Origin: Gemmatimonadaceae bacterium
GTDB lineage: Bacteria > Gemmatimonadota > Gemmatimonadetes > Gemmatimonadales > Gemmatimonadaceae
Reading direction: 5' to 3'
NCBI GenBank assembly: GCA_036003045.1
Contig: DASYSS010000010.1
Coordinates: 1-64,000 of the forward strand
Length of the DNA: 64,000 nt
Shown here: positions 1-64,000 of the stretch, piece after piece
Layout: every line of letters starts with the position of its first letter
Numbering within the stretch: position 1 is the first letter of the stretch
Made by a program: the position numbers and the translations under genes
The notes under the pieces: model-generated
The model's database searches: none
Told to the model about the DNA's origin: nothing
Seen by the model: the letters and a program-made list of their open reading frames with translations, nothing else

Positions 1-810
1 CGAGGCATGACGGCCTCCGCCCGCATCGCCACGTCGACCTTTTGGGAGTACGTGGCGTTCGTGCTCAACTCGTTCGTGTTTCTGTCGATCGGGTTGATGG
101 TCAAACCGCCGACGCTGGTCGAGAACTGGAGAGTGATCATCGTCGCGTTCGTGATCGTGACCGTCTCGCGCGCGGTCATGACGTGGGGCGTCGCGGCCCT
201 CCTGCCGAACAAACTCAGGCTGCCGCGTCGATGGACCACGATCCTCTCTTGGGGCGGCCTGCGCGGCGCGCTGTCGATGGTCCTCGCCATCAGCATTCCC
301 GAAACGTTCCCACAACGCGACCTGTTGATCACGATGACGTTCGACGTCGTGATCCTCTCGATTCTCATTCAGGGGATCAGCATCGGGCCCACGCTGCGAT
401 GGCTCGGTTTGCGCAGCCAGACAGGGGACCATGCGGGCTACCTGGGCACGCAACTCGCGCTACTCAGTGCGCACTCGTCGCTCGACGACGTGGAGCGGAC
501 CGGCGCGATGGTCGCCACCAACGAAACGATGCGCCGCGCGCTCGCCGACGAATACGACGAGCGCCTCGACCGGGCCGAGCGCGCTCTGATCTGGCTCGGC
601 ACGCAGCTCGGCGGAGGCGAAGCGGCGACTCGCGCCGCGCGACGCCTGATCGGCACCACGGAGCGCGAGCGCGTCAACGAGGCGTTCGAGGCCGGCGCGA
701 TCGACGAGGTGCAGAGGGATCGCTGGCTGGCCGAGTTGAAGTCGCGGTGGTGGGGCGGGGGCGCGGGGAGCGGGGGGGGAACGGACGGTGACCGCGACGG
801 CGAGCGCTGA
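1..810 (+). CDS. Na+/H+ antiporter, CPA1 family, C-terminal part (cut by window edge)
   Basis: The reading frame is open from base 1, so the start lies outside the window; the ATG at 7 is internal. The visible part holds the last four or so membrane segments of a CPA1-type cation/proton antiporter, including the well conserved SWGGLRGALS segment, followed by a cytoplasmic tail of about 120 residues rich in Arg, Glu and Ala. It ends in a Gly-rich stretch. The inferred role is sodium or potassium efflux in exchange for protons at the inner membrane. It converges on kup, five bases away, so two monovalent-cation transporters meet tail to tail. Ion specificity cannot be read from this fragment. 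Confidence 0.85.
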   Translation, partial: RGMTASARIATSTFWEYVAFVLNSFVFLSIGLMVKPPTLVENWRVIIVAFVIVTVSRAVMTWGVAALLPNKLRLPRRWTTILSWGGLRGALSMVLAISIPETFPQRDLLITMTFDVVILSILIQGISIGPTLRWLGLRSQTGDHAGYLGTQLALLSAHSSLDDVERTGAMVATNETMRRALADEYDERLDRAERALIWLGTQLGGGEAATRAARRLIGTTERERVNEAFEAGAIDEVQRDRWLAELKSRWWGGGAGSGGGTDGDRDGER

Positions 811-815
811 GCCTT

Positions 816-2768
816 TCACAACTCGATTCGCGTACCCAACTCCACTACTCGATTGGAAGGAAGACCGAAGTAAAGCGTCGCGCTACGCTCGTTGCGCTTC
901 AGCCAACGAAAGAACATCACGCGCCAGCGCGCCATCAGTCCTGCTTCCGTTTGCGACGGCGGAATGACGGTGACCTTTCCGAGATAGTAGGTCGTCCGCG
1001 GGGGATCGTCCGGAATGAACGGCGCACCGTTGTCCGCCGACATTGACGCGGCGCGCCGAATGATACTCGGCACGTCCGGCTCTTCCATGAAGCCATAGTG
1101 CGCGTAAACCGTGTTGAACCCGAGCGACAGCTCCGATAGCTGAAGCCGGTCGACGCTGCGCACTCGCGGTACGTCTTCGGTGGACACCTTCAACAAGACG
1201 ACGGTTTCGTGCAGGACCTGATTGTGCTGTAAGTGGTGCAACAGCACGAGAGGCACGACGTCGATGTCGGTCGCGAGAAATACGGCGACGCCGGGTACCC
1301 GGACCGGTGGGTCGCGGGACAAGCTCGTGAGAAAATCGTGGACCGGCATGCCCGTGTCATGGGTCGCGTTCATCAAGATCCGGCGGCCGACGTACCACGT
1401 CCACATCGTCGCGAACACGATGGCGCCAATGACGACCGGCAGCCAACCACCATCGAGGAACTTGAATGCGTTCGCCACGACGAACGCGAGATCGGCGATC
1501 AGAAATCCGCCGGCCACCGCCGCCACGCGCCAGCGCGGCCAGTGGAATCTCGAGCGGGCCACGATCCCGAACAGCACCGTGGTGATCGCCATCGTCGTCG
1601 AAACCGCGAGTCCGAACGCGGCCGCAAGCCGGTCGGATGATCGGAAGGCGAGAACGACCGCCACCGTCGCGCCGAGGAGCGCCCAATTCAGGCTCGGCAA
1701 GTAGATCTGACCAATGACCGATCCGGACGTGTGCACGACGTTCACGCGCGGCGCGAAGCCGAGCTGGGCCGCCTGGCGCGTGAGTGAAAACACCGCGGCG
1801 ATCAGCGCCTGCGAGGCGATGATCGTCGAAGCGGTTGCGAGCACGACCATCGGGTAGAGTGCCCAGTCCGGGACCATCGAGTAAAAAGGACGAGACGCCG
1901 CTTCCGGATGCTGAAGCAGGTTCGCCGCCTGGCCCAGATAGCTCAACGTCAGCGCCGGGAGCGCGAGCGCGTACCACGCGAACCGAATCGGCCGCGGGCC
2001 GAAGTGTCCCATGTCGGCGTACAACGCCTCTCCGCCGGTGAGACAGAGCACGACCGCGCCGAGGGCGAGAAAACCGTTCGGTCCCGCGTGCGAGAAGAAT
2101 CGCACCGCGTACCACGGATTGATCGCCGCGAGGGCGGCGGGGTTCTGCGCGAGCGAGTTGACGCCGAGGACAGCGATGACGACGAACCACGTGCCGAGGA
2201 TCGGACCGAAGATCCTTCCCACCCGGCCCGATCCGCGCCGCTGCAGCGAGAAGAGCCCGATGAGAATGACGATCGTGAGCGGGACCACGAACGGCCGGAG
2301 AGCCGGCGCCGCGATCTGAAGTCCTTCTACCGCGCTGAGCACCGAGACCGCGGGCGTGAGGATACCGTCGCCGTAAAGCATCGCAGTACCGAACAACCCG
2401 AGCGCGATCACCATCGTCGCGCGGTGAACGTGCTTTCGGTCGCCGAGGAACAGAGCGAGCAGCGCGAGAATGCCGCCCTCGCCTCGATTCCCGGCACGCA
2501 TGAGCACGGCGACGTACTTGAGGCTCACCATCAACACGAGCGCCCACAAGAACAGCGACGCTACGCCGAGAACGTTCTCGGGAGTGGGCGCGACGCCGCG
2601 CGTGCCGTGAAACGCCTCCTGCATCGCGTAAAGCGGACTCGTGCCGAGGTCACCAAAGACGACGCCGAGTGCCGTGAGTGAGGCAATAGCGAGCGCGGGC
2701 GTGGCCACCGGACGCTCGCGCATCCGCGTGTCAGAGAGCAAGCTCGGCCCGGCTACCGAGTGCGCCAC
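816..2768 (-). CDS. kup: Kup-type potassium uptake permease
   Basis: 650 residues, the usual length of the HAK/KUP/KT family. After about 25 polar residues the first helix carries the family signature GVVFGDLGTSPLYA, and about twelve hydrophobic segments follow up to residue 440. The hydrophilic C-terminal domain of about 200 residues, with motifs such as TTYYLGK, is also typical. It imports K+ by proton symport at the inner membrane. The ATG giving MAHSVAG is used; a second Met 15 residues in is an alternative. No c-di-AMP riboswitch or kdp-like regulator is visible upstream. Immediately upstream lies a decayed porin gene. Confidence 0.95.
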   Translation of the reverse strand: MAHSVAGPSLLSDTRMRERPVATPALAIASLTALGVVFGDLGTSPLYAMQEAFHGTRGVAPTPENVLGVASLFLWALVLMVSLKYVAVLMRAGNRGEGGILALLALFLGDRKHVHRATMVIALGLFGTAMLYGDGILTPAVSVLSAVEGLQIAAPALRPFVVPLTIVILIGLFSLQRRGSGRVGRIFGPILGTWFVVIAVLGVNSLAQNPAALAAINPWYAVRFFSHAGPNGFLALGAVVLCLTGGEALYADMGHFGPRPIRFAWYALALPALTLSYLGQAANLLQHPEAASRPFYSMVPDWALYPMVVLATASTIIASQALIAAVFSLTRQAAQLGFAPRVNVVHTSGSVIGQIYLPSLNWALLGATVAVVLAFRSSDRLAAAFGLAVSTTMAITTVLFGIVARSRFHWPRWRVAAVAGGFLIADLAFVVANAFKFLDGGWLPVVIGAIVFATMWTWYVGRRILMNATHDTGMPVHDFLTSLSRDPPVRVPGVAVFLATDIDVVPLVLLHHLQHNQVLHETVVLLKVSTEDVPRVRSVDRLQLSELSLGFNTVYAHYGFMEEPDVPSIIRRAASMSADNGAPFIPDDPPRTTYYLGKVTVIPPSQTEAGLMARWRVMFFRWLKRNERSATLYFGLPSNRVVELGTRIEL

Positions 2769-2801
2769 TGCCGCCTCGTGGAAAACGTTGGGAACCTGCC
2801 G

Positions 2802-3072
2802 CTACATCTTCACCAACAGTGCCAGGTTGAGGCGTGTCTCGGTCCTACGCAGGTCGGGAAAGAAGCCGGGCACGAACGACCCCGGCTGTCCCTGATTGCC
2901 GCCGACGGGAGTCACACCGCCGGGTCCGGCGAAGTACGGCACGTTCGACTCGCGGTGATCGATCTCGAGCCGGAATGTGGTGAACTGATCCGGCATGCAG
3001 TCGAACGTGACCTCCGATGCGTCGTAACCCCGCGACGAGCGTGAGCATCGCGAGGGTGGAGGGAGATTTCAT
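2802..3072 (-). pseudogene. Remnant of an outer-membrane beta-barrel porin (OmpL-like)
   Basis: Two pieces of one gene appear in different frames. An ATG at 3072 begins a signal-peptide-like segment (MKSPSTLAMLTLVAGL). The other frame, closed by TAG at 2802, encodes SEVTFDCMPDQFTTFRLE followed by HRESNVPYFAGPGGVTP and ends in LALLVKM. The second piece is what I recognise as the C-terminal strands of OmpL/BBP2-type porins, including a terminal strand with hydrophobic residues at alternating positions. The 300-450 residues expected between them are missing, so the gene has an internal deletion plus frame change. It lies directly upstream of kup. The family call rests on the C-terminal motif only. 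Confidence 0.6.
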
Positions 3073-3204
3073 TTTCTTGACGCTATCGGGCGCGTCGCAC
3101 GGAGCGCACAAAAGGGGACGCGCGCGGCCATAAAGAAAACGCAAAGCGCGGGCTGCGTTTACGTAGTCTTCACGGCGACGGGGTATGGCTTTGTGCGGTG
3201 TTTA

Positions 3205-3224
3205 CGAACGAATTCGTACGTTCG
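3205..3224. promoter_or_regulatory. 20-bp inverted repeat upstream of the hypothetical gene at 3247
   Basis: CGAACG and CGTTCG arms enclose AATTCGTA, and a perfect 10-bp palindrome ACGAATTCGT sits at 3208-3217. It ends 22 bases before the ATG at 3247, where an operator or a promoter element could lie. The arms resemble the CGAAC/GTTCG halves of a LexA box, but the spacing is 10 rather than 4, so it does not qualify as one. Confidence 0.35.
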
Positions 3225-3246
3225 AGACGTCCCTACTCATCGCAGC

Positions 3247-3735
3247 ATGATCGCGTTTCCTGACTCCGCGTCGTCATTGCCCGGCTCGCTCACCGACTCT
3301 CGATCGTCGGACGCGGGCCTCGAGGCTGTGCGTTCGTTCGCGGAACGATTGGCCGAGCTGTCCCCCTCGGACTGGGTCGAAGTCGGCAACTCGCTTCTGC
3401 GGGATGCGTCTGCGCATGCAACGCGCGCTACGGCGTCGGCGCTGCTCGTCTCGACGATCAATGGGCGCGGGCTGGACGTCGCCGCGTGGTACGCGTGCGA
3501 CGCGATCGAGACCTCGGCGTTCTATGTGAGCAGGCCGAGTTGCTCGACGCCGAGCGATCGCCGGGCCTTCGCCGCCGCGCACGCGGCGGCCGAGGACGCG
3601 GCCCTCGCGCTCCTCGCTCGTGAATTCCTACCGGCGAGCGATTACGAGGCGCTGTGCGACCCGTTCATAACACAAGCGCCGCGCAACCGAGCCGATATAC
3701 GGCTCGACTGCGCGGCGCCTGTTCGCTCCCGCTAG
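3247..3735 (+). CDS. Hypothetical protein, 162 residues
   Basis: The frame is open further upstream (3193), but the ATG at 3247 is preferred because the first residues before it (MRCLRTNSYVRDV) look non-coding and the 20-bp palindrome at 3205 would then lie upstream. The protein is soluble and alanine-rich, with a helical middle segment (SPSDWVEVGNSLLRDA) and a second conserved-looking segment (GLDVAAWYACDAIETSAF). No signal peptide or catalytic motif is seen and I do not recognise a domain. The last 20 codons run through two strong hairpins (3676-3741), so the C-terminus doubles as a terminator region. It converges with the cold-shock gene. A conserved lineage-specific protein is my best description. 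Confidence 0.5.
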   Translation: MIAFPDSASSLPGSLTDSRSSDAGLEAVRSFAERLAELSPSDWVEVGNSLLRDASAHATRATASALLVSTINGRGLDVAAWYACDAIETSAFYVSRPSCSTPSDRRAFAAAHAAAEDAALALLAREFLPASDYEALCDPFITQAPRNRADIRLDCAAPVRSR

Positions 3736-3741
3736 GGAGCG
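3676..3741. terminator. Two consecutive hairpins between convergent genes
   Basis: The first hairpin is a 19-bp stem with two mismatches (arms 3676-3694 and 3700-3718, loop ATATA). The second is CGCTCCC, GCTA, GGGAGCG at 3724-3741. Neither is followed by a T-run on either strand. Their place between the converging gene at 3247 and csp suggests bidirectional termination or mRNA 3'-end protection. The first lies inside the coding frame of the + strand gene. Confidence 0.5.
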
Positions 3742-3751
3742 GTCGGCCGGG

Positions 3752-3964
3752 TTAGCGACCCAGCTTTGTCACGTTCTCCGCGGCCGGGCCTTTCTGGCCC
3801 TGCACGACGTCGAACTCCACCCGCTCGCCTTCGGAAAGCGTCTTGAAGCCGCTGCCCTGAATGGCCGAGTGATGGACGAAGCAGTCCTTCTGGCCGCCCT
3901 CGGGGGTGATAAAGCCGAAGCCCTTGGCGTCGTTGAACCACTTCACGGTGCCGGTCGTACGCAT
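3752..3964 (-). CDS. cspA: Cold-shock protein, CspA family
   Basis: 70 residues, the usual single cold-shock domain. The RNP1 motif KGFGFITPE and the RNP2-like DCFVHHSAI are both intact, with the [10 protein letters not shown] aromatic patch that stacks on nucleic-acid bases. It binds single-stranded RNA or DNA and acts as an RNA chaperone in the cytoplasm. AAGGAG lies a few bases before the ATG, a strong ribosome binding site. The 130 bases from the upstream terminator (4095) to the ATG are free of genes and may be the long 5' leader common for csp mRNAs; an ORF in that leader on the same strand has no visible family and is not called. Confidence 0.95.
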
Positions 3965-4094
3965 GTCCTACTCCTTGGTGTTGATTTGCTGTGTTGGGAG
4001 TGCGGACTTAGCCGTACCAGCCGACACAACGTGCTTCGTGATCAAGCCCTCACGACGGGCGTTTCCGCGGAATGCGGATCCTCGCGACTTGAAC

Positions 4095-4126
4095 GAAAAA
4101 AAGGCCTGCTTGCAATTCGGCAGGCC
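4095..4126 (-). terminator. Rho-independent terminator
   Basis: Read on the reverse strand: GGCCTGC, 10-nt loop, GCAGGCC, then eight T. Stem arms are 4120-4126 and 4103-4109, T-run 4095-4102. It ends transcripts coming from the DUF2214 relic, or could act as an attenuator if the csp promoter lies upstream of it. Confidence 0.85.
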
Positions 4127-4232
4127 CCAGAAAACGCTCGGAACATGTCCACGCGTCACAGCGCGTGTCTCGCTTGGCGAACGGAAGATAGCGACGAAAT
4201 CGACCACGCGCAAGGATTTTCAGTGCCTCGGC

Positions 4233-4594
4233 TCAGGGGATCGGGGCGGGACGATACCCGTATCCCCGCGCCATCGACACGGCGGCGACGACCATCGCCA
4301 AGAGCAAGGCGGCCTGGATGTAGCTGATGATGCTGATGCGCCGGGCGACCGTTTCGTCGACTCGTCGCGGGTGTAGTAGCTCGTCGCCTTTTCGGTACCG
4401 GCGAACAGACGCCAAAGTCCCGTGACGAGCCAGAGCAACGCCGCGATGCCCCACCAGGAATCCGCGGCGAAAGCGCGGCGCATGCCGCTCATCTCGAGCG
4501 GGCGTTGCGCCAACTCTCGCGCGCGTCCCCAGATGCCACCGAGTCCGATGCCGAGGGCGAGGAGATGCAGCGCGGCGAGTGTCAGACGGAGCAT
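4233..4594 (-). pseudogene. Broken DUF2214-family membrane protein gene
   Basis: The N-terminal frame (ATG at 4594) reads LTLAALHLLALGIGLGGIW, then FAADSWWGIAALLWLVTGLWR and EKATSYYT. This matches the first two helices of DUF2214 proteins as I know them. The C-terminal frame (stop at 4233) reads RRISIISYIQAALLLAMV and SMARGYG, the family's last helix. The middle helices are absent and the two parts are out of frame, with the junction around 4355-4385. The octamer CTCGTCGC occurs twice there (4361-4368, 4380-4387). About 45-50 codons appear to be deleted. The ATG frame alone would run to 4220 as a nonsense tail. Function of the intact family is unknown. Confidence 0.65.
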
Positions 4595-4630
4595 GGCAGG
4601 CCACAGGAGGGCGGCGTATCTTCAACCTAC

Positions 4631-4703
<73 letters not shown>

Positions 4704-4770
4704 CTTTCACTCACCACATAGCGGTTCAATCGACGGTCTGGCGATCTCGGCAGGCCGTTTTGCGCGTCGC

Positions 4771-4807
4771 CAACGGTCCCCACAACGGTCCCCAGCTTGG
4801 GGACCGT
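4771..4807. repeat. CAACGGTCCCCA direct repeat and 10-bp hairpin next to tRNA-Gly
   Basis: CAACGGTCCCCA occurs twice in tandem (4771-4782, 4783-4794). The second copy pairs with TGGGGACCGT (4798-4807) to give a perfect 10-bp stem with a 3-nt loop. The same unit in reverse orientation occurs twice at 8244-8263, on the far side of the PadR-ADOP unit. The remaining sequence between the tRNA and the PadR promoter (4704-5005) shows no convincing gene. Confidence 0.6.
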
Positions 4808-5005
4808 GGTGACAGGCCGACCACGGCCCGCGACTCCAAGTGTGTTCGAATACACCACTTAGAGATTAATCAAACGTGGGATGCGACGTACGCGCCGCTG
4901 GCAACGACCAACTGCGCCGGCGGGACGTCGGGGGCCGCGGCGGGTCAGGCGTACCTCGCTCCGATTCGCTCGAGCGCCAGATGAACACGGCGACTGCAAT
5001 GTCGC

Positions 5006-5047
5006 TTGACAATTATGGCGCATGATAACATAGTCTATCTATGTTAT
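5006..5047 (+). promoter_or_regulatory. Promoter and PadR operator overlapping the padR start codon
   Basis: TTGACA at 5006-5011 is followed, 17 bases on, by CATAGT at 5029-5034 as the likely -10. A perfect inverted repeat ATAACATAG, TCTAT, CTATGTTAT spans 5025-5047, covering the -10 and the first two bases of the ATG at 5046. A repressor bound here would block both RNA polymerase and ribosome access. The leader would be only a few bases long. The autoregulatory role is inferred from position. Confidence 0.7.
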
Positions 5048-5381
5048 GACCCGCGCTCGCCATGAAATCCCTCCGGGAACGCTCGACATGCTGATTCTCA
5101 GCACGCTCGCACGCAGCGATGCCCTCCACGGATTCGAGATCGCTGAGGCCATTCAGCTGGCCTCTTCGGACGTGCTGCATGTCGAAGAAGGTTCGCTGTA
5201 TCCGGCGCTTCAGCGAATGCTCATCAAAGGTTGGATTAGCGGGACGTGGGGCCGCACGGCGGAAAATCGTCGCGCGCGCTACTACCGGCTCACGCCCGCC
5301 GGGCAGCGGCAGTTCAATCGCGAGGTCGCGGACTATACGACTGTCTCCGCGGCCATCGTCCGCATCCTCCGCCCCGCTTGA
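5046..5381 (+). CDS. PadR-family transcriptional repressor
   Basis: 111 residues, the length of small PadR-s2 type regulators. The winged helix carries the signature segments GTLDMLILSTLA, GSLYPALQRM and RRARYYRLTPAGQ. It probably represses itself and the permease gene that starts three bases after its stop codon. The ATG at 5046 is embedded in the operator palindrome, which supports near-leaderless expression. The effector is unknown. Two homologues sit in the window in the same arrangement (28550 and 59793). Confidence 0.93.
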   Translation: MTRARHEIPPGTLDMLILSTLARSDALHGFEIAEAIQLASSDVLHVEEGSLYPALQRMLIKGWISGTWGRTAENRRARYYRLTPAGQRQFNREVADYTTVSAAIVRILRPA

Positions 5382-5384
5382 CCG

Positions 5385-8075
5385 ATGCCATTCCCTGGTG
5401 ACTTCTGGCGGCGACTCGTGTTTCTCGTGCGCCGCGACAGAATGGCGGCAGACCTCGAAGACGAGATGCGGTTGCACGTCGCGCTCCGCGCCGAGTCGCT
5501 CCAACGCGCCGGCGTGCCCGAAGGCGAAGCGCGAGTGGCGGCGCGCCGCAGGTTCGGCAACCGGACCACCATCCAGCAAGAGAGTCACGATATGTGGGGA
5601 ATGATCGGCATAGAGCAGCTCGCGCAGGACGTTCGGTTCGCGATGAGGGGGCTTACGCGGCGGCCGGCGTTCACGGCCGTCGCCGTACTCTCACTTGCCA
5701 TCGGTATCGGCGCGACAACGGCCCTCTTCAGCGCTACGAACGCGCTCCTGTTTCGCCCGTTGCCGTACGCGACGCCCGACGAGTTGATGAAAGTCACATT
5801 GGTGAAACCGCCGCGAGGCGACCGGCCCGCTGACGACCAGTCGGTCTGGTCGTATCCCAAGTTCCTCACATTCCGGGCCGCACAGCGGGTGTTCTCCGAG
5901 CTCGCGCTCTACGGGCCGGACCGGTTCCGGGTGACGAGCGGAGAGGTGGAGAGCATCGGCGCGGAGTCCGTCAGCGCCACGTACCTTCGCACGTTGGGGA
6001 TTGCGCCCGCGTTGGGCAATGACTTCGATCGCGAGCTCGACACGCAGTTTGGCGTGCCTGGAGTGACGGTTCTTTCATATGACTATTGGGTGCGTCGCTT
6101 CAACCGAGACGCCCTGGTCATTGGGAAGACGATCGACCTGAACCGAGATCCGTTCGTGATCATCGGCGTCACACCACCCGGTTTCCGCGGCCTGACGGGG
6201 CAAGCCGACATCTTCGTTCCCATCACGGTCCAGCCGGCCACGAGACTCACCGCGCAATCGCACAGCTTCTGGCTTGTCGCGCGCCGAGCAGCGGGCGTCG
6301 TAACGCCGCTAGCCACCGCGGAGGTCAAGCGGCTTGGCGTCGTCGTGAACGACGCGCATCCCAACGATTGGGACAAGGTGAAGTGGGGCGCGGCCTCGGA
6401 GCCGCTCGACAACGCGCGTGTTGCTCCGCTCGTCAAACGTTCCGTGCTGGTTCTCTTCGCCGCCGTCGCGCTCGTGTTGTTGATCACCTGCGCCAATGTC
6501 GCCAACCTGCTCCTGGGCCGTGCTCGAGCAAGGCAGCGCGAAATGGCGATCCGCTTCGCGATTGGCGCGAATCGCACGCGAGTTGCGCGCCTTCTGCTCA
6601 CGGAGGGATTGCTCCTCGCACTCCTTGGCGGCGCGGGCGGCGTGCTGGTTGCGTGGTTCGGCGTGCGCGCACTCGCCTCCGTGAACCCCGCGACGACTCT
6701 CCGTGTTGGCCAGTCCGGCGCCGTAGGTGCGATCGCAATGTCCTCAATCTCGTTGGATTGGGTTGCGCTGGGTTTCGCCTTTGGCGTGGCGCTCGTCATT
6801 GGTGCCGCCTTCGGGCTTGCTCCTGCGATCGGCGTCACGCATTCGTCTCTCGCGGGTGCACTGAAGACTGGTAGCTCCGAGGCGAAACGCGGCGCCGGTC
6901 GCACGCTTGCCGGCCGGCGCGTATTGGTGATCGCTGAAGTCGCGCTCGCCCTCGTCCTTCTCGCCGGTTCGGGCCTGATGATCCGAAGCCTCGGCAAGTT
7001 GCTGGCGGTGGACACGGGATTCGACGGGCGCGACGTGCTCACCGTTCGCCTCAGCGTCGCCGGCGATACGGTCAAACGCGAATCGGTGCCTCCGCTCTTC
7101 ACGGACGTTCTCGAGCGCATCGCGGCCCTGCCAGGAGTTGCCGACGCGTCGCTCAACAACTGCCCGCCGCTCGGCGGAGCGTGCAACTCGACCAACATCC
7201 GCTTCCTCAACCGCAGCGAGGTCGATGTCGCAAACAGCCGGAGCGTGAGCGTAGACTGGGCATCGCCCACATGGTTCGCGACGATGCACATTCCGCTCAA
7301 GCGCGGCCGCATCTTCAGTGCGGCGGACCGCGCAGGCACGCAGCAGGTGGTAGTCGTGAACGAAGCGGCCGTTCGAAAATTCTGGCCGAACGAGGATCCG
7401 GTCGGGAAGCACATCGAGCTTGGGATGGGCGGCCTGAAGGACGCGGAGGTGATCGGTATCGTCGGCGACGTGCGGCGACGTGCTGACTCGGCGGCCACCG
7501 CAGGTGTCTACGCATCAGTCTACCAGTCGCCGTTCACCGACATGACGGTCTTTGTCCGCGCGACAGTTGATCCGGCGTCGCTCGGTGGGGCTGTGCGTCG
7601 CGCGATCCATGCTGTCGCGCCGTCGTCGGTCGTGTCAGATATGCGGCCGATGCGCGACCGCGCGGCTGACGCGACGGCGCGGGCGCGGTTCAGTGCCGTG
7701 CTCTTGACCCTGTTCGCGTTCGCGGCGCTGCTGCTCGCTGCCATCGGCGTCTACGGCGTCATGTCGTTGGCCGTCGCGACGCGCACCCGTGAGATTGGAA
7801 TCCGCATTGCGCTTGGGGCGAGTGGCGCGCACGTGCAACGACTCATCGTCGGCGAAGGGGCGGCGCTCGTAGCAATTGGCGGTGCCGTCGGCATCGCGGG
7901 TGCCCTCGCGACGACACGCGTGCTACGGGCGTTGCTGTTCGATCTCTCGCCCTTCGATCCCGGCACGTATGCAGGAGTCGTCGCGGTAGTTGCGGGTGCT
8001 GCACTCGTCGCGATCTGGATTCCTGCGCGACGTGCTTCGCGCGTGGATCCGCTAGCCGCGACTCGCGCCGATTGA
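5385..8075 (+). CDS. ADOP-family duplicated FtsX/MacB-type permease
   Basis: 896 residues. An N-terminal prefix of about 70 residues (DLEDEMRLHVALRAESLQRAG, then ARRRFGN) precedes the first helix at about 85-105 (LSLAIGIGATTALFSATNALL). A MacB-like periplasmic core follows, then an FtsX-type helix bundle with LLLITCANVANLLL, then a second core and second FtsX bundle ending in PARRASRVDPLAATRAD. This is the duplicated orphan permease layout known from Acidobacteria. No ATPase gene is adjacent. The gene follows padR by 3 bases and must be cotranscribed. By analogy with MacB and LolCE it may couple cytoplasmic ATP hydrolysis to work in the periplasm, but the substrate is unknown. Confidence 0.92.
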   Translation: MPFPGDFWRRLVFLVRRDRMAADLEDEMRLHVALRAESLQRAGVPEGEARVAARRRFGNRTTIQQESHDMWGMIGIEQLAQDVRFAMRGLTRRPAFTAVAVLSLAIGIGATTALFSATNALLFRPLPYATPDELMKVTLVKPPRGDRPADDQSVWSYPKFLTFRAAQRVFSELALYGPDRFRVTSGEVESIGAESVSATYLRTLGIAPALGNDFDRELDTQFGVPGVTVLSYDYWVRRFNRDALVIGKTIDLNRDPFVIIGVTPPGFRGLTGQADIFVPITVQPATRLTAQSHSFWLVARRAAGVVTPLATAEVKRLGVVVNDAHPNDWDKVKWGAASEPLDNARVAPLVKRSVLVLFAAVALVLLITCANVANLLLGRARARQREMAIRFAIGANRTRVARLLLTEGLLLALLGGAGGVLVAWFGVRALASVNPATTLRVGQSGAVGAIAMSSISLDWVALGFAFGVALVIGAAFGLAPAIGVTHSSLAGALKTGSSEAKRGAGRTLAGRRVLVIAEVALALVLLAGSGLMIRSLGKLLAVDTGFDGRDVLTVRLSVAGDTVKRESVPPLFTDVLERIAALPGVADASLNNCPPLGGACNSTNIRFLNRSEVDVANSRSVSVDWASPTWFATMHIPLKRGRIFSAADRAGTQQVVVVNEAAVRKFWPNEDPVGKHIELGMGGLKDAEVIGIVGDVRRRADSAATAGVYASVYQSPFTDMTVFVRATVDPASLGGAVRRAIHAVAPSSVVSDMRPMRDRAADATARARFSAVLLTLFAFAALLLAAIGVYGVMSLAVATRTREIGIRIALGASGAHVQRLIVGEGAALVAIGGAVGIAGALATTRVLRALLFDLSPFDPGTYAGVVAVVAGAALVAIWIPARRASRVDPLAATRAD

Positions 8076-8243
8076 ACTGAACTATCTCCCGATGCTCCTC
8101 CTCGTTCGAGTCGACGATCGACTGTCTGTGCGACAAGCGTATCCGCGAATTCGGACCAAAGGCTCCGGTTTTGTGATGATCGAACCAGACCTCGATGATT
8201 CGCTGAGCGAAGCTCGACGTGCCGCGGCTGGGGGATCTCACAC

Positions 8244-8263
8244 GGGGACCGTTGGGGACCGTT
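8244..8263. repeat. Tandem GGGGACCGTT repeat, partner of the repeat at 4771
   Basis: Two perfect copies of GGGGACCGTT stand head to tail. On the opposite strand they match the CAACGGTCCCC units beside tRNA-Gly. Together they bracket a 3.4-kb segment holding the first padR-ADOP unit. The rest of 8076-8287 shows no gene. Confidence 0.6.
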
Positions 8264-8287
8264 GAGGCACGAATCTGCGCTAAGTCG

Positions 8288-8520
8288 TTAGCAGATGACC
8301 AGCGGCATTTCGTCGACGCCGATGTCTTCGATGATCTCGAATGCCGTCGTGCGGCCGAGCTGCACATTCAGTAACACGATGTCCGGTTTGCGCTCGAGAA
8401 TCATCGCAACCGCCTCGTCGCGGCGGCCGCACTCGCCGACACACGCAATGTTCGGCAAGCCGTCTAGTGCGCGCCGGAGCACCTGCCGTGCCAACGGCTC
8501 ATCGTCCACAACGAGCACAT
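8288..8520 (-). pseudogene. Truncated LytR/AlgR-type response regulator receiver, phosphoacceptor lost
   Basis: The 78-codon frame starts at ATG 8520 with MNVLVVDDEPLARQVL, a typical receiver N-terminus with acidic pair D7-D8. The phosphoacceptor position reads LLNVQL, so the expected Asp is Asn53. Translation stops right after MPLVIC, where the family continues with a conserved Thr/Ala and Lys region and then a LytTR DNA-binding domain. Both are missing. The start codon follows the stop of a histidine-kinase C-terminus directly (TGA ATG), the normal operon arrangement for a LytS/LytR pair. I regard it as a relic rather than a functional single-domain regulator. Confidence 0.65.
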
Positions 8521-8643
8521 TCATCGCGACCCGACCCAGGGCAACCGAATCACAACGTTGGTGCCTCGCAGCCGGGAGCCGTCGCGCTGCCGCGACAGCT
8601 CGACCGTGGCTCGTGAGCCGTGGAGATGGTGGGCTTTTGCGTT
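8521..8643 (-). pseudogene. C-terminal relic of a LytS-type sensor histidine kinase
   Basis: After an upstream in-frame stop, 40 codons encode HLHGSRATVELSRQRDGSRL and then GTNVVIRLPWV before TGA at 8521. The ending matches the last strands of the ATPase domain of LytS-type kinases (typically GTxVxxRLPW). Nothing of the kinase upstream of this survives. It directly precedes the truncated receiver, so a whole two-component operon has been reduced to the seam between its genes. The 220 bases further upstream to the oxidoreductase gene at 8865 hold no other gene. Confidence 0.55.
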
Positions 8644-8864
8644 TTAATGAGACTCGATATGAGAAAAGTATGAGAGCGGTATATGACCGACGCCGCGAGA
8701 GTTCAGCGAGACGCGCACCGGTCACGAGCTCGAGACGCTCAGCCCTGATGTCTTGTGGCTCGCAGCCGCCATCTAGCGAGCAACGGTACCCATGAAAACC
8801 GGGTGATTGAATCTTGCAGGGGAATTCGAGAGACGGCGACGCACCACGCACAAGGAAGCAGACG

Positions 8865-9782
8865 ATGAAGGCGATAGTGGTGACGGATCAGGCCGCGGGA
8901 ACGGCCGGAATGAGGCTGGTCGAGCGGCCGGAGCCGCAGGCAGCGATAAACGACGTCGTCGTTCAGGTGCACGCGTCGGGGTTCGTCGGGACTGAGTTGG
9001 CGTGGCCCTCGACCTGGACCGATCGCCTCCACCGTGACCGAGCACCCTCGATTCCCGGGCACGAGCTGGCCGGAGTGATCACTGCCCTCGGCTATGGCAC
9101 GACCGGACTGTCGATCGGACAGCGGGTGTTTGGCCTCGCGGACTGGTATCGCGACGGCACCCTGGCCGAGTACGCAGCCGTCGAGGCGCGCAACCTCGCG
9201 CCGCTGCCCGGCGACGTTGACTTCACGGTGGGCGCGAGCCTGCCGATCTCGGGCCTAACTGCATGGCAGGGACTGTTCGAGCACGGCCGCCTTCGGGCAG
9301 GGCAGAGCGTCGTGGCGCATGGCGCGGCGGGCGCAGTCGGCTCGATGGTGACGCAGCTCGCGCAATTGGCGGGCGCATACGTCATCGGCACCGGACGCGC
9401 CGCCGACCGTCAGAAGGCGCTCGACTTTGGCGCCCAGGTGTTCGTCGACCTCGAGAACGACGCACTGGAAGACGTCGGCGCCGTCGACCTGGTATTCGAT
9501 CTCATCGGCGGCGACATCGGGAAGCGGTCCGCGCGCCTCGTTCGAGCCGGAGGAACGCTGGTGTCCATCGTCGGTCCGAGCGAGGCACGCCCCGCCGAGG
9601 GGCTGGCGGTCGACTTCGTTGTCGAGTCCGATCGTGCCCAACTGAGCGAGATCGTTCAGCGCGTGCGGGACGGACGACTGCGGACGAACATCGGCACCGT
9701 CTCGACTCTCGACGATGCGGTCGCCGCCTTCAACGCGACCGAACGACGCCCTGGGAAGACGATCATTCGCGTTCGCCCGTGA
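8865..9782 (+). CDS. NADP-dependent oxidoreductase, quinone-oxidoreductase-like MDR superfamily
   Basis: 305 residues from the ATG at 8865, which is preceded by AAGGAA; the upstream in-frame extension looks non-coding. The N-terminal GroES-like half contains PGHELAGVI. The C-terminal Rossmann half has the dinucleotide loop VVAHGAAGAVGSMVTQLAQ and ends GKTIIRV. No zinc-ligand Cys cluster is present, so this is the zinc-free QOR branch. It would reduce quinones or enones with NADPH in the cytoplasm. It stands alone, converging on the UbiB-family gene. Confidence 0.88.
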   Translation: MKAIVVTDQAAGTAGMRLVERPEPQAAINDVVVQVHASGFVGTELAWPSTWTDRLHRDRAPSIPGHELAGVITALGYGTTGLSIGQRVFGLADWYRDGTLAEYAAVEARNLAPLPGDVDFTVGASLPISGLTAWQGLFEHGRLRAGQSVVAHGAAGAVGSMVTQLAQLAGAYVIGTGRAADRQKALDFGAQVFVDLENDALEDVGAVDLVFDLIGGDIGKRSARLVRAGGTLVSIVGPSEARPAEGLAVDFVVESDRAQLSEIVQRVRDGRLRTNIGTVSTLDDAVAAFNATERRPGKTIIRVRP

Positions 9783-9809
9783 GGATCGGGGACGGCGATC
9801 GGTTCCACG

Positions 9810-11597
9810 CTACTGGCCGGGCGGTTTGCGGTCGGACCACACGATCGCCAACACCATCCACACGCCGATGATTCCCGCGAGAAGAAATCCCGCGGTGCCG
9901 AGGATGCGGCGGTTTGGCAGAACCATCGCGCTGGCGACGAGCACGCCCGCCAGCACGAGCCCCGAGAACACGCGGTTCGCGACCTTCTGCATTGCTTCGA
10001 TCAGCGACGTGAGCTGCGGTACCTCGACGGTGGTCTGAAACTCGTTCGACGCCAGGCGGCTGGTGATCAGATCGATGCGATGCGGGAGCGCCATCGCCAA
10101 TTCCGATCCCTGAATCGCCAGCTCGGCCAGCCGCCGCGGACTGATGTCGCGCCGTGCGCGCTCAGCCGCGAGTTGCTTTCCGTAATCGCGAATTGTCTGG
10201 ATCGGCGAAAACGTCGGGTCGATGGCACGCGTCACGGCGTCGAGGTTGACCATCGCCTTGGCGAGCAGCGTCAACTCACTCGGCAGCCGCAACCCCTCTC
10301 GGAACGAAATGTTGATTAGGTCGTAGAGCAGGGACCCGGTATCGATGGCCCCGATCGTGGAATCGAAATCCCGTGTGATCAGCGACGCGATCTGATTCAC
10401 GAATCGGGTCCGGTCGAAGCTCGGCAGCTCGTCGCCAATCTCGGTCAGCGCGTCCGCCGCGTCTTCGCCGCGATTCTCCGTCATGTCCATGAGCAGCCGC
10501 ACGACTTGCTCGCGCATTCCGGTCGAGAGACGTGCGGTCATCCCGAAGTCGATCAGAGCCAGCCTCACATCCAAGTCGCGCGGTGTCGGCGCCGCATCGT
10601 CCTGTGCTTGCCGCTCGATTCGCGACAGCGGCGTAACGGGCTGGCGCTTCTCTCGGCGTCGATCCGTGGCGCGAATCTCCGACGGCGTCGCGGGATTGTC
10701 CGACTCCGGCAAGAGGACGAAGACGTTTCCAGGATGCGGGTCGGCGTGAAAGTGCCCGTCGAGGGTGATCTGTTTCAGATACGCGCGCGTGAGATCCGCC
10801 GCGACGGGAGCGAAGTCGTGCTCGAGCCGCACGAGCGGCGAGATGTCGCTCACCTTCGTCCCCCGCACACGTTCCGTAGTGAGGACGCATGACGTCGAAT
10901 AGGCTTCGATCACTCGCGGCACGAGGATCCGCGGAAACTCGGCGAGCGAGTGACGGAAGGTCGCCGCGTTCCGCGCCTCGATGCGGTAGTCCAACTCGTC
11001 GGCGAGTGCCCGTTCGAGCTGCTGAATGATTCCGGCGAGGTCGACGCGGGCGCCGGCGTTCGTGTGATCCTCGAGAAAGTCGGCGAGCTCGCGGAAGAAC
11101 GCGATGTCGCCACCCAGCTGCTCGCGAAGTCCCGGCCGTTGAACCTTGACGACGACGCTCCGGCCGTCGCGCAGCGACGCCGCGTGCGCCTGCCCCAGGC
11201 TCGCGGAGCCGAGTGGATGCGGGTCGAAGGACATGAAGAGCTTGCTCAGCCGGCCCTGTAGCTCGTGCTCGACGATGTCGCGAATGTCGTCGAACGGAAC
11301 CGGTGGAACGTCGTCTTGCAATTGCTCCAGCTCGGCGATGTACGGCGGCGGCAACAGGTCCGGCCGTGTCGAGAGCGCTTGGCCGAGCTTGATGTACGCG
11401 GGGCCGAGCTCGACGAGCCGCCGCCGAAACGCTTTGGCGCGTTCGGGGCTCGCGTCCACACCGACGCCGACGTCGTCAGGCTGGTTCGCGAGTCCATGCA
11501 GCCCTTGCTGCCGCGCGAAATCCGCGAGGCCGTATCGGCTGAACAGCCCGACAGTGGCCGAAAGCCGTGAAAGGTTGCGTGGCGCCAGAAGCATCAC
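9810..11597 (-). CDS. ABC1/AarF/UbiB-family atypical kinase
   Basis: 595 residues. Family hallmarks are clear: YIKLGQALSTRPDLLP (the KxGQ motif), the Ala-rich loop ASLGQAHAA in place of a Gly-rich loop, VVVKVQRPG with the ATP-contact Lys, the HFHADPHPGN catalytic loop, and LIDFGM. Two hydrophobic helices close the protein, as in UbiB. An unusual Arg/Pro-rich insert of roughly 40 residues separates HADPHPGN from LIDFGM. UbiB-type proteins are small-molecule ATPases or kinases that support isoprenoid-quinone synthesis at the membrane. The quinone pathway genes are not in this window. Two Met codons begin the frame; the first is used. Confidence 0.9.
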   Translation of the reverse strand: MMLLAPRNLSRLSATVGLFSRYGLADFARQQGLHGLANQPDDVGVGVDASPERAKAFRRRLVELGPAYIKLGQALSTRPDLLPPPYIAELEQLQDDVPPVPFDDIRDIVEHELQGRLSKLFMSFDPHPLGSASLGQAHAASLRDGRSVVVKVQRPGLREQLGGDIAFFRELADFLEDHTNAGARVDLAGIIQQLERALADELDYRIEARNAATFRHSLAEFPRILVPRVIEAYSTSCVLTTERVRGTKVSDISPLVRLEHDFAPVAADLTRAYLKQITLDGHFHADPHPGNVFVLLPESDNPATPSEIRATDRRREKRQPVTPLSRIERQAQDDAAPTPRDLDVRLALIDFGMTARLSTGMREQVVRLLMDMTENRGEDAADALTEIGDELPSFDRTRFVNQIASLITRDFDSTIGAIDTGSLLYDLINISFREGLRLPSELTLLAKAMVNLDAVTRAIDPTFSPIQTIRDYGKQLAAERARRDISPRRLAELAIQGSELAMALPHRIDLITSRLASNEFQTTVEVPQLTSLIEAMQKVANRVFSGLVLAGVLVASAMVLPNRRILGTAGFLLAGIIGVWMVLAIVWSDRKPPGQ

Positions 11598-11658
11598 AGG
11601 CTCATGGGCAGCAACCGTGCCGGTCGCTAACCCGCTGTGCCGGCGCTCAGCCCGTCGA

Positions 11659-13368
11659 TCACGTGTCTTTGTGTAGGACCGTGATGTCGTTGGTCCCCGC
11701 CATCGCCTTGCGCCAGAGTTTTGCGCGTTCGTCCAGCTGGTCGAGGGCGACGTCCATTGTGAAACGGTCCGGACGCAGTCGCGCCGTCACCTCCGACCAC
11801 TCGAGCGGCGTCGAAACGGTTGCGTCCACGCGCGGCCGCACGGAAAAGGCGGACGCGACGCTCTTGCCCACGATGTTTTGCAGGTAGTCGACATATACAG
11901 TCCCCGAAGGCCGGGACGCGCGACTGCGGACGACCGTCGCGACCTTGGGCATCTCAGCCGCAATCCGCGTGGCGATGATTTGGGCCACGAGCAGCGCCGC
12001 CTCCTGGTTGGTCTTCGGCGGCAACGGAAGCACGATGTGAAGGCCATGCGATCCCGACGTCTTCACACCTGCCGTGAGTCCGTCGTCATCGAGAAGTGCC
12101 TTGATGGCGCGAGCTACCGCGACCACTGCGCCGAATGAAGCCTTGGGCCCGGGATCGAGGTCGAGGATCGTGTAGTCGGGAAAGCCCAGCGACCCCACGC
12201 GCGAGTGCCACGGATGTAGCTCGATGGCTCCGAGTTGCACGCAATAGAGGAGCGTGAACAGGTCGCCGCCGATGATGCGCCGACCCGAGGTGCTCTCCGA
12301 CGGGACCGTCTCGATGCGGAGAGACGACGGCGCATCGTCGGGCGCGGTCTGTTGAAAAAACGGCTTCGCCTCGACGCCGTTCGGGTAGCGCTTGAGAACG
12401 AGCGGGCGTCCCTCGATCAGCGGCAGAATCGCCTTTGCCGCACGCGCGTAGTAGCGCATGAGGTCACCCTTGGTGCGCTTCGCCTTCGGGAAGTACACCT
12501 TCCCAAGGTTGGTCACCGACAGCGGCTCTGCTAACGGAATGTCGACACGCCCGCTTCCGCCCGCCTCCTCGACGACGTCGAGCGCTTTTACGACAGCCGC
12601 TGACTCGGCCGCCGAATGTCGAGTGCGGCGCCGCACGGTCTCCGCTGCTTTCGTGGGTGTCACCGGTCGCGAGGAACGGCGGTGTGGCCGCTCCGGCATG
12701 TCCGGTCCCGCGGGCATCGAGACCGGCTTTGAACCTGACGTGATCTCATCCATCCGCCGCCCTGAGGCAACGGATGCGACGTCGTCAGACGCCAGCGTGT
12801 CGTCGGTCACGACGAACTCGTCGGCGTGCTTGATCAGCAGCCACTCTCGCCCGCTGCTGCGCTCTCGACCCCGTCCACGCAGTTTGACAAGCGTCCAGGT
12901 GCCGCGGAGTCTTTCGCCTTCGAGCGTGAACTTGAGTGTGCCGCGCTCGAGCGCTTGCCGGATCGCGTCTTCGTCGCCGTCGGGCGACGTGTACGTGCCG
13001 CGATCCCAGATCATCACTGTGCCACCGCCGTATTCGCCCTTCGGAATGGTTCCCTCGAACGCGTTGTAGGCGATGGGGTGATCCTCTACCTGCATCGCCA
13101 GCCGTTTCACCGACGGATCCCGACTCGGGCCCTTGGGCACGGCCCAACTCTTCATTACGCCCTCGACCTCCAGGCGTAGATCGAAGTGCAAGTGCGAGGC
13201 ATGGTGCTTCTGGATCACGAACGCGAGCGTCCCGACGCGCGGATTCTCGACGCCGCCGGCGGGCTCGCGCGTGCGACTGAAATCGCGCTTACGCCGGTAT
13301 TCGACGAGCGTGTCCGGCGCGGAACGGCCGGTCTTCGGGTGCGAGCGCGAACGCAATCGTTTTGCCAT
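11659..13368 (-). CDS. ligD: LigD-like protein: 3'-phosphoesterase plus polymerase domains, no ligase domain
   Basis: 569 residues. Residues about 20-185 form the 3'-phosphoesterase domain: QKHHASHLHFDLRLE carries the expected H55, H61, D63 and R65, and EDHPIAYNAFEG carries H97. Residues about 275-560 form the archaeo-eukaryotic primase-type polymerase domain, with LDLDPG (metal-binding Asp pair) and SGSHGLHIVLP. In bacterial LigD of the Pseudomonas type an ATP-dependent ligase lies between these two. Here only a low-complexity Ser/Arg/Thr linker of about 85 residues joins them. The expected role is end processing and gap filling in non-homologous end joining, with Ku and a ligase supplied elsewhere. 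No ku gene is in the window. The ATG at 13368 is close to the divergent amidohydrolase gene. Confidence 0.92.
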   Translation of the reverse strand: MAKRLRSRSHPKTGRSAPDTLVEYRRKRDFSRTREPAGGVENPRVGTLAFVIQKHHASHLHFDLRLEVEGVMKSWAVPKGPSRDPSVKRLAMQVEDHPIAYNAFEGTIPKGEYGGGTVMIWDRGTYTSPDGDEDAIRQALERGTLKFTLEGERLRGTWTLVKLRGRGRERSSGREWLLIKHADEFVVTDDTLASDDVASVASGRRMDEITSGSKPVSMPAGPDMPERPHRRSSRPVTPTKAAETVRRRTRHSAAESAAVVKALDVVEEAGGSGRVDIPLAEPLSVTNLGKVYFPKAKRTKGDLMRYYARAAKAILPLIEGRPLVLKRYPNGVEAKPFFQQTAPDDAPSSLRIETVPSESTSGRRIIGGDLFTLLYCVQLGAIELHPWHSRVGSLGFPDYTILDLDPGPKASFGAVVAVARAIKALLDDDGLTAGVKTSGSHGLHIVLPLPPKTNQEAALLVAQIIATRIAAEMPKVATVVRSRASRPSGTVYVDYLQNIVGKSVASAFSVRPRVDATVSTPLEWSEVTARLRPDRFTMDVALDQLDERAKLWRKAMAGTNDITVLHKDT

Positions 13369-13431
13369 GGGCGATCAAATAGGGGCAGAGGCCGTGCCGC
13401 AGGACAGGGGACCGGCCAGATTCCAAGCACT

Positions 13432-14832
13432 ATGCGCCGAATCGCCCTCGTACTGACATGTCTCCTGCCGATGCGCCAGGCCGCGGCGCAGACGCTGCGC
13501 ATCACGAACGCGAACGTCGTCGACGTCTCGACCGGCCAACTGCATCCGTCGTCGACGATCGTGATTCGCGGAAACCGCATCGCGAGCGTCGGCACCGCAC
13601 CGCGTGGGGGGGCTGCCCAAAAGGGCGACCAGATCGTGGACGCGAAGGGGATGTACGTCATTCCCGGCCTGTGGGACATGCACACGCACGTCTACTTCGG
13701 ATCGAGCGCGGGGCAGGGCAATGAGCTCATTCTGCCGCTCTTCATCGCGAACGGTGTGACGGGCATTCGCGACATGGGGAGCGCGCTCGACGCGATCCTG
13801 CGCGCGCGCGCCGACGTCGCCGCGCACAAACGGCTCGGTCCCAGGATGGTGGTGTCCGGGCCGATGCTCGACGGGCCGCACGAGTCATTCCCGGCGTCGA
13901 TGGAGATCACCACGCCGGCGATTGGACGTCGCGCGGTCGATTCGCTCAAGCAGCGCGGTGTGGACTTCATCAAGATTCAATCCGGCGTGCCGCGCGACGC
14001 CTACTTCGCGATCGCCGACGAAGCGAAGAAGGTCGGCATCCCGTTCGAGGGTCACGTCCCCGATGCGATTCGCGCGTCGGAAGCGATTACCGCCGGCCAG
14101 CGAACGTTCGAGCACCTGATCGGGATCTTCGAGGCCAGCTCGCCGGACGAAGACAAGTACATCGTTGACAAGTACGACGGCGGCACCAAACGGCCGAGTC
14201 GATTTCTCGCCACCTACGATCCGGCGCGCGAAGCCGCCATCATCAAGCAGATCGCGGCCGCGAACGTGTGGCAGTGTCCGACGTTGTTCTGGGAGCGCGG
14301 GCAGTGGTTGGTCGACACGGTGCAGGTGATGAAGGATCCCGACATCGCGTTCGCCGCGAAGAGCTGGATCGCGTCATGGCCAAAGTCGCGCGCGTCGATC
14401 CGCAAGGGTCTCGCGAGCGACACGCTGCCGGTGCGCGCGACGTTCGTCGCGCACGAGCTGGACATCGTTCGCAAACTCCACGCGGCGAAAGTCCCGTTTC
14501 TCGCCGGGACGGACACGCCCGCCGGCGTGGACGTGCTGCCAGGATTCAGCCTGCATCTCGAGCTCGAGCGCTTCGTCGCGGCAGGGTTCACGCCGCTCGA
14601 GGCGCTGCAAACGGCGACGATCAATCCGGCGCTCTTCTGGAACAAGCGCAGCGACTACGGCACGGTGGAAGTTGGGCGCGTCGCGGATCTCGTGCTGCTG
14701 ACCGGGAATCCACTCACCGACATCAAGAACACACGAACGATCGCCGGCGTCGTGGCGGACGGCCGCTATTTGTCCGCGGCCGATCTGGCACAGTTGCGTT
14801 TACGCCTCCGAGGCATCGCGGCCGCGCAATGA
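13432..14832 (+). CDS. Secreted amidohydrolase-family metal-dependent hydrolase
   Basis: 466 residues from ATG 13432; the upstream open frame overlaps ligD and is ignored. A short signal peptide (RRIALVLTCLLPMRQAAAQ) is followed by ITNANVVDVSTG, the N-terminal beta-sandwich of imidazolonepropionase-like amidohydrolases. Metal ligands are visible as DMHTHVYFG (HxH), a Lys in DFIKIQSG, the His of FEGHVPDA, and the Asp of AGTDTPAG. The C-terminal motif TPLEALQTATINPA is typical. It likely hydrolyses a cyclic amide, prolidase-like peptide or related substrate in the periplasm; the exact substrate cannot be told. Confidence 0.9.
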   Translation: MRRIALVLTCLLPMRQAAAQTLRITNANVVDVSTGQLHPSSTIVIRGNRIASVGTAPRGGAAQKGDQIVDAKGMYVIPGLWDMHTHVYFGSSAGQGNELILPLFIANGVTGIRDMGSALDAILRARADVAAHKRLGPRMVVSGPMLDGPHESFPASMEITTPAIGRRAVDSLKQRGVDFIKIQSGVPRDAYFAIADEAKKVGIPFEGHVPDAIRASEAITAGQRTFEHLIGIFEASSPDEDKYIVDKYDGGTKRPSRFLATYDPAREAAIIKQIAAANVWQCPTLFWERGQWLVDTVQVMKDPDIAFAAKSWIASWPKSRASIRKGLASDTLPVRATFVAHELDIVRKLHAAKVPFLAGTDTPAGVDVLPGFSLHLELERFVAAGFTPLEALQTATINPALFWNKRSDYGTVEVGRVADLVLLTGNPLTDIKNTRTIAGVVADGRYLSAADLAQLRLRLRGIAAAQ

Positions 14833-14927
14833 CTACCAAATCAAGCTCGACAGTGCGAAGGTGACGTGCGCCAGAACGAACAGGTTAAGCCGACATGGGA
14901 CGTCGGCGTTCAGTCAATCGGGAGACG

Positions 14928-15341
14928 ATGGCGATGAATCGGATCGCTCGACCGCGCGGCCTCACCGCCTGGCGGCTCGCCCTCACGTGCTGCGTGGTTG
15001 CGTGCAACAGCGATACGGTATGCGTCACTCAATGCGCGCTCTCCACGCCCGCCGAGATTTCCGTCACCGCGAGCAACGCGCCGGCCGGAATCGTGGGACT
15101 CACGATGACGGTCACCGGACCGGTTCTAACGGGGCCGGATACTTCGTGCAGCCAGGGCCCCGGTGGCAAAGACGTCTGCACGATCTACGGCGCACCGGGG
15201 GACTATCATGTCACGCTCAATGCGCCGGGCTATCAGTCGAGCGTTCTGAGCTTCACGGCCACGGGCAAGACAGTGGGTTGTTGTGGTGATCTCGCGGACA
15301 CGCAGACGCTTTCGGTCGTGATGCAACCAGCGAGCGACTGA
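14928..15341 (+). CDS. Small putative lipoprotein with a carboxypeptidase-regulatory-like fold
   Basis: 137 residues from ATG 14928, which has GGAG six bases upstream; an earlier ATG at 14895 adds a poor leader. The N-terminus has a basic stretch, a hydrophobic core and the lipobox-like VVAC (Cys about residue 25), predicting lipidation. The mature part is Cys-rich and contains GAPGDYHVTLNAPGYQSS, the pattern of a carboxypeptidase-regulatory or PEGA-type beta-sandwich. It lies 95 bases downstream of the amidohydrolase gene and could share its transcript. The function is unknown. Confidence 0.6.
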   Translation: MAMNRIARPRGLTAWRLALTCCVVACNSDTVCVTQCALSTPAEISVTASNAPAGIVGLTMTVTGPVLTGPDTSCSQGPGGKDVCTIYGAPGDYHVTLNAPGYQSSVLSFTATGKTVGCCGDLADTQTLSVVMQPASD

Positions 15342-15354
15342 CGGAGCCGCAGCG

Positions 15355-16989
15355 CTACTTCGCCCCTGCGCGAACCTCCCGCACGGCGGCGATCGTCGAG
15401 TCCGCGTTCTTCCAATTCGCGGCCAGTCGGCGATATGCGCTCGTTGCCGCGGGGTCGTCGCCCATTGAACGACATGCACGCGCTAGACCGAGCAGCACGA
15501 GCGAGCGACCAGGCGTTCGCTTGAGCGCGGTCTCGAATTCGCGACGCGCGTCGCGTGGGCGTCCGGCCGCGAGCAGCATCTCGCCTAGCAGTTCGTGTGA
15601 CGGCTTCTCGATCGGCGGCGGACCGAACTCATACGGAAGCGAGTCTTCCAGCGCGGCGGCCCTGCTCAATTCCGCGATAGCCTCACCGGTTCTTCCGCGG
15701 CGTGAATTCGCCATGGCGCGGAGCTCCATCTCGACGACGCTGGCCTGGCCGATCATCTCGGGCATCATCACCGCCATCTCGGTGCCACTTATGGCGGCGG
15801 TTTGGGTGTGCAAATGAGCCATCAGTGCGTTCGTCGACGACGTGTCGCCGCGTCGGAGATCGTCGTAGGCCGTCGCGTACGATTGGGTGAGATCGACGAA
15901 CTGCGGCATCTTCGAGACGTCAGCGATCGGCGTGAGACTAGGATCGGCCTGCTCGACGTCGACGAGGTACTGCAAGCGCATCTCGGCATACCCGCTCGCG
16001 GCACCCACGGACTTCGCAGCGCGCTCCTGGCACGCTGAGGAGAGCCGCCGGGCGTCCGCGAGCCGGCCCGCTTGCAGGTACGCGTAGTGAAGCCAAATAC
16101 CCGCGTGCCCGCACCCGAGCACCGGTGCGATCGATGCGTTCGCCGTTTTCGCGACCGTTCGAATCGACGCTTCATTCGCGGCGATCACGTCGTCCCACAT
16201 GCCCAGCGCGACGAAGATATGAGACGTCATGTGCTGCGCGTGCGGAGCGTCCGGCGCCACCTTCGAGTATGCGCGCGCCGCGGCGAGCCCCTGAGCGGCA
16301 TGCGCCGGGTCGTCGTACGCGTGAATCACGTAGTGCAGCGCGCCGGGATGGCCCGGGTGATCGCGCATGATTCCCTCGGCGATCTTCGCGGCGCGGAGAT
16401 ACGTCGAATCGGTGCGAGGGAAGAGCGACAGTAAGGCGAGGGAATAAAAGAGCTGAGCGTCGGCGTCGTCGGCGTAGCGCTTCGCCACTCGGCCCGTCTC
16501 GACGGCGTACGCCGAGTCTCGGCCGTTCTTGGTGCCGGGGCCGAAGTACAGGATGTCGAGTGTGCCAAGGTAATCCTTCTCGCGTTGAGTCTTGGCTTTC
16601 GCGAGACGTTCGGATGGCGTGGCGCCGAGTCGCGCGAGAACTGCGCGAGCCTTGACGGAATCCTGTTCGCGCCAGATGCCGTGGTTGTACGTCATCGCCT
16701 CGCCCCAGTACGCCATCGCGAACCCGGGATCACGCTGTTGCGCGTCGCGAAATGCCGAGGCGGCTCCGTCGTACTCGAAGTTGTGCAGGAGCGCGAGACC
16801 GCGCAGGAACGCGGGCTGGGCGGAGGCGGCGCCGGAGTTCGCGAAGGAGACGCTTCCGAATCGGGCGGCCGTCGAGTCCAGCGCCGACGAGCTGTGCGCT
16901 TCGTGCTGGGCGCCGACCGAAGTGCCGGATGCGGCGCACAGAAATGCGACCGCGAACAACACTCGCCGTGCGCGGACGGGGCTTGCCAT
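15355..16989 (-). CDS. Secreted TPR-repeat protein
   Basis: 544 residues with a cleavable signal peptide (LFAVAFLCAASGTSVGAQ). TPR-like helix pairs begin at LLHNFEYDGAASAFRDAQ and recur to the C-terminus, where a clear repeat reads GRPRDARREFETALKRTPG. The conserved central part (MAYWGEAMTYNHGIW, then HYVIHAYDDPAHA and HMTSHIFVALGMWDD) is known to me from many uncharacterised periplasmic TPR proteins of soil bacteria. It probably acts as a protein-interaction scaffold in the periplasm. The gene is convergent with the small lipoprotein gene and leaves a 200-bp gene-poor stretch (16990-17189) upstream. Confidence 0.82.
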   Translation of the reverse strand: MASPVRARRVLFAVAFLCAASGTSVGAQHEAHSSSALDSTAARFGSVSFANSGAASAQPAFLRGLALLHNFEYDGAASAFRDAQQRDPGFAMAYWGEAMTYNHGIWREQDSVKARAVLARLGATPSERLAKAKTQREKDYLGTLDILYFGPGTKNGRDSAYAVETGRVAKRYADDADAQLFYSLALLSLFPRTDSTYLRAAKIAEGIMRDHPGHPGALHYVIHAYDDPAHAAQGLAAARAYSKVAPDAPHAQHMTSHIFVALGMWDDVIAANEASIRTVAKTANASIAPVLGCGHAGIWLHYAYLQAGRLADARRLSSACQERAAKSVGAASGYAEMRLQYLVDVEQADPSLTPIADVSKMPQFVDLTQSYATAYDDLRRGDTSSTNALMAHLHTQTAAISGTEMAVMMPEMIGQASVVEMELRAMANSRRGRTGEAIAELSRAAALEDSLPYEFGPPPIEKPSHELLGEMLLAAGRPRDARREFETALKRTPGRSLVLLGLARACRSMGDDPAATSAYRRLAANWKNADSTIAAVREVRAGAK

Positions 16990-17189
16990 TGGGGCCTCTT
17001 ACTCGAAGCGGATCGCTGAAATAAATGGAATTCAGCGGCCGCGTCGAGGAGACCGCCAGGAACGCGCGTCACGATGGCGAGGACCTCCCGGAGTAAGCGA
17101 GAGAGCGCTCGAAGGGAGAATCGACTCTCGGCGCTGCGCGCATTTTGCTTGCTCGATTCTCGGACGCGGTCTACATTCGCGACCCGGCC

Positions 17190-17309
17190 ATGACTCGGCT
17201 CCCGATTCCGACCTTCCGAGCGCTCGATGAAGCCGTTGAGCGGCTCAGCGACGTCGCAAAGCGCCTGGCGCGCACCATCGAATACCGACTCGATGTAGGC
17301 AGCCGATGA
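17190..17309 (+). CDS. Possible 39-residue protein coupled to the kinase gene
   Basis: An ATG at 17190 opens a 39-codon frame whose TGA (17307-17309) overlaps the kinase ATG at 17306 as ATGA, the classic translational-coupling overlap. The predicted peptide reads MTRLPIPTFRALDEAVERL and continues with SDVAKRLARTIEYRLD, an amphipathic helix with regular charged spacing. No strong Shine-Dalgarno sequence precedes it, and no family is recognised. It may be a real small partner or leader peptide of the kinase, or a chance frame. Confidence 0.35.
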   Translation: MTRLPIPTFRALDEAVERLSDVAKRLARTIEYRLDVGSR

Positions 17310-19945
17310 ACGCACCGTCGGGTGACGCATGGCGCCCTGACGCCAACGATCCCGCGCAATCTCCCGCCGCACGCAACGAGCTCCGCGACCGGCTGCGAGC
17401 CTCGTTGGGCGCCACCTACGCTCTTCAGGGAGAGCTCGGTGGCGGTGGTATGGCTCGCGTCTTCGTCGCTGAAGAAATCGCGCTTCACCGGCAAGTCGTG
17501 GTGAAGGTGCTTCCCCCGGAGACAGCCGCCGCGGTGAGCGCGGAGCGCTTCCGTCGCGAGATTCAGATGGCTGCGCGCCTCCAGCACCCGCACATCGTGC
17601 CGCTGCTGACCGCCGGCACCGCGGGCGACATTCTCTACTACACGATGCCGATGGTCGAAGGTGAGTCGCTCCGTACGAAGCTAGAGCGCGAGGGCGAACT
17701 CTCGGTCACCGAGACGGTTCGCATCCTGCGCGAAGTCGCCGACGCGCTGGCCTATGCGCACGCGCGCGGATTGGTGCACCGCGACATCAAGCCCGACAAC
17801 GTTCTCATCTCGGCGAACCACGCAGTCGTCACCGACTTCGGTGTCGCCAAGGCTGTGAGCGCGGCGACGGTGGAGGCGACGCTCACCGCGGTGGGTATCG
17901 CGCTCGGCACGCCGGCGTACATGGCGCCGGAGCAGGCGGCGGGCGAAACCGACGTCGACGCCAGGGCTGATCTGTACGCGCTCGGATGCACTGCCTACGA
18001 GATGCTCTGCGGGCGAACGCCATTCAGCGGATCGTTGCGTCAGGTTCTCGCCCAGCATATGAGTGCCCCGCCTCAGCCGATCGTGACTCGCCGCGCAGAC
18101 GTGCCGGCCGGGGTCGACGAGTTGATCATGCGATTGCTGGCGAAGGACGCCGCCGACCGTCCCGCGACGGCAACGGCAGTCGTCGACGCGCTCGATGCGC
18201 TTGGTTCGCGGCCGGCGGCGAGCCACGGCAAGGCACGGGTCGCGCGGCTGCTCGGCTTGTCGCGTCGGACGACGGTTGGCGTCGCGGTCGTCGCAGCGAT
18301 CGGCATCACTGCGCTCGGTCTATGGGAGCGATCCCACGGGGCGCGGATCGTGGAGCGCCGGCTCGCCGTCGCGCCATTCGAAAACCTCACCGGCGATCCC
18401 TCACTCGACAACGTCGGTCGCATCGCGGCGGACTGGCTGACACAAGGTCTCACGCAGACGGAGTCACTGAGCGTCGTGTCATCCGCCATGGCCGCTGCCG
18501 CGTTGGGCGACGCGAAGGGCTCCTATGCCGAACGCGTACAGCGGCTCGCGAGCAAGACCGGTGCGGGGCTGCTCGTTTCGGGAAGCGTGGTCCGTCGCCG
18601 CGACTCGCTCCTGCTCGACGTTCAACTCACGGAGGCGCGCACGGGGCGCATCATAAGCACTCTCGATCCTGCGTCTGGTCCGGTGGCCGATCCGATGGTC
18701 GCGATCGAAGCCGTGCGCGAGCGGCTGCTCGCCGAGCTTGCTGCAGAAGCGTCGTCCGTGCGCCGTCTTTTGGCCGGCACGCGGCCCCCGACGTATGCGG
18801 CCTACGTCGAGTATCTTCGCGGCCTCGAGCTGATCCTCCGCCACGCCGACAATGCCGGGTCGATTCCGTATTTCGAGCGCGCGATCGCGCTCGACTCGAC
18901 GTTCACGCAGCCGTACCTCTGGCTCGGGAGCGCGTTCGTGAGCACCGGCCAGTATGAGGCCGCCGACTCTTTGGTGCAGCGAACTCGTTGGCTGCGCCCG
19001 CGGTTGACGCCGACCGACCGCTACCGATTCGATTGGCTCGAGGCGGCGATGCGCGGCGACCTCGAGGCGGCGCTGCGAGCGGCGCAGGGGAGCGCCGCAC
19101 GTGATTCCGACGGCGTCTGGCTTTCCCTTGTCGGGTTTGACGCTGTCTACCTCCTGAGACCGCGTCTCGCGATCCCGGCGCTCCAGCTCGCGGACAGCGC
19201 GATGACCGCCGCGGGGGCGGGGTTGCAACGGGTCGCGCTCTCGATCGCCCTCCACGAGGCCGGCCGCTACGACGAAGAATTGGCGACACTCGAGCGCGGG
19301 CGTCGAGCGTTCCCCGACAATCGGGACATGCTCGTTCAGGAGCTCAGTCCGTTGGCTGGCCTGCGGAACGGCGCGCGCGCCATCGCGCTCGCGGATACAG
19401 TGCTTCGTGGCGAGACCGACTCCGTCGGCCCGTCTCTCGTCGGCGTGTTGGACGGCGCACTCGAGGTGCGCGCGCATGGCGATCCGCGCTCAGCCGAGGA
19501 GATTGCGCGGCTGGCGCTCGCGTGGTGTTCAGCGCATCCGATGAAGCAGGAGCCAAGCATTCGCGCGTTCCGTCACGGTCTCGCGTTCTTTCTACTCGGC
19601 GGGCTCGATTCGGCCGAGACGTACTTCGCCCGGGCGCAGCCCGATCCGTGGTTCCAGGCGCCCGCGTATCTCGCCGTCACGCGGTTCCTGCGCAGCCACG
19701 ATCGCATCGCCGCGGCGCACACCGCCGACTCGCTCGGAGCCCTCGATCGCCGATGGATGTTCGGCGGCAATACGTTCGCGCAGGCGGCGATCATCGCCCA
19801 CCTCGGCGACTCGGAGCGGGCGACGCAACTCCTTCGGCAGGCGGTCGCGCGCGGCCAGCCTATGTTCGCCTGGCACGTTTCGCCTGTTCTCGACCCACTT
19901 CGCCGCTATCCCCCGTTCGTCGCGCTCATCACACCGGAGCGTTAG
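17306..19945 (+). CDS. Transmembrane Ser/Thr protein kinase with TolB-like and TPR regions
   Basis: 879 residues. The kinase domain (about 37-300) has a Gly-rich loop GELGGGGMARVF, K67 in VVVKVL, HRDIKPDN with D160, DFG with D177, and the APEQ segment, so it should be active. One helix (TVGVAVVAAIGITALGLW, near 320-335) crosses the membrane. The outer part begins with LAVAPFENLTGD, a TolB-N-like motif seen in adenylate cyclase and kinase proteins of this type, followed by TPR-like repeats to the end. A periplasmic TPR sensor regulating a cytoplasmic kinase is the natural reading. It may be coupled to a 39-codon ORF upstream and converges with the M13 peptidase gene. Confidence 0.92.
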   Translation: MNAPSGDAWRPDANDPAQSPAARNELRDRLRASLGATYALQGELGGGGMARVFVAEEIALHRQVVVKVLPPETAAAVSAERFRREIQMAARLQHPHIVPLLTAGTAGDILYYTMPMVEGESLRTKLEREGELSVTETVRILREVADALAYAHARGLVHRDIKPDNVLISANHAVVTDFGVAKAVSAATVEATLTAVGIALGTPAYMAPEQAAGETDVDARADLYALGCTAYEMLCGRTPFSGSLRQVLAQHMSAPPQPIVTRRADVPAGVDELIMRLLAKDAADRPATATAVVDALDALGSRPAASHGKARVARLLGLSRRTTVGVAVVAAIGITALGLWERSHGARIVERRLAVAPFENLTGDPSLDNVGRIAADWLTQGLTQTESLSVVSSAMAAAALGDAKGSYAERVQRLASKTGAGLLVSGSVVRRRDSLLLDVQLTEARTGRIISTLDPASGPVADPMVAIEAVRERLLAELAAEASSVRRLLAGTRPPTYAAYVEYLRGLELILRHADNAGSIPYFERAIALDSTFTQPYLWLGSAFVSTGQYEAADSLVQRTRWLRPRLTPTDRYRFDWLEAAMRGDLEAALRAAQGSAARDSDGVWLSLVGFDAVYLLRPRLAIPALQLADSAMTAAGAGLQRVALSIALHEAGRYDEELATLERGRRAFPDNRDMLVQELSPLAGLRNGARAIALADTVLRGETDSVGPSLVGVLDGALEVRAHGDPRSAEEIARLALAWCSAHPMKQEPSIRAFRHGLAFFLLGGLDSAETYFARAQPDPWFQAPAYLAVTRFLRSHDRIAAAHTADSLGALDRRWMFGGNTFAQAAIIAHLGDSERATQLLRQAVARGQPMFAWHVSPVLDPLRRYPPFVALITPER

Positions 19946-19959
19946 GCGGCGCTTCGGCC

Positions 19960-19978
19960 TGGTGACACTCTGTCACCA
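19960..19978. terminator. Short hairpin between convergent kinase and M13 peptidase genes
   Basis: TGGTGACA, loop CTC, TGTCACCA gives a perfect 8-bp stem that overlaps the stop codon of the peptidase gene. It lacks a T-run of note on either strand, so termination is only a possibility. Confidence 0.35.
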
Positions 19979-22027
19979 AATCCGCACGCGATCCGCCGGC
20001 GCGAGGTACAGCTTCTCTCCCGCCTTCACGTTGAAGGCCGGATACCACGGGTCGAGATTGCGCACCGTGAGCGCACGCCACGGTCCCGGCGAGTGCCCGT
20101 TCGTCAGCAACTGCCGCCGCAGGGCGGGATCGCGGAACTTCGTCCGCCAGATCTGCGCGAAGCTCAAAAAGAGCTGCTGATCCCCCGTGAGGCCGCCCAC
20201 CGCCGGCGCCGACTTCGCGGCGAGCGAGGCATGGAACGCGTCGTATGCGGCGGTGATGCCGGCGAGATCCGCGATGTTCTCGCTCAGCGTCTGTTGTCCG
20301 TTGATCGCCAGGTCGGGGAAGGGATGGTACGCGCCGTACTGAAGCGCCAACGCGTGCGTCGAGCTCTTGAAGTGCGCGAAATCCGACGGCGTCCACCAGT
20401 TGCGCATCAGGCCCTTGGCATCGAACGCGGCACCGAGATTGTCGAAGCTGTGGCTGATCTCATGTCCGATCACCGCGCCGATGCCGCCGTAGTTCATCGC
20501 GTCGGCCCGCTCCGCGTCGAAAAAGGGCGGTTGGAGGACCGCCGCCGGAAAGTTGAGCGCGTTCATCGCCGGCATGTTGACCGCGTTCACCGTCTGCGGC
20601 GTCATGACCCACATGTTCGGATCCACGGGCTTGCGAAGATCGGCGATGCTGCGGGAGAACTGAAAGCGTTCGACCCGATCCGCGTTGCCGTATGCATCCG
20701 TCGGAGACACGACCAGCGCGGCATAACTCGGCCATTGGTCCGGATAGCCGATGCCGACGCGAAGCGTCTGAAGCTTGGCTTTTGCCTCCGCCTTGGTCGA
20801 CGGCGCCATCCAGGCGAGCGCGTCGATGCGATGCTCGAACGCGCGAATGAGGCCCGCCACCATATTCTGCGCGTTCGCCTTGGCTGCCGGCGGAAAGTAT
20901 CGGTCGACGTATGCCTTGCCGACGACGAAACCGAGCGCGTCACTCGTCGCGGCCACGGCGCGCCGATCGCGCGACTCCTGCTCCTCGGTGCCGTTCAAGG
21001 TCTTGCCGAAGAATGCGAAGGACTCGCGATCGAACGAGGCCGGCAGCACGGCAGCATGATCCTCGATCGCGTGATAAGTGAGCAAGGCCTTCCACGATGC
21101 GAGCGCTTGATTTCCCGCGAGCGCGGCGATCCCGGTAATGGCGCTCGGCTGCCAGGCGACGAGCGAATCCTCATTGGCCAGTCCGGCCGCGGCAAAGAAC
21201 TCGTTCCAATCGAGCCCCGGCGCCTTGCGCGCAAAATCGGCGCGCGCCCAGTGGTTGTTGCCCTTCACCGGGTCCTCGCTGTCCTCGACCTTCCAGTGCA
21301 CGCGGGCGATTCGCGTTTCGAGCGCGATCAGCGAGTCGGCGTTCGCCCGCGCGCTCGCAATGCCGGCGAGTGTGAGCATTTTCTCGACGTGCGCGCGATA
21401 CGCGACCCGCATCGCGAGCATCGCCGGCGACGTGTCGAGGTAATAGCTCCGGTCGGGCATCGCGACGCCGCCCTGAAGCAGATACGCCGCGTTGCGTCCC
21501 GGGTGGTTGAAGTCCTGAGCGACCCAGAGCCCGAACGGATTGTCCGTGTGCAGATTCGTGTTGTTGATCGGGTCGACGTCGGCCCGGAGATGCGCACCGA
21601 TGAAATGCGCGAGCGCCGCTCTGCTCGAGATCGCGGCGATACTGTCGAGCAGCGGCCGGATCGGCGAAGTCCCCCGCGTCGCGATCGCCGCCGTGTCGAG
21701 ATAGGCGTGATAGAAGTCAGCTTCCTTGCGCTCATCGGTTCCGTCTGCGGTGTGTACCGCGGCCGCGCGATGCACGATCTCGATCACGTTCGCTTCAGCC
21801 CGCTTCGCAGCGATATCGAAGGAACCGAAGCTGCTCCGCTCCGGCGGGATCTTGGTCGCGCGATCCCAGTTGCCGTTCGCGTATTTGTAGAAGTCGTTCC
21901 CCGGGCGCACCGCCGTATCCATCGCCGCGGCATCGAGGCCCGCGATTGTGCGCTGAGCGCTCGTCGTCACAGGGATTGCGAGTATCGCGGCCGTGCAAGC
22001 GACCACGCGAGTGAGGCGGCGGTTCAT
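19973..22027 (-). CDS. M13-family zinc metallopeptidase (neprilysin/PepO type), secreted
   Basis: 684 residues with a signal peptide ending near PVTTSAQ. The catalytic zinc motif HEISH lies in GAVIGHEISHSFDNLGA, the third zinc ligand Glu in SENIADLAG, and the C-terminus ends with VRIW, as the family's usual Trp terminus does. The N-terminal helical lid domain, starting GNDFYKYANGNWDR, is complete. Such enzymes cleave oligopeptides of up to a few kDa in the periplasm or outside the cell. All active-site elements are present, so activity is expected. It is a monocistronic gene; 150 bp upstream lies a truncated lipoprotein frame on the other strand. Confidence 0.95.
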   Translation of the reverse strand: MNRRLTRVVACTAAILAIPVTTSAQRTIAGLDAAAMDTAVRPGNDFYKYANGNWDRATKIPPERSSFGSFDIAAKRAEANVIEIVHRAAAVHTADGTDERKEADFYHAYLDTAAIATRGTSPIRPLLDSIAAISSRAALAHFIGAHLRADVDPINNTNLHTDNPFGLWVAQDFNHPGRNAAYLLQGGVAMPDRSYYLDTSPAMLAMRVAYRAHVEKMLTLAGIASARANADSLIALETRIARVHWKVEDSEDPVKGNNHWARADFARKAPGLDWNEFFAAAGLANEDSLVAWQPSAITGIAALAGNQALASWKALLTYHAIEDHAAVLPASFDRESFAFFGKTLNGTEEQESRDRRAVAATSDALGFVVGKAYVDRYFPPAAKANAQNMVAGLIRAFEHRIDALAWMAPSTKAEAKAKLQTLRVGIGYPDQWPSYAALVVSPTDAYGNADRVERFQFSRSIADLRKPVDPNMWVMTPQTVNAVNMPAMNALNFPAAVLQPPFFDAERADAMNYGGIGAVIGHEISHSFDNLGAAFDAKGLMRNWWTPSDFAHFKSSTHALALQYGAYHPFPDLAINGQQTLSENIADLAGITAAYDAFHASLAAKSAPAVGGLTGDQQLFLSFAQIWRTKFRDPALRRQLLTNGHSPGPWRALTVRNLDPWYPAFNVKAGEKLYLAPADRVRIW

Positions 22028-22180
22028 GCTGGCACTCCAGGTGCAAGTAGTCCGTGAGCGAGGAGAAATGCATCTCCCGCAACGACCGCACCAGCCTGCG
22101 TCGACGGCTAGGTTGTCAGCAGCTGTTTAACCTTTGACGTCGTAGCGCCTCAGTAGGCCGCACGCCCATCATAGCCGCCC

Positions 22181-22324
22181 GTGAAATCACGAATCCTGAT
22201 CGCCCTTGCCGTCGGTGCACTCGTAGGTTGTTCCGACTGGACGGGCGTCAGCTCACGCTCACGCTGCGCGAGCACCTTGGCGGAGGTGCCGTTCGGACAG
22301 ACCTGTACGTCGCGCCGTGATTAG
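22181..22324 (+). pseudogene. Probable truncated lipoprotein gene
   Basis: A GTG at 22181 opens 47 codons beginning MKSRILIALAVGALVGCSDW, a textbook lipoprotein signal with lipobox LVGC. After about 25 residues the frame becomes Cys/Arg-rich and ends. In the next frame the same DNA reads QLTLTLREHLGG and TDLYVAP before TGA at 22320, a more protein-like ending. I read this as a lipoprotein whose signal and C-terminus survive in different frames after an internal loss. A genuine tiny lipoprotein is the alternative. Confidence 0.4.
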
Positions 22325-22339
22325 CCGACGACTACTGGG

Positions 22340-22654
22340 TCAGCCGCGCGGCCGGACGCCCAGCTCTGTGTCGAGCTCCCTCAAAGCCGCGTCATAGTAG
22401 GGATCCGGAGCCGCCGCCGGCGGGAACTCGCGAATCGGCGCGGGGCGCGATGTGTGGGACGGCGCGAAGATAGCGCGCGCGAAACGATAAACCCCGTACC
22501 CGATCACCCCGACGATCGCCAGCTTGAAGGCGATCACGAGAAGGGCGAAAAGGGTACCGACGAGGCCGGCGGTCAGCGCCAGCGCAAGAAGCGCAACCGG
22601 GATCGTGATGGCGAGCCCGATGATGACCTTGAGGAGTGTCCAAAGAACGCGCAT
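22340..22654 (-). CDS. Small inner-membrane protein of unknown function
   Basis: 104 residues. The N-terminal 60 residues form two or three hydrophobic segments (VLWTLLKVIIGLAITIPVAL, then ALLVIAFKLAIVGVIGYGVY). The C-terminal tail is Pro/Ala-rich and acidic near the end (YYDAALRELDTELG). There is no signal peptidase site. The ATG at 22654 is preceded by GGAGGCATGCG in reading direction, a good ribosome site. No family with known function is recognised. Confidence 0.65.
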   Translation of the reverse strand: MRVLWTLLKVIIGLAITIPVALLALALTAGLVGTLFALLVIAFKLAIVGVIGYGVYRFARAIFAPSHTSRPAPIREFPPAAAPDPYYDAALRELDTELGVRPRG

Positions 22655-22830
22655 CGCATGCCTCCAACCGGCACCGCTGGCTGTGGAATGTTGCTGCCAT
22701 CGAGGACTGGATCGCCCTCGCCAGGTCCCTACGGAAACGAGGCGCGTTTGGTTCCAGCCATTGGGGGCGACGCTTGCGCTCCATCGTCACTGGTATCAAC
22801 GTGCTAGAAGAACCCGCCAAAGGGGCACGG

Positions 22831-23322
22831 ATGAGCAAGTACACTCTCAGCGTCAACGGGCAGTCGAAAACGGTCGACGTGGCGCCGGACACACCGATGC
22901 TCTGGGTGCTCCGCGACTCCTTGGGCCTGGTCGGCACCAAGTACGGCTGCGGAATCGGCGAGTGCGGCGCGTGCACGATTCACGTCGACGGTTCGCCTCG
23001 GCGGGCGTGCCAGACGCCGGTCTCCGAGGTGGGCCGGGCAGCCATCACTACCATAGAAGGCCTTTCGCCGGACGGTAAGCATCCGCTCCAGCGGGCGTGG
23101 GTCGAGCTGGATGTTCCGCAATGCGGCTACTGCCAGTCCGGCCAGCTCATGACGGCGGCCTCGCTGCTCAAACAAGATCCGCGGCCGAGCGACGCCGAAA
23201 TCGACAAGACGATGGCGGGCAATCTTTGCCGCTGCGCGTCGTACACTCGCATGCGGGCCGGTATCAAGCGCGCCGCCGAGTTGGCCGCCTCCGGCATATC
23301 GGACAAGGGAGGCCGCGAATGA
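22831..23322 (+). CDS. (2Fe-2S) subunit of a molybdenum hydroxylase (isoquinoline 1-oxidoreductase alpha-like)
   Basis: 163 residues from ATG 22831, with AAAGGGG upstream. The plant-ferredoxin-type cluster motif is CGIGECGACTIHVDG plus a later Cys (RACQTP). The second cluster is bound by CGYCQSGQ and NLCRCASY. This two-cluster layout is that of the small subunit of the xanthine oxidase family. It passes electrons from the molybdopterin subunit, whose gene overlaps by ATGA (start 23319). An in-frame extension to 22636 is ignored. Confidence 0.95.
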   Translation: MSKYTLSVNGQSKTVDVAPDTPMLWVLRDSLGLVGTKYGCGIGECGACTIHVDGSPRRACQTPVSEVGRAAITTIEGLSPDGKHPLQRAWVELDVPQCGYCQSGQLMTAASLLKQDPRPSDAEIDKTMAGNLCRCASYTRMRAGIKRAAELAASGISDKGGRE

Positions 23323-25478
23323 AACCGCTTCGCAAGTCATCGCCGCCGGCAGTCGACCGACGAGAGTTCATCAAGGTCAGCGCGCTCGCGGGGGGCGGCC
23401 TGTTGTTCGGCGCGTATCTCCGCTTCGGAGAATCCGTCGCCTACGCGGAGAGCGCCCCGATCGCGGAGACCTTCGCGCCGAACGTGTTCATCAGCATCGC
23501 GCCGAACGGAGCGGTGTCGATCATCGCGCCGAACTCCGAGATGGGGCAGGGCATCAAGACCGGGCTTCCCATGATTGTCGCCGAGGAGCTCGACGTCGCG
23601 TGGGAAGATGTGACGATCGTGCAGGGCGATTTGAATTCGGCGTATGGCCGCCAGGCGTCCGTCGGCAGCGGATCGACGGTCGGCAACTACACGCCGCTCC
23701 GTCGAGCCGGCGCGACCGCCCGCGCCATGCTCGTCGCCGCCGCCGCGCAGACGTGGGGCGTGCCGGAGAGCGAGTGCACGACGGAGCGAAGCGCGGTCAT
23801 TCATGCCGCGTCGAAGCGACGCGCCAGGTACGGCGATCTCGTGGCGAAGGCCGCAACGCTAACTCCTCCCGAGAACGCGCCGCTCAAAGACCCAAAAGAC
23901 TTCAAGCTGCTCGGCACGCGCGTTCCCGGCGTCGACAATCAGAAAGTCGTCACGGGCGCGCCACTCTTCGGCATCGACGTGAAGCTGCCGGGAATGCTCT
24001 TCGCGACGTACACGAAGTGTCCCGTCTTCGGCGGAAAACCGAAAAGCGCCAACCTGGATGAAGTGAAGAGTCGGCTCGGCGTGCGCGATGCGTTCATCCT
24101 CGACGGCATCGAGACTTTGACGCCCGGCGTCGCCATCGTCGCCGACACGACGTGGAACGCGTTCAGCGCGACCGACGCGCTGAAGGTTCAGTGGGACGAG
24201 GGGCCCGTCGCCGCACAAAGCAGTGCGGAGATGGCGCGCCAGGCGGATCAACTCGCGAAAGCGACTCCGCCGGCGCCGCTACCGGCTGGCGCGAAGGCAG
24301 TCGAAGCCGCGTATCACTACCCGTTTCTCGCGCACGCGACGCTCGAGCCGCAGAACTGCACGGCGGTGTTCAAGAACGGCGTCATGGAGATGTGGACGCC
24401 GACTCAAATTCCCGCGAGTGGCCAAGGTCTCGTCACCCGCGGACTCGGCCTCGCGCCGAAAGACGTCATCGTTCACATCACCCGACTCGGCGGCGGGTTC
24501 GGTCGCCGGGGCAGCAACGAGTTCTCGATCGAAGCGGCGGCGATCGCCAAGCGGCTGGAGGGCACGCCGGTCAAGCTGATGTGGAAGCGCGAGCACGACT
24601 TCGGGCACGACAACTATCGCTCGAACGGCTGGCACTACTTCACGGCCGGTCTCGACGGTGGCGGCAAGGTCGTCGCGCTGCACGACGCGTTCGTGAAAAT
24701 GCAGGGCGGTCCCGGCGACATGAGCGCCGGCGGATTCCCGTTTATCGCGATCCCGGGTTCACAGGTGCAGTCGAGCAAACTGCCGCCTGGCATTCCCACC
24801 GGATTCTGGCGTGCTCCCGGCGACAACGGGAACGTCTGGGCGACGCAGTGTTTCGTCGACGAACTCGCTCACGCGGCTGGCCGCGACCCAGTCGCGTTCA
24901 CGCTCGACTTGATCAGCGCGGTTCCCGCGCCGAACCCCGCGGCCGGCGGGCGCGGGTTCGACCCGGCGAAGATGACGACGGTTCTCAAGCTCGCGACGGA
25001 AAAGGCCGGGTGGGGCTCGCCACGTCCGCGCGGCGAGGGGCTGGGCTTCGCGATCACGCACACGAACAACGCATACGTCGCGATCGTCGCCGACGTGTCC
25101 GTGACTCGTGACGGCCAACTCACGGTGAAAAAGCTCACGGCCGCCGTGGACGCCGGGACGATCATCAACCTCAGCGCGGCCGAAGCGCAGGTCCAGGGCG
25201 CGATGATCGACGGCATCGGCGCGGCGTGGTTCCAAAAGGTCACGATCGAGCACGGCGCCGCCGCGCAGACGAACTTCGACGAGTATCCGATGCTGCGGAT
25301 GAACCATGCACCGAAGCTCGTCGAGGTTCATTTCATCAAATCAGTCGCTCCGCCGACGGGGCTGGGCGAGCCGGGCCTGCCGGCGGCGGCACCGGCCGTG
25401 TGCAACGCGATCTTCGCCGCGACGGGGAAGCGCGTACGAACGCTTCCGATCGTCGATATGGATTTGAAATGGGCATGA
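23319..25478 (+). CDS. Molybdopterin-binding subunit of a molybdenum hydroxylase (isoquinoline 1-oxidoreductase beta-like)
   Basis: 719 residues. A twin-arginine signal (RREFIKVSALAGGG) indicates folded export, which fits the IorB branch, whose large subunit lacks a separate FAD protein. Molybdopterin contacts are visible as GGGFGRRG and the glutamine-containing start MGQGIKTGLPMIVAEEL. The catalytic Glu lies in TGLGEPGLPAAAPAV. It oxidises N-heterocycles or aldehydes in the periplasm, with water as oxygen source. The substrate cannot be fixed. It overlaps the (2Fe-2S) gene by four bases. No cofactor-loading XdhC-type gene or cytochrome acceptor is adjacent. Confidence 0.93.
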   Translation: MKPLRKSSPPAVDRREFIKVSALAGGGLLFGAYLRFGESVAYAESAPIAETFAPNVFISIAPNGAVSIIAPNSEMGQGIKTGLPMIVAEELDVAWEDVTIVQGDLNSAYGRQASVGSGSTVGNYTPLRRAGATARAMLVAAAAQTWGVPESECTTERSAVIHAASKRRARYGDLVAKAATLTPPENAPLKDPKDFKLLGTRVPGVDNQKVVTGAPLFGIDVKLPGMLFATYTKCPVFGGKPKSANLDEVKSRLGVRDAFILDGIETLTPGVAIVADTTWNAFSATDALKVQWDEGPVAAQSSAEMARQADQLAKATPPAPLPAGAKAVEAAYHYPFLAHATLEPQNCTAVFKNGVMEMWTPTQIPASGQGLVTRGLGLAPKDVIVHITRLGGGFGRRGSNEFSIEAAAIAKRLEGTPVKLMWKREHDFGHDNYRSNGWHYFTAGLDGGGKVVALHDAFVKMQGGPGDMSAGGFPFIAIPGSQVQSSKLPPGIPTGFWRAPGDNGNVWATQCFVDELAHAAGRDPVAFTLDLISAVPAPNPAAGGRGFDPAKMTTVLKLATEKAGWGSPRPRGEGLGFAITHTNNAYVAIVADVSVTRDGQLTVKKLTAAVDAGTIINLSAAEAQVQGAMIDGIGAAWFQKVTIEHGAAAQTNFDEYPMLRMNHAPKLVEVHFIKSVAPPTGLGEPGLPAAAPAVCNAIFAATGKRVRTLPIVDMDLKWA

Positions 25479-25502
25479 AGACCGGACAGAACTGACGGGA
25501 GT

Positions 25503-25769
25503 CTACACCGGTCGCTCTGGCAAGCACGCACCCTGAGCCGCTTCTAGTCCGCGCGGCGGGCCCGTGGGCCTCACATCCATATATGCCATGCGGACGTCCT
25601 TTCCGTAGAGCACGAACGACAATGTCGAAACGGCATACGGATACGGTATCTCGGAGACGTCGGCGCTCACGGGCCCGTAGTCGGACGGCGCCTGCGCGAA
25701 CACGCCCGTCGCGATCGCCGACAGAAACGTGCCGGCCGCCAGCGCACTTTGAATCCGGAACCAGGTCAT
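25503..25769 (-). pseudogene. N-terminal fragment of a secreted alpha/beta hydrolase
   Basis: 88 codons. The signal peptide (ALAAGTFLSAIATGVFAQ) is followed by IPYPYAVSTLSFVLYGKDVR and MAYMDVRPTG, the opening strands of a family of secreted alpha/beta hydrolases. In intact members the next segment is VVLLHG with the oxyanion hole; here the frame instead runs into PPRGLEAAQG and ends. No Ser nucleophile, acid or His region can remain. It is convergent with the molybdenum hydroxylase. The hydrolase identity is inferred from the YGKDVRMAYMDV pattern. Confidence 0.55.
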
Positions 25770-25863
25770 GTGCAGCGTCCTGTAGGCGGAGTGGATCGAC
25801 GCGGTGAAGCTACGTTCAGCCGATCTCGTCAGCCACCGGGAGCCCCTTGCGCCTTCTGAGCTG

Positions 25864-28530
25864 CTAGTCCGACTGCAACGCCGTCTTCGGATCGAGCCGC
25901 GCGGCGCGAGCCGCGGGAATCAGGCTTGCCGCCGCGGCCACGACAAGCATTGTCGTCACCACGACGCCGAACACGCGCGGATCTCTCGGTCCCTGGTCAA
26001 AGAGCAGTGGTTCGACCCAACGCCCCGCGACGAGCGCGATCGCACCTCCGACTACCACACCGGCTGTGGCGACGCGCACCCCTTCCGTCACGACGAGGCG
26101 CACCACGCGCGATTGCCCCGCGCCGAGCGCGAGCCGAACGCCGAGTTCATGTTGACGCTGCGTGACGTTGTACGCGATCACGCTGTAGAGTCCCACCGCG
26201 GCGAGGATGAGCGCGAGCGCCCCGAACGCCGTGAACAGAGTGGCGCCTATGACCCACGGTCGCATCTGGGCATCCACGAAATCGCCGAGGCGTCCGACGG
26301 TGACGTACGACGCGCCCGGCATCTCCTGTTGGAGGCGCTTTCGCAGCGGTTCAGCGAGCTGTTTCGCGTTCGAGCTGCGCACGAACAGGCCGCCGACCTG
26401 CGGCTGCCACTGCGCAGCCGGCATGTAATAGAAATAGAGCTTGGACTCGGGCTCGATCGACTGCGAGTGGATGTCCTCCGCCACGCCGACGACGTACCGG
26501 CACGGCACCGTGTCGATCAACCCGACGCGCATGCACTTACCGATCGGGTCCTGCCCCGGCCAAAGCACGCGTGCCATGGACTGCCCGACGACCGTCACGA
26601 GGGGCGCGCCATCGATGTCGGCACTCGTAATCCCTCGTCCGCGGAGAATCCGCGTGCCCATCGTCGTGAAATAGTCCGACGAAACGGTGTTGAAGTCGAA
26701 TTCGCCAAGCAGGTCGGTGGAATCGATGCCGGCCACGAAAACGGGATACGACGACATGCCGCCGAACGGTATCGATTCCTGCAGCGTCGCGTGGGTCGCA
26801 CCCGGTACGCTCAAGGCGGCGTCGAGTAGTCGCAGGCGCAACGTCGTTTTCGCCGCGCTGTCGACGCGCGCATCACGGATGTTCACCTTGACCTGAAGGA
26901 CCGAATCCGCGTCGAACCCAATGCGCACGTCGTGCACGTTTCGCAAGCTCTGAACGAACAGTCCCGCGCCCACGAGCAGGACGACGGAGAGTGCGCTCTG
27001 AACCAGCAGCAGCGCCGTCCTCAACCTGCTTCGCCGATGTCCGCCGTCGCGAGCGCCGGATTTGAGGTCACCGATCAGATCGCCGCGCCGGATTTGCGTG
27101 AGCGACGCCAGGCCCGCGACCACGCCGGCGAAGATCGTGATGAGCGCGGCGAAGCTCAGCGTCCGCCAATCGCCGAGCACTGACGGGCGGTCCGTGCCAG
27201 GAAGAAACGCCGCGCTCAGCACGCCGCTCGCCCATATCGCGACGACGATCCCCGCCGCGCCGCCGAGTGCCGCCAGCACCATGCCTTCGGTGAGCGATCG
27301 CGCGAGGAGCCGGCGCCCACTGACCCCGAGCGCGATCCGCACCGCCGTCTCGCGCTTCCGACGCATGGCGCGGGCCAGCATGAGGTTTACCACGTTCGCG
27401 CACGCGATCAACAGCACGATGATCGTCACGCCGCTCAGCCATTTCGCCGCGGGGGTGGTGTTTGACGCGTCTGGCCCACGCTCGGCCAACACCGACGCGG
27501 CAAGCGCCCGTGGGCGAAGCTCGCTCAACGGCGCGTTCCCGTCATACTGTCTCTGGTAGCTACGGCGAAGCGCATTCGTCAGATCCGCGGTCGCGGCGCT
27601 CACGGTGACGCCAGGGTTTCGCCGCGCCAGCAACTCCAATCCGATCGCGGTGCCGTACGTCGTCGCCCAGTTCTTTGGCGGCCGCGTGGACGCATAGGTA
27701 GACACGGGGACGTATGCGACCGGCGGAAGAAACTGCCAAACGCCGACGAACCGATCGGGCGTCACGCCGATGACCGTATACGGCGCCGCATCGATCTGGA
27801 CGACAGAGCCGATGACATTCGCGCGTCCGCCGAAGTCCGTCTTCCAGGCGTAGTAGCTCAGCACCGCCACGGGTGCTAGCTGCTCCGGCGAATCCTCGGT
27901 CAGTGTGAAATAGCGGCCGATGACGGGCGGCGCGTCGAAGAATCCGAAGAAGTTGGCGCTCACCACGGCGACCGGCTCCATGCGCGTGTCTTGGCCGACC
28001 CCGATGGCGAGCGACTTGCGCGAGAACGCGGCGACCGAGACTTGTGTCGAGTACGTCGCGAGATCCTTGTACCGCGCGTACTGGCCGCCCCGTTCCGCCT
28101 CGATGCCGCGCGAGGTTCGGTAGAGGTACACGCGGTGCACGGACGACGGATGGATCAGTCGCGCCGGCGGCCGGAAGAGCAGGCGGTCGACGAGGGAGAA
28201 CATCGCCGAGTTCGCGCCGATGCCGAGGCCGAGCGTGAGCGTCACGCCGATGGCGAAGGTGGGAGCGCGCCGAAGCGCGCGCAGGGTGTGCGTCGCGTCT
28301 TGCCATACCGCCTCGAGCGACGGCCGGAGCCACACGCCTCGCGATTCCTCGCGCATGTACGTCTCGTTTCCCATCGTGCGGCGTGCGGCATCGCGCGCGT
28401 CGTCCGGCCGCATCCCCTGTTTCACCAGCCGGTCTTGGATCATCGTGCGGTGGAACTCCATTTCGTCGGCGATGTCGCGGGCGTTGTTGGACCGGCGAAG
28501 CAGATAGGCGATTCGTCTCAGCAGGCGCAT
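25864..28530 (-). CDS. ADOP-family duplicated FtsX/MacB-type permease
   Basis: 888 residues. The N-terminal prefix (RDIADEMEFHRTMIQDRLVKQG, shortened here to its sense) is the PadR-associated prefix seen in the other two paired permeases. The first helix is VTLTLGLGIGANSAMFSLVD. Two MacB-like periplasmic cores alternate with two FtsX bundles (LLIACANVVNLMLARA; VIAYNVTQRQHELGVRLALG), ending PAARAARLDPKTALQSD. The gene lies 19 bases downstream of its padR gene on the same strand. The substrate is unknown and no ATPase gene is near. Confidence 0.92.
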   Translation of the reverse strand: MRLLRRIAYLLRRSNNARDIADEMEFHRTMIQDRLVKQGMRPDDARDAARRTMGNETYMREESRGVWLRPSLEAVWQDATHTLRALRRAPTFAIGVTLTLGLGIGANSAMFSLVDRLLFRPPARLIHPSSVHRVYLYRTSRGIEAERGGQYARYKDLATYSTQVSVAAFSRKSLAIGVGQDTRMEPVAVVSANFFGFFDAPPVIGRYFTLTEDSPEQLAPVAVLSYYAWKTDFGGRANVIGSVVQIDAAPYTVIGVTPDRFVGVWQFLPPVAYVPVSTYASTRPPKNWATTYGTAIGLELLARRNPGVTVSAATADLTNALRRSYQRQYDGNAPLSELRPRALAASVLAERGPDASNTTPAAKWLSGVTIIVLLIACANVVNLMLARAMRRKRETAVRIALGVSGRRLLARSLTEGMVLAALGGAAGIVVAIWASGVLSAAFLPGTDRPSVLGDWRTLSFAALITIFAGVVAGLASLTQIRRGDLIGDLKSGARDGGHRRSRLRTALLLVQSALSVVLLVGAGLFVQSLRNVHDVRIGFDADSVLQVKVNIRDARVDSAAKTTLRLRLLDAALSVPGATHATLQESIPFGGMSSYPVFVAGIDSTDLLGEFDFNTVSSDYFTTMGTRILRGRGITSADIDGAPLVTVVGQSMARVLWPGQDPIGKCMRVGLIDTVPCRYVVGVAEDIHSQSIEPESKLYFYYMPAAQWQPQVGGLFVRSSNAKQLAEPLRKRLQQEMPGASYVTVGRLGDFVDAQMRPWVIGATLFTAFGALALILAAVGLYSVIAYNVTQRQHELGVRLALGAGQSRVVRLVVTEGVRVATAGVVVGGAIALVAGRWVEPLLFDQGPRDPRVFGVVVTTMLVVAAAASLIPAARAARLDPKTALQSD

Positions 28531-28549
28531 GGCGATGACGTCCTCCCTC

Positions 28550-28897
28550 TCAAGCGAATTCGAGAACGGCTTGGATCGCCGTCACGACGCGGTCGAACTT
28601 CTTGCGCTCGGCGGCGAGCTGCTTTCTACCGGCTTGCGTGAGCGTGTAGTATCGCGCGCGACGGTTGTTCTCCGACGTCCCCCACTCCGCCCGAACGCAG
28701 CCGTCGAGGAGAAGGCGTTGCAGGGCGGGGTAGAGGGAGCTCTCCCCGACCTGCAACACGTCGTGCGACAGTTCCTTCACTCGCTCGGCGATGCCGTACC
28801 CGTGCTCGGGCCCGCGGACGAGCGTTCGCAGGACCAACATGTCGAGCGTGCCGGGAAGGAGCTCCGCCGGATTTGTCGCTGCCACCGTGTCTCCCAT
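28550..28897 (-). CDS. PadR-family transcriptional repressor
   Basis: 115 residues. The segments GTLDMLVLRTLVRG, HGYGIAERV, GESSLYPALQRLL and RRARYYTLTQAG define the PadR winged helix. It forms an operon with the downstream permease at 25864. The start codon is the ATG at 28897, which lies inside the inverted repeat at 28893-28911, as in the padR gene at 5046. Self-repression and co-repression of the permease are inferred. Confidence 0.92.
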   Translation of the reverse strand: MGDTVAATNPAELLPGTLDMLVLRTLVRGPEHGYGIAERVKELSHDVLQVGESSLYPALQRLLLDGCVRAEWGTSENNRRARYYTLTQAGRKQLAAERKKFDRVVTAIQAVLEFA

Positions 28898-28911
28898 CGA
28901 TAGACGATAGG
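28893..28911 (-). promoter_or_regulatory. Likely PadR operator over the start codon
   Basis: In gene orientation it reads CCTATCG, TCTAT, CGATGGG, an inverted repeat with one mismatch in 7-bp arms. The spacer TCTAT is identical to that of the operator at 5025-5047, and the right arm again contains the start codon. A broader TGTCTC/GAGACA pair flanks it. No clear -35/-10 could be assigned upstream. Confidence 0.55.
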
Positions 28912-29064
28912 TGAGACAGTGTGATCCCGGAAACCGTTCGTCAATGCCCCATCGGCGGACGATGGGAGTGGAAACACGAAGCCCGTCGGAGTCCGGTGAG
29001 CGGCCCTGACGTCACCGGGCGGCCGGCGCGAGTCCGGGGTTGACCGCGTCGGTGAGAAGTCGGA

Positions 29065-29772
29065 TTGTTGAAGATGCGAAGAGCGGCCGCCCGCTTGGTC
29101 AATCGCGCGCTCTCGGCCGGGGAGCGGGCAGTGCCATTCCTTCGCACACGGCGATGCCCGTGTTGCCAGTGGGCGGGCACGCGCTTCCGCACCATCGCGT
29201 TCGTCGAATACTCGCGTGGGGACGCCCAGTGTCCCTCGTGCGGAGCGATGGAGCGGCATCGGGCTCTGTCTTCCTTCTATCCGGGCTTTCTCAAGTCGCT
29301 CCCGCGCCAACCCGGCAGAGCGATTCACTTCGCCCCGGAAAGGCCGCTCGTCTCGTCCATCGAGCCGTACTGCAAAGCGTATCAGACCAGCTCATATCCC
29401 AAGCAGGGGTGGGCGGATCTGAATCTCGATCTAATGAAGCTCGACCTGCCCGATGCGTCGTGCGACCTCTTCGTCATGAACCACGTGCTCAACTGCGTGC
29501 CGGACGACAAGCCCGTCGTTCGGGAAATGGCGCGCGTGCTGACGCCCGGCGGAATGGTGCTCGCCACGATGGGCTTGAAGGAGGGACGGACGTTCGAGCA
29601 CCCGCGGGAGAGCAACGAGACGTATCGAGATTACGGAATCGACGATCTCCCGAGCCGGTTCGCCCCATTCGGCATGCGAACTGTTTACGCTGCCGACAAT
29701 CTCGATGCGCCGGCGCGCCGCCTTCACGGAATTCCCGAGGCGATCCCCGTCCTCGTTCTCATCAAAACCTGA
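29065..29772 (+). CDS. SAM-dependent methyltransferase with N-terminal zinc-ribbon-like motif
   Basis: 235 residues from TTG 29065, which has GAGAAG at a good distance; ATG 29074 is a possible alternative start. An N-terminal CPCC...CPSC arrangement (CPCCQWAG, then CPSCGAMERHR) looks like a small zinc ribbon. The class I methyltransferase core follows, poor in motif I (IHFAPERPL) but with the clear post-core DLFVMNHVLNCVPDD and REMARVLTPGGMVL. Substrate is unknown; similar proteins occur near cell-envelope sugar genes, but no such neighbours exist here. It is convergent with the BPL_N lipoprotein gene. Confidence 0.8.
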   Translation: MLKMRRAAARLVNRALSAGERAVPFLRTRRCPCCQWAGTRFRTIAFVEYSRGDAQCPSCGAMERHRALSSFYPGFLKSLPRQPGRAIHFAPERPLVSSIEPYCKAYQTSSYPKQGWADLNLDLMKLDLPDASCDLFVMNHVLNCVPDDKPVVREMARVLTPGGMVLATMGLKEGRTFEHPRESNETYRDYGIDDLPSRFAPFGMRTVYAADNLDAPARRLHGIPEAIPVLVLIKT

Positions 29773-29787
29773 CCGCAAGCTCGGCGG

Positions 29788-30510
29788 CTAATAATGCTGC
29801 AACCGAGTCGCGTTGAGCGCGGCGGTAGTCAGCGTGACGGCAAAGGCTCTCGACGCCGCGCCCGACGTGGTGAAGCCAAGCGCGTTGCGCCAGCTATCCG
29901 GCGCTTCGGGATGCGTTCCCAAGAGGATCACCCATCCGTTTCCGAAGCTGCCCTGCGCGATGGCCGGCGTGCCGTCGGCGTACTTGGCGACGACGTCACC
30001 CCAGCCGGTGAGTTGGGGGCCGTCTTCCCAATACTGCTCCAGCGGCGTCGAACCGGCGACGTCTATTTGTACCGATGCTTTGCGAACACCGCGAGCTTCG
30101 GCGGCAAAGAAGGGGAATCGGACGCCGGACGTGAGATTGAGTCCGTTGTACGGAGAATTCCCGGCGAAGAACGCGCCGGCGCAAATGCCGAGGTAGTTCA
30201 AGCCACCTTGCACCGCGTCGCGCACGTGCGCTGCGGCGGCCGGTGTCAGACTGTTACCGATCCGCTCGAAGTTGCCGCCGGGGACGATCAACAATCGATA
30301 TGCGCGCAGATTCGCGGCGGTCATGGCGTCGAGCTGCCGGGAGCTCGCCATCGCATAGCTGAGATGCGCGTCCTGAAGAATCCTCTCCACTGCCGTGACG
30401 TCACCCGCGGACGCGCCGCTTCCATTGAACAGGAGAACGGTCGCCGGCTCGGGCGCGCGACTGCTGCAGGCGGCCGCGACAAGGCATGCGCCAAGAATCC
30501 TGGAGTACAT
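29788..30510 (-). CDS. BPL_N-domain (glutamine-amidotransferase-like) lipoprotein
   Basis: 240 residues. The N-terminus (SRILGACLVAAACSS) carries a lipobox, so the protein is probably an outer- or inner-membrane lipoprotein. The body is a class I glutamine-amidotransferase-like fold: LLIVPGGNFERIG, then LGICAGAFFAG holding the nucleophile-elbow Cys, and late GNGWVILLGTHPEAP with the His. This is the BPL_N type, found as a separate protein in many genomes. Its function is unknown; it is not expected to ligate biotin. Confidence 0.75.
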   Translation of the reverse strand: MYSRILGACLVAAACSSRAPEPATVLLFNGSGASAGDVTAVERILQDAHLSYAMASSRQLDAMTAANLRAYRLLIVPGGNFERIGNSLTPAAAAHVRDAVQGGLNYLGICAGAFFAGNSPYNGLNLTSGVRFPFFAAEARGVRKASVQIDVAGSTPLEQYWEDGPQLTGWGDVVAKYADGTPAIAQGSFGNGWVILLGTHPEAPDSWRNALGFTTSGAASRAFAVTLTTAALNATRLQHY

Positions 30511-30646
30511 GGCGCCCAGAATCTACGACGGGACGAAGGGCGCCGTCGACGTCGCGGGGGGGGAGACCTCACCTTGAACGCGGTCGCCTCGGCGGTGGAT
30601 CCGGCGGCCTGGGCGATGCAGATCGCTCATTCACTTCTTGAGGGCC

Positions 30647-31073
30647 ATGAGAATGCGGTTGCGGGGTTGGCAAATCTTTGTAGCGGTGGTCGCGGTGGCG
30701 GGCTGCACGGCTGGCAATCAGGCCGTGGCCGCCTCCGCCTTACCGCGGGCGAGTTTTACGCGCTCACCATTGACGGCCGCCCGGCAACCCGGCCGACACC
30801 GCTCGGCGCCCGTCGATACAGTTTTTCCCGGATAGCAGTCGAGTCGCGGGATCGACAGGCTGCAACCGCTTTACCGGGCCGTGTACCTCAAACGGATCCT
30901 CGCTGGCCTTCGGCGCGCTGGCGGTGACGCAGATGGCGTGTCTGGACTCCGCGGCCAACGATCAAGAAGTGCGCTTTACGACGGCGCTCAACGCGTCCAC
31001 CAGCTTCGGGCTGTCGGGAGATACGCTGACATTGTACGTCGCGAACGCCCCGCGCGTCCGCTTCGTGCGATAG
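30647..31073 (+). pseudogene. Frameshifted META-domain (HslJ-like) lipoprotein gene
   Basis: Three frames together spell one META lipoprotein. From ATG 30647: RGWQIFVAVVAVAGCTAG, a lipobox signal. A second frame gives GEFYALTIDGRPATRP. A third gives SIQFFPDSSRVAGSTGCNRF, TQMACLDSAANDQEVRF, SGDTLTLY and ends RVRFVR with TAG at 31071. GCNRFTG, the TxMAC motif and the GDTLTL strand are hallmarks of HslJ-type META domains. Two frame changes are needed, near 30730 and near 30815. Both could be genuine decay or sequencing indels, since little or nothing is missing. If corrected it would be a secreted lipoprotein of about 140 residues. Confidence 0.65.
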
Positions 31074-31176
31074 ACCGGCGGGCTTCCGGGGCTCGCGATG
31101 CCTCGAGGCATGCGCGCTGCGCGGCTAGCGTTCCCCGCCGCCAGATCACAGTGCACAACTCGTGGATGAGGATGCT

Positions 31177-31632
31177 ATGAAGAATACCTTGATGACGAGC
31201 GCGGCCGCCGCGGCGTTCGCCGTGTTGATCGGTCTGCCGGCGCTTGCCCAAGCGGGCAGTCCGACGAATCAGCAGCCGGGGACGGTCGGACAACCTGGGC
31301 CCGCGACACAGCGGGGTACGCCGCCGACGAGCGGGAATGGCGCCATGACGCCGCCGGCCGGATCGACCGTGCAACCGGGAACGACTGGCGGCAGTGGAAC
31401 CGGAACCGGAATCATCGCCGGCGACACGTCGGGAGCAGTCAGCGACACGACTAGCGGCGGCACGGCGGCCGGCACGTACGCGCAAGGCAACGACGGCAGC
31501 GGCAACCACGGAGGCTCCGGTTGGTTCGGCCTCCTCGGACTGCTCGGCTTGTTCGGTCTGCGTGGCAGCGGCAACCGAGTCACGCCGCGGCCCGACACGT
31601 ATGCCGCGCCGGAAGTCAAGACGCGCCTTTAG
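31177..31632 (+). CDS. Secreted low-complexity protein with WGxxGxxG-like C-terminal tail
   Basis: 151 residues from ATG 31177, with GAGG upstream. A signal peptide (AAAFAVLIGLPALAQA) is followed by about 95 residues of Gly/Thr/Pro/Gln low complexity. The C-terminal part holds GWFGLLGLLGLFGLRG, a hydrophobic Gly-spaced helix like the WGxxGxxG tails known from many environmental bacteria, then a short polar tail. This suggests surface or membrane anchoring. No enzymatic domain is present. It lies 100 bases after the META relic, both transcribed rightward. Confidence 0.7.
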   Translation: MKNTLMTSAAAAAFAVLIGLPALAQAGSPTNQQPGTVGQPGPATQRGTPPTSGNGAMTPPAGSTVQPGTTGGSGTGTGIIAGDTSGAVSDTTSGGTAAGTYAQGNDGSGNHGGSGWFGLLGLLGLFGLRGSGNRVTPRPDTYAAPEVKTRL

Positions 31633-31686
31633 GCTCATCGTTCGCGAAAACTGGCGCGGCCGAGCGCGCGTTCCTTCAAGCAGCGC

Positions 31687-32991
31687 TTAGGCCACGCCTC
31701 GCGTCGCTCCGGTGTCTGCCTGGGTCGCCGAGAGCAGTCCGAGCTCGACGTAGATCGGACGCACATGCTCGCGGAGCAGCGGTAGTCGGAACGCGAGCCA
31801 CGCGGCGCCGGCCAGACACGCCGCTCCTCCGACGATGATCGTGGCCGACGCACCGATGCGAGCCGCGACGATGCCGGCCATGAGGCTGCCGAGCGGCGCG
31901 CTGCCGAGGAACGCCATGGTATAGAACGCCATCACGCGTCCGCGAAGCCGCTCTTCGACGATCGTCTGCACGATGGTATTGGTCGCCGCCATTTCCGTCA
32001 TGAAGCCCGCGCCGACGACCGGCAGCACGAGCAACGCAAACCAGAGCGAGCGCGCGAAACCGAACGCGATGAGCGCGGAGCCGAACATCGCCGTCGACAC
32101 CACCATGACCCGGCCGAGCCCGAGCACGGTTCGCCGCGACGCCATGTAGAGCGCGCCGGCCACGGCGCCGGCTCCCGACGCGGTCATGAGAAATCCAAGC
32201 GTGTGTGCGCCGCCACGGAGCGTTTGCGCCGCGACGACGGGCATGAGCACGGAGTAGGGCATGCCCATCGCGCTCACGAGGGCGAGCAACAGGAGCGCGG
32301 TCCGCACGGGCAGGAAACCGCTCACGTAGCGAAATCCGTCCCGCAACTCCTCGAGCATCGATCCATGACGCCGAGAATGCGCCTCGGCGCGCGGCACGCG
32401 CATCTCGAGCAGCGACCAGATCACCGCGCCGTACGAGATCGCGTCGATCAGGAAGCACCAACCCTCGCCAACCGCCGCGATGATGATGCCGCCGATCGAC
32501 GGGCCGATGATGCGGCTGCTGTTGACCATCGTCGAATTGAGCGCGATCGCGTTGGGCAAGTCAGCGGGATCGTCGACCATTTGGACGACGAACGATTGGC
32601 GCGCCGGCGTGTCGAACGCGTTGATGATGCCCTGGGCCACCTGAAGCACCAGAATCCAGGCGACGTTGATGACGTGCGTGAACGCGAGGATCGCGAGCGC
32701 CAACGATTGGAGCGCCGAGAGGACTTGGGTCCAGACCAGCATGCGATGCCGGTCGTGCCGGTCGACCAGCACGCCGGCAAACGGCGCCAGCACGAGCGTC
32801 GGGATCTGACCGCAAAAGCCGACGATCCCGAGAAGAAATGCCGACCCGGTCAGACGGTAGACGAGCCAGCTGGTCGCGATGCGGGTAATCCACGTGCCCA
32901 TGAGCGACACGCTCTGACCGCTGAAGAACAGGCGGTAGTTGCGGTGTGAGAGGGCGCGCGTGAGATGCGGTCGCTTTCGGTCTGGCGGCAC
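31687..32991 (-). CDS. MFS transporter, EntS-like (MFS_3) exporter
   Basis: 434 residues with about twelve helices. Features include LSHRNYRLFFSGQSVSLMGTW at the N-terminus, the loop-2 motif GVLVDRHDRHRMLVW (MFS motif A variant), and NAFDTPARQSFVVQMV, which is characteristic of the enterobactin-exporter-like MFS_3 family. It likely exports a small molecule across the inner membrane using the proton gradient. No siderophore or antibiotic genes are adjacent, so substrate is open. Confidence 0.88.
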   Translation of the reverse strand: MPPDRKRPHLTRALSHRNYRLFFSGQSVSLMGTWITRIATSWLVYRLTGSAFLLGIVGFCGQIPTLVLAPFAGVLVDRHDRHRMLVWTQVLSALQSLALAILAFTHVINVAWILVLQVAQGIINAFDTPARQSFVVQMVDDPADLPNAIALNSTMVNSSRIIGPSIGGIIIAAVGEGWCFLIDAISYGAVIWSLLEMRVPRAEAHSRRHGSMLEELRDGFRYVSGFLPVRTALLLLALVSAMGMPYSVLMPVVAAQTLRGGAHTLGFLMTASGAGAVAGALYMASRRTVLGLGRVMVVSTAMFGSALIAFGFARSLWFALLVLPVVGAGFMTEMAATNTIVQTIVEERLRGRVMAFYTMAFLGSAPLGSLMAGIVAARIGASATIIVGGAACLAGAAWLAFRLPLLREHVRPIYVELGLLSATQADTGATRGVA

Positions 32992-33081
32992 CAGTCAGAG
33001 CGAGGAGTAACGTCGCCGGCGGTGGTCGCGTCGGAAGACGACACCACCGGCTGCCTAAAATATCGCTCGCTCCCGATGCGG

Positions 33082-33225
33082 TCAGGGACTGACGCCGACC
33101 ACACCGCTCAGATCCGGCACCGCCGGCGTGGTTGCGGCGATCGCGCGCCCGATCTGGAGTCCCTTGTCCACGTCGAATCGGTAATGGACGCCGGACAACA
33201 CGGTGGAGAAGCCCCCTCGGCCGAC
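33082..33225 (-). pseudogene. C-terminal relic of a PAP2/vanadium-haloperoxidase-type phosphatase
   Basis: Between an in-frame stop at 33226 and TGA at 33082 the frame encodes STVLSGVHYRFDVDKGLQIG and then RAIAATTPAVPDL. The HxxxD pair within SGVHYRFDVD is motif 3 of PAP2 phosphatases and vanadium haloperoxidases, whose C-termini end like this. Nothing of motifs 1 and 2 remains. The other sequence of the 370-bp gap (32992-33362) shows no gene. The call depends on one short motif. Confidence 0.5.
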
Positions 33226-33362
33226 TCACGATGACGGTGACGGCTTTCCCCGGCGCGAGATCCTGCGCGTCACGCTTCGCACCTGCCGAACTGGACAGTG
33301 CCTTCACCGACAAGGTCGTCATTCTTGCATACGCGAAGGAGCCGTGACGATCTGGAGGCGAC

Positions 33363-33851
33363 ATGCGAACAACCGCTTTGGTGGCAACCGCCCTCGCGAT
33401 CGCCGCGTGCGGCAAGGGCGAACAGCCCGCGGCACGACCGAATTCCGGCGCGACTAGCACGCCCGGAACCGGCGCGGCTGCGGCCGCGACCGGTGCGGCA
33501 CCCCAGCCGATTACCGGAAAAACCTGGGACGTGAAGATGATCGCCGCCGGCGACAACTACCGCTTTTCTCCGGCGACGCTCACGATCAAACGGGGAGACG
33601 GCGTGCGCTGGACGCTGGTCGCCGGTCCAGGGCACAACGTGGTCTTCTGGGCCGACAGCATTCCGTCCGGGGCGTCGAGCATTCTTCAGCCCAACATGGG
33701 CCGGACGTCGGGGGCGCTCGCCAGCCCGATGCTCGTCAATCCAAGCGAGACGTATCTCGTCTCGTTCGCGGGCGTTCCCGTCGGCGCGTATCACTACTAT
33801 TGCGCGGCGCACGTGGCGTTCGGAATGATCGGGACGATCATCGTGGAGTAA
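33363..33851 (+). CDS. Cupredoxin (plastocyanin/azurin-like) lipoprotein
   Basis: 162 residues. The signal region TTALVATALAIAACGKG has a lipobox with Cys at about residue 16, followed by an Ala/Gly/Pro linker of 35 residues. The cupredoxin domain shows all four type-1 copper ligands: His in GPGHNVVFW and the C-xx-H-xxxx-M set in YCAAHVAFGM. It is expected to shuttle electrons at the membrane surface. GGAG precedes the ATG. No dedicated redox partner is adjacent. Confidence 0.9.
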   Translation: MRTTALVATALAIAACGKGEQPAARPNSGATSTPGTGAAAAATGAAPQPITGKTWDVKMIAAGDNYRFSPATLTIKRGDGVRWTLVAGPGHNVVFWADSIPSGASSILQPNMGRTSGALASPMLVNPSETYLVSFAGVPVGAYHYYCAAHVAFGMIGTIIVE

Positions 33852-33919
33852 GGCAGCTGTCACGCTAATTCCGCCGGCGGACTTGCCGGGGTCGGCGCCC
33901 GGCCGAAGCTTTCCAGCCG

Positions 33920-35503
33920 ATGCGACCCGGCGAGAGTCATCCACCGTTTCAGCTGGGCCCACTGGGCAGGACGGTCGCACCGTTCTTGTCGGCTGCGATC
34001 GTTCTGGTGTTCGGCGTCATGGCATACGAGGGCGTTCAACGCACGCGCGATGCGGCGCGCGTCGTCGCCCACACGCACCAGGTGATCGAGGCGAACAGCC
34101 AGGTGTTGGCCCGGATGGTCGACGCCGAGACGGGCGAACGGGGATACGTCATCACGGGCGACACCGCGTTTCTCGATCCGTATCGAGGCGCCGAAGAAGA
34201 CGCCGTCTCCTACGTCGCCGACCTTCGCCGTCTCACCGCGGACAACGCTCCGCAGCAGGCACGAGTCGATACATTGGCCGACCTGGTGCACCGACGCTTC
34301 GCGGTTCTAGCGTCGCGTATCGCCACGCGGCGGGACCGCGGCTTCGAGCGCGTTCGCGCCGACTTGATGGCCGACAACGGAGGCAAGCCGTTGATGGATT
34401 CCGCGCGTGCCATTCTCGCCACGATTAGCCGTGAGCAGACGCGCCTCCTCGAGAATCGCACCGCCAGCCAACAGGCGAACCAGAGCCGATTCGTGTGGAT
34501 CGTCATCCTGGGCGCGGGCGCGGCGGCGCTTCTCGCTTTGGTCATCAGCACGATCTTGTCGAGGTCGGCGGCGACCGAGGCGCGCCTGTCACGCGAAGTG
34601 CACCAACGTGCCGACGAGCTCGAGTCGGCGAACACGAGCCTGCACGACCAAGCCGTCGAGATGGAAATGATGAACGAGCATCTGCAAGCGACCAATGAGC
34701 AGCTTCAGAATCAGGCGGCCGAGATGGAGTCGTTGAACGCCGAACTTCAGACGACGAACGATCAGTTGGCGGATCGAACGATCGAAGCCGAGCAGGCGAA
34801 TCGCGTCAAGGCGGAGTTTCTCGCGAACATGAGCCACGATCTTCGTACTCCGCTCAACGCGATCGTCGGCTACGTCGATCTGCTCGAAACGGGCGTGCAC
34901 GGGCCCATGGGAACGGAGCAGGCGAACGATCTTCGCCGTATCAAGCGCAGCGCCGGGCATTTGCGGGGACTCATTTCGGAAGTGCTCGATTTCGCCAAGA
35001 TCGAAGCCGGTCAGGTGCAGATATCGATCGACGAGTTTCCGATGGAAAGCGCTCTCGCCGAATTGCGGCCCATGGTCGAGCAGCAGATCGCCGCGAAAGG
35101 CTTGACGCTCGAGACGTCGTGCGCCGCGGGCATGATCGTGCGCGCCGACCGAGAGAAAGTCGATCAGATTCTCGTGAATCTGGTCGCGAACGCGATCAAG
35201 TTCACCGAGGCCGGCGGTAAGGTGGAAATCGATTGCCGTCCCGACGGACAATGGGTCCGTGCCGACGTGCGGGACACCGGAGGCGGCATCCCGCCGAGCC
35301 AGCTCGATGCGATCTTCGTTCCGTTCGTGCAGCTCGAGCCGAGCGGCTACCGGGGGAACGATCGCGGGGTCGGGCTTGGCTTGGCCATCAGCCGTCAGCT
35401 CGCGCGCGCGATGCGCGGCGACGTGACCGTGTCGAGTGTGCTCGGCGGCGGAAGCACGTTCACGTTGCGTCTTCCGCGCGCGCACGTGGATGCAAAGATG
35501 TAA
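33920..35503 (+). CDS. CHASE3-domain sensor histidine kinase
   Basis: 527 residues. Helix 1 (VAPFLSAAIVLVFGVMAYEG) is followed by a periplasmic CHASE3 domain with the signature MVDAETGERGYVITGD, then helix 2 (VWIVILGAGAAALLALVI). A coiled coil of heptad-like Q/N-rich repeats (about 235-300) leads to HisKA with phosphoacceptor His in ANMSHDLRTPLNAIVG. The ATPase domain has the N-box NLVANAIKF, DTGGGIP and GVGLGLAIS. It should autophosphorylate in response to an unknown periplasmic cue. The stop codon abuts a stranded LuxR-type HTH, probably what is left of its partner regulator. Confidence 0.93.
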   Translation: MRPGESHPPFQLGPLGRTVAPFLSAAIVLVFGVMAYEGVQRTRDAARVVAHTHQVIEANSQVLARMVDAETGERGYVITGDTAFLDPYRGAEEDAVSYVADLRRLTADNAPQQARVDTLADLVHRRFAVLASRIATRRDRGFERVRADLMADNGGKPLMDSARAILATISREQTRLLENRTASQQANQSRFVWIVILGAGAAALLALVISTILSRSAATEARLSREVHQRADELESANTSLHDQAVEMEMMNEHLQATNEQLQNQAAEMESLNAELQTTNDQLADRTIEAEQANRVKAEFLANMSHDLRTPLNAIVGYVDLLETGVHGPMGTEQANDLRRIKRSAGHLRGLISEVLDFAKIEAGQVQISIDEFPMESALAELRPMVEQQIAAKGLTLETSCAAGMIVRADREKVDQILVNLVANAIKFTEAGGKVEIDCRPDGQWVRADVRDTGGGIPPSQLDAIFVPFVQLEPSGYRGNDRGVGLGLAISRQLARAMRGDVTVSSVLGGGSTFTLRLPRAHVDAKM

Positions 35504-35505
35504 AC

Positions 35506-35721
35506 GCTGGGGACGGAGCCGAGCGACTGACCGCTCGCGAATCGGAGCTGCTTCACCTTCTCGGCCTGGGGCACAGCAATAAGGAGATCGCCGCGGTGCT
35601 CTCGGTCAGCGTCAAGACGGTCGAGACCCACCGAGCCACCGGAATGGTCAAGCTCGGTCTGTCGAACCGCGCGGCGCTCGTTCGCTTCGCGATGTCCGAA
35701 GCGTTGATGCGCGCAGAGTAG
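35506..35721 (+). pseudogene. LuxR/NarL-type HTH domain without receiver or start codon
   Basis: In the frame after the kinase stop, 71 codons encode ERLTARESELLHLLGLGHSN, KEIAAVLSVSVKTVETHR and LGLSNRAALVRFA, a complete LuxR-type DNA-binding domain. There is no plausible ATG, GTG or TTG just before it: the frame enters directly from inside the kinase gene. NarL-family regulators have a receiver of about 130 residues in front, which is absent. Expression would need a fusion by frameshift with the kinase. The last 74 bases overlap the 3' end of the DUF1697 gene on the other strand. Confidence 0.6.
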
Positions 35722-36253
35722 GCGCGCTGTTCGGTTGAGCCAGCAGCGCGACGATCGTCGCGATCGTATTCCAATTTCTCGTCGTGACCGGCCCGCCGAC
35801 GAGCTTGTCGAGCTGGCCGAGGTAGCCGATCGTCTTCATGTGCCGGCGATACTCGCCGAAGACGAACTGACCCTCCACGGCGAGAACCCTGACGAGCCAT
35901 CTGCCCGCGTGCGGGAGTTGCACCGGAAGCGACGGCTGGAGACGGCTCGCCTTCGACCGCACGCTGACGAAGCGGACGACACCGGCGCGCGGCGGTCGCG
36001 CGTCATACGGATGCTCCGCGTGCGCGCAGAGCAGGTCACGCGCGTCGCAGATCATGACGTGCGTGTCGAAGGGGAGCGCGCTCCGAAGCGCCGCCTCGAA
36101 CGCGGACCGAGAACCGGCATTGCGCACGACGAAGGTGCCGGCGGCGCCGATGTTCACGACGTCGTACCGTTCGAGTTGCGTGGCGAGCAACGAAGGGCGA
36201 AACCTACGGTGCCCGCCAACGTTCACGCCGCGGAGAAAGACGACCAGCGCCAT
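35648..36253 (-). CDS. DUF1697 family protein
   Basis: 201 residues. The start MALVVFLRGVNVGGHRRF matches the family pattern (FLRGINVGG), and NWNTIATIVALLA is its usual C-terminal end. A further 25 residues of Ser/Arg/Thr-rich sequence follow that position, running across the stranded HTH domain on the other strand; this looks like loss of the original stop codon. Function of DUF1697 is unknown. The gene is single, without operon partners. Confidence 0.8.
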   Translation of the reverse strand: MALVVFLRGVNVGGHRRFRPSLLATQLERYDVVNIGAAGTFVVRNAGSRSAFEAALRSALPFDTHVMICDARDLLCAHAEHPYDARPPRAGVVRFVSVRSKASRLQPSLPVQLPHAGRWLVRVLAVEGQFVFGEYRRHMKTIGYLGQLDKLVGGPVTTRNWNTIATIVALLAQPNSAPTLRASTLRTSRSERAPRGSTDRA

Positions 36254-36383
36254 GCTCCGATTCTAGGCCCGCGCGCGGCGCGCGCTAGAAGGGGGCGCGA
36301 ACGCCGAGGCGAATCCGTGAGCATAGACGAAAGCGCGCGACGCATTGCATCTTCGCATGATCATCCTCTTTGGGAGTCCTACC

Positions 36384-36938
36384 TCATCGAGGGGGAACCC
36401 GGCCCAGGCTGTTCCGCATGAACTTCCCACGTTGACCCGTGACGTCGATTCCCCACGCGATCGCGAAAAAAAGAAGCTCGCCTGCGCTGAACCGCTCGGC
36501 GTATCGGTCGAGAATCGCGCCCCAGCCGATCGCGTAGCCGCCGCGCGACCGGCGGGCCGCATCGCCCATCCGCTCCCAGCCGGAGGACACGAGCTCCAGC
36601 CTCGTTCCGGTCGCCTCGGGCGTGAACGACACGTCGACGCGTTGCGCGTCCTGTTCCGCATACGACGCATGGAAGGTGAAGGCGATCCGGCGCGGCGGAT
36701 CGAAGGCGGTGACCGTGCCCCAGGCGTAGCGCGTTCCGTCGTAGTGCTCCTCGAACAGCGCGCCGCCGACGCGCGGCTCGAGCACGACGCGTTTCACCCG
36801 CCGGCCACCGATGGAGTGCGTATAGCGCGGCCACCACGCGCCGAAGTCAATCGCGAATCGGCGGAACGCTTCGTCCGGCGGCCACGACACCGACACGGCG
36901 CGGACAATGGGCGACGTATCGACGGGGTTTCGCGTCAT
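36384..36938 (-). CDS. SRPBCC (AHSA1-like) domain protein
   Basis: 184 residues. Typical START-like features: SIVRAVSVSWPPDEAFRRFA style opening (here IVRAVSVSWPPDEAFRRF), GGALFEEHYDG, WGTVTAFDPPRRIAFTFH and RLELVSSGWERMG. Such proteins bind hydrophobic ligands in a deep cavity. The gene overlaps the preceding ArsR-type regulator by ATGA (36935-36938), the common ArsR-SRPBCC pairing, so they are one operon. The role is probably a small-molecule response, details unknown. Confidence 0.88.
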   Translation of the reverse strand: MTRNPVDTSPIVRAVSVSWPPDEAFRRFAIDFGAWWPRYTHSIGGRRVKRVVLEPRVGGALFEEHYDGTRYAWGTVTAFDPPRRIAFTFHASYAEQDAQRVDVSFTPEATGTRLELVSSGWERMGDAARRSRGGYAIGWGAILDRYAERFSAGELLFFAIAWGIDVTGQRGKFMRNSLGRVPPR

Positions 36939-37315
36939 GGGTGCGACGCCGTCTGCCGGCGCTTTGAGGTCGATTGTCGCGCGCCTGCTTTGCGAGGCTT
37001 ACCCTTGGATCGCGCGACCGGCGCTGGATCGCTCGCGGCGTACGCGGCGAGCACGTCGTCCCACAGCGACTCGACGTAACGGCGGAGCGCGTCGAGCCCC
37101 TCGCGCGATGCCTGGTAGTAGCGGCGCGTTCCCTGCGGGCTGTGGGTCACCAGCGCCGCGTGACGAAGCACGCGCAGATGCTGCGAGGCGGTCGGCTGGC
37201 GGACGCGCACGCGCTCGGCGAGTTCGCCGACGGTGCGCGGCCGCTCGCGCAGCGCTTCGAACATCGCGCGCCGGGTGGGATCGGCGAGCGCGACAAGTGT
37301 ATCTACATAGGTCAT
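36935..37315 (-). CDS. ArsR-family winged-helix repressor
   Basis: 126 residues. VALADPTRRAMFEALRERP, TVGELAERVRVRQPTASQHL and RRYYQASREGLDALRRYV make an unmistakable ArsR winged helix. Metal-binding ELCV(C/G)D is absent, which places it among the metal-free SRPBCC-linked group. The Lys/Arg-rich tail of about 25 residues is extra. The start ATG at 37315 lies in the inverted repeat at 37313-37330. It likely represses itself and the SRPBCC gene. Confidence 0.92.
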   Translation of the reverse strand: MTYVDTLVALADPTRRAMFEALRERPRTVGELAERVRVRQPTASQHLRVLRHAALVTHSPQGTRRYYQASREGLDALRRYVESLWDDVLAAYAASDPAPVARSKGKPRKAGARQSTSKRRQTASHP

Positions 37316-37330
37316 AACCTATATAGTTAT
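37313..37330 (-). promoter_or_regulatory. Likely ArsR operator over the start codon
   Basis: In gene orientation ATAAC, TATATAG, GTTAT, then G completing the ATG. The arms are perfect 5-bp inverted repeats around an AT-rich spacer, in otherwise GC-rich DNA. TTGACG lies about 20 bases upstream of the TATATA and may be the -35. The arms ATAAC/GTTAT equal the outer arms of the PadR operator at 5025. Confidence 0.5.
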
Positions 37331-37366
37331 GGCTGCAGGTAGTCGCGTCAAGCCCCGATCGCCGTA

Positions 37367-38791
37367 TCACGCGGCCGCTTCCGCGCCGTCGTGGCAGGGC
37401 AGGGAAAAGTTGATCGTCGTCGTGTCGCCCGGAACGCTCTCCGCCCACATGTGACCACCGTGCGCCTCGACGAGGCCGCGCGCGATGTAGAGTCCGAGGC
37501 CCAGGCCGGACACGCCGCTGCCGGACGCGCCTTTCGTTCGGCCGAACCGCGTGAAGATCCGAGTGAGCTCTTCCGTCGGGATGCCTTTCCCGTGGTTCAC
37601 GACGCCGAATCGGACGTCGTTGCCGGTCTGCACCAGCTCCACGCGAATGCCTTGCTTCCCGTCGCCGTACTTCACCGCGTTGCTCACGAGATTGCCGAGT
37701 ATCTGCTCGAAGCGGTCGCGATCGACGTACACGGGTAGCAACGCGCCCCCGGCGGCTACGGTGACGTCGCTGTGCGGCGTCAAATGGCGGAGGTGATCGA
37801 GTGTTTCGTGAACGAGCTTCGCGGGTTCGTGCCAGTCGCGCTCGAGCGAAAGCCGGTGCGCCTCGAGCCGAGACACGTCCATCAGGTCGTTCACCATGCG
37901 GTTGAGCGAACGCGCGGCTGATCGGATGTGGTGTACGCTCGCCGCCACGGGTTTTGTGACGTCGCCCGGCTGAGCGTCGGGCAGCATCTCGGCAGACATC
38001 GCGATGACGCCGATCGGCTGGCGCAGGTCGTGGGCGACGACCGACGTCCACTCCTCTTTCATGCGCTCGAGCGTCTTGACGTGCGTGATGTCCTGCGACG
38101 TCCCGCGCAGGCCGACGAGGTGTCCGGACGAATCGCGCACCGCCTCCGCGTGCGTCGAGACCCAACAGCTGCCCCCGTCCGGAAAAACCGCTTCCAACTC
38201 GAGCTCGAAGGGTGTTCCGTCACGCATCATGCGCTCGACCGCCGCGCGAATCGAGGCCGCGCTCTCGGGGGTGAAGAAGCGGCCGAGCTCCTCCGGTCCG
38301 GGCAGCGGCAGCGCGGGATCACGCCGGTGTATGCGATACAGCTCGGGGGACCACCAGCCCGTCTTGGTGCGAAAGTCCCAGGCCCAACTCCCGATGTGCG
38401 CGAGCCGCTGCGCTTCCTCGAGCTCGTTCGCCGTGGTGCCGAGCGCGCGCCTCGCCCGTCGCAGGCTCTCGTGGAAATAGCTGACCGCGGTGCCGATCGC
38501 GAGAAAGATGACGACGGTGAGGAAATACGCCGGGTCCGTGGCGGCGCGGCCGTTCTCTGGCGGCATGAGGAACCACCACACGAGCGCGGCTGAAAGGATC
38601 GTCGATGCGATGCCGGCCTCGAGACCGCCAAGCCAGGAGCTGACGATCACCGCGGCGTTGAACATCAGCCACCGTGTGACCGTGGAGAGCAATATTGCCT
38701 CGGCCGCGAACGCGACCAGCGGCGGAAGCACGGCGCAGAGCGCCACGCGAAGTGCCCGGCCCGGTCCGGTGTTCCAAAAGCGTTTCGCCAC
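37367..38791 (-). CDS. Sensor histidine kinase with DUF4118-type membrane region and PAS domain
   Basis: 474 residues. Four helices in the first 110 residues include SSWLGGLEAGIASTILSA, the KdpD-like DUF4118 pattern. A PAS domain follows (LAHIGSWAWDFRTKTGWWS to GLRGTSQDITHVK). HisKA has its phosphoacceptor in SVVAHDLRQPIGVI, and the ATPase domain has NLVSNAVKYGDG and GLGLGLYIARG. It senses a cytoplasmic or membrane cue. No response regulator is adjacent; the ArsR-SRPBCC operon lies downstream on the same strand but is separated by its own promoter region. Confidence 0.92.
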   Translation of the reverse strand: MAKRFWNTGPGRALRVALCAVLPPLVAFAAEAILLSTVTRWLMFNAAVIVSSWLGGLEAGIASTILSAALVWWFLMPPENGRAATDPAYFLTVVIFLAIGTAVSYFHESLRRARRALGTTANELEEAQRLAHIGSWAWDFRTKTGWWSPELYRIHRRDPALPLPGPEELGRFFTPESAASIRAAVERMMRDGTPFELELEAVFPDGGSCWVSTHAEAVRDSSGHLVGLRGTSQDITHVKTLERMKEEWTSVVAHDLRQPIGVIAMSAEMLPDAQPGDVTKPVAASVHHIRSAARSLNRMVNDLMDVSRLEAHRLSLERDWHEPAKLVHETLDHLRHLTPHSDVTVAAGGALLPVYVDRDRFEQILGNLVSNAVKYGDGKQGIRVELVQTGNDVRFGVVNHGKGIPTEELTRIFTRFGRTKGASGSGVSGLGLGLYIARGLVEAHGGHMWAESVPGDTTTINFSLPCHDGAEAAA

Positions 38792-38913
38792 GCGCTCTTC
38801 TCCTGCCGAATGGTCGTCGTGCAGGAGCGCGCGGACGATTGGACTTTTGTTATGACGCGAGGCGCCCGCGACGAGTCCGGTCGCGGATCGGCCCGCGTCT
38901 ATTTACTCGATAC

Positions 38914-39369
38914 TCATTTCGGCGCGAGGTAGTCCTGCGCGGCGACGATCTCCCAACCCGCCTTTCGCTTCACCCACGTATCGGTGAACCGGTAGCGATG
39001 GACGAACGGGACACCCTTGCTGCGGCCTTCGACGATGAGCCAACCCGTAACCGCGGCCGTGACGGCGCCGAACTCGTGAACCTCCATCCCTTCATTGCGC
39101 GCCGCCGTCAGCGTGTCGCTGCCGCCGGCGATGTCGTTCAGCACCTCGTCGCGGCGCATCAACTTGTCGTTCTCCGTATAGATGAACTTGGGCGCGAGCA
39201 GCTTGTCGAACAGCGCGCGGTCCCGCTTCACGAGACCCGCGGCCCACTGGTTCTCCAGACGCACGAGCTCGACCGCGCCAGGTTTCGGCTCCTTCACTTT
39301 CTTTTGGGCGAGCGCGGCGGGCGCGAGCAGAACGACGAGAAGAATCGAACGGTCGAATGGAAGTCGCAT
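38914..39369 (-). CDS. Secreted NTF2-like (DUF4440) protein
   Basis: 151 residues from ATG 39369, with GAGG upstream; an extended frame to 39636 runs into the opposite gene region and is rejected. A signal peptide (SILLVVLLAPAALAQ) precedes an NTF2-like cone domain: LENQWAAGLVKRDRALFDKL, FIYTENDKLMRRDE and RYRFTDTWVKRKAGWEIVAA. This is the SnoaL/DUF4440 pattern used for ketosteroid-isomerase-like folds. The function is unknown, possibly ligand binding in the periplasm. Confidence 0.85.
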   Translation of the reverse strand: MRLPFDRSILLVVLLAPAALAQKKVKEPKPGAVELVRLENQWAAGLVKRDRALFDKLLAPKFIYTENDKLMRRDEVLNDIAGGSDTLTAARNEGMEVHEFGAVTAAVTGWLIVEGRSKGVPFVHRYRFTDTWVKRKAGWEIVAAQDYLAPK

Positions 39370-39496
39370 GCGGCCTCGTGAAGGTGCGTTTCGGGATGCT
39401 GGACAATGCGCACGACGCGGCCCGCCTCGCAACGGCGGCCTCGGCCGCGCTCTCGTCTCCGACCGGTATGTAAACTGCCGTCCGCTCGAGCGGGGC

Positions 39497-40540
39497 ATGA
39501 ACAACGATCCGGCGACCGACGTCAGCACCGCGACAAGTTTGCGCTGGCCATTGCTGGTCTTGGCCGTCGGAATCCTCATCGCCGTCGCCCCGTTCGTTTC
39601 GGGGCTCGTGGGGGCGCTCATCCTCTTTGCCCTCACGCGCCGGCTGCACTACCGCCTTGCCACGGTCATCCGGCCGCGCGTGTCCGCGGTCGTGGTCGCC
39701 GTCGGGACGCTGACCGTCGTGCTCGTTCCCGGCGCCTGGCTCGTGACGACGATCGTCAACGAGGCGAAGGACTCGCTCCATGGGCTGAACGCCGAAGACG
39801 TCAATCGGTGGCTCGCGTCGACGCCGTTCGGCGGCTCTGACATGACGAAGGACATCGATGCCATCCTGACCTCGGCGCTCGGTTGGCTGTCCGGTCGCGC
39901 GGTGCGGGTCGTGGGTGGCGTAGCCACGGGGATTCTGAACGTCGTGCTGGCGCTGTTCGGGCTGTACTACCTCCTTCTCAACGCGCCGGCGCTGTGGACG
40001 CGCGTCAAACGATTGATCGGCTTGCCGGAGAGTGTCGCCGATCTACTTGCCGTACGCTTTGGCGCGATCACGGATGCACTCCTTCTCGGCACAATGCTCA
40101 CGTGTGCGCTGCAAGGCACGATCGTCGGCATCGCGTTCGCGCTCGTCGGTCTCCATCCGGCGGTGCTTTGGGGATTCGTCACGGCGTGCGCGGCCGTGCT
40201 GCCGATCCTCGGCAGTGGCTTCGTGTGGTTGCCGGGCATCGTCGTACTGCTCTTCACGCACCGCTTCGGCGCCGCGGCGCTGCTGGCCTTCCTCGGCGGC
40301 GGCATCGCGTCGAACGTCGACAACGTCGTGCGGCTCATAGTGTATCGGCGTGTTTCCGGAATCCATCCGATGGTCACGCTGATCGGCGTTTTCGCCGGAG
40401 TACGCATGTTCGGCCTGATGGGGGCGTTCATTGGACCGCTCGTCCTTTCCTGCTTCGTCGAGCTTCTGTCCGTGTACGACGAGGCGCGGCTCGGGCGGTG
40501 GAGTGGCGCACCGACGGCGGCCGAGTCGCAACCCAGTTGA
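39497..40540 (+). CDS. AI-2E family transporter
   Basis: 347 residues from ATG 39497. Eight or so helices are predicted, with the family's long central amphipathic region (about 95-140) and the conserved late segment VLWGFVTACAAVLPILGSGF followed by GGGIASNVDNVVRLIV. Members include TqsA (autoinducer-2 export) and Na+/H+ or Li+ antiporter-like proteins; substrate here is not known. Its stop lies 14 bases before the alcohol dehydrogenase start, so these two and the stress protein at 41634 may form one transcript. Confidence 0.9.
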   Translation: MNNDPATDVSTATSLRWPLLVLAVGILIAVAPFVSGLVGALILFALTRRLHYRLATVIRPRVSAVVVAVGTLTVVLVPGAWLVTTIVNEAKDSLHGLNAEDVNRWLASTPFGGSDMTKDIDAILTSALGWLSGRAVRVVGGVATGILNVVLALFGLYYLLLNAPALWTRVKRLIGLPESVADLLAVRFGAITDALLLGTMLTCALQGTIVGIAFALVGLHPAVLWGFVTACAAVLPILGSGFVWLPGIVVLLFTHRFGAAALLAFLGGGIASNVDNVVRLIVYRRVSGIHPMVTLIGVFAGVRMFGLMGAFIGPLVLSCFVELLSVYDEARLGRWSGAPTAAESQPS

Positions 40541-40554
40541 CCGAGGACGGCTCG

Positions 40555-41604
40555 ATGCAAGCGATTCGCCTCACCCGCCCGACACACCACGCGAAGGACG
40601 CGCTGCAACTCGAATTCGTCGACGCCCCGCGGCCGCCGTTCGGCGAGAACGACGTACTGATCCGCGTATCGACGTGCGCGGTTTGTCGAACGGATTTGGA
40701 CGTCGCGGAAGGGCGGGTCTCCGCGTCGCACTACCCGGTCGTTCCGGGCCATCAGGCCGTCGGCGAAATCGAGGCGGTCGGTTCTCTCGTGCGCGAGCGA
40801 AAGCAGGGAGACCGAGTCGGCATCGCGTGGATCCGCTGGGCGTGCGGTGAGTGCCGCTGGTGCGTGTCGGGCCAGGAGAATCTCTGTCCTCGATTCCAGT
40901 CGAACGGCTGCGACGGCGACGGCGGATACGCCGAATACGTTTCAGCTCCGGCGGCGTTCACGATTCCGATTCCCGAGTCGCTGGACGACGCGCACGCGGC
41001 GCCGCTGCTGTGCGCCGGCGCAATCGGGTGGCGGTCGCTTCGGCTCGCCGATATCCAGGATGGCGATCCGCTCGGACTGACCGGATTCGGCGCGTCGGCG
41101 CACCTCGTGCTCCCAATGGCGCGCCACCGGCATCCGAGTTCGCCGATCTACGTTTTCGCTCGCAGCGAGAAGGAGCGTGCGTTCGCTCGAGAGCTCGGTG
41201 CGGATTGGGCCGGCGACGCAACGGAGGAGCCACCGCGTCCGCTCGGCGCGATCATCGATACGACGCCGGCGTGGAAACCGGTCGTCGAGGCGCTTTCGAA
41301 ATTGATGCCGGGGGGTCGTCTGGTGATCAACGCCATTCGAAAGAACGACGCCGACCGGTCCGAGCTGATGCGTCTGAAATACGAGACCGATCTGTGGATG
41401 GAACGCGAGATCAAGAGTGTCGCAAACGTGACGCGTCAAGACGTTCGCGATGTGCTGGACGTGGCCGCTCGACTCTCGTTGAGCCCGACGGTCGAGACGG
41501 CGCCGCTCGCCCAAGCGGGCGCCGCGTTGGAGAGAATGCGAACGGGGCAGGCGGTGCAGGGCGCCACCGTGCTCGTTGTGCGGAAGACCTCCGCGCGGGC
41601 GTGA
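40555..41604 (+). CDS. Zinc-dependent alcohol dehydrogenase
   Basis: 349 residues from ATG 40555, with GAGGA upstream. The catalytic zinc Cys is in STCAVCRTDLDVAEG, followed by PGHQAVGEIEAVG, and the structural zinc site is present as CGECRWCVSGQENLC. The nucleotide-binding half has GLTGFGASAHL in place of the more usual GxGxxG, similar to the YjgB/AdhP-like group. It oxidises or reduces an alcohol/aldehyde with NAD(P) in the cytoplasm. The neighbours (AI-2E transporter upstream, universal stress protein downstream, all on one strand) suggest a general stress role. Confidence 0.9.
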   Translation: MQAIRLTRPTHHAKDALQLEFVDAPRPPFGENDVLIRVSTCAVCRTDLDVAEGRVSASHYPVVPGHQAVGEIEAVGSLVRERKQGDRVGIAWIRWACGECRWCVSGQENLCPRFQSNGCDGDGGYAEYVSAPAAFTIPIPESLDDAHAAPLLCAGAIGWRSLRLADIQDGDPLGLTGFGASAHLVLPMARHRHPSSPIYVFARSEKERAFARELGADWAGDATEEPPRPLGAIIDTTPAWKPVVEALSKLMPGGRLVINAIRKNDADRSELMRLKYETDLWMEREIKSVANVTRQDVRDVLDVAARLSLSPTVETAPLAQAGAALERMRTGQAVQGATVLVVRKTSARA

Positions 41605-41633
41605 TCTCTGCTACGGTCTCAGTCGAGACCCTC

Positions 41634-42617
41634 ATGTTTCGCAAACTGCTCGTTCCACTCGACCGTTCCTCGCTGGCCGAGGAAGCGATCGGCCACGCCG
41701 CGTCGATCGCCCGTCAATCTCGGGCGACGATCGATCTCGTCCTCGTTCACGAGCCGTTGGCTTTCGGCGGCTTCGCCGATTTGCCTTGGGAAGCTGATTC
41801 GACTGGAGAGCAGAAGTATCTCGAGTCGATCGCCGGGGAGCTCGAATCGGGCGCGAGCGTCAGAGTGACGTGCGCGGTCGTGCGTGGCGCGCCGGGTGAC
41901 ATGATCGGCCAGCGCGCGCGCGACACCGGCGCCGACCTCATCGTCATGACCTCACACGGGCGCACTGGTTTCAGCCGCACCTGGCTGGGCAGCGTCGCCG
42001 ACGCGGTGATGCGAAAGTCGGCGATCCCAGTGCTCATACTGCGGCCGGAGTATGCGACGACGACGCGGCGCACGGCCGTGCAGAGCGTCCAGCGCATCCT
42101 CGTGCCGCTGGACGGTTCGCCGTTGGCCATCGGCGTCCTCCCGGCGGCGATGAATCTCGCGCGCGCGACGCACGCATCGATCGTATTGCTGCGCGTGGTG
42201 CCGGTCGTCCCGGTGATGACGGCATACGAGCCGACTGTGCCGGTGACGAGCATGCCCATCGTCCCGGACGCGGCGGCCACCCAGCAGTTGGCGGACGAGG
42301 CGACCACCGAGCTCGAATCGGTTTCGCGGCGACTGCACGAAGAGACCGGCGTCGCGGTCGAATCGCAGGTCGTCATCGCCGAACAGATCGCGCAGTCGAT
42401 CGTGGACCAGATCGGCGCAAAAGACGTCGACGTCGTCGCGATGTCGACGCACGGCCGAGGGGCGTCGCGCTGGCTGTTCGGGAGCGTCGCCGACAAAGTG
42501 CTTCGATCGAGCCGTGTGCCCGTACTGCTGTATCGTCCGGTCGACGCGCGCGGCGGCGCCGCGGTGGTGGCCGAGCCCGAGATATCGTCGCAGTCACCGA
42601 CAGTCAGACTCGACTGA
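41634..42617 (+). CDS. Tandem universal stress protein (two UspA domains)
   Basis: 327 residues, two Usp domains in a row. Domain 1 begins FRKLLVPLDRSSLAEEAIGH and has the ATP loop TSHGRTGFSRTWLGSVAD. Domain 2 begins RILVPLDGSPLAIGVLPAA and has STHGRGASRWLFGSVADKV. Both keep the G-x2-G-x9-G(S/T) nucleotide pattern in near-complete form, so ATP binding is likely. Its ATG at 41634 lies 29 bases after the dehydrogenase stop. Convergent with the gene at 42621. Confidence 0.92.
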   Translation: MFRKLLVPLDRSSLAEEAIGHAASIARQSRATIDLVLVHEPLAFGGFADLPWEADSTGEQKYLESIAGELESGASVRVTCAVVRGAPGDMIGQRARDTGADLIVMTSHGRTGFSRTWLGSVADAVMRKSAIPVLILRPEYATTTRRTAVQSVQRILVPLDGSPLAIGVLPAAMNLARATHASIVLLRVVPVVPVMTAYEPTVPVTSMPIVPDAAATQQLADEATTELESVSRRLHEETGVAVESQVVIAEQIAQSIVDQIGAKDVDVVAMSTHGRGASRWLFGSVADKVLRSSRVPVLLYRPVDARGGAAVVAEPEISSQSPTVRLD

Positions 42618-42620
42618 CGG

Positions 42621-43226
42621 CTAACCGGCGCGGGGGCTGGGGCGGGGGCGCGGGCCTTCGAGCGCGAGCTTGGACGCTCCAATCACTTCGACCGGCATCG
42701 CGCTCAGCTTTCGAAAGACGCGGGCACGCCGCAGTACGGGCCACCATTCGTAGAGGTACATCTCCATCGGCCGCCACATCGCCACCCAGCCGGCGATGGT
42801 GAGACTCTCGCGCACATACCCGGCCCAATCGCCGGCGCTTTCCGGGACAAAGTGTCTGATCAGCATGCAGGTGGCCAGGAACACGAGCCCGGTCACGAGC
42901 GCCACGCGACCCTCGCGAATGATTCGCTTGAATTCGAGATCGGCGATGCCTGCGCGATACTCGTAGTAGTGGTGGATCGCGTCCGTGACGAGGGGGGTCG
43001 GGTCGGTCGCCGGCCAGTGCTCGAGGTGGACGCGGAGGGCGAGCGGCGAGTCCATCGGATACTCTCGCGCCCAACTCACGATATACTCGTCGGCGTCCTG
43101 GTCGAGGTCGCGCTCGGGGAACGGCGACGGGTCCATCGAGTTGAACAGCTGGTTCACCTCGTGAAGGTTCAGCTCGATCAGCTCCGTCGACTTGGCGTTG
43201 TTGACGCGCGGGAACAGGAAGCTCAT
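42621..43226 (-). CDS. Conserved hypothetical membrane protein
   Basis: 201 residues. The first 105 residues are polar (ELIELNLHEVNQLFNSMDPS, with DQDADEYIVSWAREYP), followed by two helices (VALVTGLVFLATCMLIRHFV; SLTIAGWVAMWRPMEMYLYE). No signal peptide. The motif NQLFNSMDPSPFPERDLDQ looks conserved in a small family I know only as hypothetical. It is 25 bases upstream of nothing on its own strand; the acyltransferase gene lies upstream with the same direction and a gap of 25 bases, so an operon is likely. Confidence 0.7.
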   Translation of the reverse strand: MSFLFPRVNNAKSTELIELNLHEVNQLFNSMDPSPFPERDLDQDADEYIVSWAREYPMDSPLALRVHLEHWPATDPTPLVTDAIHHYYEYRAGIADLEFKRIIREGRVALVTGLVFLATCMLIRHFVPESAGDWAGYVRESLTIAGWVAMWRPMEMYLYEWWPVLRRARVFRKLSAMPVEVIGASKLALEGPRPRPSPRAG

Positions 43227-43251
43227 TGCGGCTGGGCCGTCGAATCTCGAG

Positions 43252-44451
43252 TCAGTCCGCGTGACCGTGTTCCGCGTGTGCGTCTTGCAAGGCGGCGTGC
43301 GCCACGCCGGACAACGCGACGAACGCCGGCCCGGCGAAACGGCTCACCAGCTCGGCCGACAGAAACGTCGCGATGCCGGAGATCACGAAGATCTCGGTGA
43401 ACTTCACGGCGACCGGCGCGTTGGTCTGCACGACGAGAAAAGCGACGGCGACGATGATCGGCTGGTGGACGATGTACACCGTGTAGCCCGTTCGCCGCCC
43501 GTAACGAACGACCACGCTGTCGCGATCCAGCCACCGTCGTGCCGCCCCGAGCACGGCGACCATCCACGCCCACGCGACCATCGAGTAGAGCGTCCAGAAT
43601 GCGAGGTACGCCAGCGAGTATGGCGGCGGAATTCGCGCGGGGACGACCCCGGTCCATGCTCCCACCGAGAGACAGGCCGTTCCCAACGCCGCGGCGGCGA
43701 ACGCGCGCGGCCATTGGGCGTCGATCGCCCGCCCGAGCCACGGCGTGCCCGCGAGGACGAAGCCGTAGATGTACGCCACGAACAGGAGCGCGTGATTCGA
43801 CCAGTCGCTCGCCAGCATGTGACGCTCCGGGAACAAACCCCAGAGCAGGTTGCGCTCGAGAATGAGCGGGACCGCGAGCCACAGAATTCCGCCGCGATGC
43901 CCCGACACCTTCGCCGCCCAACGTATCGTTCGCCCGCTGCCGTTTCGCATCCAGTACCGAAAGAGTGGAAGCGCGAGCAGCGAGTACAGGAACAAATGCG
44001 CCAGAAACCAAAGGTGATGCCAGGAGAAATTGCCCCTCGGATAGATGCCGTCGAAGAAGCGAGGGTAGAACGCGAAGAACGATCCGCTGAACTGGCCGCG
44101 GAACCGCCGCTCGAGATAGACCTGAGGGGGAACCAGCGTGAGCGTTCCGATGATCAGCGGAAGGAGCACGCGGACTACGCGATCGCGAAAATACGCCCGG
44201 TTGTCCCGACGGTGCAGCGAGTACCAGGCGCTCACGCCGGCGAGCAGCATGATGATCGGCATGACCCAGGGCGCCGGGATGAGAGCGAGCTCCCCGATTA
44301 GTCGGCTCCGCTCGGCGTTCTGGATATGCCATTCGTCCCACGGATTGAACACCTCGGCGACGTGAACGACGAAGACCAAGGCGATTGCCCAGACCCGAAC
44401 CGCGTCGACGTAGTGGACTCGTGCGCCGTGCCGCCCCGCCTGCCGATTCAC
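43252..44451 (-). CDS. Acyltransferase 3 family membrane protein
   Basis: 399 residues from GTG 44451, chosen because GAGGG lies eight bases upstream; an ATG at 44505 or 44559 would add a basic leader with no membrane sense. About ten helices. The family motif region is YVDAVRVWAIALVFVVHVAE, with the conserved His in FVVHV and the Arg of YFRDRVVRVLLP. These enzymes O-acetylate sugars or lipids at the inner membrane. No polysaccharide genes are near. Likely cotranscribed with the hypothetical gene at 42621. Confidence 0.85.
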   Translation of the reverse strand: MNRQAGRHGARVHYVDAVRVWAIALVFVVHVAEVFNPWDEWHIQNAERSRLIGELALIPAPWVMPIIMLLAGVSAWYSLHRRDNRAYFRDRVVRVLLPLIIGTLTLVPPQVYLERRFRGQFSGSFFAFYPRFFDGIYPRGNFSWHHLWFLAHLFLYSLLALPLFRYWMRNGSGRTIRWAAKVSGHRGGILWLAVPLILERNLLWGLFPERHMLASDWSNHALLFVAYIYGFVLAGTPWLGRAIDAQWPRAFAAAALGTACLSVGAWTGVVPARIPPPYSLAYLAFWTLYSMVAWAWMVAVLGAARRWLDRDSVVVRYGRRTGYTVYIVHQPIIVAVAFLVVQTNAPVAVKFTEIFVISGIATFLSAELVSRFAGPAFVALSGVAHAALQDAHAEHGHAD

Positions 44452-44604
44452 GTTTCGGACCCTCGCGTTGCGCCCTCGGGTCGGATTGCATAGGCGATCC
44501 ATCGACCGCCTATCTCTGCAAGATCGTGTCACAGCTCGGGCGGGGCGCTTCGAGCTCAACGGCGGCGCCGAACGAGGTCAGCCGTTCGGCATTACATTGG
44601 CCCG

Positions 44605-45087
44605 ATGCCGACCACATTCATTCAGCACCCGGGGCGCTCCGGGATGTTCGGGGCGTTGATGGACGAATACGCCCGGGCCGCCGAGGACTTCTGCCGCGTG
44701 ACCGACTGGTTCGACGCGTCGCGCTTCGACGGCGAGCGGCCGGAGAATTCCGCCACCACCAGGTCGCCGCGCATCATGTGCGCGCACGTCTGCGGCGCGT
44801 CGCACCGCTACGCCCACTACATTCGCAAAGCGCGCGGCGTGGACTTCATCGAGTACTATCAGGTCGAGCCCGCGCTCATCGTCTCACCGCGAGACGTGCG
44901 CCGCCTGCTGGCCGAGGGGATCACGTTCACGGAATCGACCGTGGAGCCGCTGCGTAACGCGCGCGAGGACGACATTCGCGCACTGACGTTCACCGTTCGA
45001 TGGGGCCCGGTGTACGATCCGGAGATGCTGCTCGAGCATGCGATCTGTCACCTGCTGCGACACAGGCGACAGCTCGAACGATGGTGA
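44605..45087 (+). CDS. DinB-like protein
   Basis: 160 residues. A four-helix DinB/YfiT bundle is suggested by FGALMDEYARAAEDFCRV, then HVCGASHRYAHYIRKA, and the C-terminal HAICHLLRHRRQLERW, which supplies the metal-ligand His residues in the usual positions. Such proteins are metal-dependent, often thiol-linked transferases. Divergent from the acyltransferase; convergent with the cytochrome gene. Confidence 0.8.
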   Translation: MPTTFIQHPGRSGMFGALMDEYARAAEDFCRVTDWFDASRFDGERPENSATTRSPRIMCAHVCGASHRYAHYIRKARGVDFIEYYQVEPALIVSPRDVRRLLAEGITFTESTVEPLRNAREDDIRALTFTVRWGPVYDPEMLLEHAICHLLRHRRQLERW

Positions 45088-45118
45088 TTCGCGCGCGCGC
45101 GCTAGCGCCGTTCGCGCG

Positions 45119-46393
45119 CTACAGCGTCTTCAGGTACTGCACCAAGTCCGACTTCTGTTCGGGGGTGAGGTGCAAGCCTTTCTTCGAGTCGTAGAGCTCG
45201 ACCACCGCCTCCAGCGTCGGCGCGACGCCGTTGTGAAAGTACGGTGCGTGCTGCAACAGTCCGCGCAACGGAGTCGTTCGGTACTGTTTCGTCGCGCTCC
45301 GCGACGCGAGGCTTGGTGCGCCGTTCGGTTCCGGTTCGCTCACGACCTCCGACGGTGAATGGAGTTTGCCCGGCGCGTCGGTGAACGTCGCTCCCGCGTG
45401 GCACCTCGCGCACGTGCCGGCGCCGCGAAACACCGCTTCGCCGCGAGCGGCGGCCGCCGCGTCGTACGATCCCGGAGGCGGCACCGGCTTGGACAAACTC
45501 AACTGGTACTCCTGGAGCGCCGGGAGCAACGCCGACACGGAGTCGGGCGGATTCTGCACGTTCACGGGCGGCGTGAGTCTCGATTCGGAGAAGCTTCCGT
45601 GTCCGTGCATCTGCGTGACCGCGACGTAGCGATTCCAATATGAGATCTCGTGTCCGTCGCCCGTGTACGTGATGCTCTGGACACCCAGCAGCCCGTACGC
45701 CGGTGGGAGCACCGACGGCCCGTTCTTGCCGTCGAGGTTGTAACGCGCGTCGTATTTGCCCGGCCCCCACGAATTGTAGACCGCCTTTTGCGCGGCGGTC
45801 ACGGCCGGCGACAGCGCGATGATGGCGCCCGGATTCAGATCATGGTTGGGGTAGCCGTCGAGCCGTTTGCCGATTCCCGGCGCGAACGAGTTGTCGACGG
45901 TGGAGTGACAGAGCGCGCACGTGATGCCGACGCGCGTCAATTCGTCGCGGCCGTTCACGGTCGTCACCTTTCCACGCACGCCCACGACCGCGTTCAGCTT
46001 CAAGAGCGCGACGGTCGTCGCCGGACTCTTGAGGTCGATCGTGCCGTTCTTGATTCCTTGCACGACGGCCGGCGGCAAGGAATCGGTATCGACCTTGAGC
46101 CCGACGGACAGAGCGGTCGTCGGGTCGACGCTGCTCTGGATCACTTGCTGCATGTGCAGCGAATCCGTCCAAAACGTCTCGTTGCCGAACGTCTCATATC
46201 GGAAGATCACCTTTCCGCGAGCGGCCAGCGCAGGATCGACCAGGCCCGACGCCGAGGTCGACGTCGTGTTTCGGGTGCATGCGGTGAATCCGCCGAGGAC
46301 GCCGAGCATGGACGCGAGCGCGAGGCGAACGTTTCGGACCGAGCGGCGACGCGCGTGGCCGCCACGCTCGGCAGGAACAGGGTTCGACTTCAT
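45119..46393 (-). CDS. Di-heme cytochrome c, peroxidase/MauG-like
   Basis: 424 residues with an N-terminal membrane or lipoprotein-like signal (ALASMLGVLGGFTAC). Two heme-binding motifs are present: CALCH (about residue 155) and CARCH (about residue 335). The C-terminal TTPLRGLLQHAPYFHNGVAP is typical of the cytochrome-c-peroxidase/MauG superfamily. It would act in the periplasm as an oxidase, peroxidase or electron carrier. The AraC-type regulator gene at 46510 is transcribed divergently from a shared 116-bp intergenic region and could control it. Confidence 0.88.
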   Translation of the reverse strand: MKSNPVPAERGGHARRRSVRNVRLALASMLGVLGGFTACTRNTTSTSASGLVDPALAARGKVIFRYETFGNETFWTDSLHMQQVIQSSVDPTTALSVGLKVDTDSLPPAVVQGIKNGTIDLKSPATTVALLKLNAVVGVRGKVTTVNGRDELTRVGITCALCHSTVDNSFAPGIGKRLDGYPNHDLNPGAIIALSPAVTAAQKAVYNSWGPGKYDARYNLDGKNGPSVLPPAYGLLGVQSITYTGDGHEISYWNRYVAVTQMHGHGSFSESRLTPPVNVQNPPDSVSALLPALQEYQLSLSKPVPPPGSYDAAAAARGEAVFRGAGTCARCHAGATFTDAPGKLHSPSEVVSEPEPNGAPSLASRSATKQYRTTPLRGLLQHAPYFHNGVAPTLEAVVELYDSKKGLHLTPEQKSDLVQYLKTL

Positions 46394-46509
46394 GGGATTC
46401 CTCAGTCGAATACGATGTCGTCACTCGCGACTGCGCGAGTATCTGGAATTAGAGAAGACTGTGCTGTCGTGTCTTGTGGATTCTTGACGTGAGGCAACCG
46501 CCCCTACCG

Positions 46510-47376
46510 ATGAGCGAACGCACGCCCGACGAAGCCGCGGCGTCGCCGCGGGATCGCGCCGAGCTCGCCGCGGTGCGCATGGCGAGCGGAACCGCCGTCG
46601 AGCTGATGCGGTCGTCGTATCGCGCGCAGACGTTCCCAAAGCACACACACGAGTTCTTCACGATCGGCCTCGTGCTGCGCGGTGCGGGAACCCTCTGGTA
46701 CCGTGGAACCATTCACCTTGCGCGCCACGGCGACATCGTCGTCATCCCGCCGGGGGAAGTGCATACCGGGTCGGTCGCGCCGGGAGCCGGCGTGCTCGAG
46801 TACGTCGCCGCCCACGTCCCGAGGGAAGTCGTCGCCGGCTGTGACGACCAGTGTGACAACGTGGACCTCGAGTCGCCGGTCGTGCTCGACGTCCTGGTTG
46901 CGTCGCAGCTGCGGCGTCTCGAGCGCGCGGTGATCGGGGATCGGGCCGCTTTGGCGGCGTCCGAGGAGGCGCTGACGACGGCCGTCGGACGACTCGTGGA
47001 TCGACACCGGCGGGGAGTGGTTTCGAAGCCGAACGATCGAGCGGCCGAGCCGCGCGTCGTCCACATCGCACGGGAGCTTCTCGAGGACTGCTACGGCGAC
47101 AACGACCAGACGTCGCTCAGGGCTCTCTCCTTACGAACCGGGGTATCCCCCTTTCATCTTGTGCGCGTGTTCACGCGCTCGGTCGGCCTTTCACCGCATC
47201 AATACCTCGTGCAGACGCGAATCAGGCACGCGACGAAGCTTTTGGCCAACGGGCTTCCCTGTTCGTTCGTCGCGGCGGTGACCGGGTTCGCCGATCAGAG
47301 CCATCTCACGACACAGTTCAAGCGCTACCTCGGCATCACCCCCGCGTCCTACCAGCGCTGCGTTCGTGCAGACTGA
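46510..47376 (+). CDS. AraC-family transcriptional regulator
   Basis: 288 residues from ATG 46510. The N-terminal cupin arm has HTHEFFTIGLVLRGAGTLWY and VVIPPGEVHTG. The C-terminal double HTH reads SLRALSLRTGVSPFHLVRVF and VAAVTGFADQSHLTTQFKRY, ending LGITPASYQR, all standard for AraC_binding-type regulators. The ligand is unknown. It overlaps the DUF998 gene by 11 bases (GTG 47366), so the two are cotranscribed and the membrane protein is a likely target or partner. Confidence 0.92.
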   Translation: MSERTPDEAAASPRDRAELAAVRMASGTAVELMRSSYRAQTFPKHTHEFFTIGLVLRGAGTLWYRGTIHLARHGDIVVIPPGEVHTGSVAPGAGVLEYVAAHVPREVVAGCDDQCDNVDLESPVVLDVLVASQLRRLERAVIGDRAALAASEEALTTAVGRLVDRHRRGVVSKPNDRAAEPRVVHIARELLEDCYGDNDQTSLRALSLRTGVSPFHLVRVFTRSVGLSPHQYLVQTRIRHATKLLANGLPCSFVAAVTGFADQSHLTTQFKRYLGITPASYQRCVRAD

Positions 47377-48079
47377 CCGCCGCTTGTTCATTTGGGGCCG
47401 GCGCGCCGCGGCGTTCGCCGCGATCGGCGCCGTCGTCGCGATGTTGGTCTATCCCGGCGGCACGTATCGGGACCATACGACATCGGGCTACCAGTTCTTT
47501 CACAATTTCTTCAGCGACCTCGGCGCCACCACGACGTGGAGTGGTCGGCCCAATCCGGTGGGCGCGTGGCTGTTCGTGGTCAGCCTGGTCGTGTTGGTTG
47601 TCGGAATGGCGGCGATCCTCGCCGGACTCGCCCGGGTCTACGGCCGAACGTCTCGCGCGGTTCTCCCGATTCGCGTCGCGGTCCTCGTCGGCGTCTTCGT
47701 CTGCGTGTGCTTCATCGGCGTGGCGGCGACTCCGGAGAACCGGGCGCTGTCCATTCACGTGCTGTTCACGAAACTGGCGTTCCGAGCGTTTCCCGCCGTG
47801 CCGCTGTTTCTCGGGCTGGCCGCGAGCCGCACCGACGACGCGCCGCCTCGCGTCGGCATCGGCTGGATCACGATGGTCGCGCTGCTCGTCGCCTATGTCG
47901 TCGTGCTCGACTGGGGGCCGCGTTCTTCGACCCCGATCGGGCTCGTCGTGCAAGTGACCGCGCAGAAGATCGTCGCGGTGGGCGCCGTGTTGCTACTCGT
48001 CTACCAGTCGATTCAGGCCGAACGAATCGAAGGAAAAACGCTCTCGGAAGCTCGGCCGCTGGTCGTCAGCGCTTCGTAG
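47366..48079 (+). CDS. DUF998 family membrane protein
   Basis: 237 residues from GTG 47366. Six helices. The conserved YQFFHNFFSDLG lies after the first helix, a pattern I associate with DUF998-type proteins (FSDLG motif), followed by NPVGAWLFVVSLVVLVVG. It overlaps the AraC gene end, so expression follows the regulator. No function is known for the family. Convergent with the hydrolase gene at 48096. Confidence 0.75.
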   Translation: MQTDRRLFIWGRRAAAFAAIGAVVAMLVYPGGTYRDHTTSGYQFFHNFFSDLGATTTWSGRPNPVGAWLFVVSLVVLVVGMAAILAGLARVYGRTSRAVLPIRVAVLVGVFVCVCFIGVAATPENRALSIHVLFTKLAFRAFPAVPLFLGLAASRTDDAPPRVGIGWITMVALLVAYVVVLDWGPRSSTPIGLVVQVTAQKIVAVGAVLLLVYQSIQAERIEGKTLSEARPLVVSAS

Positions 48080-48095
48080 CGAGGGCACCGCACGC

Positions 48096-49193
48096 TCAGG
48101 GGCCGCCGAGGAATTTGCCGATCGTCGTGTTGAGGAAGTCGCGATCCGCCGGGCTTGCCCCGGCACCGGCGGGATGCCCCCACAACGACGGAATCGGAGT
48201 GAACTGGACCTTCGCGATGAACTGCTGCTCGTAGCGAGCGTCGGTCAACGGGAAATACAGGTCCGTTTCCGAGGGCATGTACAACAGCGGCACCTTGATC
48301 GACCGGAGCGCGCGCTCCACGTCGCCGTTGAACCCGGGTGTCGTTCCCACGTCGTGCCGCTGCCACGTGCGCGCCTGAAGAATCACGTCGTTCGCGTCGG
48401 CGCTCGAAAGAAAATCGGTCCGAAACGTGTTCACGTACTGGTCGAACGTCGTGCCTGGTTTCGCGACAGTTTTCCAAAGCTCGCGCCGCCACCACTCCTG
48501 CGAATAGAGCCATCCGGCCCACACCATACCGAAGGCCTCCATGCCCTTCTTCGGCGGCGTGGTGTAGTCGCCATTGTTGAACGTCGGATCGGTGGTGAGC
48601 GCGGCGATCTGGCCCTCGAGACGCACGACGCCATGCCCGTACGCCTTTGCCGTGCCCGACGTTGCGACGATCCGATCGGCGAAATCGGGATAGCTCACCG
48701 CCCACTGAAACGCCTGCTCGGCGCCCATCGAAAAACCGATGACCGCGCGGAGATGCGTGATCTTGAGATCGTCCACCAGCAGCCGGTGGACCGCTTCGAC
48801 GTTGTCGCGAATGGTCGTCACCGGAAACCGCGGCCCGTGGTACGGCTCCGGCGTGTTGCTCGGCGACGACGAGTGTCCGTTGCCGAAGAGCTCCGTGGCG
48901 ACGAGGAACATCGTCGCCGTATCGAGGGCACGCCCGGGCCCGATGAGCCATTCGTAGCCGTGGTGGGTCGCCATGTAATGCGACGGGAGCAGGATCGCGT
49001 TGTCGTGCGCGGCGTTCAGGTGGCCATAAGTGCCGTACACCACGATCGCTTTCGGCAGCACCACGCCGCTTTCCGTCTTGAAGTTGTCGATCACGAACTG
49101 ATGATGCTCGGCGTGGTCGATACGCTGCTGCGCGTATGACGCCTGGGCGGCTGTCAACCCGGCGGCGACGATGACGACTGATCGATATCTCAC
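48096..49193 (-). CDS. Secreted alpha/beta hydrolase, homoserine-O-acetyltransferase-like
   Basis: 365 residues from GTG 49193, which is followed at once by a signal peptide (RYRSVVIVAAGLTAAQASYA); the longer frame to 49367 has no signal and is rejected. The nucleophile elbow is VIGFSMGAEQAFQW, the acid is in PSETDLYFP and the His in SLWGHPAG. The order KAIVVYGTYGHLN, LLPSHY, GPGRALD is that of MetX-like hydrolases used as esterases in this group. Being exported, it is unlikely to serve methionine synthesis. Single gene. Confidence 0.85.
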   Translation of the reverse strand: MRYRSVVIVAAGLTAAQASYAQQRIDHAEHHQFVIDNFKTESGVVLPKAIVVYGTYGHLNAAHDNAILLPSHYMATHHGYEWLIGPGRALDTATMFLVATELFGNGHSSSPSNTPEPYHGPRFPVTTIRDNVEAVHRLLVDDLKITHLRAVIGFSMGAEQAFQWAVSYPDFADRIVATSGTAKAYGHGVVRLEGQIAALTTDPTFNNGDYTTPPKKGMEAFGMVWAGWLYSQEWWRRELWKTVAKPGTTFDQYVNTFRTDFLSSADANDVILQARTWQRHDVGTTPGFNGDVERALRSIKVPLLYMPSETDLYFPLTDARYEQQFIAKVQFTPIPSLWGHPAGAGASPADRDFLNTTIGKFLGGP

Positions 49194-49444
49194 GAGACGC
49201 TCTGTGCGGTAGGGAGTCGCCCGGCTCGGCCATGAGAGCCGACGCGACGAATCTACCACCGCTCCAACAGCGACGTCGCGATTGACACGGTTGCTCGATC
49301 GCGGCAGTCTTCGGTCAGCGCGCGCTGGGGCGCCTCCTGTCCGCGGCAAGGGAGCAATCCCACCCAACTGGTTCGTTCGCTCATCGCTCGAACCTTCTTC
49401 CGGCCTGTACTCAGCGGACTTCAGGCGTCTACGGGAGGAGGATC

Positions 49445-52400
49445 ATGTCCAGGCGTATTGCGCCCACGGACTCCCTCGAGAGCCTCAAGAGGGAGGCGAA
49501 GCGCTGGCTCAGGGCGCTTCGTGACGACGTCGACGACGCACGCGCGCGACTTGCGAACGCGTTGCCCAACGTCTCGACCACTCCAACGCTGCGCACCATC
49601 CAGCACGCGCTTGCGCGCGAGCTCGGATTTCCGGGTTGGACCGCGCTCAAAGAACATTTCGCCGGCGTCGGCCCACCCGATGCCGTCACCGACGAGCTGG
49701 TCGCCCGGTTCCTCGACAACGCATGTCCGGACCATCACGTGCGCGGCGGGCCGGACCATGTGCGGGCCCGCGGTACCGCGCTGCGTCTGCTCGCGCGGTA
49801 CCCCGAGATCGCGCATGCAAGTTTCTATACGAAGGTGGTCTGCGGCGACCTCGCGGGGGTCCGGCGTGACTTGGACCAGCGGCCGGAGCTCGCGCGCCTG
49901 CGCGACGTGCCGGAGGGAACGCGGCGCAGCGGGGCGGGGCGCAGCCGCGACCTTCTGCTGAAGGACTGGGGCCCGAAAGGTTGGACGCCGCTTCTCTATC
50001 TGTGCTTCACACGCCTGCCGCTCGCCACCGTCGACGAAAACGCGGTGGCAATCGCCCGCGCGCTGCTCGACAACGGCGCGGACCCGAACGAGTACTTCAT
50101 GGCGGGCGACAGCCGCTACACGCCGCTCGTCGGTGCGATCGGAGAAGGCGAGGAGGACCGCCCGCCGCACTCGAGACGCGACGAGCTCGTGCGCCTGCTC
50201 ATGGACCACGGCGCCGAGTTCGCGTCGTCGCCCGGCAACTACAACGGACAGGTCGTCTACAACATCCATTTTCACGGAAACGTGTTGTGGTACCTGAAGC
50301 TGATGCACGAGTACTCCCTTCGGCGCGGCCGCGCCGCCGATTGGGACGATCCCGAGTGGATGATGCTCGCGCAGGGCGGATATGGCTCCGGCGCGCGCTG
50401 GCATCTGTGGATCGCCGAGAAGAACGACGATCTCGAGCTGGCGGCGTGGTGCCTTTCGCACGGAGCGAATCCCAACGCCGCGCCGGCCGCGGCCAAGACG
50501 CTTCCGCAAGGCACTCTGTACGAGGAAGCCGTGCGCCGCGGTCAGACCGAGATGGCCGAGCTCCTCGTGCGCTACGGCGCGCCGCGCACCGAGGTGCGTC
50601 TCTCGCCCGTCGAGGCGCTCGTGGCGGCGGCGATGCGGTTGGATCGGGAGGCGGTTCGCGCTCAGCTCGACCGAGCTCCGGAGTTGCGTCGCGCACCCGA
50701 ACCACTCGCCGCGGCCGCGACGCGAAACCGCGCCGACGTCGCGGTGCTCCTCCTCGACCTCGGCGTGTCGCCCGACGTCGAGAACAAAGAAAAAGAGCGC
50801 GCGCTGCACCACGCCGCGTACGCGAACTCGCTCGACGTGGCGCGTCTGCTGATCGCGCGCGGCGCCGAGATCGACCCGGTCGAATCCAACTGGAGCAACA
50901 CGCCGCTGGGCGCCGCCGTGTACTCGCAGCACCAGGAGATGATCGATCTCTTGAGCAGGTACAGTCGCGACGTCTGGGAGTTGACCTACGCCGGCAAGAC
51001 CGAACGGCTTCGCGAGCTGTTGGCCGAGGATCCCGATCGGGCCCGGGCGCCGGGCGGCGGCCACACACCGCTGATGTGGCTTCCGCCGGACGACGAGTCG
51101 CGCGCGACGGCCATCGCGACGCTGCTGATCGCGAACGGCGCCGATCCGTCACCTGCCAACGAAGACGGCATGACCGCCGCGGACAGAGCCGAGCGTCTCG
51201 GGATGTTCGAGCTTGCGGCGATGCTGCGGCGCGCGTCGACTCCGCCGGCTCGATCCGCCGTCGAACGCTGGCATCGCATGGCCGCCAATCTCCTCGACGC
51301 CTATCGCACCGGCGCGCCCGAGGCGATGGAGCGGCATTGGGCCGACACGTGGCATCGTCGGTCGTGGGAGGCGATGCGGCGGTACGTGCAGCTCGACCTC
51401 GGACGGCCGCCCGTCGTCGAAGGCGCCGACGTTCCGATAACGCTCGACGACGCGCGCTGGCTCATCGCGCGCGACAATGGATTCACGACGTGGATCGGGC
51501 TGATCGAGTACACGATCGATCACGCCGCCGACTCCCATCCAAAAGCGGCCGCGCCCTTCCACGTACTCTCGAAGCCCAACGAAGAGCTGCCGCCGCCGCT
51601 CGAACGGACCCGCGATTGGGACGTCGCCATCGCGACGGTCAAGAGCCGCGGATTGCCCGGGCTCGACGCGAACGGCCAGATGACCGACGATGTTCTCGAG
51701 CGCGTCTCGCGCCTCGAGCACGTCACCGTTCTCAAACTCGGCGGGTCGAAACAGCTCACCGACGCCGGCGTCGCGCATCTCGCGCGCATGAGCGAGTTGC
51801 GCGAGCTCGACCTCGGCGGGTGTCCGATCACCGATCACGCGATGGAGGTGATCTCGAAACTTCCGAATCTCGAGAAGGTCGGCTTGTGGCGAACGGCCGT
51901 GACCGACGCGGGCGCCAAGCAACTCGCGAAGAACGAGCGGCTCGAGCGCGTCGACCTCGCGTGGACGCCGACGGGTGACGGCGCGCTTCGCGCGCTCGCC
52001 GGCAAGGAGACGCTCACGCATTTCAGAAGCGGCGATCACGTGACCGACGAAGGGATTCGCGCCCTTCACGAATATCCCGTGTTCAAGACGTGGCAGGACG
52101 GTGAGGTCGTCCTCGGGCTGACGTCGGCCGACGCGGCGCCGAACATGCTCTTTCTCCGCGGAACCTTCACGGATCGCGGTCTCGCCTCCCTGGCCGGTTT
52201 GGACGGACTCTTTGGTCTGAATGTCGACGACAGCCATCTCGCCATCACGTCAGCCGGGCTCGAACCGCTCGTGTCGTTGCCGAATCTCGGATTCCTGGCC
52301 TTCGATGCGAAAGACGACTCCATGTCGTACATCGCTCGCATGCCGCGGCTGCGCTTTCTCATGTGCCAAGACACCGACGCGGGAGACGACGGCTTCGTCG

Positions 52401-52948
52401 CGCTGAGCCGGTCGCGGTCAATCGAGTATATCTGGGGCCGCCGCTGTCACAACCTGCGTTCGCGCGGCTTTTCCGCGTTGGCCGACATTCCGACACTTCG
52501 GTCGCTGTCGGTGAGTTGCAAGAACGTCGACGACGCCGGGCTCTCCGCGCTGCCGCGGTTCCCGGCGCTCCGCGAGCTCATGCCGATGGACGTGCCGGAC
52601 GACGGCTATCGCCACATCGGGCGTTGCACGGAGCTCGAGTCGTTGGTCCTCATGTACTGCCGCGACACGGGTGACACGGCGACGTCGCACATCACCAATC
52701 TTCCACATCTCAAGAAGTATTTCGCGAGCTACACGCGCGCGACGGATCTCACGCCGCGATACCTCTCGGAGATCGAGTCACTCGAGTCGATCGATCTGGC
52801 CGCGATTCCTGGAATTACCAATGTGGGAGTCGGAGCGCTGACGAGACTTCCGAAGCTCCGCGAGCTGCACCTCGGAGGGATGCAAAACGTCGACCTGACG
52901 GCCCTCCCGGCGTTTCGAGAAGGCGTGAAGATCGACGCAAGAGGCTGA
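49445..52948 (+). CDS. Large ankyrin-repeat and leucine-rich-repeat protein
   Basis: 1167 residues, starting at ATG 49445 behind an excellent ribosome site (GGAGGAGG). Residues 1-75 form a helical module ending ALARELGFPGWTALKEHF. Ankyrin repeats occupy about 150-590, with GWTPLLYLCF, NGADPNEYF, HGANPNAAPA and LLIANGADPSPANEDGMTAA. A second module, residues about 605-690, ends DARWLIARDNGFTTWIGLIE and repeats the first. Residues 745-1160 are LRRs of the AMN1/internalin cysteine-containing kind (LTDAGVAHLARMSELRELDL; LRSLSVSCKNVDDAGLSALP). No signal peptide or membrane helix is seen, so it is cytoplasmic. It is a pure interaction scaffold as far as the sequence shows. The neighbouring convergent gene is a kinase-TPR protein. 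Confidence 0.9.
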   Translation: MSRRIAPTDSLESLKREAKRWLRALRDDVDDARARLANALPNVSTTPTLRTIQHALARELGFPGWTALKEHFAGVGPPDAVTDELVARFLDNACPDHHVRGGPDHVRARGTALRLLARYPEIAHASFYTKVVCGDLAGVRRDLDQRPELARLRDVPEGTRRSGAGRSRDLLLKDWGPKGWTPLLYLCFTRLPLATVDENAVAIARALLDNGADPNEYFMAGDSRYTPLVGAIGEGEEDRPPHSRRDELVRLLMDHGAEFASSPGNYNGQVVYNIHFHGNVLWYLKLMHEYSLRRGRAADWDDPEWMMLAQGGYGSGARWHLWIAEKNDDLELAAWCLSHGANPNAAPAAAKTLPQGTLYEEAVRRGQTEMAELLVRYGAPRTEVRLSPVEALVAAAMRLDREAVRAQLDRAPELRRAPEPLAAAATRNRADVAVLLLDLGVSPDVENKEKERALHHAAYANSLDVARLLIARGAEIDPVESNWSNTPLGAAVYSQHQEMIDLLSRYSRDVWELTYAGKTERLRELLAEDPDRARAPGGGHTPLMWLPPDDESRATAIATLLIANGADPSPANEDGMTAADRAERLGMFELAAMLRRASTPPARSAVERWHRMAANLLDAYRTGAPEAMERHWADTWHRRSWEAMRRYVQLDLGRPPVVEGADVPITLDDARWLIARDNGFTTWIGLIEYTIDHAADSHPKAAAPFHVLSKPNEELPPPLERTRDWDVAIATVKSRGLPGLDANGQMTDDVLERVSRLEHVTVLKLGGSKQLTDAGVAHLARMSELRELDLGGCPITDHAMEVISKLPNLEKVGLWRTAVTDAGAKQLAKNERLERVDLAWTPTGDGALRALAGKETLTHFRSGDHVTDEGIRALHEYPVFKTWQDGEVVLGLTSADAAPNMLFLRGTFTDRGLASLAGLDGLFGLNVDDSHLAITSAGLEPLVSLPNLGFLAFDAKDDSMSYIARMPRLRFLMCQDTDAGDDGFVALSRSRSIEYIWGRRCHNLRSRGFSALADIPTLRSLSVSCKNVDDAGLSALPRFPALRELMPMDVPDDGYRHIGRCTELESLVLMYCRDTGDTATSHITNLPHLKKYFASYTRATDLTPRYLSEIESLESIDLAAIPGITNVGVGALTRLPKLRELHLGGMQNVDLTALPAFREGVKIDARG

Positions 52949-52985
52949 CGGTTGGCAGCCGTTGTGCCCTTCGGCGCTCAGATGT

Positions 52986-55412
52986 TCAGCTGGGCGGGAC
53001 CCTGCATGCTTGCGGTGATGTGAATTTCCGCTCGTCGAGTCCCACGCGGCGAACGAGCGCCGCGAATCGAGGACTCGAGCGCAACGGATCGTATTGGAAA
53101 GAGCACAGCGACATATACGAGGGCCAGATCCCGCGGAGGGCCGTCGAGCGCTCGAGGCCGTCGAGCGCTCGCGCGGTATCCTTGATCCCGAGGTAGGCGT
53201 ACGCGATGACGATCTCGCTCGAACCCGTTCTGGGACGTGCCTCCAACTCGCGAGCCATGGCCAACGCTGAATCGCGCATGCCCGCTTGGCCCAGCACGAA
53301 AGCGAGGTTGGCCGACATCGGCGGAGCGAATGCTCGAAAATGGCGTTCTCGCCGGATCGCCTCGTCGTAGCGCTTCGCCGCGGCGTATGCCAGCGCGGAC
53401 AGTTCGATCGAGGGCACCAGAGTCGAATCGATCTCGTACGTCGCCTTGCCCTGCGCGATCGCCTCGTCGACGCGACCCAACAGAAGCTGGGCGTCAATCA
53501 TCCATGCGGGCGCGACGCCGGACACCGGGTCGAGCTGTTGCGCGGTGCGCAGCTGCGTGAGCGCATCCTGGGGCCGGCCGACCGAGATGAGATATCTCGC
53601 GTACTGGGTGTGGGCCGAGGCGTCCGTCGGATCGAGAGCGAGCGCCCGCCGAAATTCGTCGCCGGCGGCATCCCACTCCCACGCGTGCGCGTGCATCATG
53701 GCGAGCGCCACGTGAGCCTGAGATTGCGTGCTGTCGAGCGCGAGTGCGCGCCTGGCCGCCGCCTCGACGCGCGGGCGGAGATCTGCCGCTGCGGCGCCGT
53801 TGTAGTAGGGCAGGTATTCGAGGGTCTCGGCCAAGCCCGCGTAGGCGCGCGCATAGCTTGAATCCCCGTCGATCGCCTTCTGAAAAAGGTTCACTGCTTC
53901 GGCCACCGATCGGCGCGTCAGCACGAAAAAGCGGGCGCGCATGTAGGCGTTGTGTGCCTCCGCGTTGGAAGTCCCTTGGCTGCCGCCGGCCTGCGACACC
54001 GCCGCGACGCTCCCGCCGGTCGCCAGGTTCGATCCGAGTCGCGACGCGAGTCCGGCCTTGATCGACTTGATCACCGCGTCTTCGAGCGCGAAGACATTGT
54101 GTGCATCGCCTGTCTTCGTGTCCTCCCAGACCTCCTTCTTGTCGCCCGACCGCGTCACCTGTGTCGCGACGCGAATGCTGTCACCCTCGCGGCGAACGGT
54201 GCCCTGTACGATGTAGCCCGCGCCGAGAGCGTGGCCAACCTGTTGGACGTCGACGTCGCGAATGCCCTTGTACCGGTAGGCGGACGACCGAGCGGCAATC
54301 TGAATCCCCGACACCTTGCCGAGCGCCGTCGCCACTTCGTCCGTCAAACCATCGGCGAAGTATTCCTGCGCCGAGTCGCCGCCGATGTTCGTGAACGGAA
54401 GGACGGCCAGCGTTTGCGCCGAGCCCGCGTCGTTCGTAGTCCCGCGCATGCGGGAAGCCGCAAATGCCGCGATGGCGATCAAGGCAAGCGCGCCGCCCGC
54501 CCCAGCGGCCACGATTGAGCGACGCCCGATCTTCGGCACGCTTGCGCTGACCGGAGCCGCGGGCGTCGTCGTGACATCCTCGAGGCGCAACACAAGCTCC
54601 GCGCCGGACTGCGGCCGATTGGCGGGGTCTTTTTCCAAACATTGCGCGACGAGGCTCGCGAGACCCCGAGGCGTGTCGCCGCGCCGCGCGTTCACCGCCG
54701 GCGCCGGCTCGGCAAAGTGCGCCGTCATCATCTGGTGCATCGGCCGGCCGTGAAACGGCGTCTCGCCGGCGAGCAGCTCGTACGCCAAACAACCGAACGC
54801 GTACACGTCGGCGCGATGATCGAGGTTCGGATCGCCGGCCGCCTGCTCTGGCGCCATGTAGGCCGGGGTACCCACTCCCGATCCCACTTGAGTGATCGTC
54901 GTGTCGTGCGCTCCGGTACGTGCCGCGGTGAGCGCTTTGGCGATCCCGAAATCCGTGACGACGGCCGCGCCTCCCGACAGGAGCACGTTGTCAGGCTTGA
55001 TGTCGCGGTGCACGACGCCGCGCTCGTGCGCGTAGGCCAGCGCGCGTGCGACGTCCCGAAGGACGCTCAGTGCTTCGGGGATCGCGAGCGAGCCGACCTT
55101 GTTGAGCCGGTCGCGCAGCGACAGGCCGGCGACGAACGGCATCGTGTAGTAGGGAAGCCCCGATGATTCTCCGGCGGAGAGCAAGGGAACGATGTTCGCC
55201 TGCTGCAACGAAGCAGCGACGCGGATTTCGCGCGCAAAGCGGCTCGCCGACACGCCGGCAGCCAACTCTGGCGAGATCACCTTGATCACGACGGCGCGAT
55301 CGAGGGCCGTTTCGGTCGCCAGGAAGACGCGCGACATGCCGCCGCGCGTCAGCTCCCGCTGCACGGTGTACGCGCCCCCCAATGCGGCCTGCAGCTGCTC
55401 CTGAAGTTCCAT
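52986..55412 (-). CDS. Transmembrane Ser/Thr protein kinase with TolB-like and TPR regions
   Basis: 808 residues from ATG 55412; a start 15 codons earlier is possible but adds a basic leader. Kinase domain about 15-275: Gly loop RELTRGGMSRVF, K44 in VVIKVIS, HRDIKPDN with D137, DFG with D154, and the APEQ segment. A helix (SIVAAGAGGALALIAIAAFAA) follows, then a TolB-like part: LAVLPFTNIGGDSAQEYFAD with GLTDEVATALGKV and YIVQGTVRREGDSIRVATQ. TPRs fill the C-terminus. The layout equals that of the kinase at 17306, with moderate sequence divergence. It should be active. Divergent from the small membrane gene at 55561; convergent with the ankyrin-LRR gene. Confidence 0.92.
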   Translation of the reverse strand: MELQEQLQAALGGAYTVQRELTRGGMSRVFLATETALDRAVVIKVISPELAAGVSASRFAREIRVAASLQQANIVPLLSAGESSGLPYYTMPFVAGLSLRDRLNKVGSLAIPEALSVLRDVARALAYAHERGVVHRDIKPDNVLLSGGAAVVTDFGIAKALTAARTGAHDTTITQVGSGVGTPAYMAPEQAAGDPNLDHRADVYAFGCLAYELLAGETPFHGRPMHQMMTAHFAEPAPAVNARRGDTPRGLASLVAQCLEKDPANRPQSGAELVLRLEDVTTTPAAPVSASVPKIGRRSIVAAGAGGALALIAIAAFAASRMRGTTNDAGSAQTLAVLPFTNIGGDSAQEYFADGLTDEVATALGKVSGIQIAARSSAYRYKGIRDVDVQQVGHALGAGYIVQGTVRREGDSIRVATQVTRSGDKKEVWEDTKTGDAHNVFALEDAVIKSIKAGLASRLGSNLATGGSVAAVSQAGGSQGTSNAEAHNAYMRARFFVLTRRSVAEAVNLFQKAIDGDSSYARAYAGLAETLEYLPYYNGAAAADLRPRVEAAARRALALDSTQSQAHVALAMMHAHAWEWDAAGDEFRRALALDPTDASAHTQYARYLISVGRPQDALTQLRTAQQLDPVSGVAPAWMIDAQLLLGRVDEAIAQGKATYEIDSTLVPSIELSALAYAAAKRYDEAIRRERHFRAFAPPMSANLAFVLGQAGMRDSALAMARELEARPRTGSSEIVIAYAYLGIKDTARALDGLERSTALRGIWPSYMSLCSFQYDPLRSSPRFAALVRRVGLDERKFTSPQACRVPPS

Positions 55413-55560
55413 CGCCCCCGTCGGACGAGAGGACAGCCGTGAAGCTACGAAGGGCACCCGAAGCTCGCGAGCACGAATGGCGGCTTCCCGCGTTTGGCGC
55501 CTTTGAGCGTTCCGCTACGCAATGCAAACGAGGGAGAGTCCGCGAACTCAGGGAGCCAGC

Positions 55561-55890
55561 GTGGCCGAGACGCCGCCAGTGGGGAGAAGACGCAATCCGT
55601 TCAGCGCGATCGATTCACTCGCCGTCGGGGCAGCCCTGAAAGCTGCCGGCTCTTACGACCCTGACGTCCTGTATGCGGCCAAGCAGCGACTACTGGCACC
55701 CTATCGGGACCTGCGTCGCCTGGCGGTCCTCGGGATTCTGCTCGGCTGCGCCCTCATCTTCATCGTCGCCATGATCGTTCTGGGCGTCCTCGCACTTGTG
55801 AGTTCGGTGCTTCTCTGGCGCTTTCAGGCGCGGCAGGTCGCGAGTATCGAAGCGGGATACGCGCAGTATCTCGCCTCGGCGAAGTCGTGA
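55561..55890 (+). CDS. Small membrane protein, unknown function
   Basis: 109 residues from GTG 55561, chosen because GGGAG lies nine bases upstream; ATG 55522 would add 13 polar residues. The N-terminal half is cytoplasm-like (AALKAAGSYDPDVLYAAKQR) and is followed by a strong pair of helices within AVLGILLGCALIFIVAMIVL and GVLALVSSVLLWRF, then a short tail. No family is recognised. It is divergent from the kinase gene and convergent with the ADOP gene at 55903, 12 bases away. Confidence 0.6.
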   Translation: MAETPPVGRRRNPFSAIDSLAVGAALKAAGSYDPDVLYAAKQRLLAPYRDLRRLAVLGILLGCALIFIVAMIVLGVLALVSSVLLWRFQARQVASIEAGYAQYLASAKS

Positions 55891-55902
55891 CCTGCCGGAC
55901 GT

Positions 55903-58311
55903 TCATTCCGAGCGAAGGGCGATGATCGGGTCGACGCGTGCGGCTCGCCGTGCCGGCGCCAGCGACGCCGCGATGGCGACGCCGGCGAGCGTGAGCGCGA
56001 CGCCCACGTAGACCAGCGGGTCGAGCGCCGTGACGCCGAACAGCAGCGCGCGCATCGGGCGAGTCGCCAGCGCCGCCAGTACGACGCCAAGAGCGATTCC
56101 GGCCGACGACATTCGCAGGCCCTCGCCGAGCACCATCGCCGTGAGACGTGATTCAACCGCGCCGAGAGCGGAGCGAATCCCCAGCTCTCGAGTGCGTCGT
56201 CGCACGCTGTAGGCGATGACCCCGTAAATCCCGACCGCGCCGAGGAACAGGCCAAGTCCGGCAAAGCCGGCGAGCAGACGGGCGATCGTGCGGCGCGTGA
56301 CCGACGACGTCGAGGCGATCTCCTCGAGCGAACGCACCTGCGCGATTGGCACCGTTTGGTCGAGCGAGCGAACGGCGGCGCGCACCCGTGCCATGGCGCC
56401 GAGCGGATTGCCTCGCGTTCGGATCACGTAGTGCATGAAGACGAGCGGTTGTTGGGCGTTCGGCCGATACGCTTCCGCCGGAGCCGGTGAGTCGGCTGAC
56501 TGCGAGCGCACGTCGCCGACGATGCCGACGATGGTCGCCCACTCGCCGCGCGAGCCGTTGCCGAGCTTGATCCGCTCGCCGATAGGGTCGCGCCCGGGCC
56601 AATAGCGCCGCGCCATCGCTGCGTTCACGACGACCACCGCTGGGCCGTTGCGCGTGTCGGCCGGCAGGAAAAGACGCCCGCGCACGAGTGGAATCCGCAT
56701 GGCGCCGAAGTAGTCGCCGATCACCGATCGCCAAATGACGCGCGGATGCGCCGACGTCGGGGCGATCGGCTGACCCTCGATTTCAAGATCGGCCAACCAA
56801 TTGAACCCGCTCAGCGGCAGATGTTGGGCTGCACCGACCCGTTCGACGTCCGGGAGCGCCGCGATGCGGCGCGCGAGCTCGTCGAAATAGTTCGTTGCGT
56901 CGGCTGCTCGCACCTGCCCGCTCGAGGGCTGAATCAGCATGGTGGCGACGCGACTGGGGTCGAATCCAAGATCCACGCGTCCGAGTCGCCACAGTGACAC
57001 CACCATGAGCGACGCTGCCACGACGAGCACCGTGGCGAGCGAAACTTGCACCACGACCAATGTCTGTCGGATTCGCGCGGCGCGATTACCGCCCGCGTCC
57101 AGAGCGCTGGCCCGAAGTACGCCGTCCGGATCGACGCCCGACGCGACGAGCGCGGGCCCGATGCCGAACGTGATGCCGGCGATCACCGTGGCGATGGCCG
57201 TCGCGGCGGCGACGACGAGGTCTAGGTGAATCTCGCCCATGCGCGGCAGCGAGGTGGCGAGAAATGTCCGCAACGCCTGTGTGCCCACGACGCCAACCGT
57301 TGCCCCGATGACGCCGCCGGCAACGGCGAGCACCACGCTCTGCACCAACAATTGGCGCACGATCGCCGATTTCGCCGCGCCGAGCGCGCGGCGCACCGCC
57401 ATCTCGCGGCGCCGGCCTGCCGCGTGGGCGAGGAGCAGATTCCCGACGTTGACGACGGCGATCAAGCCGAGAATCGCCACGGCGGCGTACAACACCAAGA
57501 TCGTGCGCCGGACGCCGCCGACGAGGCTCTCGTGCAAGTCGACCACCGTGGCGCCGCGCGCATAGTCGTCAGTGTAGTTGAACGCGACGCGCATCCGCGG
57601 CGCCAACGTCGCGAACTCACGCGTCGCCTGCGACGTCGTGGCACCTCGGCGCAGCCTGCCGAAACCCAACGCGGTCGCGCCCGTGTAGAACGGCGACGCT
57701 GGGTCGATCTGCAGCGGGAGCCACGCGTCGACGCTCGCTTGAAACATCTCGAAATTTGCCGGCATCACGCCGACGATTCGGACCGGCTGGCCATCCATGT
57801 CGACGACCCGGCCCAACACCGCGCTGTCACCGCCGAACTGCGAGAGCCAGAGGGCGTGGCTCAACACGGCGACGTTCCATCGGCCACTCGACGATTCCTC
57901 CGACGCGAATCCTCGCCCGAGCAACGGGCGAACGCCCAGCACGTCGAAGAAGTTCGTCGACACGCGCGCGGCGTCGAGTTGTCGCGGTTCGCCAGCGCCG
58001 GTCATCGCGATTCCCCACCCAGGGCTGAACGCGGCCACCGACTCGAACGCCTTCGCTTGCCGCTGCATGTACAGCAACTCAGCGTTCGAGATGGTGCGCG
58101 TCGGCCAGATCGCGGCGAGACGCTCGGGCTGCGCGTACGGCAAAGGGCGGAGCAAGACGCTTCGCACGACGCTGAACATCGCGGCATTCGCGCCGATGCC
58201 GAGTGCGAACGTGGCCAACGCGACGACGGTGATCGTCCGGTCCTTGCGAGCTTGGCGCAGCGCGACGGTCAGGTCACGGCGAAACGACTGCCAGAGCTGG
58301 CGGCTTTGCAT
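55903..58311 (-). CDS. ADOP-like duplicated permease lacking the PadR-linked prefix
   Basis: 802 residues from ATG 58311, with GAGAA upstream; a frame to 58488 adds an Arg/Pro-rich leader of 59 residues that looks non-coding. The protein begins RRDLTVALRQARKDRTITVV and enters the first helix within 40 residues, so the 70-residue prefix of the other three permeases is missing. Otherwise it has two MacB-like cores and two FtsX bundles (IAVVNVGNLLLAHA; VIAYSVRRRTRELGIRSALG), ending PARRAARVDPIIALRSE. No padR gene is adjacent. It is thus an orphan type, next to a kinase gene instead. Substrate unknown. Confidence 0.9.
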   Translation of the reverse strand: MQSRQLWQSFRRDLTVALRQARKDRTITVVALATFALGIGANAAMFSVVRSVLLRPLPYAQPERLAAIWPTRTISNAELLYMQRQAKAFESVAAFSPGWGIAMTGAGEPRQLDAARVSTNFFDVLGVRPLLGRGFASEESSSGRWNVAVLSHALWLSQFGGDSAVLGRVVDMDGQPVRIVGVMPANFEMFQASVDAWLPLQIDPASPFYTGATALGFGRLRRGATTSQATREFATLAPRMRVAFNYTDDYARGATVVDLHESLVGGVRRTILVLYAAVAILGLIAVVNVGNLLLAHAAGRRREMAVRRALGAAKSAIVRQLLVQSVVLAVAGGVIGATVGVVGTQALRTFLATSLPRMGEIHLDLVVAAATAIATVIAGITFGIGPALVASGVDPDGVLRASALDAGGNRAARIRQTLVVVQVSLATVLVVAASLMVVSLWRLGRVDLGFDPSRVATMLIQPSSGQVRAADATNYFDELARRIAALPDVERVGAAQHLPLSGFNWLADLEIEGQPIAPTSAHPRVIWRSVIGDYFGAMRIPLVRGRLFLPADTRNGPAVVVVNAAMARRYWPGRDPIGERIKLGNGSRGEWATIVGIVGDVRSQSADSPAPAEAYRPNAQQPLVFMHYVIRTRGNPLGAMARVRAAVRSLDQTVPIAQVRSLEEIASTSSVTRRTIARLLAGFAGLGLFLGAVGIYGVIAYSVRRRTRELGIRSALGAVESRLTAMVLGEGLRMSSAGIALGVVLAALATRPMRALLFGVTALDPLVYVGVALTLAGVAIAASLAPARRAARVDPIIALRSE

Positions 58312-58644
58312 CCATTCTCGGCCGATGGAGGGAAGGCGGGTGGATCGCGGCGAGCGTCGCGGCGCTCGCGGTCGGCCCTTTGGACATCGTTTGCGGTGCG
58401 AGGGTTGGGTTTTTTGTGACGGGCGCCACACATCCGCGCCTCTCGCGCGCGTGGGGTGAGGAAGATCACCGAGTTTGCGTGGCGCCAATGCCTTGCGCGG
58501 TGCAACGCTTTATTCTAAGAATGCTAAACGCTGGACGGACATGGTTTTCGGCTGTGACCGTGGTCACCAATGTAGTGCCCGGTTCTTGCGAATTGCCGTC
58601 TGCGAGTCACCCGTTTGCCAACAATACCACAGGAGATCGTGCAG
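58312..58644. other. Divergent intergenic region between ADOP permease and OmpA-type lipoprotein
   Basis: 333 bases without a convincing gene. It contains promoters for both directions. For the lipoprotein, a TTGCGC about 17 bases before TAAGAA near 58495-58525 is a weak candidate, and AGGAG at 58631 is its ribosome site. A short T-run (GTTTTTTGTG) lies near 58410 without a stem. Confidence 0.3.
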
Positions 58645-59322
58645 ATGCGCCTTCACACCGGACTTGCTTGGGTCGGAACTATCGCCTTGTTGAGCGGTTG
58701 CGCCACGACCGGCGCCCTCAAGCGCGCCCAGCAGCAGAACGCCGACGCCCTCGCTCAGGCATCGGCTCAGCAGAAAGCCGCGCTCGACGCTGAAGCGTCG
58801 CAGCGTGCGTCGACGGACAGCGCCCTTCGCCAGCAGCTCGGGCTCGTGCAGGGGGACGTGCAGCAGCTGAAGACCGACCTGCAGTCGATGCGCAATGATT
58901 TCAACGCCAAGATCACGGCGATGCAAGACGGTTTGCACTTCGACATGCCGGTGAACTTCGCGTTCAACGACGCGACCATTCGTTCGGACGACCAGCCGTC
59001 GCTGACGCGCTTCGCCCACGTCGTACAGCAGTACTATCCGAATTCGAAAGTGACCGTCGAGGGCTTCGCGGATCCCGCGGGCTCCGTCCGCTACAACCTC
59101 GTTCTTTCGGAGCGTCGCGCGAAGGCCGTCGCTGACTACCTCGCTTCGCAGGGCATGTCCCCCGCGCTGATCGAGACCGTCGGCTATGGCAAGACCCGCC
59201 TCGTCACGCCGAAGGCGTGGGGCGACCAGCCGGGCGCCGAGCTCAATCGCCGCGCCGTGTTCGTGATCGAGACCAAGGGTCAGGCGAGCGTCGCGCTCGC
59301 GAACCCCGCCGGGACGCCGTAA
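58645..59322 (+). CDS. OmpA/Pal-family peptidoglycan-associated lipoprotein
   Basis: 225 residues from ATG 58645, AGGAG nine bases upstream. The lipoprotein signal ends LLSGC (Cys about residue 19). A helical, Gln/Ala-rich coiled segment (about 25-95) resembles the Lpp/OmpA stalk. The OmpA domain follows: FAFNDATIRSDDQPSLTRFA, VTVEGFADPAG and NLVLSERRAKAVADYLASQG, GYGKTRLV, NRRAVFVIE, with the Asp and Arg that grip diaminopimelate. It tethers the outer membrane to peptidoglycan. The coiled stalk suggests it spans more of the periplasm than Pal. A strong terminator follows at 59355. Confidence 0.93.
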   Translation: MRLHTGLAWVGTIALLSGCATTGALKRAQQQNADALAQASAQQKAALDAEASQRASTDSALRQQLGLVQGDVQQLKTDLQSMRNDFNAKITAMQDGLHFDMPVNFAFNDATIRSDDQPSLTRFAHVVQQYYPNSKVTVEGFADPAGSVRYNLVLSERRAKAVADYLASQGMSPALIETVGYGKTRLVTPKAWGDQPGAELNRRAVFVIETKGQASVALANPAGTP

Positions 59323-59354
59323 CTAGCGCCCGCACTCTAATTGGCGAACGGTAA

Positions 59355-59387
59355 ACGGCCCGCCGGTGCATCGCACCGGCGGGCCGT
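59355..59387 (+). terminator. Terminator hairpin after the OmpA-type gene
   Basis: A perfect 15-bp GC-rich stem (ACGGCCCGCCGGTGC and its complement) with a 3-nt loop ATC, 32 bases after the stop codon. The following sequence (CTCGCGTT) is T-poor, so strength is inferred from the stem. Confidence 0.7.
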
Positions 59388-59423
59388 CTCGCGTTGCTCG
59401 GGCGGCGTAACAGCAACTATCCA

Positions 59424-59664
59424 CCGCAGAGACGCAGAGGTCGCAGAGGGGCGCAGAGGACAGCCGTAACGAGTGGCTCAGTCGCGCAACGAGCCATGTT
59501 TTTGGTGGACTGTCGCCCCGGGAGCAACGTCCTCACGAGGGCCTCAAAAGGCGAACGCACGGAGTCCCAGAGCGGCTTCCCAAAAAAATCCCGGCTCGTT
59601 GCGAGCGGAGCCTATTCGCCCGGGCACTCCTCTGCGCGCCTCCGCGTCCTCTGCGTCTCTGCGG
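59424..59664. mobile_element. 241-bp element with 37-bp GCAGAG-rich terminal inverted repeats
   Basis: The ends, 59424-59460 and 59628-59664, are inverted copies with 34 of 37 matches. Each is built from GCAGAG-type short repeats, starting CCGCAGAGACGCAGAGG. Inside, CGCAACGAGCC (about 59488) pairs with GGCTCGTTGCG (about 59593), so the whole can fold into one long hairpin. No transposase or other gene fits within. It resembles a miniature inverted-repeat element. Similar GCAGAG-rich repeats are familiar to me from many environmental bacterial genomes. It lies between the lipoprotein terminator and the third padR promoter. Confidence 0.6.
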
Positions 59665-59733
59665 CGGAGCAGTTCCGTCAGCCCGCGAAACGGGGTCTCG
59701 ATCCATCAACAGAGCCTGCCCGCCACGCTCCTG

Positions 59734-59780
59734 TTGAATTCCGACAGTACCGCGCGTATCCTCTGTAGAAACCCGACAGA
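59734..59780 (+). promoter_or_regulatory. Promoter and possible operator of the third padR gene
   Basis: TTGAAT at 59734-59739, a 17-base spacer, and TATCCT at 59757-59762 form a good sigma-70-type promoter. An inverted repeat TCTGT/ACAGA with a 9-base spacer (59762-59780) overlaps the -10 end and transcription start. Unlike the other two padR operators it does not reach the start codon (GTG 59793). Confidence 0.5.
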
Positions 59781-59792
59781 AGAGATCCGACG

Positions 59793-60125
59793 GTGGCGGC
59801 CGACCAATCTGACGTGCTTCGCGGCACGCTCGACCTGCTCATCCTCAAGACGCTGAACCTCGAGCCCATGCACGGGTGGGGCATCAGCGCGCGAATCCAG
59901 CAGTTCTCGCGCGGAGTGCTCGACGTCAACCAGGGCTCGCTCTATCCGGCCCTCCAACGGCTCGAGCAGCGCGGATGGATCGACAGCGAGTGGCGCACGA
60001 CCGAGAACAACCGGCGCGCCAAGTATTACCGGCTCACGTCGTCCGGGCGCCGAGCGGTCGGGTCCGAAACCGACAACTGGCGACGCTATGTGGGCGCGGT
60101 CGAGCTGATCCTCAAATCGTCCTGA
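59793..60125 (+). CDS. PadR-family transcriptional repressor
   Basis: 110 residues starting at GTG 59793. GTLDLLILKTLNLEP, HGWGISARIQQFS, GSLYPALQRLEQRGWID and RRAKYYRLTSSG make the PadR winged helix. It is followed after 24 bases by an ADOP permease, as in the other two pairs. Self-repression is inferred. Confidence 0.92.
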   Translation: MAADQSDVLRGTLDLLILKTLNLEPMHGWGISARIQQFSRGVLDVNQGSLYPALQRLEQRGWIDSEWRTTENNRRAKYYRLTSSGRRAVGSETDNWRRYVGAVELILKSS

Positions 60126-60149
60126 CGATATCGCTGACGCCACCCATAG

Positions 60150-62798
60150 ATGAGCTTCTTTCACGCACTCCGCGCTCGCCTTCGCGCGACCCGTCAGTCG
60201 GCGGCTGACCGATCCCTCGCCGACGAGATCCGATTCCACATCGAGCTCGAGACCGAGAAGAACATCAAGCTCGGGATGAGCCCGGACGAAGCGCGCCGAC
60301 GTGCGCTTGCGCACTTCGGCGGCGTGCAGCGCGTGCGCGAAGAGCACCGTGATGTGCGCCCCCTGCGCTGGCTCGAGGACGCAGCGTCCGATTCGCGCTT
60401 CGCCTTGCGCGCGCTCCGCCGGACGCCCGCCCTCGGCCTCGCCGCCGTCGTCACGTTGGCGTTGGGGATCGGCGCCAACGTCGCGATCTTTTCAGCCGTG
60501 AACGCCGTGGTGCTGCAGCCACTGCCGTTTCCCGACCCGGATCGCCTCATGATGATCACCGAGGAGAATCCGGAAAAGCATTGGCACCTCCAGGATGCCG
60601 CGCCGGCCAACGTGCTCGACTGGCGCGCGGGCGTTCCCGCGTTTCAGGACGTCACGGCGTACTCGGCCTTCCTGGCCACCTCGACGCTCACCGGCCGGGG
60701 CGATCCGCAGCCGATGCAGGTCGTGTACGCGATGGGGAATTTCTTTTCAGTCATGGGTGCGCACGCGGAGCTCGGCCGCACCTTCACCGACGATGAAACC
60801 TGGCGCCCCGCGGCGGTTGCCGTTCTCAGCGATCGCAGTTGGCGCACGCGCTTCGGTGGCGACTCGTCGATCATCGGAAAGTCGCTCACCTTGGACGGAC
60901 GCGACTACCAGGTCGTCGGTGTCATGCCCCCGACATTCGCGTTTCCATACGACAATGCGGATATGTGGCGGTCCATCGCGTGGGATCCCCAGTCGCGCGG
61001 TGCGGACCCTTTCCGCCGGGCGCATTGGGTCCGAGCAGTCGCACGGCTCAAGCCGGGCGTCTCAGTCGAATCGGCCGACGCGCAGCTGCAAAGCGTCGTC
61101 GCGCGGCTGAAACGCGATTACCCGGCGACGAACAAGTACATGGGCGCGCTGATTCTGCCGTTGCAAACTTTTCTTGTCGGCGACACGCGACTCCCGCTGC
61201 TGCTCTTACTGACGTCCGTCGCCTTTTTGCTGCTCATTGCCTGCGCGAACGTCGGCAACCTCCTGCTCGTGCAAGCCGCGGGCAGGGAGCGCGAAGCGGC
61301 CCTGCGTCTCGCACTCGGCGCCGGACGAGGGCGGCTCGTTCGCCAGGCGCTCGCCGAGAGCTTGATGTTGTCCCTCGTCGGCGGCGTCGTTGGATTGCTC
61401 CTCGGTTGGGCTGGTACACGCGCGCTCGTGCGGCTTCAGCCGGACGGAATGCTGCGCGTGCACGAATTCGGCATCGATGGCGCGGTGCTCGGCTACGTGT
61501 TGGCGATCACCGTCGTGAGTGGTCTGATCTTCGGCGTCGCTCCGGCCCTATGGATGCGACGCCGCAATCCCGCCGACTCGCTCAAGGACGGCGGGCGTGG
61601 CGCGGGGCAGGGAGTGCGCGCGAAGCGCTGGGGCGAAGCGCTCGTCGTCGGCGAAGTGGCACTCGCATTGTTGATGACGGCCGCCGCTGGGCTCATCGTG
61701 AGAAGCTTCTGGCAAATCCGCAACGTCGATCCGGGCTTTGATTCGAACGGCGTGCTCACCGCGCAGATTTCACTCAACCGTTCATACGACACCGTCACGA
61801 AGGTCCAGGCGTTCATGTCGCAGCTCGAGATTCGTGCTCGCGCCATTCCAGGCGTCACGAACGCAGCGCTCGCGACCGGCATTCCGTTCATGGGCCCCGC
61901 CTACACGAGCGACTTCATCGCCTACGGCCGCGCCGCCAACGACTACGGGACGGAGATCGCCCACCGGACGCTCACCGCCTCGTACTTCAAGACGATGAAA
62001 GGTCGCCTGGTCAGCGGGCGCATGTTCGACGAGACCGATCGCGTCGGCAGTGCTCCGGTGGTCTTGATCAACGAAGCGCTGGCCAGGTCGTATTTCCGCG
62101 GACAGAACCCGGTTGGCCAGCGCATGGCGCTCGAGAAAGCGCCGACGGACAAGTCGACCTGGTACACCATCATCGGCGTCGTGGCCAACGAGCACGTCGA
62201 CGCGCTCGACGTCGCGCCTCGAATCGAAGTGTTCAACGCCGCGTCGCAGGAGCCGCCCTATTCGACCTTCGTGCTGCTTCGTACCGACGGCAACCCGACG
62301 AACCTGACAGCGTCGTTGCGCGGCGTGGTGCACGACCTCGATCCCTCACTCGCGCTGGTCGACGCGAAGCCGATGGACGATCTCCGAGTAGCTTCGCTTG
62401 CGCGGATCCGCTTTCTCACGACGATGCTGCTCGCGTTCGCCCTCGTCGGGCTCGTGCTCGCCGTGGTCGGCGTCTACGGAGTGCTCTCGCACATCACGCG
62501 CAGTCGCACGCGCGAAATGGGCATTCGAGTGGCGCTCGGCGCACAGATGTCGGAAGTGCGGTGGCTCGTCGTAAGGCGCGGCCTGGGGCTGGCGGTTGCC
62601 GGCCTGGCGGTCGGACTCGTCGTGGCCGTCTTTTCGACTCGGCTCATGACGAAGCTCCTGTTCAACGTCGCGCCGAACGATCCGCTGACGCTCATTGGCG
62701 TCTCGTTGATCCTCGTCGTGACGAGCCTCGTGGCGGCGTCGCTTCCCGCGCGGCGTGCCGCGCGCGTCGATCCCGCGATCGCTCTCCGCGCCGACTGA
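60150..62798 (+). CDS. ADOP-family duplicated FtsX/MacB-type permease
   Basis: 882 residues. The prefix is ADEIRFHIELETEKNIKLGM, with DEARRRALAHFGG, followed by the helix VVTLALGIGANVAIFSAVN. The two MacB-like cores alternate with FtsX bundles (LLIACANVGNLLLVQA; VLSHITRSRTREMGIRVALG), and the protein ends PARRAARVDPAIALRAD. It has the PadR-linked prefix and a padR gene 24 bases upstream. It is convergent, with a two-base gap, with the rhomboid gene. Confidence 0.92.
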   Translation: MSFFHALRARLRATRQSAADRSLADEIRFHIELETEKNIKLGMSPDEARRRALAHFGGVQRVREEHRDVRPLRWLEDAASDSRFALRALRRTPALGLAAVVTLALGIGANVAIFSAVNAVVLQPLPFPDPDRLMMITEENPEKHWHLQDAAPANVLDWRAGVPAFQDVTAYSAFLATSTLTGRGDPQPMQVVYAMGNFFSVMGAHAELGRTFTDDETWRPAAVAVLSDRSWRTRFGGDSSIIGKSLTLDGRDYQVVGVMPPTFAFPYDNADMWRSIAWDPQSRGADPFRRAHWVRAVARLKPGVSVESADAQLQSVVARLKRDYPATNKYMGALILPLQTFLVGDTRLPLLLLLTSVAFLLLIACANVGNLLLVQAAGREREAALRLALGAGRGRLVRQALAESLMLSLVGGVVGLLLGWAGTRALVRLQPDGMLRVHEFGIDGAVLGYVLAITVVSGLIFGVAPALWMRRRNPADSLKDGGRGAGQGVRAKRWGEALVVGEVALALLMTAAAGLIVRSFWQIRNVDPGFDSNGVLTAQISLNRSYDTVTKVQAFMSQLEIRARAIPGVTNAALATGIPFMGPAYTSDFIAYGRAANDYGTEIAHRTLTASYFKTMKGRLVSGRMFDETDRVGSAPVVLINEALARSYFRGQNPVGQRMALEKAPTDKSTWYTIIGVVANEHVDALDVAPRIEVFNAASQEPPYSTFVLLRTDGNPTNLTASLRGVVHDLDPSLALVDAKPMDDLRVASLARIRFLTTMLLAFALVGLVLAVVGVYGVLSHITRSRTREMGIRVALGAQMSEVRWLVVRRGLGLAVAGLAVGLVVAVFSTRLMTKLLFNVAPNDPLTLIGVSLILVVTSLVAASLPARRAARVDPAIALRAD

Positions 62799-62800
62799 GG

Positions 62801-63568
62801 CTACGTCGGTGGAGGGACCCGGTCATCCGGCGGCACGAAGTTGGACAAGAAGAGCCGCTCCTCGGCGGTCAGGCTGTTGAGACCCTTAGCGCTGATCTTG
62901 TCGAGAATGCGGTTCACTTCGTCGCGGTTGACTTCATGCACGGATTTGGGGTCGACGCGCTTCCAGTTGATCAGCTGGTCCTTGGCGACAGTCGGCTTGG
63001 CCTTCGCTCGAAAGCGTTTGGCGCCGAGGCTCATGTCGAACCACTTCACGTAGAGCCAACCGGCCACGAAGCCGCCAAGGTGCGCGAAGTCGGCGACGCC
63101 GGTGCGCGATCCCTGAACGCCGCTGTACAGCGCCAGGAGGGCCATGAGGATCACGGCCACCCGGGCCGTGAGCGGCAAGACGCCGAAGATGTAGATCTGC
63201 ACATCCGGCCAGAAATGCGCGAACGCGATCATCACGCCGAACACCGCGCCGGACGCGCCGACGATCCCAACTCTCGGCGCGAAGATCGCCGACAACAGGG
63301 CGCCCGCGATCCCGCTCAAGAAGTAAAGGGTCAGAAATCGGCGGGCGCCGAGCCGCTCTTCGACCCGCGGGCCGAAGAAGTACAGCGAGATCATGTTGAA
63401 CAGAATGTGCATGACCCCCTGGTGCACGAACATGTACGTGATGACGGTCCAGGGGTACTGGAGGAACTCCGCCGGAACAAACGCCAGATGGCGTCCGACG
63501 CCGCCGACGTACTCCAGGAAGAAGACAATGATGTTCGCAACGATGAGTCGAAGGACCCACGGCGTCAC
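62801..63568 (-). CDS. Rhomboid-family intramembrane serine protease
   Basis: 255 residues from GTG 63568, chosen because AGGAG lies eight bases upstream; longer frames have no matching start signal. Six helices. The catalytic Ser is in GIVGASGAVFGV (GxSG) and the catalytic His in FAHLGGFVAG; HILFN in the second helix gives the oxyanion residues (HxxxN). The C-terminal 90 residues are soluble and charged, ending in a helix-rich segment (DEVNRILDKISAKGLNSLTA). It cleaves membrane proteins within the bilayer; substrates are unknown. Confidence 0.92.
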   Translation of the reverse strand: MTPWVLRLIVANIIVFFLEYVGGVGRHLAFVPAEFLQYPWTVITYMFVHQGVMHILFNMISLYFFGPRVEERLGARRFLTLYFLSGIAGALLSAIFAPRVGIVGASGAVFGVMIAFAHFWPDVQIYIFGVLPLTARVAVILMALLALYSGVQGSRTGVADFAHLGGFVAGWLYVKWFDMSLGAKRFRAKAKPTVAKDQLINWKRVDPKSVHEVNRDEVNRILDKISAKGLNSLTAEERLFLSNFVPPDDRVPPPT

Positions 63569-63713
63569 CGCGTACGCTCCTGCGAAGGGAAGGCGAGGAA
63601 AACAGAAAGTTACATCGTATCGGCTTCGGTCGAGGACTTCCCTATTTTGCGGCTCGCCCTCAGCTTCATGACAGAAGTTCCTAGACCCTAACACCGCCGG
63701 CGGCGCTATCCAG

Positions 63714-64000
63714 ATGCCTTCTCGCGTCTCCACTCTCGCCCAAACCCTGCGTGGGTCGGCGATCCTCCGCATTGCGGGCGAAGTCCGCGAACTGGTCAAA
63801 CAAGGGCGGCCGATCCTCGACCTCACGGTCGGCGACTTCAACTCCAAACAGTTCCCGATTCCGCGCGAGCTCGAGGACGGCGTCGTCGACGCGCTGCGCG
63901 CCGGCGAATCGACCTACCCGCCCTCGATCGGGCTCGAGTCCCTCCGCCAAGCCGTACGGGCCTTCTATAAGAAGCGCCTCGGTCTCGACTTCCCGCTGGA
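63714..64000 (+). CDS. PLP-dependent aminotransferase class I/II, N-terminal part (cut by window edge)
   Basis: 95 codons are visible from ATG 63714. LRGSAILRIAGEVRELVKQG, then PILDLTVGDFNSKQFPIP and STYPPSIGLESLRQAVRAFY, match the N-terminus of class I/II aminotransferases, including the segment where the substrate-side Gly and Tyr sit. The Lys that binds pyridoxal phosphate would lie beyond the edge. Donor and acceptor cannot be told. The gene is divergent from the rhomboid gene with about 145 bases between. Confidence 0.82.
   Translation, partial: MPSRVSTLAQTLRGSAILRIAGEVRELVKQGRPILDLTVGDFNSKQFPIPRELEDGVVDALRAGESTYPPSIGLESLRQAVRAFYKKRLGLDFPL

Follow-up and report, generated by a model that had tools for sequence, protein, structure and literature searches.

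Between an OmpA-like gene and a padR-like gene, the 64,000-nucleotide stretch of DNA analysed here (the window) carries a strongly palindromic sequence without coding capacity, and this raises the question of what the hairpin is and how it came to stand there. Sequence comparison establishes that it belongs to a multi-copy family, that the family has its ends in common with a GxxExxY gene whose product has an intact predicted active site, that such hairpins and the gene are associated across genomes, and that members of such families are present or absent at orthologous sites in related species. We consider it probable that the hairpin is a non-autonomous mobile palindrome, similar to a REPIN or a MITE, and that a GxxExxY nuclease mobilizes it in trans.

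A near-palindromic element upstream of a padR-like gene

The non-coding element, to which no strand is assigned, is a near-palindrome of 260 bp (59415..59674). Its boundaries were taken from the inverted arms and from an alignment of the 16 copies in the genome that have both ends, which pushes them outward to a AACTGCTCA-like end on each side. Repeats of an 8-9-nt unit, ACGCAGAG, make up the ends, far beyond what chance would give. Inverted arms and copy comparison likewise define the left end (59415..59460, plus strand), which begins with AACTATCCA and continues with four CGCAGAG-type units (CCGCAGAGACGCAGAGGTCGCAGAGGGGCGCAGAGG), and the right end (59629..59674, minus strand), which is its inverted copy. 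The CGCAGAG repeats of the outer arms are spaced 8-10 nt apart. These arms (59420-59465 and 59623-59668) are 46 nt long and 87% complementary, and inside them lies a second pair of 39 nt with 72% complementarity (left, 59485..59523, plus strand; right, 59565..59603, minus strand), which encloses the loop of the hairpin and whose GCCGCTCGGG core recurs in sister copies.

An earlier reading of this DNA from sequence only had described an inverted-repeat element without coding capacity, and both statements hold. RNA folding of the two strands gives -171.3 and -184.3 kcal/mol (z -10.7 and -11.3), with none of 200 dinucleotide shuffles folding as well, and the only open frames in the element are those expected by chance. 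A search against Rfam returned three hits, all below the gathering threshold and none credible.

On one side of the element, and outside it, is a terminator-like stem (59347..59395, plus strand; 23-nt arms, 87% complementary) that follows the OmpA-like gene (58615..59322, plus strand). On the other side is the padR-like gene (59793..60125, plus strand), in line with the position given earlier, between a terminator and a padR promoter; both genes are open reading frames named by inspection. The two genes are also adjacent in the relative G202, where the element is absent and the diverged spacer hides the exact junction. At the place of the window hairpin, the G202 spacer (L120, G202:C4) carries another palindromic repeat-like sequence, GTCATCCTGAGCGAAGCGAAG...GAGGGATCTC. 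Just 5' of the padR-like gene, window positions 59720-59785 (CTCCTGTTGAATTCCGACAG...CCGACAGA) are well kept in G202 and are probably a promoter or operator; the hairpin stands outside this stretch.

Copies of the hairpin in the genome

The genome is a 98.5% complete draft of 5.37 Mb in 106 contigs, and a DNA search with the element found 45 matching pieces in it. This search, the end pattern and 20 fetched regions together yield 17 loci with such ends, of which 16 keep both. Three fetched regions (L047, L049 and L050) were dropped for want of a convincing end pair, L049 having a weak pair with three mismatches, and one locus that has lost an end (L043) is included in the 17 and left out of paired counts. 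The sequence-only reading had named a single copy in the genome, with no similar copies in relatives, as the finding that would speak against a mobile element, and 17 loci are the opposite of this.

The consensus end over these copies is AACTGCTCACCGCAGAGACGCAGAGGACGCAGAGG. Measured between the outermost CCGC...GCGG, the copies span 106-254 bp with a single exception of 461 bp, and 16 of the 17 loci are non-coding while one carries a gene. Chance open frames across the copies are too frequent at this GC content to tell intergenic placement. The hairpin family of this genome is, judged by sequence divergence, an old one, because the larger copies resemble one another only moderately over their first 100 bases; the ends are far better kept. 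Outside their ends, several copies (L032, L034, L035, L037, L044 and L046) are bordered by runs of GCAACT/GCAACG-like hexamers.

One copy carries a GxxExxY gene

The coding locus, the C38 copy (L040), is 481 bp long and holds a single GxxExxY gene between the same ends as the hairpins. Its protein matches TIGR04256 at 133.6 bits (cut-off 35, E 3.8e-39) and PF13366 (PDDEXK_3) at 127.9 (cut-off 22, E 3.2e-37). No other recognized gene lies between the end pairs at the 17 loci, where pairs lacking GxxExxY are at most 254 bp apart. The genome has four GxxExxY genes, only one of which stands between these ends. A transposase with matching ends had been suggested as a check on mobility; a gene between the same ends does exist, but its product is a PD-(D/E)XK-type GxxExxY protein and no known transposase.

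Five other genomes of the genus were searched for the site of the coding element, and in all four that keep both flanks the element is absent. The matched flanks lie 36 bp apart in G200 and 105 bp apart in G177, and in G144 they enclose 613 bp with an apparent other gene. In G202 the 278 bp between them contain an unrelated hairpin with CTCGAGC-type repeats (L292, G202:C2:15886-16165), and inverted-array elements of two kinds seem to have entered this one gap. Because it is missing from four of four syntenic relatives, the coding element is, on the evidence of gene order, a lineage-specific insertion.

GxxExxY genes and inverted ends across genomes

In the phylum, 61 of the 200 genomes searched carry GxxExxY. 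We compared the flanks of 33 phylum loci (the four of the genome itself and the best of the others) and of 80 GTDB loci from Bacteria and Archaea, which are the best-scoring relatives of a nine-sequence query rather than a random sample. Six GTDB loci with a flank shorter than 120 bp were excluded, leaving 74, and the same reason removes one phylum locus from the motif test. When arms are required to score at least 15 within 450 bp, inverted arms flank 17/33 phylum and 51/74 GTDB loci and fall below threshold at the remaining 16 and 23, compared with 4.5% (phylum) and 4.4% (GTDB) for swapped flanks and 0/19 for control loci.

Most arms at the GTDB loci read (T)CACC[AG]C[AGC][AG]AG, with more units after it. 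In simplified form, this start motif faces inward on both sides of the gene at 44/74 GTDB and 11/32 phylum loci, where about 0.1 such pairs are expected from shuffled flanks; none were found at 30 loci of another small-ORF family, 23S_rRNA_IVP, or at the 19 controls. Outward-facing pairs occur at 5/74 and 4/32 loci, respectively. Furthermore, the similarity of the ends rises with that of the GxxExxY proteins (Mantel r 0.30, p 0.0005, n=51; r 0.29 at held GC), a correlation to which host relatedness may contribute.

The same association is seen when the end pattern ACCRCRGAGRCRCRGAG, with up to one mismatch, is counted in the 200 phylum genomes. Fifteen genomes have at least 10 hits and 126 have at most five each. 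GxxExxY is found in 13 of the 15, versus 61/200 overall (Fisher p 4.5e-6), and 48 of the 61 genomes with GxxExxY stay below 10 hits. Two hairpin-rich genomes, G175 and G049, have no detected GxxExxY; in G175 its absence may be no more than a gap in the assembly, since the contig corresponding to the pyrE-GxxExxY locus of the genus breaks off within pyrE. Within the genome's own family co-occurrence is weak (10/11 versus 36/58, p 0.085), and the association there is only suggestive. IVP genes are also enriched in hairpin-rich genomes (14/15, p 0.0008), but this enrichment vanishes among GxxExxY genomes (p 0.67), whereas GxxExxY remains significant among IVP genomes (p 0.004). All of these co-occurrence tests take the genomes to be independent, although they are not.

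These counts also bear on a known class of mobile hairpin. A 2011 study (PMC3116915) describes dispersed, intergenic, gene-free hairpin doublets, the REPINs, and proposes that they are moved in trans by the product of a gene located elsewhere and often flanked by the repeats, the RAYT, a Y1 HUH transposase. The anatomy is the same here, but it is very unlikely that the window element is a REPIN moved by a RAYT: the 98.5% complete draft has no match to Y1_Tnp (PF01797), and Y1 genes show no link with hairpin-rich genomes (4/15 versus 47/185, p 1.0). A RAYT was rejected as mobilizer in this genome on both counts, the zero PF01797 matches and the missing co-occurrence.

Occupied and empty sites in related species

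Presence or absence of hairpins at orthologous sites could be followed in the genus g11. A younger family there, that of G065, counts at least 29 hairpins, which are 157-162 bp long, have ends reading CACCACGGAGGCACGGAG and have their boundary about 13 bp outside CACC, at GCTGGSCTTTTT; two of them stand on either side of the GxxExxY gene of this species (L214, G065:C21). Four hairpin sites in g11 are filled in one species and empty in others. Specifically, G031, G204 and G207 lack the G065 hairpin that stands between pyrE and GxxExxY, G115 lacks the one at C21:411496, G175 lacks the one at C21:417852, and both G065 and G115 lack the G031 hairpin at C31:7898. The comparison set has one genome per species, with spacers too diverged for base-exact junctions. 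This polymorphism between relatives, along with the multiple copies, bears out the earlier proposal of a mobile miniature element.

The GxxExxY gene adjoins a pyrE-like gene (named by inspection) in several g11 species (L214 versus L215-L219 and L224) and is absent there in G115. Because several species share this pyrE-side locus, GxxExxY can also exist as a resident gene.

The sequence-only reading had left a choice between a mobile element and a strong RNA or DNA hairpin. A hairpin selected for regulation or structure and kept in place, such as a terminator, an mRNA stabilizer or a protein-binding palindrome, would suit the very strong predicted folding and the conservation of the ends over copies. 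It would also suit two G065 sites where G031 and G204 have hairpins in the same position, each of its own type, although these sites may instead reflect hot spots or homogenization. The empty orthologous sites argue against this account, as does the scarcity of covariation: consensus folding of 39 copies of the best-sampled family (29 from G065 and 10 from G031) gave 43 pairs, only three of which show double changes. Because of this, conservation of the G065 and G031 hairpins is mainly one of sequence. In addition, the two outer arms of a copy in the genome's own family resemble each other hardly more than they resemble the arms of other copies (p 0.02-0.03), and the inner part shows no excess, 1848 of 5040 permutations reaching the observed value. 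We judge a selected, immobile hairpin improbable; of the earlier pair of readings, the dispersed mobile element is the one supported.

Concerted evolution of the two arms was considered separately for the genome's own family, and the same outer and inner values give it little support.

A second alternative is that the element is a classical MITE, a deletion derivative of a DDE-transposase insertion sequence, and that GxxExxY is cargo or a neighbour. The element is short, palindromic and multi-copy with matching ends, as this would predict. The target-site duplications that had been suggested as a further check were not seen, however. No fixed-length duplication was found in 29 G065 copies (best z 2.6, against permuted maxima of 2.7-3.5 that were scored slightly differently) or in the 16 copies of the genome itself (best z 3.6, permuted 2.7-4.5). 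GxxExxY is, moreover, the sole recognized gene among the 17 end pairs, and the end motif recurs around GxxExxY genes in many phyla. A classical MITE is thus an unlikely explanation.

GxxExxY as a predicted nuclease

The GxxExxY protein of the C38 copy is a predicted PD-(D/E)XK nuclease whose catalytic residues are intact. The residues of the GxxExxY motif and the active-site D, E and K are invariant in 31 of 31 proteins, including that of C38, and in all 78 aligned GTDB proteins; L057 and L076 were left out of alignment A1, and L146 and L159 (in-frame stop) were left out of A6. A model of the L138 protein built with 78 sequences reached a pLDDT of 96.7 and a pTM of 0.89. The solved structures closest to this model are mostly PD-(D/E)XK proteins, the best match being 4ic1 (SSO0001; Z 9.1, rmsd 4.0, 98 residues aligned), which we take to be a Cas4. 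Lower scores, which at Z below 8 may indicate a common arrangement only, were obtained for 3ijm (Z 7.3, rmsd 3.0, 97 residues), the Holliday-junction resolvase 1gef (Z 7.0, rmsd 3.2, 85 residues) and the fdxN excision controlling factor 2okf (Z 6.2, rmsd 3.1, 86 residues). Foldseek gave no match to the model at E 0.001 (best 0.005), and a sequence search of the PDB gave none.

The nearness of this PD-(D/E)XK fold to 4ic1, together with the weak similarity of one of two proteins to Cas4 (E 0.005-0.007), would fit a defence or addiction module whose GxxExxY nuclease spreads in some other way and has the hairpins as its targets or decoys. Against this, the GxxExxY protein of the genome has no match to a defence family, with PHROGs and PADLOC both returning nothing, and the gene occurs as an insertion, alone between the ends. 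Such a module is highly improbable. Six plasmid records have a GxxExxY match.

A model for mobilization in trans

We infer that the GxxExxY protein binds the ends, cuts them and moves them. In the model that we favour, mobilization of the hairpins by GxxExxY, the inverted end arrays of 8-9-nt units would be the binding sites of the protein. The full element would be a GxxExxY nuclease gene between such ends, here the 481-bp C38 copy, and the short hairpins would be derivatives moved in trans, in the way proposed for REPINs and RAYTs. The nuclease would bind the two arms, which would probably be paired in a cruciform or a single-stranded hairpin, and would cut at or near the element ends. The released or copied hairpin would then be joined into intergenic DNA with no target duplication of fixed length.

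The link between GxxExxY and hairpins is new. We found no literature connecting GxxExxY with repeats or mobility, although subscription journals or preprints may hold such a report, and the available portions of the papers found give the family a bare mention. GxxExxY proteins are common and have no assigned role, and hairpins with CACAGAG/CGCAGAG units surround them in many phyla. If the model is correct, an orphan nuclease family would gain a function and the repeats an origin, and a PD-(D/E)XK enzyme would join the short list of ways by which tiny prokaryotic hairpins spread without target duplication. More tentatively, and with somewhat more doubt than belief, we suggest that GxxExxY nucleases mobilize a large, overlooked class of hairpins with inverted short-unit end arrays in Bacteria and Archaea, and that a sister class with 7-nt units exists around four-helix-bundle 23S_rRNA_IVP genes, so that two unrelated small proteins would each partner an inverted-array element.

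Relation to known repeats

REPINs carry a conserved tetranucleotide beside the palindrome. Like a REPIN, the element is a hairpin in which two inverted repeat units flank a spacer. Unlike in REPINs, its ends are arrays of 8-9-nt units and the hairpins are longer (106-260 bp); the partner is a GxxExxY protein of PD-(D/E)XK fold rather than a Y1 HUH transposase, and the partner gene can itself sit between the ends as a lineage-specific insertion. The element was not classed as a REPIN because no Y1 gene was found. With the MITEs of insertion sequences it shares short length, lack of coding capacity, terminal inverted repeats and several copies. Unlike in MITEs, no target-site duplication was found here, nor, among the 17 loci of the genome, a transposase with these ends, and the element was not classed as a DDE-type MITE because of the missing duplication.

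Short tandem direct repeats are also dispersed between genes, as in the cyanobacterial STRRs with their 7-nt units; the units here differ in being 8-9 nt long and in forming inverted pairs. The heptamers of Beggiatoaceae, such as TAACTGA, are likewise described, in PMC4679880, as short tandem direct repeats with a 7-nt unit dispersed between genes, and differ from the inverted pairs of 8-9-nt units in the same way. Arrays with a 7-nt period were also observed around the four-helix-bundle genes (PF05635, 23S_rRNA_IVP), which lie between inverted short-unit arrays with arms scoring at least 15 at 27 of 30 loci from the 200 phylum genomes (L084-L113). The best period is 7 nt for 21 of these 27 (for example CAGGTAT, GGAAGCC and AGAGTTG), and the unit differs at most loci.
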